Of a stretch of DNA of 20,209 nucleotides, positions 1 to 20,209 are shown in pieces (position 1 is the first letter of the stretch; every line of letters starts with the position of its first letter). The stretch lies in IMG/VR virus record IMGVR_UViG_3300037117_000098, positions 1 to 20,209 of that record. One strand, given 5' to 3'. The position numbers were made by a program, and so were the translations under genes. The DNA is from a virus. Below the pieces are notes generated by a model that saw only the letters and a list, made by a program, of their open reading frames with translations, was not told the DNA's origin and did no database searches.

Positions 1-527
1 GTGGTCGTGGCGCCGGAGCCGGAGCCGAGCTGCGCAGACGCTGCCGTCACAGGCCAGAGGAGCTGACTGTTGATGTCGGCCGCAACGGCCGTAGCGAGCG
101 TCGACGGAGTATCCGCAGCGCCCACGGTCACCGTGCGGCTCTCGCCGTTGATGCGGTACCCGAAGGTGCCGACCGTGGACCAAGTGCCAGCGAAGTTGAT
201 GACAGCCGTGGCCTTGACAGCGCCGCCCGCGGGGGCGATGCCGATAGCCCACACGATGGCGTCGGAAGTCTGCAGCGCCGCGTACACCTGACGCGAAACC
301 TGCATGCCGGAGCCAAAGTTCGTGTTAGCATCGCTGTCCGACGTCATCAGGTACGGAGTGTTCGGGGACGCGAGCCCTCCGACCGTGTCCATGATACCGA
401 CACAGAGGAGCAGAAGCGGAACGCTCTGGATAGAGCTCGGGCCCTGACCCGTGAGAGTCTGGCCGTAAAATCCGGGGACCTTATCGGAAGCCGAGAAACC
501 GGCAATCGTTACGATGGGGCCGCTCAT
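1..527 (-). CDS. Contractile tail sheath protein, N-terminal part (Mu gpL-like), cut by window edge
   Basis: The first 175 codons of a minus-strand gene that continues past base 1. The protein begins MSGPIVTIAGFSASDKVPGF and, after about 100 residues, has the stretch GTFGYRINGESRTVTVGA followed by 'DTPSTLATAVAADINSQ'. That beta-rich segment with repeated Ala/Thr is typical of the Mu gpL family of tail sheath proteins, which polymerise around the tail tube and contract on infection. The ATG overlaps the TGA of the gene before it (ATGA, 524-527), implying translational coupling. Its place after the capsid and neck genes is where Mu-like phages put the sheath. The C-terminal catalytic-free half that would confirm the family is outside the window. 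It could instead be another tail tube or baseplate protein, but sheath is the best match by pattern. Confidence 0.72.
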   Translation of the reverse strand, partial: MSGPIVTIAGFSASDKVPGFYGQTLTGQGPSSIQSVPLLLLCVGIMDTVGGLASPNTPYLMTSDSDANTNFGSGMQVSRQVYAALQTSDAIVWAIGIAPAGGAVKATAVINFAGTWSTVGTFGYRINGESRTVTVGAADTPSTLATAVAADINSQLLWPVTAASAQLGSGSGATT

Positions 528-1108
528 TTGACTGCCTTTGCGCCGCTAACCTGAGCTTTGTGTGCCGCTACGAGCTTCGCATGGCACGCGTGCGAGGGGT
601 GCATCTCTTCGAGTTTTCCGCCGGCGGCCCACTCGGGAACCTCGCCGTCGTGGTCGGCCGCCCACGCCTTGGCCGCCTGCTTGGCCGTCTCGAGGACGAC
701 CGCGCTGGGGTCTCGGAAGGCGACGCCGAGACGCTTGGCGCTTTCCTTGTTCGCAGGGAGCACCACCGGACCGAGCTCGCCCGGACCTGCCTTGGCGCGT
801 TGCACGTAATACGTGTTGCCGTTTTCGGTCATGTCGAGAACAGAAACCGGCTCGCACGAAAACTCGAACCAACGGTCATGCACGGCCGGGCGGTTGTCAC
901 CCTTCACGACCTTGCGCTTGCGATCGAATTCCACCGCGTTACGCGGCTCGAGCACTTCGGACTTCATCACGGCACCGATGAAGCGCCGGTCAGGGTTCTC
1001 GAACTTCGGGTCGAGCGTGATGGCAGCCGCGGGCCGACCCTCTGCGTCGAGGTGCACGAAGGGGTTCATCACCAGTCGAAGCATTTTGGGGCGGCGAACG
1101 TTTGCCAT
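524..1108 (-). CDS. Unknown protein between neck genes and tail sheath
   Basis: Encodes 194 residues; function not recognised. The start is ATG, preceded by GAGG at a good distance. The protein has a basic N-terminus (MANVRRPKMLRLVMNPFVH), a segment LDAEGRPAA near residue 21, and an Ala/Lys-rich C-terminal third that looks helical, ending in SGAKAVK. No signal peptide or membrane segment is visible. In Mu the gene immediately before the sheath encodes a very short protein (gp38, DUF2635) with a similar 'D-x-E/G-R-P' element; this protein is about three times longer, so a relation is only a positional guess. The stop overlaps the sheath start by 4 nt, so the two are probably made together. Most likely a tail assembly or neck protein. 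Confidence 0.75.
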   Translation of the reverse strand: MANVRRPKMLRLVMNPFVHLDAEGRPAAAITLDPKFENPDRRFIGAVMKSEVLEPRNAVEFDRKRKVVKGDNRPAVHDRWFEFSCEPVSVLDMTENGNTYYVQRAKAGPGELGPVVLPANKESAKRLGVAFRDPSAVVLETAKQAAKAWAADHDGEVPEWAAGGKLEEMHPSHACHAKLVAAHKAQVSGAKAVK

Positions 1109-1114
1109 GGGGCC

Positions 1115-2044
1115 TCAGTTATCGTGCTCGTTACCGTTACGGGAACCGGTCACGGGATTGTTGATGCTCTGTTCCAGGCAATTCAGCCCGGGGTAGCGAC
1201 GAAGATCCGGCTTGAGACGCTCGCGAGCTTCGAATCGCATTTCGATGGCCGGGTACTCTTTGATGGACTCGGCGGTGTTCTTTGGGACGTTAGCTAATGC
1301 GATTCGAATCTTGCTTCTCTTCCACGAGAGAGCGCGGAACCGGACCATGTTGAGGTACTGGCCGAGGTACGAACCGTAGGTAGATGCGTCCGGATTCGAA
1401 TCCCCGGGCTGCAGCCAACTTGGCGTGACCCCCCGCTCGATACCGGTGACGACCGACTTCACGAACTGATTCGCGAATTGAGAACGATCCTTCTGCCGGA
1501 ACTGATCTCCGAGCGGTAAAGCCCAGAGCATCGTCCACGTAGAAGTTTCGATCTCCCAGTCGTCCGCCTCCCGTTCGAACTTGCCGCCGATGTTGTCGTC
1601 ACGCCAGAGGAAGAGAGCGGGGAGATACGACTCGTTGAAGGCCCAGTCGGAAGGGTTGTGCGCGAAAAGGGACTTCTCGGAATTGATGAGCGGATAGCCC
1701 GTAGCCTGCGTCCAGGGGGCGTTCGAGTTACCGTCCGTCACGAGAAACGCGTACAGGAACGAGAGAACGATCGCCAGCGCCGGATCACCGGGAGGAAGAA
1801 ACCCGCTGCCACCAGGAGCTAGAACTGGCGAGTAGCCGGCAAACTGGGGCGCCGGTTGAGCTGGAATCTGTACCGCACCCCAGGTGTCACCAACGGCACT
1901 GCCGGGGACGTAGAGGTGCTGTAGAAACGCTACGGGAACAACGCGAGAGCGTTGCGGAGGAGAGAGAAGCGGACGTGCCGGAGGGGGCGCTAAAAGAGTG
2001 GGGCCGTTGCCAGGGCCGCTAAAACGGCCGGGGATGACAAACAT
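1115..2044 (-). CDS. Phage neck/tail protein, candidate tail terminator
   Basis: Encodes 309 residues. The ATG is preceded by GAGGG five bases upstream. The first 100 residues are rich in Pro, Gly and Ala (for example LLAPPPARPLLSPP near residue 17), suggesting a flexible extension. A more ordered part follows: LPALFLWRDDNIGG near residue 142, then TSTWTMLWALPLGDQF and an amphipathic helix NQFVKSVVTGIERG. The pattern 'LPALFLWR ... beta strand ... helix' resembles tail terminator proteins, which cap the tail tube and join it to the neck; in Mu-like phages that gene (gp37) lies between gp36 and the sheath, as here. The family assignment is inference from position and weak pattern, not a clear motif match. 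The C-terminus ends in a polar tail (NGNEHDN). Confidence 0.75.
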   Translation of the reverse strand: MFVIPGRFSGPGNGPTLLAPPPARPLLSPPQRSRVVPVAFLQHLYVPGSAVGDTWGAVQIPAQPAPQFAGYSPVLAPGGSGFLPPGDPALAIVLSFLYAFLVTDGNSNAPWTQATGYPLINSEKSLFAHNPSDWAFNESYLPALFLWRDDNIGGKFEREADDWEIETSTWTMLWALPLGDQFRQKDRSQFANQFVKSVVTGIERGVTPSWLQPGDSNPDASTYGSYLGQYLNMVRFRALSWKRSKIRIALANVPKNTAESIKEYPAIEMRFEARERLKPDLRRYPGLNCLEQSINNPVTGSRNGNEHDN

Positions 2045-2059
2045 CTAGCCCTCAGTCTT

Positions 2060-2521
2060 TCACTCCCTCCACTTAAAAAAGGCAGAGAGAATCGACCCAC
2101 TCAAGGAGCCGTCGAAGTTCCAGAGCAGAAGCGAGCCGCCGGGAGGAATCTCCCACGCGTCACTCTGATCGGGCCACACGGTGCCGGAGCCGGCCACCGC
2201 AGCGGCAACGAGCTGCCGGAAGAAGTACGGAGTGGCTGCGATCGTGGCCGGTGAAGACCAGTTTACGACTACCTGCCCCTTGGGGGTGGTGACATCGTAC
2301 GCAGCCTTCGTCTGACCCGGAGACGGCGTGCCAGAAGCAACGCCGACGGCTGCCGAGCGGATGAGCCCAACCTTGCTGAGAGTCGCTGCGTTCGTCGTGA
2401 AACCGCACTCAACGAGGTGCAGAACACGACCATTGGCGGCGTCGGTGTTCTGGAACTCGGCGTAGGCGGCGCCGGCGGCTGCTGCAGCCGTCTGAACGGC
2501 GACTTCGAATACACCGCTCAT
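2060..2521 (-). CDS. Putative virion structural protein, beta-rich
   Basis: Encodes 153 residues starting MSGVFEVAVQTAAAAAG, with GAGG eight bases before the ATG. The sequence is dominated by Ala, Gly, Ser, Thr and Val, with short alternating strands and no charged clusters, and closes with SGSILSAFFKWRE. This composition is usual for small phage virion proteins with jelly-roll or beta-sandwich folds, such as head fibres, head-completion or decoration proteins. I do not recognise a named family. It sits between the gp10-like neck gene and the candidate tail terminator with small gaps, so it is co-transcribed with the neck module. Confidence 0.78.
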   Translation of the reverse strand: MSGVFEVAVQTAAAAAGAAYAEFQNTDAANGRVLHLVECGFTTNAATLSKVGLIRSAAVGVASGTPSPGQTKAAYDVTTPKGQVVVNWSSPATIAATPYFFRQLVAAAVAGSGTVWPDQSDAWEIPPGGSLLLWNFDGSLSGSILSAFFKWRE

Positions 2522-2567
2522 TCAGATACCTCGCTATTGCAGATGTCGGCCTGCACGCCGTTGTTGC

Positions 2568-2960
2568 TCACAGGCTGTTGATCTCCGCGACAACCGCGTT
2601 GACCACTTCAATCGTTTCGTGCTCAAGAACTTCTTGCGCTTTTCGCTCGGCCTGCGGTGTAAAGGGGTACGCCTTGTTCCTGGTCGTGCCTTCGTTTACG
2701 TAACTTGCGTATACTGGACGAACGGGAGGAGCCCACACCATCTCAGCCATCAACGCACCGTCTACATCGACCTGCTCAGCGTACGAATCTTGGCTGAGGC
2801 TGGTGGTGCGGTCGGTGTACGGGTGGTTCGCGCGAGCCTCTTCAATACCCGCCTTGGCGGCGGCGAGAGATGCTCCGCGGAGACCGATAACGAGCTTCTC
2901 GTGTGTCGCCCGCAGCGCGGCTCGAAGCTCCGGAATACCCTCGACGGTAGCAGTGATCAT
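2568..2960 (-). CDS. HK97 gp10-like head-tail joining protein
   Basis: Encodes 130 residues. It opens with MITATVEGIPELRAALRA and a helical segment, then carries 'YASYVNEGTTRNKAYPFTPQ' near residue 85, followed by a final long helix (AERKAQEVLEHETIEVVNAV). The Y-x-x-Y/F-V-x-x-G-T ... P-F-x-x-x-A element is the hallmark of HK97 gp10-like proteins, which help complete the neck or the tail. In such genes the N-terminal helix, the 'EGT' turn and the C-terminal helix occur in this order and at this length (about 110-150 residues). No strong Shine-Dalgarno precedes the ATG; the gene before it stops six bases upstream, so re-initiation is plausible. Confidence 0.72.
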   Translation of the reverse strand: MITATVEGIPELRAALRATHEKLVIGLRGASLAAAKAGIEEARANHPYTDRTTSLSQDSYAEQVDVDGALMAEMVWAPPVRPVYASYVNEGTTRNKAYPFTPQAERKAQEVLEHETIEVVNAVVAEINSL

Positions 2961-2966
2961 TGCGTG

Positions 2967-3140
2967 TTAGTTGAGTGTCCACTTTGGCTGGACGATGCGG
3001 CGGGGTCGTACGGAAGCGCCGGCGTGCACGAAAGCCTTCACGAGTTCGGCCTCCGCTTTTTCGCGGGCACGCTCGCCACTTCGCGCGTCGATGGCTTCGA
3101 TGAGTAGATCTTCGACTCGATTGATGCCGTCGTATATCAT
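2967..3140 (-). CDS. Small basic protein, 57 residues, unknown
   Basis: A short gene from ATG (3140-3138) to TAA (2969-2967). The product starts MIYDGINRVEDLLIEAIDAR, continues with a charged helix rich in Glu, Ala and Arg, and ends in VRPRRIVQPKWTLN. It fills the gap between the spike-like gene and the gp10-like gene almost exactly (15 and 6 bases of spacing), which is the main reason to call it. No clear Shine-Dalgarno is visible. Function unknown; a small neck assembly factor is possible. The opposite strand also has an open frame here, but it does not fit the one-direction layout. Confidence 0.55.
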   Translation of the reverse strand: MIYDGINRVEDLLIEAIDARSGERAREKAEAELVKAFVHAGASVRPRRIVQPKWTLN

Positions 3141-3155
3141 TGAGTGCAGATCGAT

Positions 3156-3464
3156 CTAGTAATAAACAGAAACGCCAGTAGCCGTGGTGCCTGCGGCGTA
3201 AATCTTCTTCACCGCGATGTCGAACTTGCCGACGGGCAGCGGGATGACAACGCCAATCGCGCCACCAGAGCCGCCAACACCTAAAAAGTCGACCTTGACG
3301 TTGCCCGCGCCGTTGATTGAAAACGCGCGAGCGAAGTTCTGCTTCTTGCCGACCGCAGGCGTCCAATCGCCACCGGGGGGAGCGCCGCTTACGGACACGG
3401 CTTCGATGTCGTACATCTGCGGCGTCATCGACGCCGGATTAGCAATGTTCGGTCCGGTAGACAT
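3156..3464 (-). CDS. Spike-base-like virion protein, copy B of a tandem pair
   Basis: Encodes 102 residues. Together with the gene before it, this is a clear tandem duplicate: both have 'STGPNI..P.SMTPQMYD' at the N-terminus, a 'FARAF...GAG.VK.D.LGVGG' core and a 'GTTATG(V/I)' end. The core and the ending resemble the spike base protein family of the Rhodobacter gene transfer agent (Rcc01079 type), which has an 'ARA...GGAG' strand and a terminal 'GTTATGIVALY'-like strand. That suggests a beta-rich virion surface or spike-base subunit. The ATG overlaps the previous stop (TGATG). The family link is by recalled pattern and moderate; a generic minor structural protein is the alternative. Confidence 0.72.
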   Translation of the reverse strand: MSTGPNIANPASMTPQMYDIEAVSVSGAPPGGDWTPAVGKKQNFARAFSINGAGNVKVDFLGVGGSGGAIGVVIPLPVGKFDIAVKKIYAAGTTATGVSVYY

Positions 3465-3799
3465 CAGTAAAACGCCGTGATGCCGGTTGCGGTGGTGCCG
3501 TGCGCGCCGGAGTAGATCTTGACTACCGCGATCTCGAACTTGCCTGCGGGAAGGGGGATGAGTACTGCGGTCGCGCCGCCTGCACCACCCACGCCCAGCA
3601 AGTCGGCCTTCACGATGCCAGCACCGTCGAGCGTGAACGCCCGTGCGAATCCCTTACCGGATAGCGTGGGTGCCCAATCGGCGGCCGGAGCAGAGCCGTG
3701 CGCGGATACGACTTCGCCGTCGTACATCTGCGGCGTCATCGACTGCGGGTCGGAGATGTTGGGTCCGGTGGATCCGCCGACAGATGTTTGTGTAGACAT
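3464..3799 (-). CDS. Spike-base-like virion protein, copy A of a tandem pair
   Basis: Encodes 111 residues. It is the upstream copy of the duplicated pair: MSTQTSVGGSTGPNISDPQ, then SMTPQMYDGEVVS, KGFARAFTLDGAGIVKADLL and a final GTTATGITAFY. Compared with copy B it has about eight extra residues at the N-terminus and a small insertion (SGAH) before the last strand. The same strand pattern suggests a spike-base or decoration role. Its ATG overlaps the TAA of the gp36-type gene (TAATG), and its own TGA overlaps the start of copy B, so the three are likely translated as a coupled set. Duplicate copies may form a hetero-oligomer or sit at different virion positions; this is inference. Confidence 0.72.
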   Translation of the reverse strand: MSTQTSVGGSTGPNISDPQSMTPQMYDGEVVSAHGSAPAADWAPTLSGKGFARAFTLDGAGIVKADLLGVGGAGGATAVLIPLPAGKFEIAVVKIYSGAHGTTATGITAFY

Positions 3800-4272
3800 T
3801 AGAAGTCTCCAGTCAGGGGACTTTTTCCAGGCGGGCTGCAGTACATGGTGGGATCGATGTTCGGTGTCATCCCACCTTGGTTTGCGGGCAACTCCGTGGC
3901 CACCGTAGCGGCCTGCCGTCCAGCCTTTACTCGCTCTGCGCGGTCTGAAGCTCGCTTGTAGTAGGACTCATGCGTTCCGAGCCCCGCCTGCTTCGCAGCC
4001 TCGGTATGCCGCTCGACCATGAAGGCCGTGCAGTAGTCCAAGGCGCAGAGTTTGTAGAACGGGTCGCTAGAGATGTCAGGCGGCCATACAGCAACCTGAC
4101 CTCCGAGCTCTCCAACAAGCCAGGACTGCAGCTCGGTCTCACCGTCCGCGATTACCTGAGTCATAGCTACCGTGTTGATCGTACCGGTGCCATCATCGAA
4201 GGCGGCGAGAACGAACGCTTTTGACGTCTTGTTCTCGAGATCCGCCTGTACGATGTTCCAGTAGCTCGACAC
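3799..4272 (-). CDS. Mu gp36-like head-tail adaptor (DUF1320 type)
   Basis: Encodes 157 residues from a GTG start. The front half matches the DUF1320/gp36 layout: an N-terminal 'adaptor' helix (WNIVQADLENKTSKAFVLA), an Asp/Gly-rich turn (FDDGTGTIN), then 'VAMTQVIADGETELQSWL', the element written D/E-x-A-I-A-D-A-S-A-E-I-D-x-Y-L in the family. A second helical part (FYKLCALDYCTAFMVERH) and 'SYYKRASDRAERVKAGR' follow as expected. Such proteins form the ring joining portal and tail. The C-terminus is longer than usual and ends in a Pro/Gly tail with 'MTPNIDPTMYC', which resembles the N-terminal motif of the next two proteins. No good Shine-Dalgarno precedes the GTG. Confidence 0.72.
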   Translation of the reverse strand: MSSYWNIVQADLENKTSKAFVLAAFDDGTGTINTVAMTQVIADGETELQSWLVGELGGQVAVWPPDISSDPFYKLCALDYCTAFMVERHTEAAKQAGLGTHESYYKRASDRAERVKAGRQAATVATELPANQGGMTPNIDPTMYCSPPGKSPLTGDF

Positions 4273-4281
4273 AGAAGTGTA

Positions 4282-4749
4282 TCAGTCCGCGACGCGAACG
4301 CCGATTTGCCGAGCTGTCACGCTGCGGCCGTCTTCAGCGCTGAGTCGCACGTACGTGCCGGGGGAGGCCGTCACGCACTTGTTGGTGGCCTTGTCGATCT
4401 CCATGCACACGTGCCCGCCGGTGAGACGGTACAGGCCAGCAAACAGCGGATTCGCCGCCGTCGACTGCTTGGGGAGGCTCTCCCTCCAGTTCTCCTTCGG
4501 CTCCTCCAGAGGCTCCAGGGAGGAAACCGAAACGCCGAGAGTTTCGGCGCGAGCCTCTCGCTCGAGACGCTGCCACTCGGCCTGACGCTGTCCCGGGGTC
4601 ATCGGCTTGGGCACAGCGCGGAGTTCCACGCCTTCCTTCGCCTTCTTCGGCCGACCGGGCCCGCGTTTGGGCGCAGGCTCGGTGGAACGAAGGTTCTCGG
4701 GCAGGTCTTCGGGTTGAACGAAAGAGGGTGCTGTATTCTGTTCAGTCAT
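4282..4749 (-). CDS. Unknown capsid-region protein with AT-hook-like motif
   Basis: Encodes 155 residues. The ATG is preceded by GAGG with ideal spacing. The N-terminal third is disordered and Pro-rich and contains KRGPGRPKKAKEG (about residues 28-40), whose G-R-P-K core is the AT-hook that binds the DNA minor groove. The middle is charged and helical (QRQAEWQRLEREARAE), and the C-terminal 60 residues form a small beta-rich unit (GLYRLTGGHVCMEID ... TYVRLSAEDGRSV). In Mu-like phages a short protein (gp35) occupies this place between capsid and gp36; homology is not shown. AT-hook-like tails in phage structural proteins may simply be basic linkers, so DNA contact is a guess. Confidence 0.72.
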   Translation of the reverse strand: MTEQNTAPSFVQPEDLPENLRSTEPAPKRGPGRPKKAKEGVELRAVPKPMTPGQRQAEWQRLEREARAETLGVSVSSLEPLEEPKENWRESLPKQSTAANPLFAGLYRLTGGHVCMEIDKATNKCVTASPGTYVRLSAEDGRSVTARQIGVRVAD

Positions 4750-4807
4750 CGGTTTCCTCGCTTTGCGATGTTCAGTTCCCGTCGAATCCAGCGACTAAAT
4801 TACAGTG

Positions 4808-6097
4808 TCACTGTACGCAATTGGTGATTAACCCGCCCAAAATCGGGCCGGTGAGGACTTCGGCATCGTTGTGAAGCACGACCACGACACGCCCACCGCG
4901 ACCGCCACGGCGAGGATCGTAGTAGCTGCGGACCATGAAGCCACCGGTGGCCGTACCATCGGGGGCCGAAGCGCCAGTCCACCGGAAGGTGTACCCGGAC
5001 GCGTTCTCACGACCGTTCGAGGGCGGGTTCTGCGAAGGCTCGTGCAGAAGCACGACGCTCGACGCACTGCCGGCAGCGCTCGGCCACACGTAGGTGGGCG
5101 AACCCGCAGCGTTCGTGTACTTCATCTCCGCGACGATGATCGGAGGCAACTCGAGAATGCGCGAGAGCTCCTGCGCGTTCGGGAGAGCCGGATCATTGGT
5201 CTTCGCGTAGTGGTACGCGCGGACCGCCTGGTTGCGCTGCAGCGCGTGGAAGACCGGTCCGCCCATGACGATGCGGCTGATCTTCTGGTAGCTGCGCTCT
5301 TCGATGAAGTGGATGTTCGCGATGGGGTCGGTAGACGCCCCGCCGTTCCACTGCTGACCCGCCACGAGCGCGAGCACGTTGTTCGCGTTCCAGTTGCCGC
5401 TCGTGGTGAGAAGCGACGCCACGCGCATTTCGCGCGCCATGCGAAGCTTCGTGAGGACCATGTCCACCGCCGCCTGGTAGGGGGCGAGGGGGGCGTCCGT
5501 GTTCGCCTCGATCTCCGTCGGGACGTAGGACGCGAGAGCGTACTCAGCCGCCGAGAAGAGCGTGTTGGAGATAGCAGGGCTGATCTCGTTCGGAGCGCCG
5601 CCTGCTGCACCCATGTTCACGGCAACGGGCTTGAACGCGTTGTCGCTGTTCCAGGTGAAGAACTTGTCGCTCTGCTTGGCCGAGGGCACGACCGGGAGAG
5701 CGATGTCAGCGACGCCGTCTTCCAGGTGGTAGCCGAGGGCCACGTTCGGCATCGCCGAGGGGATGTGGACGTCGCCGATGGCGAGATCCCCCATGCAGAC
5801 GGTATCGCCCCGACGGCCGCCGCTCTTGAGCTGCAGCTTCTTGCCGAGCGCCTTGCCGCGCTTGGCCACGTCGCCACTGGCAGCGTGGAAGGACAGTGCC
5901 GCGTCGAGCTGCACCGGATCCCGCATGCCCAAAGAAGCGAGCACGTCGTCGTCCGAGTAATGGTCCGTACCGCGAGACTCGAGGGTCCGCTCGTACTTTC
6001 CATTCATGTCGTACAGCCGGCCAGTCTCGTAGTCGAGACGGCCGATGTTGTTACCTGCCGTATCAGACAGCAGAGCGAGGTCTTTGGCGACGGTCAT
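4808..6097 (-). CDS. Major capsid protein
   Basis: Encodes 429 residues; the ATG follows AAGGAA at proper spacing. Several stretches are characteristic of phage major capsid proteins: 'LTKLRMAREMRVASLL' near 215-230 with 'TSGNWNANN' after it, 'STDPIANIHFIEE' near 255-267, and 'ISRIVMGGPVFHALQRN' near 273-289, the last being the usual strand-helix that places the capsid loop. It ends with 'SYYDPRRGG' and a final strand. Mature capsids assemble from hundreds of copies in an HK97-type fold. Residues 102-135 contain 'DLAIGDVHIPSAM' and 'ALGY', nearly repeated at the N-terminus of the protease gene (see findings). The first 100 residues, with 'RGKALGKKLQLKSGGRRG', may be a processed N-terminal extension. 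The neighbours are the decoration gene and the scaffold/protease, as expected. Confidence 0.88.
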   Translation of the reverse strand: MTVAKDLALLSDTAGNNIGRLDYETGRLYDMNGKYERTLESRGTDHYSDDDVLASLGMRDPVQLDAALSFHAASGDVAKRGKALGKKLQLKSGGRRGDTVCMGDLAIGDVHIPSAMPNVALGYHLEDGVADIALPVVPSAKQSDKFFTWNSDNAFKPVAVNMGAAGGAPNEISPAISNTLFSAAEYALASYVPTEIEANTDAPLAPYQAAVDMVLTKLRMAREMRVASLLTTSGNWNANNVLALVAGQQWNGGASTDPIANIHFIEERSYQKISRIVMGGPVFHALQRNQAVRAYHYAKTNDPALPNAQELSRILELPPIIVAEMKYTNAAGSPTYVWPSAAGSASSVVLLHEPSQNPPSNGRENASGYTFRWTGASAPDGTATGGFMVRSYYDPRRGGRGGRVVVVLHNDAEVLTGPILGGLITNCVQ

Positions 6098-6148
6098 TGT
6101 GAGTTCCTTCTTTTGGAATCTGGTCGGGTTGGGCGGCGATGCGGCGGA

Positions 6149-6583
6149 TTAGCCAGTTGCGCCGATGTTGATTTGGACGAGGACGAGATCCGTGCTGGCA
6201 GCAGTTGCCGTCCACGCGACGCCAAGAACGGGGTGACCTGTGGGGTTCGTCTTGACCGTTCCGCCAGTATCCGGCGCAACGACCGCACCGGCAGCGATAG
6301 CTCCGGATGCCACGCAGTAGATGAAGCCGCCGATCTGCATCACGCCCTGAGCCTTCGAGGGTGTGTCGGAAATCGTGACGCCGCAGGGGTAGTCGTTAGC
6401 ACCCGCCTCGAGCACCGCCAGACCAACCGCGCCAGGCGTCGCAGCGAACTGCGTAGCGGGATCGTTGGTCGCATCGATCTTCACGACCGAGTTGGCAGGG
6501 ATGTCCGTGACCTGGAGATTGAGGATGGAAATCTCCAGTTTCGGCTGGCGGGGGATGATCGTTCCGTCGAGAGTAGCAGTCAT
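6149..6583 (-). CDS. Capsid decoration (cement) protein, DUF2190-like
   Basis: Encodes 144 residues, starting MTATLDGTIIPRQPKLEISI. The sequence has repeated short strands, and the 'AGAVVAPDTGGTVKTNPTG' ... 'PVLGVAWTATAASTDLVLVQ' pattern corresponds to the 'GD-V-V ... G..-VG-A ... A-G-D-L-V-x-V' end of small head decoration or cement proteins (DUF2190 type) that stabilise expanded capsids from outside. The length of about 110-150 residues and the place between protease/scaffold and major capsid gene agree. A GGGAG Shine-Dalgarno precedes the ATG, and a small hairpin lies directly upstream. It is probably very highly expressed. Confidence 0.78.
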   Translation of the reverse strand: MTATLDGTIIPRQPKLEISILNLQVTDIPANSVVKIDATNDPATQFAATPGAVGLAVLEAGANDYPCGVTISDTPSKAQGVMQIGGFIYCVASGAIAAGAVVAPDTGGTVKTNPTGHPVLGVAWTATAASTDLVLVQINIGATG

Positions 6584-6593
6584 GATTTTCTCC

Positions 6594-6607
6594 CGGGCTT
6601 ATGCCCG
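6594..6607 (-). promoter_or_regulatory. Hairpin just upstream of the decoration gene ribosome-binding site
   Basis: On the minus strand the leader reads CGGGCATAAGCCCG, a perfect 5-bp stem with a 4-nt loop that ends one base before the GGAG of the Shine-Dalgarno. No U-tract follows, so it is not a terminator. It could protect the mRNA 5' end after cleavage or modulate ribosome access; the function is inferred. Confidence 0.4.
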
Positions 6608-6649
6608 TATGTTCCTTGGGTGTAGCCCGAAAAGTTTGGTGAGTGGGTG

Positions 6650-8794
6650 TTACCGCTTGCCTGCGTGAAGCTTGAGCGCCTTGGTCATGGCATCCGCAGC
6701 AGACAGCGTCGGCTCGGACTTCATGAGGCGCGCTGCAGTATCCGAAGCGGACTCTCCCGCTTCAACGCCCGGAGGCGGGGGAACGGGCGGAGCGGCTGCG
6801 CCGGCGTCGGTGCTTCCGACGACGTCCTTGCCACCTCCGGTGAGGTCCTTCATGAGGTACTTCTTGACGCCACGGAGGACGGGGTAGACCTCGTCGAACG
6901 CCTTGCGGTCGGCCTTGGCCGCCACGAGCATAAGCGCCTTGTGCTTGTCGGTGAGCTTCTGGGAATCCTTGTGATCCTCGAACGCCGTCTCGACGCGAGC
7001 ATCGAGTTCGGCCTTGTCACGGGCCGCACCCTCTGCCTGCAGGGTGACGATCTGCGCCTCAGAAGCCGCGAGCTTCGACTGCTTCTCGTTGAGCTGCAGC
7101 GTGAGCGTGGCGACCTGCGCCTCCGCGGCCGTAAGCTTCGTGGTGACTTCCTTCATCGCGATTGACTCGGCCATAACGTCCTCTTTGCTCATCTTGGTCA
7201 CTTGCCCCTTGTCGTTCATCGTGTAGCCCGACGTGTCGAGGGCGGCGCTGCCAGAAGCGGCAGCACTACCGGACCCGACAATGGGGGCGTTCATTGCTGC
7301 GGAACCACCTTCTTCGATTCCAGACATCGGTGCGCTGCCAGACATCGGTGCGCTGCCGGACATCGGTGCGCTGCCGGAGAGGGGCGCCGAACCGGACAGA
7401 GCAGCCTTGTCGGACTCGATCGCCGTAGCGTTGTCGATCTGACGCTCTGCCCCGCCGCCCGACTCTTGACCGGGGTGCATCCGCGCCTCGTGCTCTGCAA
7501 TCGCGGCTTCGATCATCTCTTCCACCGCGTCGAGCATGTCGTCGACATGCATCGTCATCGGAGCGCCGAGCTCCTCACGCATGCGGTCGCAGTAGCCGCT
7601 CATGTCCACGCCAGAGGACATGCCGTTCTGGTCCTGCGCCTTGTGCATCTCGCGCATCGCCCGAGCGCGCTCGAGGCACTCGTGCGGCGTAGTAGCTTCG
7701 GGCATTCCTAGGCACGCCCGAATCTTGGGCATGAACTCGTGGGAGCTGGCGGCGAATCCACTCATGTTGATGGACCTTCTAGGGGTGCGGAGGGTTGTGC
7801 CGGCGGCTGCGACGATATCCTTCGCTGCCAAAGGCTGGAGGCCCCTGAGGAAGGGCTGGTTGGTCAAGGCAACGCTAGTGAGCCGCGCGCCGATCTGCTT
7901 GCCCGAAACGGGGTGACGAGCGCCGAAGCGAATCGCCGGAGAAACGAACTTGTACTTCTTCTCGCGAATGTACGTCTTCGCGGGCTCGAGCCACTCAACG
8001 AGAGCGTGTAGGCCGTCGGGCTGAACCTTCAGCTCCTTGATCCAGGCCTGCGCCGGAGCGCCCGTGACCGGGATGCTGCCGGAGGTCGCGTCGCCCTCGG
8101 ACGCATGTTCGAAGTCGAAACTGACGTGTTTACCGTCGATCTCGCTATAGTTGCGGACGATGTCACCGAGGGTCGTGTCGTCGAGTGAGAACTCGCCGGC
8201 TCCATGTCCCTTGAAACTGCCTCGAGTAGAGATCTGGTTCCAGACCGGACCGTCGCCATCCGCAGCACCGGCTGAGAACTCAAGCACCTGACGAAGTTCG
8301 TCGGTGCCATCCTTCATGTGCCGGATTTCGAACTTGCCGTGCTCCGGATGATCGTACGTGATCGTCATCGCGGGCTTGCGATACGGACCGCGAGGCATAA
8401 CCGATACAGCATCGGGAGCCGCAGCTTCCGGCTTCACATAGCCGACAGGCATTACCGACACGACGTCGTCGCTGGCAGTGACCTCGACGCCGAACTTCTT
8501 ACCAGCGGCAGCGATGCGGCGGTGAATCTTCGCAGCCGTGGCCTTCGAGATGCGTCCGGCCTTCACTTCCTGAGCAAGACGCGCGGCAGCGTTTCTGACG
8601 TGGGAGGCGTCTGCGACCGGAAACTTCCTTTGCTCCGGCCAGGCAAACTGACTGTCCGGAAGAGCGTTGCGCTTCTTCGAGGGCAGATCCGCCATGGTAG
8701 CGTCGGTGTAACCGAGAACCGGCTTCTTCACAGCACCCGGCACGTGTACGTCGCCAACGGCGAGGTCCATCGCGACTGTCTGAGAATCGGCCAC
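6650..8794 (-). CDS. Prohead protease and scaffold fusion (Mu gpI-like)
   Basis: Encodes 714 residues from a GTG start with AGAGGCAGG upstream. Residues 9-38 repeat a segment of the major capsid protein (DLAVGDVHVPGA). Residues 45-104 hold a small domain often found in phage proteases (ALPDSQFAWPEQRKFPVAD ... HVRNAAARLAQ). Residues about 185-325 are the protease domain: 'DDTTLGDIVRNY', 'VSFDFEHASEG' with His230, 'APAQAWIKELKVQPDGLHAL', 'YKFVSPAIRFG' and 'LTSVALTNQPFLRGL' with Ser307. This is the Mu-like gpI protease (assemblin-type clan); His230 and Ser307 are the likely catalytic pair by family analogy. The C-terminal half has acidic helices, a six-residue repeat (about 467-491), a coiled coil (about 550-600) and a basic tail, as in scaffolds. 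In Mu a separate scaffold (Z) comes from inside the same gene; Met344 or Met526 could serve here. Confidence 0.87.
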   Translation of the reverse strand: MADSQTVAMDLAVGDVHVPGAVKKPVLGYTDATMADLPSKKRNALPDSQFAWPEQRKFPVADASHVRNAAARLAQEVKAGRISKATAAKIHRRIAAAGKKFGVEVTASDDVVSVMPVGYVKPEAAAPDAVSVMPRGPYRKPAMTITYDHPEHGKFEIRHMKDGTDELRQVLEFSAGAADGDGPVWNQISTRGSFKGHGAGEFSLDDTTLGDIVRNYSEIDGKHVSFDFEHASEGDATSGSIPVTGAPAQAWIKELKVQPDGLHALVEWLEPAKTYIREKKYKFVSPAIRFGARHPVSGKQIGARLTSVALTNQPFLRGLQPLAAKDIVAAAGTTLRTPRRSINMSGFAASSHEFMPKIRACLGMPEATTPHECLERARAMREMHKAQDQNGMSSGVDMSGYCDRMREELGAPMTMHVDDMLDAVEEMIEAAIAEHEARMHPGQESGGGAERQIDNATAIESDKAALSGSAPLSGSAPMSGSAPMSGSAPMSGIEEGGSAAMNAPIVGSGSAAASGSAALDTSGYTMNDKGQVTKMSKEDVMAESIAMKEVTTKLTAAEAQVATLTLQLNEKQSKLAASEAQIVTLQAEGAARDKAELDARVETAFEDHKDSQKLTDKHKALMLVAAKADRKAFDEVYPVLRGVKKYLMKDLTGGGKDVVGSTDAGAAAPPVPPPPGVEAGESASDTAARLMKSEPTLSAADAMTKALKLHAGKR
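7323..7394 (-). repeat. 18-bp tandem repeat encoding SGSAPM units
   Basis: Three exact or near-exact 18-bp copies (7323-7340, 7341-7358, 7359-7376; unit gacatcggtgcgctgccg on the plus strand, one base different in the first) are followed by a degenerate fourth copy. In the scaffold reading frame they encode S-G-S-A-P-M repeated, with SGSAPL first. Related SGSAA units continue nearby. This is a low-complexity linker in the protease/scaffold protein, prone to slippage. Confidence 0.85.
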
Positions 8795-8803
8795 TACCTG
8801 CCT

Positions 8804-9535
8804 CTAGTTCAGGAAGATGAGGTCGATCACGGACGCCGAGTCGGAGGCGTTCTTCGCCATCCCGGCACCCGTTGCGATCGGAGCCACGCTCACGGTACCG
8901 ATAGCCCCGGTGGCCGTGACGATCACGGAGTAGCCGTAGGTTCCAGCGTCGGGGGTGTGGCCGTAGGTGACGGTCAGAGCCGCATTCACAGTACCCGTGT
9001 TCGCGCTAAGCGGAACGGTCTGAATCGCGGCGTGCGTACCGGACGTGAGAGCGACGCTCTTGAGAACGACCTTGTCCGGGTACAGAAGAGGATCGTCCGT
9101 TCCAACCTTGGCGGTGTTCGCCGCATCCGAGTGGAACACGGACTTGCCGAAGAGAGTGTCTTCGCCACCGATGGCGACAGCCAAGCCTGCAGGAATGAGC
9201 GCGCCGTTCTGAAACCACGAAGGGCGCGTGAGCACGTACGGCGCACTCGCGCCGCCCGTCGCAGTCACGACGTAGAAACCAGCGTCCTTGGCCGCTGGGA
9301 GGTTCGTGGACCCAGCGAGCACGAGCACCGTATCGCCGGCCGCTGGCGTATAGCCGTTCTGCGCAGCGATGACGATGTTCGACGTGCCCTTGAGCACGCC
9401 GGTGCCGCTACCCGTCGCCGTCGCAGGCAAAGCCTTGACGACGCCTCGGCAGCCCGCACCCGCCATCGCCACAACGGCGGCAGCGATTCGCGGCGTGAAG
9501 GTCTCATTGCTGTCCAACGGAGTAGGCGTGCTCAT
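8804..9535 (-). CDS. Virion structural protein, beta-rich, between portal and protease
   Basis: Encodes 243 residues from the ATG at 9535, preceded by AGGGA; a longer open frame to 9565 exists but would overlap the portal gene and lacks a site. The protein begins MSTPTPLDSNETFTPRIAAA. Near residues 60-95 it has 'AAGDTVLVLAG' and 'GFYVVTATGG', the 'G-D-x-V-L-V ... N-G-x-Y-x-V' repeat unit common in phage tail and head appendage proteins. The C-terminal half is further Thr/Ala/Gly-rich strands. It has no homologue at this place in Mu; a head fibre or decoration protein is the best guess. Composition and position support a virion role; the exact one is not known. Confidence 0.78.
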   Translation of the reverse strand: MSTPTPLDSNETFTPRIAAAVVAMAGAGCRGVVKALPATATGSGTGVLKGTSNIVIAAQNGYTPAAGDTVLVLAGSTNLPAAKDAGFYVVTATGGASAPYVLTRPSWFQNGALIPAGLAVAIGGEDTLFGKSVFHSDAANTAKVGTDDPLLYPDKVVLKSVALTSGTHAAIQTVPLSANTGTVNAALTVTYGHTPDAGTYGYSVIVTATGAIGTVSVAPIATGAGMAKNASDSASVIDLIFLN

Positions 9536-9540
9536 GTGGT

Positions 9541-11361
9541 TTATTCCCTGTGTCCTTCGAGCCACTGCGTGGCATCAACAAGTGCTGCTTCCAATGCAGG
9601 ATCCCCAGAAAAACTCTCTGTTGGATGGGCCTTGAGAGTGGCGAGCAGATCCTGAAGCTTCTTTTTCGCTTGTGCTACTGAGGCTCCCGGGGGACCTGAC
9701 GCGCCACCAAAAGCCGGTTTCGCTGCTGCTTTGGACTTTGCGATCTCGAGCTTCGCTCCACCGAGCGTGCCGGCACCGGGCTTCGGTGTCAGCGAAGGAT
9801 CTATCTCAGCGGGTGCCGTAACGTCGAGCGGGAGCATCCTTCTGTATTCGGACTCGCTAGACTTCGGAACAACAGGAAGACCGATTTCCTCCGCGATGCG
9901 ATCTGCGTCAACAGGAACGTTTCGATCTGCTGCTTCCGTAGCCATCTTCAGAATGGCGTGCGGATCTTCGTCTTCAACGTGGATCTTCATCACCGGAACA
10001 AGATGCTCCGCATCCGCGTGATTCAGTAGCGTGAGCGGCGTGAGAAGCTGCTCGCGCAATGCCTCGGACATCGTGTCGGCGAAGAACGAGAACACGTTCT
10101 TCTCTTCGGTAGCGTGAACCTCTCCGAGAGCGCGGTTACCACCGTGGGCTCCGACGTTCGTGGTGAGCGTGCTGCCGAGCGTGCCCTTCGACTCCTCCTC
10201 GTTGCAGACTTCGAGAAGCTTGTCGAACGTGATCTTGTTGTTGCGTGCCTCGGGCGTGTTGAGCACGAGCTTGAGGCTGTCGGCGTGTGTGAAGCTCGCG
10301 AGCGTCCCGCTGGCGATGGCCGCCGCTGCTGACTCGCCGGCGCTGATATCCTGCTCGGTTGCCTCGCGCGGCTTCATGCCGCCTTCTGCATCCGGATCCG
10401 CGGTGTTGTACGTGATCTCGGGAATCGGCTTCGAAAACTGCTCGAGGTACCGAAGTGCGTTTCTAGCAGAGGCGCGCTTGATCAGCGCCCACTCTGCTAC
10501 GAGTCGGCCGGAGCCTTCACGAGTAGCGTAATCGCCAGAAATCTGGGGGGCGTAGACGATGAACTTGTAAGGCCAGTCCGCGACGCGGAGGCCGAACATG
10601 TTCGAGTTCGTCGGGCTCTGTCCGTAAGGTTCCGTGCCGGCAACCTGGCCCTGGTCCCAGATGAACATGTCCCACGAGTTGCTGTCGGGGAACGAGATAC
10701 GACGGCTGTGGATGAACCCGAGCCGAGTAACTAGCCAGGACCCGTCTGTGTCCTGTGAGTAGTGGTTTTCAACCGCGCCGACGCCGTAGTACGAACCGAA
10801 GCCAAGAGCATAGATGCTCTGCTTGAAGTTGTGGATGCGGGTGAGACGGTACGCGATGTCGAGCGCAATTTCCTTCGCCCGATCTGTATCCTTGTGACCC
10901 TTCGGCAACTTCGCAGGCGTGAGTTCCATCCGGCCGTTCATGATGGCCAGAATCGGCTTGCGGACAACCGCGAAGAGGTGCGGGTCTCTTTCGAGGATCT
11001 CCCGGAGGAGATCGACGTATTGCATGCGGTAGCCCACGAGGGCCAACCGCTGCACCGCAGAAAGATAGGCGAAGGTAAGGCCGCTTCCGATTATAATCGG
11101 GTAGCGATCGATCAGCGGACGGGGAGCTAGTGCGTCCTTCGTGTTCCCCTGAGAAACAACCTCGGGAACAACAGGAGCAGCAGAACCAAAGTTCTTCTTC
11201 GGGGGCCCATACGCCCTGCGGGCAGGCGCCTCTCCGGGGTAGATGCCTGCGATGTTCTGGTCCGCCCGGACGCTCTTCCCCTCGAAGGCGCTACCGATGG
11301 AGAACTTGCTGTTGGCTTTTACAGCCGACGCCTTGCGCGGCTTGTTGATCCGCTTGGGCAT
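9541..11361 (-). CDS. Portal protein (DUF935, Mu gp29-like)
   Basis: Encodes 606 residues. I choose the ATG at 11361 because GGAG lies seven bases upstream; the GTG at 11367 is only one base after that site. After a basic, flexible N-terminus the domain begins near 'YVDLLREILERDPHLFAVVRKP', typical of DUF935 portals ('L-L-x-x-m-x-e-x-D-p-h-l-x-a-v-l-x-x-R'). Further family features are 'ALGFGSYYGVGAVE', 'RLGFIHSRRISFP', 'WALIKRASARNALRYLEQFSKPIPE' and the late 'ALGEVHATEEKNVFSFFAD', close to the 'Q-A-x-x-V-H-x-d-v' element. Twelve copies form the portal ring through which DNA passes. The last 100 residues are Ala/Pro-rich and helical. It heads the virion operon, after a candidate promoter, and no terminase gene stands before it. 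Confidence 0.88.
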   Translation of the reverse strand: MPKRINKPRKASAVKANSKFSIGSAFEGKSVRADQNIAGIYPGEAPARRAYGPPKKNFGSAAPVVPEVVSQGNTKDALAPRPLIDRYPIIIGSGLTFAYLSAVQRLALVGYRMQYVDLLREILERDPHLFAVVRKPILAIMNGRMELTPAKLPKGHKDTDRAKEIALDIAYRLTRIHNFKQSIYALGFGSYYGVGAVENHYSQDTDGSWLVTRLGFIHSRRISFPDSNSWDMFIWDQGQVAGTEPYGQSPTNSNMFGLRVADWPYKFIVYAPQISGDYATREGSGRLVAEWALIKRASARNALRYLEQFSKPIPEITYNTADPDAEGGMKPREATEQDISAGESAAAAIASGTLASFTHADSLKLVLNTPEARNNKITFDKLLEVCNEEESKGTLGSTLTTNVGAHGGNRALGEVHATEEKNVFSFFADTMSEALREQLLTPLTLLNHADAEHLVPVMKIHVEDEDPHAILKMATEAADRNVPVDADRIAEEIGLPVVPKSSESEYRRMLPLDVTAPAEIDPSLTPKPGAGTLGGAKLEIAKSKAAAKPAFGGASGPPGASVAQAKKKLQDLLATLKAHPTESFSGDPALEAALVDATQWLEGHRE

Positions 11362-11465
11362 CGGCACACTCCAGGGGCGCCGTTTGCTATTTCGCTGCGG
11401 CGGTCCTCTTTGGTTTAGAGGGTGCGACGCCGCAGCGGCGAGGATGCAGGCGCCGCTCCCTATGT

Positions 11466-11493
11466 AGTATTTTCAGAGCTTCGGCCGCGTCAA
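11466..11493 (-). promoter_or_regulatory. Candidate sigma70-type promoter of the virion operon
   Basis: On the minus strand TTGACG (11493-11488) is followed after 16 bases by AATACT (11471-11466). The -35 matches five of six consensus bases and the -10 four of six. It lies in the 128-bp gap before the portal gene, the largest gap between coding genes on this side of the tRNA array, and is about 100 bases from the portal start. A short inverted repeat (11428-11440, CGCCG-CAG-CGGCG) follows in the leader. Host sigma preference is unknown. Confidence 0.42.
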
Positions 11494-11810
11494 GGTGCGT
11501 AAGGCGGGAGACCTACACATCGACGAATGTGCGAGATATTAGCCTCTATATCGCTAACTCGCGACTCCAGAACATCCAACCTAGAATACGCGCCTCGATC
11601 GGATGTATCCAACAAGCGTCTTAGTACACCTTTCCTTACATATATGGGTGCGTGCTTGCCTGCAGTCATCTGGAAGGCTAGGCGAGGCTCTTCCGCAGAC
11701 TGTAACTTGATGAACCGCAAGAAGGTATCGTGACTCTTCTTCGCCCACGTCTCATCGAGCGTGGCGGCGAAGTCCTTCGCCCTACGCATGTCTAGTGCGC
11801 CTTCGTTCAC
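11490..11810 (-). CDS. Small protein, 106 residues, unknown
   Basis: Starts at GTG (11810) with AAGGAG six bases upstream and overlaps the stop of the helix-turn-helix gene by 4 nt (GTGA). The product has a helical first part (MRRAKDFAATLDETWAKKSH), a middle with 'FQMTAGKHAPIYVRKG' and a coiled-coil-like C-terminus with heptad spacing (YSRLDVLESRVSDIEANISH). It ends in a Pro-rich tail. No family recognised. Because it follows a small DNA-binding protein and directly precedes the virion promoter and portal, it could be a packaging or regulatory partner, but nothing in the sequence proves this. Confidence 0.72.
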   Translation of the reverse strand: MNEGALDMRRAKDFAATLDETWAKKSHDTFLRFIKLQSAEEPRLAFQMTAGKHAPIYVRKGVLRRLLDTSDRGAYSRLDVLESRVSDIEANISHIRRCVGLPPYAP

Positions 11811-12025
11811 GGCTTCTCCTTCGCCTGATCGAGTAACCCCGTCCTATCGAGCCATTTCCAACTGCGCAAAACGAAACCGTCCCGCCTGCGCGGAGGCTTC
11901 GTCAACGCGTCGTGCGGTCGCCAGCCGAGCAGCAGCCTGGCCCGGATGCAGACCTCGGGGATGCCGAGTTCGCGAGCCGCCGCGGAAACCTGCTCGTCTG
12001 TGGGCTGCTCTTCCACGCCGCTCAT
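11807..12025 (-). CDS. Small helix-turn-helix protein
   Basis: Encodes 72 residues. I use the ATG at 12025, which overlaps the glycosyltransferase stop as ATGA; an upstream ATG at 12076 would extend it inside that gene. The central part reads 'QVSAAARELGIPEVCIRARLLLGW' (split here: about residues 10-33) followed by 'RPHDALTKPPRR'. The A-R-x-L-G-I-x-x-x-x-I-x-x-R-l-x-x-G-W-x-x-x-x-A-L-T-x-P-P pattern is a homeodomain-like helix-turn-helix seen in many short phage proteins. It may bind DNA, for example as a regulator or a small-terminase-like factor; the size is too short for a full small terminase. Confidence 0.72.
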   Translation of the reverse strand: MSGVEEQPTDEQVSAAARELGIPEVCIRARLLLGWRPHDALTKPPRRRDGFVLRSWKWLDRTGLLDQAKEKP

Positions 12026-13605
12026 CTCCGCCTCATCGCTGCCAGGGCCTCGCGTTCCGATTTGCATTGAATGCACTCACAACGATTCACAACAGCAGGG
12101 GAGGGATGCACCGGCACCTCTGGCAGCCCCGCCTTGGCCATCCCCACGAACGCTCGAAGCGCGTGGTTGCCAGGAAACTTCACCGCCCGGTCGTACAGTT
12201 TTGCCAGCAGGGGTCCAGGCATGCTGCGCATCGTATCCCGATCCTCTTCAAGCCGCTCGGCGGCATACAGCGAAGGATGTAGAAGACGAATCATCGCCCG
12301 CCACCACCGGTCCGCCCCGTTCTTCTGGTCCCAACGGAACAGGCTCTCGTCGTGGACTCGGTACTTGTAAAGGTACTCAGGGATCTGCGTGACCTTCAAC
12401 TTGTCGCCCACGGCGTCGAAGGCGTCCACCCACAGGCCCCAATCTTCGTACGAAATCTCGGGTCGGTAACCACCCACGAGCTCCCACAACTTCTTGGGGT
12501 ATAGCGCGATGGCCGGTAGGCAGTTCTGCTCAAGAAGCCCCTCCCACGGCGCTAGATTCCACACGTTGCTCGATGCGCCGAACTCCTGCACTCGACAAGA
12601 GGCAATGGCGAACTCTTCGTTCTCCACGTGCGGTAGTGTCTTCTCAATGAACTGCGGATGAACAATGTCGTCGGCGTCCGGACCGGACAGAATGAACCGC
12701 CCTCGCGCTGCAGCGATGCCGATGTTCCTAGCATCAGACAGGCCGCGGGGCGGAGCTTCGATAACCCGGATACGTCCATCTGCCTCAAACTTCCTAGCCA
12801 CATCGGCGGAGGCGGCGTCCCCGCATACAACGATGATCTCCGTATCGCGGAAAGTCTGAGCACACGCACTGGCGATGGATTCGTACAGGTACTTAGCTTG
12901 GCCATACGCGGGGATGATGATCGACACGGTGGGAACAGGGCCGTCGTAGGGCTCCGGCTCGGGGGCTTGCTTCCACTCGGGCGGATCCGTCCACCGGCCG
13001 TTCTCATCGCGCTTCACGCCCTGCGTGCCGGTCCAGTGGTGGATTCCGTATACAGGGGAGTCTCCCGGAGCTAGCTGACCGCCGTAATGCCACGGGCAGA
13101 ACGTGCGACCCGGATGCACTTTCAACTCTGGATGCAGCTTCGCCAGTCGGGTGATGACGCCAGGGCCGAGTTCGAACACGGCCTGCTTGGTCATGTCTAG
13201 CTTCGGAATCTCCTCGACGATGCGCTTGAAGAAAGCTGACCTAGGCCTCGAGCCGAGCACGCAGGAAGCAATCCAGCCGGGTGGTGCGGAGACCTCGTTT
13301 TCCCAAGAGGCGAAGCACTCGGCTGACAAGAAGGAATCCGGAATGCGCTGAACGCACTCCATGTCAGTGTCCAAATGGATCCCGCCGACATCGTACAGAT
13401 CCCAAAAACGGGCGAGATCTGATTTGCCATTCAACTCCCGCATCGCATCCCACTGCTCAGGATATGGAAATCCGGTCGCATCCCGTCGGATGCGGAACTC
13501 GTAGTCCGGATGGAACTTGCGCCAGGTATCGAGAAGAGCCGTCGGCATCGGCTTAGCACAATTTGAAGACGTAAACCACTGAATGTGGAAGATCCTGGGT
13601 ATCAC
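12022..13605 (-). CDS. Two-domain glycosyltransferase (GT32-like plus GT2)
   Basis: Encodes 527 residues from a GTG start, with GGAGG upstream, overlapping the preceding gene as GTGA. Residues 1-195 resemble the GT32/OCH1-type sugar transferases: 'IPRIFHIQWF', 'SDLARFWDLYDVGGIHLD' and the DTD metal site at 79-81. Residues 226-430 form a GT2 (GT-A) domain: 'VSIIIPAYGQAKYLYESI', 'GLSDARNIGIAAARGRFIL', 'PDADD' at 309-313 as the DxD-type site, and 'SYEDWGLWVDAF' with the ED pair expected for the catalytic base. A C-terminal extension ends in CECIQC, a cysteine cluster that may bind zinc. Both domains are complete, so the enzyme could add two different sugars in turn. With three methyltransferases next to it, it probably builds a methylated glycan on virion proteins or host surface; the acceptor is unknown. 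Confidence 0.88.
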   Translation of the reverse strand: MIPRIFHIQWFTSSNCAKPMPTALLDTWRKFHPDYEFRIRRDATGFPYPEQWDAMRELNGKSDLARFWDLYDVGGIHLDTDMECVQRIPDSFLSAECFASWENEVSAPPGWIASCVLGSRPRSAFFKRIVEEIPKLDMTKQAVFELGPGVITRLAKLHPELKVHPGRTFCPWHYGGQLAPGDSPVYGIHHWTGTQGVKRDENGRWTDPPEWKQAPEPEPYDGPVPTVSIIIPAYGQAKYLYESIASACAQTFRDTEIIVVCGDAASADVARKFEADGRIRVIEAPPRGLSDARNIGIAAARGRFILSGPDADDIVHPQFIEKTLPHVENEEFAIASCRVQEFGASSNVWNLAPWEGLLEQNCLPAIALYPKKLWELVGGYRPEISYEDWGLWVDAFDAVGDKLKVTQIPEYLYKYRVHDESLFRWDQKNGADRWWRAMIRLLHPSLYAAERLEEDRDTMRSMPGPLLAKLYDRAVKFPGNHALRAFVGMAKAGLPEVPVHPSPAVVNRCECIQCKSEREALAAMRRR

Positions 13606-14192
13606 AGCTTCACCCCCTCCATCGTCATCGTCTCAAGCTGAAAAAAGCCATCTGGCATACGACCCACTGGCTCAAGGTTGCACAACTCGGGAGTGTCTGA
13701 CTTGCCCACCGAGTATCGACGAACACCTGAGAAGCCTGCAGAGATCATTGCCGCCTCAAGAGTAACCGCGTCATAGATGAACTGATGGCCCCAGGCCCTC
13801 ATGAAACGGTTCACGACGTGACATCGACTCGGATAGGGTATCTCAGAAGACGGAGACTGGTGGTACTGATACATCACGTACTCACGCATCTGAGAAGGTC
13901 CCAAATTGCCCTCGACGAGCCTCGCCAGGAACAACAGGTCTGGCGTGGAGATGCGGATGCGGCCTCGCGGCTTCAAGACGCGAAAGCACGTAGCCAGCAT
14001 CTTCTCGCCGTCCTCGAACGTCATGTGTTCGATGAGGTGGGACGCGAAGACGAAAGACGCACACCCATCCTCGAACTTCGCGAGCGTGCGTGCGTCGTCT
14101 ACGACGACGTGCGACGCATGGGCGCAGAGATCCACGTCGACCCATTGTCGATCGTGCAAGAAGTCGTCATCGCAGCCGAGGTTCAGTTTCAA
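13602..14192 (-). CDS. SAM-dependent methyltransferase (Methyltransf_11-like)
   Basis: Encodes 196 residues from a TTG start at 14192, giving (M)KLNLGCDDDF at the very N-terminus, the usual opening of this family; AAGAGG lies a few bases upstream. The reading frame is open to 14252, but that would overlap the previous gene deeply. Motif I is 'LNLGC', the acidic residue of strand 2 is in 'WVDVDL', and the post-motifs are 'ASHLIEHMTFEDGEKML' and 'RVLKPRGRIRISTPD', the classical 'L-x-P-G-G' turn with Arg for Gly. Related enzymes methylate sugars or small molecules during polysaccharide and antibiotic synthesis. It overlaps neighbours at both ends by 4 nt. Confidence 0.85.
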   Translation of the reverse strand: MKLNLGCDDDFLHDRQWVDVDLCAHASHVVVDDARTLAKFEDGCASFVFASHLIEHMTFEDGEKMLATCFRVLKPRGRIRISTPDLLFLARLVEGNLGPSQMREYVMYQYHQSPSSEIPYPSRCHVVNRFMRAWGHQFIYDAVTLEAAMISAGFSGVRRYSVGKSDTPELCNLEPVGRMPDGFFQLETMTMEGVKL

Positions 14193-14779
14193 GTCACCCT
14201 CTTGAACACAAACAAGCTCTGCTTGAACCACCAGCAGCTTTGTGTGATGCACGCACGCGCTTTACGGGTAGCCTCCGCATCGATCTCGAAGCCTCGACGA
14301 AAGATGCGCGGTAAAACTTCGTATGCGTCGAGTTCGTTCACGTGACCGTCGCCGCCCTGCCCGCGCACGGCCCAGGACATGACAAGGAAGCAGCCCAACC
14401 CCACCGCGCCGGTTACGTTATCAAGCATGACGTCCTCGAAGAACGCAGGCACGTGCTCCGCCACCTCTAGAAACAGTACGTTGCCCCGCCTTTCGAATGC
14501 GAACGGCTTGGTGAGATCTTGCCAGAGGTACTTGCTCCAATCGAGCACGCTGTTCTCCGGCGGATCTTTCTCGATACCGATCAGTTGCTTGAATCCCCTC
14601 GGTTCGAGGGCTGCCAAATAATGTCCTAGGCCGCAACCAAAATCGTAAACGGGTGCGTCTTCCTGCCCTCGGAGCAGGTCCCCGATAAACGACGCCAACT
14701 GTGGCGACCACGAATGGTGCTCCCACGCGCTGGCGCCGCCCCAAGCCCCTGTAGTGCCTATAACAGGCCCAGTACTCAT
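14189..14779 (-). CDS. SAM-dependent methyltransferase, class I
   Basis: Encodes 196 residues. The ATG at 14779 overlaps the preceding stop (ATGA); the frame is open to 14797. Motif I is 'VYDFGCGLGHYLAALEP' near residues 44-60, with strand 2 'LIGIEKDPP' carrying the acidic SAM-ribose ligand. 'GNVLFLEVAEHVPAFFE' provides the strand-4 'E-V-x-E-H' element common to the UbiE/Methyltransf_23 type. The C-terminal part is hydrophobic with a Cys/Trp/Phe cluster near 'ACITQSCWWFKQSLFVFKR'. Substrate unknown. As with its neighbours, a role in methylating a sugar or a virion glycan is inferred from the adjacent glycosyltransferase. Confidence 0.85.
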   Translation of the reverse strand: MSTGPVIGTTGAWGGASAWEHHSWSPQLASFIGDLLRGQEDAPVYDFGCGLGHYLAALEPRGFKQLIGIEKDPPENSVLDWSKYLWQDLTKPFAFERRGNVLFLEVAEHVPAFFEDVMLDNVTGAVGLGCFLVMSWAVRGQGGDGHVNELDAYEVLPRIFRRGFEIDAEATRKARACITQSCWWFKQSLFVFKRVT

Positions 14780-15354
14780 CTCACTCGCCACGACCACACG
14801 CTATCCCGAATCTCGAGTTCGTCCTGCCGGAATGCCTCGTTCACCGCCTCAGTAACCCCGGGAGCGGCGCCGTAGTCGTGCCCGGAGATGATGCCCCCCA
14901 TTTTGATGGTCGGCAGCCACACTTGGATGTCATCTCGGACAAACGGCTCTTCGTGGTTGCCATCGATGAAAGCGGCGGCTACCTCCCTCCGTCCGAACAT
15001 CTTCGCAGCGCGCACGGAGATCGTTCGCACCGGGTGAATCAGAGCTCGCTCCTCCGGAGGTGCTGCAGCCAGATTGCTCAGAAGGTGGCCCCAATCATCG
15101 TGCAGACCATCCGGCTGACCCCACTTTCCGCCCTCGACACTGGGATCGATGCAGTACAGCTTCACAGCATGCTTGCCACGGGTGGCAAAGGCATGTGCCC
15201 AGTACCGGATCGAGCGACCGTGCCAAGACCCGACCTCCACGCACACAGACCCGTCCGGGAGCGCCTCCGCCAGATCGTCGTAGAACGGGAGGATGTCCTC
15301 GCTCCATCCCTGTATCTCGGGACAGTACGCGGCGGATTGTTCTTTCGTGATCAT
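14776..15354 (-). CDS. SAM-dependent methyltransferase (Methyltransf_24-like)
   Basis: Encodes 192 residues from the ATG at 15354, which overlaps the preceding stop as ATGA; a longer frame to 15408 is open but has no such support. The order is a helical cap (MITKEQSAAYCPEIQGW), motif I 'CVEVGSWHGRSIRYWAHA', a second strand 'KLYCIDPS', then 'VAAAFIDGNHEEPFVRDDI' and 'KMGGIISGHDYGAAPGV'. The 'F-I-D-G-x-H-x-x-x-x-v-x-x-D-i' and 'G-G-x-i-x-x-H-D' blocks are diagnostic of the Methyltransf_24 (cephalosporin hydroxylase/CmcI and sugar methylase) group, where Asp and His bind a metal. It is therefore likely a metal-dependent O-methyltransferase acting on a sugar hydroxyl. Confidence 0.87.
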   Translation of the reverse strand: MITKEQSAAYCPEIQGWSEDILPFYDDLAEALPDGSVCVEVGSWHGRSIRYWAHAFATRGKHAVKLYCIDPSVEGGKWGQPDGLHDDWGHLLSNLAAAPPEERALIHPVRTISVRAAKMFGRREVAAAFIDGNHEEPFVRDDIQVWLPTIKMGGIISGHDYGAAPGVTEAVNEAFRQDELEIRDSVWSWRVR

Positions 15355-15626
15355 CGCATGATGTCCCGTCGAGGATCCCGATGTTGTCTGAGGATATTGC
15401 GCGTCCACTCCTCAGAAGAACCTCGCCTTTCACAGTGTTCTACCCATTCGTCGGTGCCCACCGCCGGCGCTGGCGGAGGGTATTCTGGACCCCGAAGGGT
15501 GCCATCGATGCGAGCATCCCGCTTGGGCGGCTTAGGCGAGGAGGGCGCCTTTCCGCTACACACCGTCGACGGCTCCGGCGTAAGACAATCCTGCATGTCG
15601 AAAGACTTGTTGAGGTGTCTCTTCAT
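15351..15626 (-). CDS. Small Pro/Arg-rich protein, unknown
   Basis: Encodes 91 residues. The ATG overlaps the preceding TGA by 4 nt and the stop overlaps the next start in the same way, which is the best evidence that it is a gene. The sequence is mostly disordered: MKRHLNKSFDMQDCLTPEPS, a Pro-rich middle (PEYPPPAPAVGTDEW) and a basic end (RNILRQHRDPRRDIMR). No domain is recognised. It may be a linker protein or a translational relay in the chain of coupled genes. Confidence 0.62.
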   Translation of the reverse strand: MKRHLNKSFDMQDCLTPEPSTVCSGKAPSSPKPPKRDARIDGTLRGPEYPPPAPAVGTDEWVEHCERRGSSEEWTRNILRQHRDPRRDIMR

Positions 15627-15862
15627 ACCTTCCTCAGCATGATGGCACCTGTAGCAAGGTCAGCGTCGATCTTCCATCGGACCGTACCGGGCATCGGAGG
15701 CGAGGATACATTCGAGTACGCGCAAGTGAACGCCAAGTTCACCCCGGGGTACTCATCAAGATAGAGCGTCACGAGGCGATCTTTTTGCTTCGTCTCCAGA
15801 CGAGCGGTCACCTCGGCGATCATCTCTTCCGGCTTCACTTCCGGTCGCTGCCACTCACTCAC
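15623..15862 (-). CDS. Small protein, 79 residues, unknown
   Basis: Starts at GTG (15862), which overlaps the deformylase stop as GTGA. The frame stays open upstream to 16123, but that part is only the alternative frame of the deformylase gene. The product begins (M)SEWQRPEVKPEEMIAEVTA and continues with a helix (RLETKQKDRLVTLYLDEYPG), then 'NLAFTCAYSNVSS', a beta turn and the C-terminal 'GTVRWKIDADLATGAIMLRK'. It looks like a compact alpha/beta domain. Function unknown. Its spacing and overlap suggest co-translation with the deformylase. Confidence 0.7.
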   Translation of the reverse strand: MSEWQRPEVKPEEMIAEVTARLETKQKDRLVTLYLDEYPGVNLAFTCAYSNVSSPPMPGTVRWKIDADLATGAIMLRKV

Positions 15863-16533
15863 GACGCCCTCGCCCGTTTCTGCTGCGCCCTCTTCAGTTC
15901 CTTCATGAAGAAGTGCCGCTGCGTCGTGCCGAGTCGGTCTAGCATAGAGACCCCGTTGATGTGATCGACCTCGTGCGAGACACACCTCGCGGCCAGCCCG
16001 ATATACCGGAGCTTCCCGACATGACAGGGCATGATGTCCTCTCGGCCAATATCCGGGCACTCGACGTCTACATCCTCGAAGGAGGGTACAGATACCGACC
16101 CCGCGCCGAAGAAGGACAAACAAGCTTCAGGCCGCGACATCGGACCACCGCGCTTGGCTGTGATGATCGGGTTGATGAGCGCAACGAGATCGAGTTTCCA
16201 CGTCCCCTGCGCCTGATCCTGCCTAGCCCCCAATTCGGCCAACTGCGCAGGGTGCACCATTATGATCACCCTCTTCATCCATCCGGCCTGGTTTGCCGCT
16301 AGCCCGTAGCCCCCGTGCTTTGCCAGGGTGAACGCCAGACGGCGCACGTTATCGACGAAATCCTGCGTGAGCACTTCCTCAGGTGTCACCTCTTCACACG
16401 GCGTACGTAGCAGCTCGTGCGGCCACTGCAGTATCTTCAACGGTCCGGCAGAGAAGTCGGTTGGCAACGCCTTCGGTACCTCCGGCTTCGGCGGCGCTTC
16501 GTCGCCTACGACTACGTCTTCAACGTCGCTCAT
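15859..16533 (-). CDS. def: Peptide deformylase
   Basis: Encodes 224 residues from the ATG at 16533, which overlaps the preceding stop (ATGA). All three deformylase motifs are present: motif I 'GGYGLAANQ' at 74-82, motif II 'EACLS' at 136-140 (consensus E-G-C-L-S, Gly replaced by Ala) and motif III 'HEVDH' at 187-191. Cys138, His187 and His191 should hold the metal and Glu188 act as the catalytic base. It removes the formyl group from the N-terminal Met of nascent proteins in the cytoplasm. The first 30 residues form an acidic/Pro-rich extension; 'PLKILQWPHELLRTPCEEV' begins the true domain. The C-terminal helix is short and basic (KELKRAQQKRARAS). Phage deformylases are known, mainly from marine phages; helping translate abundant late proteins is a likely role. 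Confidence 0.93.
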   Translation of the reverse strand: MSDVEDVVVGDEAPPKPEVPKALPTDFSAGPLKILQWPHELLRTPCEEVTPEEVLTQDFVDNVRRLAFTLAKHGGYGLAANQAGWMKRVIIMVHPAQLAELGARQDQAQGTWKLDLVALINPIITAKRGGPMSRPEACLSFFGAGSVSVPSFEDVDVECPDIGREDIMPCHVGKLRYIGLAARCVSHEVDHINGVSMLDRLGTTQRHFFMKELKRAQQKRARAS

Positions 16534-17708
16534 CTGTCCGCACACTCCTCGCATCGTCTCACGTTCGACCCGACAGCATCCACGTAATGCCCGCAAGAAA
16601 GAAGCGCGAGACCGTTTCGATACCCCAGCACCTTGCGATTGAAGGACAGGGACCAGGCCCGTTTATTCCACGTCTTCGAGCGCTTCTCGACGGGAAGACT
16701 GCTCTTCGCCACAAGATACGCCTGACCCGCATCCACGAGCAACCTGTTGGCTTCCCTGCGCACGGTATCCGTCAACTCCCTCCGAGCATCTCGCCGCTGA
16801 CGACTCTCTTGGCTCTTCGTCTGAAGAAGATCGTACATCGCCTCGAGAGGCTCAACTTCGAGGCGGGATTCGGCGATGTGCCTCTTGACATCGGACGTAG
16901 TAAGTCCGGCACCCGCCAGTACGGAACGGTCGAAATGTCCGTAATGCGTGGTCTCTCGAAGCTGCTTGGTCATCTTCACTGCGTGCGTAAGCACCGTAGA
17001 TGTCATCAGGGCTAGTGGGGTCACGTCGCCGATGTCTCGGAAGTCGTCTAGCCACACGTGGGGCGGCACAGATGAGGCGGCCATAACTTGCTCCACCTCG
17101 TCACTCTTCGCCTTCGGATCAATTGGCGCATCCGCTCGCTCATCCTGACCGTACATCCTCGCCAGAACGACTGCGTGCTCCAACCATCCCCCGCAGGCGT
17201 ACCCGGGTTCGTCAGAGTGTCTCACCGTACAGGGCTTGTCTCGCCACTGCAACATCAGATTCAGGGCCGCACGCGCTTGCTTGACGGACCTGGCCATGTC
17301 GTTGGACCAGCACGCCCAGTGCTCCACGGGACTGTCCAGAAGCCTCTTGCTGGGCACTGACGCCTTGATGTGCATCCGTATCTCCCCGCCAGGAAGATTC
17401 GACGACAGCGTCTGAAAGTTGCCGTCCAGGGGGATGAGTTCGTTCGTGAACGCGCCCATCTGCGACAGGCGCATCTTCTCACACATGGCTCCAAATGAAC
17501 TGCCGAGGCCTACGTAGCCTTCGAGGTCTGCGAACAGGTACCGTAAAACCGATATCTCCGAAGGAGCCAGAGGTCTACGGGAGCGCTGCAGGGAGACGAC
17601 CCGCCCTGTATCGTCGCGAGCTCGCGCCAGTCCGAACGTCTGGGTACCCCCTAGTCGAGGGACGACACGTTTGACAGGCGGTTTCGAGGAGATCATCTGG
17701 AGGGTCAT
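16530..17708 (-). CDS. Unknown 392-residue protein with C-terminal zinc-finger-like motif
   Basis: Not recognised. The ATG at 17708 has only a weak purine stretch before it; Met5 is an alternative. The N-terminus is basic and unstructured (SKPPVKRVVPRLGG). The middle is largely helical and includes 'EISVLRYLFADLEGYVGLGS', 'ARAALNLMLQWRDKPCTVR' and a long charged helical stretch 'SQESRQRRDARRELTDTVRR'. The last 24 residues read SCGHYVDAVGSNVRRCEECA and end in DR; C-x-H ... C-x-x-C is a zinc-ribbon or treble-clef pattern. It may bind nucleic acid or act as a scaffold in a complex. Its stop overlaps the deformylase start, so it heads that operon. It is too small, and lacks Walker motifs, to be a large terminase. 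Confidence 0.75.
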   Translation of the reverse strand: MTLQMISSKPPVKRVVPRLGGTQTFGLARARDDTGRVVSLQRSRRPLAPSEISVLRYLFADLEGYVGLGSSFGAMCEKMRLSQMGAFTNELIPLDGNFQTLSSNLPGGEIRMHIKASVPSKRLLDSPVEHWACWSNDMARSVKQARAALNLMLQWRDKPCTVRHSDEPGYACGGWLEHAVVLARMYGQDERADAPIDPKAKSDEVEQVMAASSVPPHVWLDDFRDIGDVTPLALMTSTVLTHAVKMTKQLRETTHYGHFDRSVLAGAGLTTSDVKRHIAESRLEVEPLEAMYDLLQTKSQESRQRRDARRELTDTVRREANRLLVDAGQAYLVAKSSLPVEKRSKTWNKRAWSLSFNRKVLGYRNGLALLSCGHYVDAVGSNVRRCEECADR

Positions 17709-17721
17709 CGTCTCAACGGTC

Positions 17722-18063
17722 TCAGTTCATCTTCTTGCGAAGGTTCTCTGCGTCACACGCTGCACAGCCGACACTGTCCTCGTCAACCACATCCTCGGCC
17801 GCCACGGCCTCGAAACCCAGGCCGCCGAAGACTTCGTCGTAAGCCTCGAGTTCCTCGCGAGACATCAGACGATTGAGGCACTCGTCGGGAACAGGCACGT
17901 CAGCAGGAAACTCGATGGCGAGCATGTCCACGCCGGGGTTGCAACCCTTTCGCCACGCCTCTCGCGTGGCTTCTTCAACGCTATCTGCCTCTACAACTGA
18001 AGCTCCCACGAACCGCTCGCCTTCCGGTTTCTCCTCGTCACAGAAGGAGAGGAACCACTTCAT
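17722..18063 (-). CDS. Conserved phage-type small protein, 113 residues
   Basis: Starts at ATG 18063, giving MKWFLSFCDEEKPEGERFVG; an upstream ATG in the same frame (18120) would overlap the zinc-finger gene. The N-terminal block 'W-F-L-S-F-C-D ... G-x-F-x-G-A-x-V-V-E-A-D-S' followed by 'EEATREAWRKGCNPG' and 'DMLAIEFP' is a pattern I recall from uncharacterised proteins in phages and actinobacterial genomes; no function is assigned to it. The C-terminus is acidic and ends in a 'CAACDAENLRKKMN' segment whose paired cysteines could bind zinc. It precedes the 392-residue unknown gene by 13 bases. Confidence 0.72.
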   Translation of the reverse strand: MKWFLSFCDEEKPEGERFVGASVVEADSVEEATREAWRKGCNPGVDMLAIEFPADVPVPDECLNRLMSREELEAYDEVFGGLGFEAVAAEDVVDEDSVGCAACDAENLRKKMN

Positions 18064-18076
18064 GACTCGGTACCGT

Positions 18077-18361
18077 TCACGTTTGCCCCAACCTGTGGAC
18101 CTTGCCGCCGTGAACTTCATCTTTCGCAGTCGCCAAGGACACGGTCTTCACCGGCGCGGGCACATGCGTCTTCCGCCACGCGGCGCCGGCGGCAACAGCA
18201 CACGTTTCACTGCAGTAGCCCCGTCCTACGACGACAAGATGCCCCGCGCCATCGGTTGTTTGATGGCTATAAGTAGTAGGAAGATGCCCCGTCTGCGTAC
18301 TGCAGTGCGGGCACTTCGCAGCTTTCGCGGGAGCGACTACCTTCTTGGCCGAACCGGACAT
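18077..18361 (-). CDS. Small zinc-ribbon-like protein, 94 residues
   Basis: The ATG at 18361 is preceded by GGAGG at ideal spacing. The protein has a basic/Ala start (MSGSAKKVVAPAKAAK), then two cysteine pairs: CPHC near residue 17 and 'YCSETC' near residue 49. These would form one zinc site. The C-terminus is basic (GAAWRKTHVPAPVKTVSL). It probably binds nucleic acid or protein through the zinc unit; the exact role is unknown. The adjacent gene starts 13 bases after its stop. Confidence 0.72.
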   Translation of the reverse strand: MSGSAKKVVAPAKAAKCPHCSTQTGHLPTTYSHQTTDGAGHLVVVGRGYCSETCAVAAGAAWRKTHVPAPVKTVSLATAKDEVHGGKVHRLGQT

Positions 18362-18388
18362 ACCTGCGCCTCCACTCCCTATCTAACC

Positions 18389-18625
18389 TCAAGGGTGCGG
18401 AAGCGCAACAATTTCTGGGTCGGACTGCGAAGTTGCCCGGATTTTCGCTAACTCGGCGGCACGTTTTTCCCACCTAGCAGCCAATTTCGACCACTTCTCT
18501 ACTTCGGCCTCTTCGCCACCGTGCACTTCGTGCAGGTGCGCAGAGTCCCGGGCTCGATGCGCCATGTCGCGCAGAACAGAGGAAACGGTCCACTCGGGGG
18601 CGTGCACCAGAAGTGAATACGGCAA
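18389..18625 (-). CDS. Small helical protein, 78 residues, start uncertain
   Basis: The frame opens at TTG (18625), with GTG (about 18604) and ATG (18565) as alternatives; none has a clear Shine-Dalgarno. The body is one charged helix: MAHRARDSAHLHEVHGGEEA and 'EVEKWSKLAARWEKRAAEL', likely coiled coil, with a short C-terminal tail. It lies between the last tRNA and the zinc-ribbon gene. Supported mainly by the strand, position and helix-like composition, so confidence is moderate. Confidence 0.52.
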   Translation of the reverse strand: MPYSLLVHAPEWTVSSVLRDMAHRARDSAHLHEVHGGEEAEVEKWSKLAARWEKRAAELAKIRATSQSDPEIVALPHP

Positions 18626-18642
18626 TCCGACGGATGCGTCAA
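18614..18642 (-). promoter_or_regulatory. Weak promoter candidate downstream of the tRNA array
   Basis: TTGACG (18642-18637 on the minus strand), identical to the -35 box before the portal gene, is followed after 17 bases by TATTCA (18619-18614), a poor -10 box with three of six matches. If active it would start the protein operon after the tRNAs and favour the later start codons of the 78-residue gene. Confidence 0.22.
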
Positions 18643-18659
18643 ATTTCCGGGTTCGTTAG

Positions 18660-18745
18660 TGCCGTCGGCGAGGATCGAACTCGCAGTGCCCTTTCGAGCG
18701 CAGCTTCTCAGACTGCTGTGTATGCCTAAATTCCACCACGACGGC
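18660..18745 (-). tRNA. tRNA-Leu(GAG)
   Basis: 86 nt class II tRNA. Acceptor GCCGUCG pairs with CGACGGC, discriminator A. The anticodon arm GCAGU-CUGAGAA-GCUGC presents GAG, with U33 and a U-G closing pair. A long variable arm follows, and the T arm has GUUCGAUCC-type loop bases. The 3' end is followed by CUA instead of CCA. Confidence 0.93.
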
Positions 18746-18749
18746 GTAG

Positions 18750-18824
18750 TACCGGAAGTCCGATTCGAACGGACACTGGACACGGTCTGAACGTGTTGCC
18801 TCTGCCAAGTTGGGCTACTCCGGC
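18750..18824 (-). tRNA. tRNA-Leu(CAG), short variable arm
   Basis: 75 nt. Acceptor GCCGGAG pairs with UUCCGGU (G-U pairs at both ends), discriminator A. The anticodon stem ACACG/CGUGU is perfect and the loop UUCAGAC gives CAG. T arm GUCCG-UUCGAAU-CGGAC. The variable region has only about five bases, unlike normal bacterial tRNA-Leu. The D arm GCCCAACUUGGCAGAGGC is shared with the Leu(CAA) gene. CUA follows the discriminator. Confidence 0.85.
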
Positions 18825-18828
18825 GTAG

Positions 18829-18896
18829 TCCCCGGTGAGAGATTCGAACTCTCCTTCGCAGGGTCAAGGCCTGCGTTGCTACCTTAGCGACCGGGA
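18829..18896 (-). tRNA. tRNA-Gln(UUG), small D arm and C33
   Basis: 68 nt. Acceptor UCCCGGU pairs with ACCGGGG, discriminator A. The anticodon stem GCAGG/CCUGC encloses CCUUGAC; anticodon UUG is preceded by C33. The D arm is reduced to a 3-bp stem with a short loop. T arm GAGAG-UUCGAAU-CUCUC. CUA follows the discriminator. Identity rests on the anticodon alone. Confidence 0.8.
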
Positions 18897-18897
18897 G

Positions 18898-18974
18898 TGG
18901 TCCTGACCTCGAGATTCGAACTCGAACTTGTACGCGTTTTGAAGGCGTTGCCTCTGCCGTTGGGCTACGTCAGG
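18898..18974 (-). tRNA. tRNA-Leu(CAA), short variable arm, CCA encoded
   Basis: 77 nt including encoded CCA. Acceptor CCUGACG pairs with GGUCAGG except position 7-66; discriminator A. The anticodon arm ACGCC-UUCAAAA-CGCGU gives CAA with one C-C mismatch at 31-39. T arm UCGAG-UUCGAAU-CUCGA. Variable region about six bases. The D arm matches that of the Leu(CAG) gene, suggesting common descent. Confidence 0.82.
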
Positions 18975-18992
18975 ATAGATATGAAGCCGAGA

Positions 18993-19069
18993 TGGTGCGC
19001 ATCCTCAGATTCGAACTGAGACTGTACTCGCTTTAGGGGAGTCGACTCCTGCCGTTGGTCTAGATGCGC
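18993..19069 (-). tRNA. tRNA-Leu(UAA), short variable arm, C33, CCA encoded
   Basis: 77 nt including CCA. Acceptor GCGCAUC/GAUGCGC is perfect, discriminator A. The anticodon arm ACUCC-CCUAAAG-CGAGU gives UAA, with C33 and a C-C mismatch at 31-39. T arm CUCAG-UUCGAAU-CUGAG. Five-base variable region. A 21-nt spacer separates it from Leu(CAA). Confidence 0.8.
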
Positions 19070-19073
19070 GTAG

Positions 19074-19157
19074 CGGAGAGACGAGGACTCGAACCCCAGC
19101 GTGTTACCGCCGCACTCGTTAGCAACGAGGCTCGCTCCCATGAGCGATTGACTCTCC
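19074..19157 (-). tRNA. tRNA-Ser(GCU)
   Basis: 84 nt class II tRNA. Acceptor GGAGAGU pairs with UCUCUCC except the last pair; discriminator G. Loop UUGCUAA in the stem CUCG/CGAG gives GCU. A long variable arm follows, and the T arm has GGGGUUCGAGUCCUC bases. The D arm is odd: a strong GCUC/GAGC stem closed by only AUGG. CUA follows the discriminator. Confidence 0.88.
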
Positions 19158-19158
19158 G

Positions 19159-19244
19159 TGGCGGAAGCCAGACGAATCGAACGCCTGAGATTTCTCTCAC
19201 CCGGGGGTTCGGACCCCGTTGCCAACCATTTAGCGGTAGCTTCC
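19159..19244 (-). tRNA. tRNA-Ser(CGA), C33, CCA encoded
   Basis: 86 nt including CCA. Acceptor GGAAGCU pairs with GGCUUCC, discriminator G. The anticodon arm CGGGG-UCCGAAC-CCCCG gives CGA with C33. The variable arm has a UGAGA/UCUCA stem, as in serine tRNAs. T arm AGGCG-UUCGAUU-CGUCU. It is the first tRNA after the endonuclease gene. Confidence 0.87.
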
Positions 19245-19283
19245 AAACCCGTCTCTCCGAGCTGTCACGCCATTGAAGGGGCC

Positions 19284-19304
19284 GAGCGGCGTTCGCTCTT
19301 TTTT
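19284..19304 (+). terminator. Plus-strand terminator-like hairpin with U6 tract
   Basis: Plus strand GAGCG-GCGTT-CGCTC followed directly by TTTTTT. The 5-bp stem and T-run fit an intrinsic terminator acting on plus-strand transcripts, although no plus-strand gene is known here. In the minus direction the T-run becomes an A-run before the hairpin and would not terminate. It lies in the 102-bp gap between the HNH gene and Ser(CGA). Confidence 0.4.
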
Positions 19305-19346
19305 CGGTGGCCATCTCCGCACGAGGCGGTAGCCGCACCGGGCATC

Positions 19347-19880
19347 TTATGCAGACTGCAACTGCGTGATCCTGTCGGAGAGGTACGGTAGCCAAAGACT
19401 CGGCACACTGGCCGGCAGGAGCACCGGAGACGCCGACATCGGCAGCGACTTCGGCTTCACCGGCAACGACCGAAGCGTCATCCCCGCTTGCTTCAGGGAC
19501 TTGTGACCCTTCTTCAAGTTGCAGGGAATGCAACTAGCGACGACATTACACCAGTCTGTTTTACCGCCCTTCGATCTGGGGATCACATGATCGTAATTGA
19601 GACCTTTCGGTCCAGGTCGCTTGCCGCAGTATTGGCACTCGTAGTGATCTCTGGCGTAGAGATTGCTTCTTGAGAATTTCACATCGTTCCTCGAGTGCGC
19701 GAGGCGCTTCGTGAGACGCGCGACGCAGGGGAAGCGGATGGTGATGCTTGGGGAGCGGCACTCCTCTTCGTACTGCTCGAGGACGTCAAGCTCCCCTGTA
19801 TACTGCATCGAAACAGCTTTTTGCCACACAACCACTTGGTGCGGAAGCCAGGATGGAGTGAGAACTAAACAGGGAAACAT
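19347..19880 (-). CDS. HNH endonuclease inside the tRNA array
   Basis: Encodes 177 residues from the ATG at 19880, preceded by GAGG; the frame is open to 19928 but that would run into the Ile tRNA. The front 'CLVLTPSWLPHQVVVWQKAV' and 'SPSITIRFPCVARL' match the leader found in this HNH subgroup. The catalytic region at about 69-125 has 'FSRSNLYARDHYECQYCG' (C-x-x-C, residues 82-85), 'LNYDHVIPRSKGG' with the Asp-His pair at 97-98, 'DWCNVVASCIPCNLKKG' with the central Asn112 and the second C-x-x-C pair (117-120). These give the beta-beta-alpha-metal fold with a structural zinc. The C-terminus is Pro/Ser-rich. Enzymes like this are often free-standing homing endonucleases or host-takeover nucleases; the place between tRNA genes fits a homing element. 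Confidence 0.92.
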   Translation of the reverse strand: MFPCLVLTPSWLPHQVVVWQKAVSMQYTGELDVLEQYEEECRSPSITIRFPCVARLTKRLAHSRNDVKFSRSNLYARDHYECQYCGKRPGPKGLNYDHVIPRSKGGKTDWCNVVASCIPCNLKKGHKSLKQAGMTLRSLPVKPKSLPMSASPVLLPASVPSLWLPYLSDRITQLQSA

Positions 19881-19901
19881 GAGAAACCTCGCTGGTTGGG
19901 G

Positions 19902-19977
19902 TGGTGGGCGCACGTGGAATCGAACCACGATCTTCTGGTTATCAGCCGGAAATCTAGGACCACTAGACGATACGCCC
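19902..19977 (-). tRNA. tRNA-Ile(GAU), CCA encoded
   Basis: 76 nt including CCA. Acceptor GGGCGUA pairs with UGCGCCC, discriminator A. D stem GUCU/AGAU, anticodon arm UCCGG-CUGAUAA-CCAGA (one C-A mismatch) gives GAU with U33. T arm CGUGG-UUCGAUU-CCACG. It lies 21 bases upstream of the HNH start. Confidence 0.92.
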
Positions 19978-19987
19978 GTTCACTTCG

Positions 19988-20059
19988 TGCGGGACCTGGG
20001 ACTCGGACCCAGCTTACCGGCGTGTCACACCGGCATCATCACCCGATGACAAGTCCCGC
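19988..20059 (-). tRNA. tRNA-Val(GAC)
   Basis: 72 nt. Acceptor GCGGGAC/GUCCCGC is perfect, discriminator A. Anticodon arm CCGGU-GUGACAC-GCCGG gives GAC with U33. T arm CUGGG-UCCGAGU-CCCAG. No encoded CCA (CGA follows). A 10-base spacer precedes the Ile tRNA. Confidence 0.93.
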
Positions 20060-20060
20060 G

Positions 20061-20133
20061 TGCGGCGGGCCCGATTCGAACGGGCACGTGCTCGTTTATG
20101 AGACGAGGGTTCTTACCGTTGAATTACCGCCGC
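20061..20133 (-). tRNA. tRNA-Met(CAU)
   Basis: 73 nt. Acceptor GCGGCGG/CCGCCGC is perfect, discriminator A. Anticodon arm CUCGU-CUCAUAA-ACGAG gives CAU with U33. T arm GCCCG-UUCGAAU-CGGGC. The paired G1-C72 argues against an initiator; elongator Met or lysidine-modified Ile cannot be separated. Only one base lies between it and the Val(GAC) tRNA. Confidence 0.92.
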
Positions 20134-20137
20134 GCGG

Positions 20138-20205
20138 TTGAAGGCCGGGGAATCGGACCCTGCGCTGATCCTTGTAGGGGATCTGCTCTCGCCAGACAGC
20201 CTCCA
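20138..20205 (-). tRNA. tRNA-Val(UAC), C33
   Basis: 68 nt. Acceptor UGGAGGC pairs with GCCUUCA (one G-U), discriminator A. Anticodon arm GAUCC-CCUACAA-GGAUC is perfect and gives UAC, with C33. T arm CAGGG-UCCGAUU-CCCCG has one A-C mismatch. The D arm is short. CCG rather than CCA follows. Only four bases of window remain on its 5' side, so the array may continue. Confidence 0.82.
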
Positions 20206-20209
20206 GTCG

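Follow-up and report, generated by a model that had tools for sequence, protein, structure and literature searches.

The head module and the segment shared by capsid protein and protease

The window, by which we mean the whole 20,209-nucleotide stretch of viral DNA that was analyzed, carries its head genes on the minus strand. The portal gene (9541-11367; PF06074 Portal_Mu, 2.1e-41) lies upstream in the module, followed by the genes for the prohead protease-scaffold (6650-8794; 714 aa, GTG start; PF10123, 4.9e-26; phrog_328, 3.4e-30), a cement/decoration protein (6149-6583; PF09956 Phage_cement_2, 1.3e-7) and the major capsid protein (MCP; 4808-6097; 429 aa; phrog_1005, 1.5e-42, from residue 106 onward). 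A location between portal and MCP genes is that of the Mu gpI-type protease in its head module.

The AlphaFold model of the MCP comprises an N-terminal extension (residues 1-105), an N-arm (about 106-129) and an HK97-fold core. Foldseek matched it to many HK97-fold shells, led by 3bjq (1e-17) and then those of lambda, HFTV1 and the encapsulins. The extension is predicted to contain strands, a helix at 61-84 and a flexible linker at 91-105 (pLDDT below 50); an extension and flexible junction ahead of the N-arm are features of HK97-type MCPs with a delta domain. The segment of interest here, residues 99-123 (TVCMGDLAIGDVHIPSAMPNVALGY; 5729-5803, minus strand, with its conserved core MGDLAIGDVHIPSAM at 5750-5794), is on the evidence of sequence the N-arm itself. 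Homologous MCPs that lack the extension start at this segment and also keep its DVH, and M102, D104, L105, D109, V110 and H111 are invariant across 12 MCPs of the clade. Its placement at the junction of extension and core also fits a cleavage site.

A copy of this segment, hereafter the tag, occupies residues 6-29 of the protease (TVAMDLAVGDVHVPGAVKKPVLGY; 8708-8779, minus strand; conserved core MDLAVGDVHVPGAV at 8729-8770), where it was detected both by BLASTP and by a profile built from MCPs only. C-terminal to it lie a DUF6582 domain (residues 41-106; 8477-8674, minus strand; PF20223, 7.5e-12; phrog_16160, 4.4e-19), on which a literature search found no paper, and the Mu-like gpI protease domain (about 145-315, with a conserved DFEHAS around 227-232; the PF10123 match spans 198-403). 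These are followed by a disordered linker (443-534) and a scaffold-like coiled-coil helix (537-608), which AlphaFold predicts with pLDDT around 90. Residues 1-32 are predicted to be unstructured (pLDDT below 50 over 1-12 and 14-32), and the tag is not docked into the active site of the model.

In a gapped alignment of MCP residues 99-123 with protease residues 6-29 (TVAM-DLAVGDVHVPGAVKKPVLGY), 15 of 24 residues are identical. The proteins match each other in BLASTP with an E value of 2e-7 (39 bits), and the Smith-Waterman score of 92 was equalled by none of 1000 shuffles, the best of which reached 72; two tandem paralogues aside, this is the top pair among the 23 CDSs of the window. Chance similarity is ruled out by the shuffles together with the profile scan described below. 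The shared segment reported in the preliminary description of this DNA is thus real, and its coordinates were correct to a few bases. A core of about 14 residues, [ML]DL[GA]xxDVHxPxxx, recurs in other phages, whereas the tail LGY...AD...LP mostly does not. The tail is MCP N-arm sequence that few proteases echo, namely those of the window, L081 and L086 (YAAGY), and L095 (AGY). The similarity noted at the DNA level is there too (48 of 72 nucleotides identical), but amounts to nothing beyond what the protein similarity predicts. The same codon is used at 9 of the 15 identical residues, where codon usage predicts 6.2 (p ~0.10), and with no excess of codon identity a recent duplication of DNA is not indicated; this and gene conversion were ruled out on the same figures.

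Distribution and covariation of the tag

The profile, built from MCP N-arms only, was scanned against 13,880 stop-to-stop ORFs from the window and related contigs. Down to an E value of about 1 it returned proteases, capsid paralogues and MCPs and essentially nothing else, with the tag of the window protease at 1.7e-5. Every clade Mu-like protease with a readable 5' end carries the tag (19/19), with the consensus [ML]-D-L-[GA]-x-x-D-V-H-x-P, and its core is still conserved where catalytic cores are only about 40-80% identical; two tags, in L028 and L104, read DVATP and DVSTP, differing from the DVH of the MCP. The phages of this group come from soil and water. In seven whole records, totaling 471 kb, DLxxxDVH occurs exactly twice per record, once in the MCP and once in the protease, which rules out a general tag of ejected proteins. 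The capsid paralogues have a variant of the motif.

The position of the tag shifts, although it is always upstream of the catalytic domain. It is N-terminal in 14 of the 19 proteases, several times beginning just 2-5 residues from the N terminus (as in L027, MARLDLG), and internal in the other five, where it comes after DUF6582 (L029 and L088), after a Nudix domain (L071 and L094) or after a Cys-containing N-terminal region (L096). We could rule out that it is a trait of the DUF6582 family: L026, L027, L028, L033 and L070 are tagged without having DUF6582, and in phages of Komagataeibacter and Tunturiibacter the similarity of standalone DUF6582-like ORFs starts only at residue ~25-34.

Two further protease families, unrelated to the Mu-like one, also bear the tag, again at the N terminus: those of L106 (phrog_976; MVDLS) and L117 (XkdF Peptidase_S78_2 plus ChaB). 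The MCPs of both belong to phrog_1005, start at SDVHID and HDVHVD, respectively, and have no extension, just 2 and 6 codons being open upstream. The L106 protease reads MVDLSDVHIPTAMGKGASV and then continues with sequence at which the HFTV1 protease begins (MPFGEYSDFEDCV...). The proteases of HFTV1, which has stop codons upstream, and of EG-TP1 (XkdF), both paired with other MCP families, are untagged. An apparent match to L106 upstream of the annotated protease start of HRTV-4, which also has another MCP family, was rejected as it falls in a stretch without a start codon; HFTV1 is therefore the cleaner comparison.

Tags are also matched to their own capsids. Identity of a tag to the MCP of the same phage averages 7.7/13, compared with 6.8/13 to MCPs of other phages (permutation p 1.5e-4, with shared ancestry corrected in part only), and tags are closer to their own MCP than to those of their nearest relatives (Wilcoxon p 0.004). 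The residue preceding DVH is the same in 10 tag/MCP pairs against 4.1 expected, and a tyrosine at this site is found solely in L094, in both proteins. When tag similarity was regressed on core identity and extrapolated to an identity of 1, a value of 40.0 was obtained, against a paired mean of 42.1.

Beyond the clade, the tag was absent from all 28 more distant Mu-like proteases checked, including ones paired with related MCPs, and tagged and untagged Mu-like proteases occupy separate parts of the tree. Outgroup phages have extended MCPs, yet their proteases are untagged. Related phages in which one of the two proteins is without the motif had been named at the outset as what would speak against a shared element; untagged proteases were indeed found in more distant phages, but none among those read in the clade of the window. 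Nor does the tag occur in every phage with this MCP family: RDJL Phi 1, KPP23, Vibrio 1.046.O, Jenst and Salgado lack it, as do most of about 110 phrog_1005 loci, although many of these loci are short or do not include the protease gene. Named phages searched with a short tag query gave no match. A first scan of genome contigs yielded no confirmed case, and a second turned up only four distant Acidobacteriota MAG loci. From the untagged distant Mu-like proteases and the other sampled phrog_1005 phages, it follows that the tag is not generally required.

A probable docking handle and its alternatives

The tag is conserved, covaries with the MCP and sits on three unrelated types of protease, and for these reasons it is probably a docking handle. 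We put at roughly 55% the probability that it mimics the capsid N-arm and in this way brings protease and scaffold to dock in the prohead. In such a mechanism, the MCP N-arm, [ML]DLxxxDVHx..., would presumably sit in a groove on neighboring capsid subunits. The protease-scaffold polyprotein bears a copy of the key N-arm residues on a peptide that is predicted to be flexible and is usually N-terminal, and this peptide could fit into that groove, or into one left empty, on the inside of the prohead as it grows. By such docking, limited copies of the protease-scaffold would be loaded ahead of shell closure and protease activation. A precedent by analogy for a groove open to an arm as well as to an element carried by the scaffold is provided by HK97, in which the N-arm of Prohead II occupies the site held by the scaffold in Prohead I (PMC10275583).

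Of the three readings offered in the preliminary description, mimicry is the best supported, by conservation in the clade, covariation with the MCP, predicted flexibility and the two further protease families; what is copied is the N-arm, not a generic "surface patch". The accompanying remark that no capsid-mimicking protease peptide is known to have been described agrees with our search of the open-access literature, which found none. Whether proteases carry the mimic as a plug-in ticket, gained on at least three families, coevolving with the capsid and swapped among architectures, we regard as an even bet. Were it true, phages would have a general and portable means of bringing enzymes into HK97-fold shells.

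The alternative to be taken most seriously, while still rather unlikely in our judgment, is that the motif is a shared substrate site that the prohead protease recognizes and cuts. Cleavage would free the delta-like extension of the MCP, and likewise that of the capsid paralogue, and would amount to self-processing in the protease. All three are usual substrates of prohead proteases (compare gp23 and gp24 of T4; PMC5694885). In extended MCPs the tag comes after the linker predicted to be flexible, and five proteases have an N-terminal domain in front of it and the catalytic domain behind. The maturation site proposed earlier accordingly fits the delta-cut junction of extended MCPs, but leaves unexplained the tagged proteases of L106 and L117, whose MCPs have no extension to remove. 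A cut 2-5 residues from the N terminus, as in L027 and L106, would achieve little, DVH is kept also by MCPs without an extension, for which no cut is needed, outgroup phages pair extended MCPs with untagged proteases, and the tag does not occupy the active site in the AlphaFold model. One peptide could serve both targeting and processing, as does the capsid targeting sequence (CTS) of T4.

It is improbable that a third head protein, such as the portal, cement or another internal protein, binds both N-arm and tag and so gathers shell and protease. The motif on MCP, paralogue and protease requires merely a common partner, which need not be the MCP; against this, L106, L117 and the window clade differ in their proteases and have the MCP family as their common feature, and no candidate partner was found. 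We give slightly less credence still to a pseudo-substrate, in which the tag blocks its own active site until concentrated capsid N-arms displace it, tying activation to assembly. The tag does resemble the region expected beside the MCP cleavage site, with the catalytic domain downstream of it in every case, but AlphaFold leaves residues 1-32 unplaced, and unrelated families of tagged protease would need identical active-site specificity. Finally, a functionless relic, in which the 5' part of the capsid gene was copied and joined to the protease gene, or a chance likeness, would suit near neighbors in a head module with 15 of 24 residues identical, but this duplication remnant, the third of the earlier readings, is very improbable and largely refuted by conservation in 19/19 proteases with cores ~40-80% identical, the shifting position, exclusivity in whole records, recurrence on two other protease families and the lack of excess codon or DNA similarity.

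Relation to known routes into the prohead

How proteases are recruited into proheads in limited numbers is understood only in part. A 2022 review of T4 counts the self-cleavage of gp21 as a major gap and regards its propeptides as possibly being targeting signals (PMC9026906). A short, defined peptide that can be identified from sequence and is matched to the capsid family makes the question of recruitment directly testable. The case also cautions that where a protease resembles an MCP in sequence, the likeness can point to a contact made in assembly.

With the Mu gpI-type protease-scaffolds (PF10123, phrog_328) the window shares the catalytic family, the position between portal and MCP and a scaffold-like coiled-coil C terminus, whereas its N-terminal copy of the capsid arm and its DUF6582 are additions, as are the Nudix domains of relatives. 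HK97 and D3 resemble it in their MCP, in which a scaffold-like N-terminal extension is joined flexibly to the N-arm and HK97 core, and about 60 copies of the HK97 protease enter Prohead I (PMC10275583, PMC12749128); unlike in the window, a copy of the N-arm on the protease is not described in these papers.

The peptides that load encapsulins are likewise short and bring cargo into HK97-fold shells, but they are usually C-terminal, have the family 1 consensus SDGSLGIGSLKRS and do not copy a shell segment (PMC8346489). No sequence match to a SDGSLGIGSLKRS-type consensus is present in the tag, which reads DLxxxDVHxP and is N-terminal or internal. The CTS of T4 (Mullaney and Black) is found on the internal proteins IPI-III, and the propeptides of the protease gp21 have been suggested to target it as the CTS does (PMC9026906). 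Like the tag, the CTS is a short, usually N-terminal, modular address on a protein entering the prohead. It is, however, spread over several internal proteins, whereas the tag was found only on the protease, MCP and capsid paralogue, and its affinity is for the scaffold core, whereas the tag copies the capsid protein's own N-arm. Should the tag indeed bind in the groove of the N-arm, phage shells would have a cargo tag that is encoded genetically and could be used alongside the T4 CTS and the encapsulin peptides.

The repeated segment and its setting

The window is a phage fragment with a Mu-like head module, in which genes for the portal (9541-11367), a protease-scaffold (6650-8794), a cement protein (6149-6583) and the major capsid protein (MCP; 4808-6097) all lie on the minus strand. 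The preliminary description held that a capsid segment is repeated at the N terminus of the protease, and this is upheld: 15 of 24 aligned residues are identical between MCP 99-123 and protease 6-29 (the tag, with core pattern DLxxxDVH), the two proteins match by BLASTP with an E value of 2e-7, and their alignment score was reached by none of 1000 shuffles. The pair stands out among the 23 CDSs of the window, only a tandem paralogue pair otherwise coming near. Similarity had also been claimed at the DNA level; it is present (48/72 nucleotides identical) but is no greater than the protein likeness predicts, with identical codons at 9 of 15 positions versus 6.2 expected (p about 0.10).

The MCP matches phrog_1005, the family of the MCP core, from residue 106 onward, and homologues without the first ~100 residues begin exactly at this segment, as in the related viral contigs L106 (MASPTASDVHIDAALSQISIAF) and L117 (MPSPTLHDVHVDSILSAISIAY) and in KPP23 (MKPTPGDVHVNRPLSNVSVAY) and RDJL Phi 1 (MPFTQPSRSDVHVNRPLTNISIGY). 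Because these unextended homologues start there, DVH is part of the N-arm in this capsid family. Among 12 MCPs from the window's clade, M102, D104, L105, D109, V110 and H111 do not vary. AlphaFold predicts an N-terminal extension of strands and a helix (61-84), a linker (91-105) with pLDDT below 50, the arm and then an HK97-fold core, for which 3bjq is the best match among solved structures, ahead of the shells of lambda, HFTV1 and encapsulins. HK97 and D3 have a similar layout, with a scaffold domain in front of a flexible N-arm (PMC10275583, PMC12749128).

In the protease, the tag is followed by DUF6582, then by the Mu-like (gpI-type, phrog_328) catalytic domain and a coiled-coil C terminus, all three confidently predicted. 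As residues 1-32 are modeled as unstructured (pLDDT below 50), the tag would be a linear peptide that is free and not docked in the active site. Short 18-base tandem repeats (7245-7397, minus strand) encode an SGSAPM-type repeat in a disordered linker of the same protein.

Other minus-strand genes include adjacent small paralogues downstream of the capsid gene (3156-3464 and 3464-3799; STGPN...MTPQMYD), a tandem duplication of a putative virion protein type. Upstream of the portal gene lie a glycosyltransferase and three methyltransferase-like genes (12022-15408), perhaps for modification of DNA, virion or host surface, as well as a peptide deformylase (15859-16596; PF01327, 3.3e-24) and, at the far end, an HNH endonuclease (19347-19928).

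Distribution of the tag among proteases

About twenty related phages were gathered from scans of viral contigs. When a profile built from 12 MCP arms only was run over 13,880 ORFs, the non-MCP matches down to an E value of about 1 were proteases and a second capsid-like protein of some phages. Examples of the protease tag are RLDLGVGDVHQPGAV (L026), MARLDLGVGDVHQPGAL (L027), LLDLGVADVHTPSTL (L070), AMDLGPGDVHTPGSP (L071), LMDLGVYDVHVPGAM (L094), EMDLSVGDVHAPSSIGQYAAGYH (L081) and VLDLVVSDVHMPGAMSGYAAGY (L086). Alignment with homologues, which had been proposed as a check, bore out the repeat: the tag is present in 19/19 phages of the clade in which the 5' end of the protease gene can be read (L025, L087, L093 and L098, where contig ends truncate the gene, were left out) and absent from 28/28 other Mu-like proteases checked, of which 17 form a nested clade and 11 a deep outgroup in a catalytic-core tree. 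In the related contigs L081:3648-6002, L091:557-2886 and L039:2792-4539 the protease ORF is split, which may reflect sequencing error, a pseudogene or frameshifting.

The position of the tag varies within the part that precedes the catalytic domain: 14 proteases carry it at or near the N terminus, two behind DUF6582, two behind a Nudix domain and one behind an N-terminal region that contains Cys. In L008:1728-4289 and in L033, L071, L073, L086 and L094, the N-terminal part of the protease has a Nudix hydrolase domain as an insertion, at a place comparable to that of ChaB in L117 and DUF6582 in the window; such enzymes may be co-packaged with the protease.

Two tagged proteases lie outside the Mu-like family. 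That of L106 belongs to phrog_976 (N terminus MVDLSDVHIPTAMGKGASV), its tag running into sequence where the protease of archaeal virus HFTV1 begins; the HFTV1 protease has no tag, with stop codons just upstream of its start, and its capsid protein differs from that of L106. The L117 enzyme is an XkdF protease (Peptidase_S78_2) with ChaB, beginning ...TPTVSDVHQPSSMGQ. In Enterococcus phage EG-TP1, which has a different capsid protein, the XkdF protease lacks the tag. The one common trait of the three tagged protease types is a phrog_1005 MCP.

The second capsid-like protein is a capsid-fold paralogue (L008:4289-5350; L033:3025-4230; ORFs between protease and MCP in L070, L071, L073 and L081), absent from the window, which may be a vertex protein of the T4 gp24 kind. 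A short N-terminal extension of its own is present, and its tag is a variant with another residue in place of H (DVVT, DVST, DVAT, DVAQ). The protease tags of L028 (DVATP) and L104 (DVSTP) are nearer to its arm than to the DVH of the MCP, although no paralogue was seen at the L028 locus.

Covariation, and possible docking or cleavage

Seven whole records (471 kb in total) each contain exactly two matches to DLxxxDVH at the DNA level, one in the MCP and one in the protease. Tags share 7.7 of 13 residues with the arm of the same phage versus 6.8 with those of other phages (permutation p 1.5e-4), and the residue preceding DVH is identical in 10 of 19 MCP/protease pairs versus 4.1 expected; in L094 it is a Y in both proteins, unseen elsewhere. 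Own pairs exceed nearest-relative pairs in 25 of 37 non-tied comparisons (Wilcoxon p 0.004), which are not fully independent, and a regression on core identity extrapolates nearly to the paired mean, making the control for ancestry an incomplete one.

The reading with the best support is a docking one: the protease-scaffold polyprotein would bear a mimic of the MCP N-arm, by which the contacts that join capsid subunits would draw it into the shell. The main alternative, a shared cleavage or recognition site, suits the MCP junction and the set of tagged proteins, but leaves unexplained why the proteases of L106 and L117 are tagged when their MCPs lack an extension, and why some tags sit only two to five residues from the N terminus. 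Docking and cleavage may also be combined in one peptide, by analogy with the T4 capsid targeting sequence.

At the level of sequence the tag is a firm finding, given how many phages carry it, its occurrence on three protease families and the capsid match; its function is putative. In agreement with the preliminary description, no account of a prohead protease that copies the MCP N-arm was found among the open-access papers searched. The tag would belong to a known kind, the capsid-targeting peptides. In T4, 10 residues of the capsid targeting sequence are enough for packaging (PMC9026906), and in HK97 the N-arm of the mature stage sits where the scaffold sat before maturation (PMC10275583); together, they provide precedents for the docking logic proposed here.
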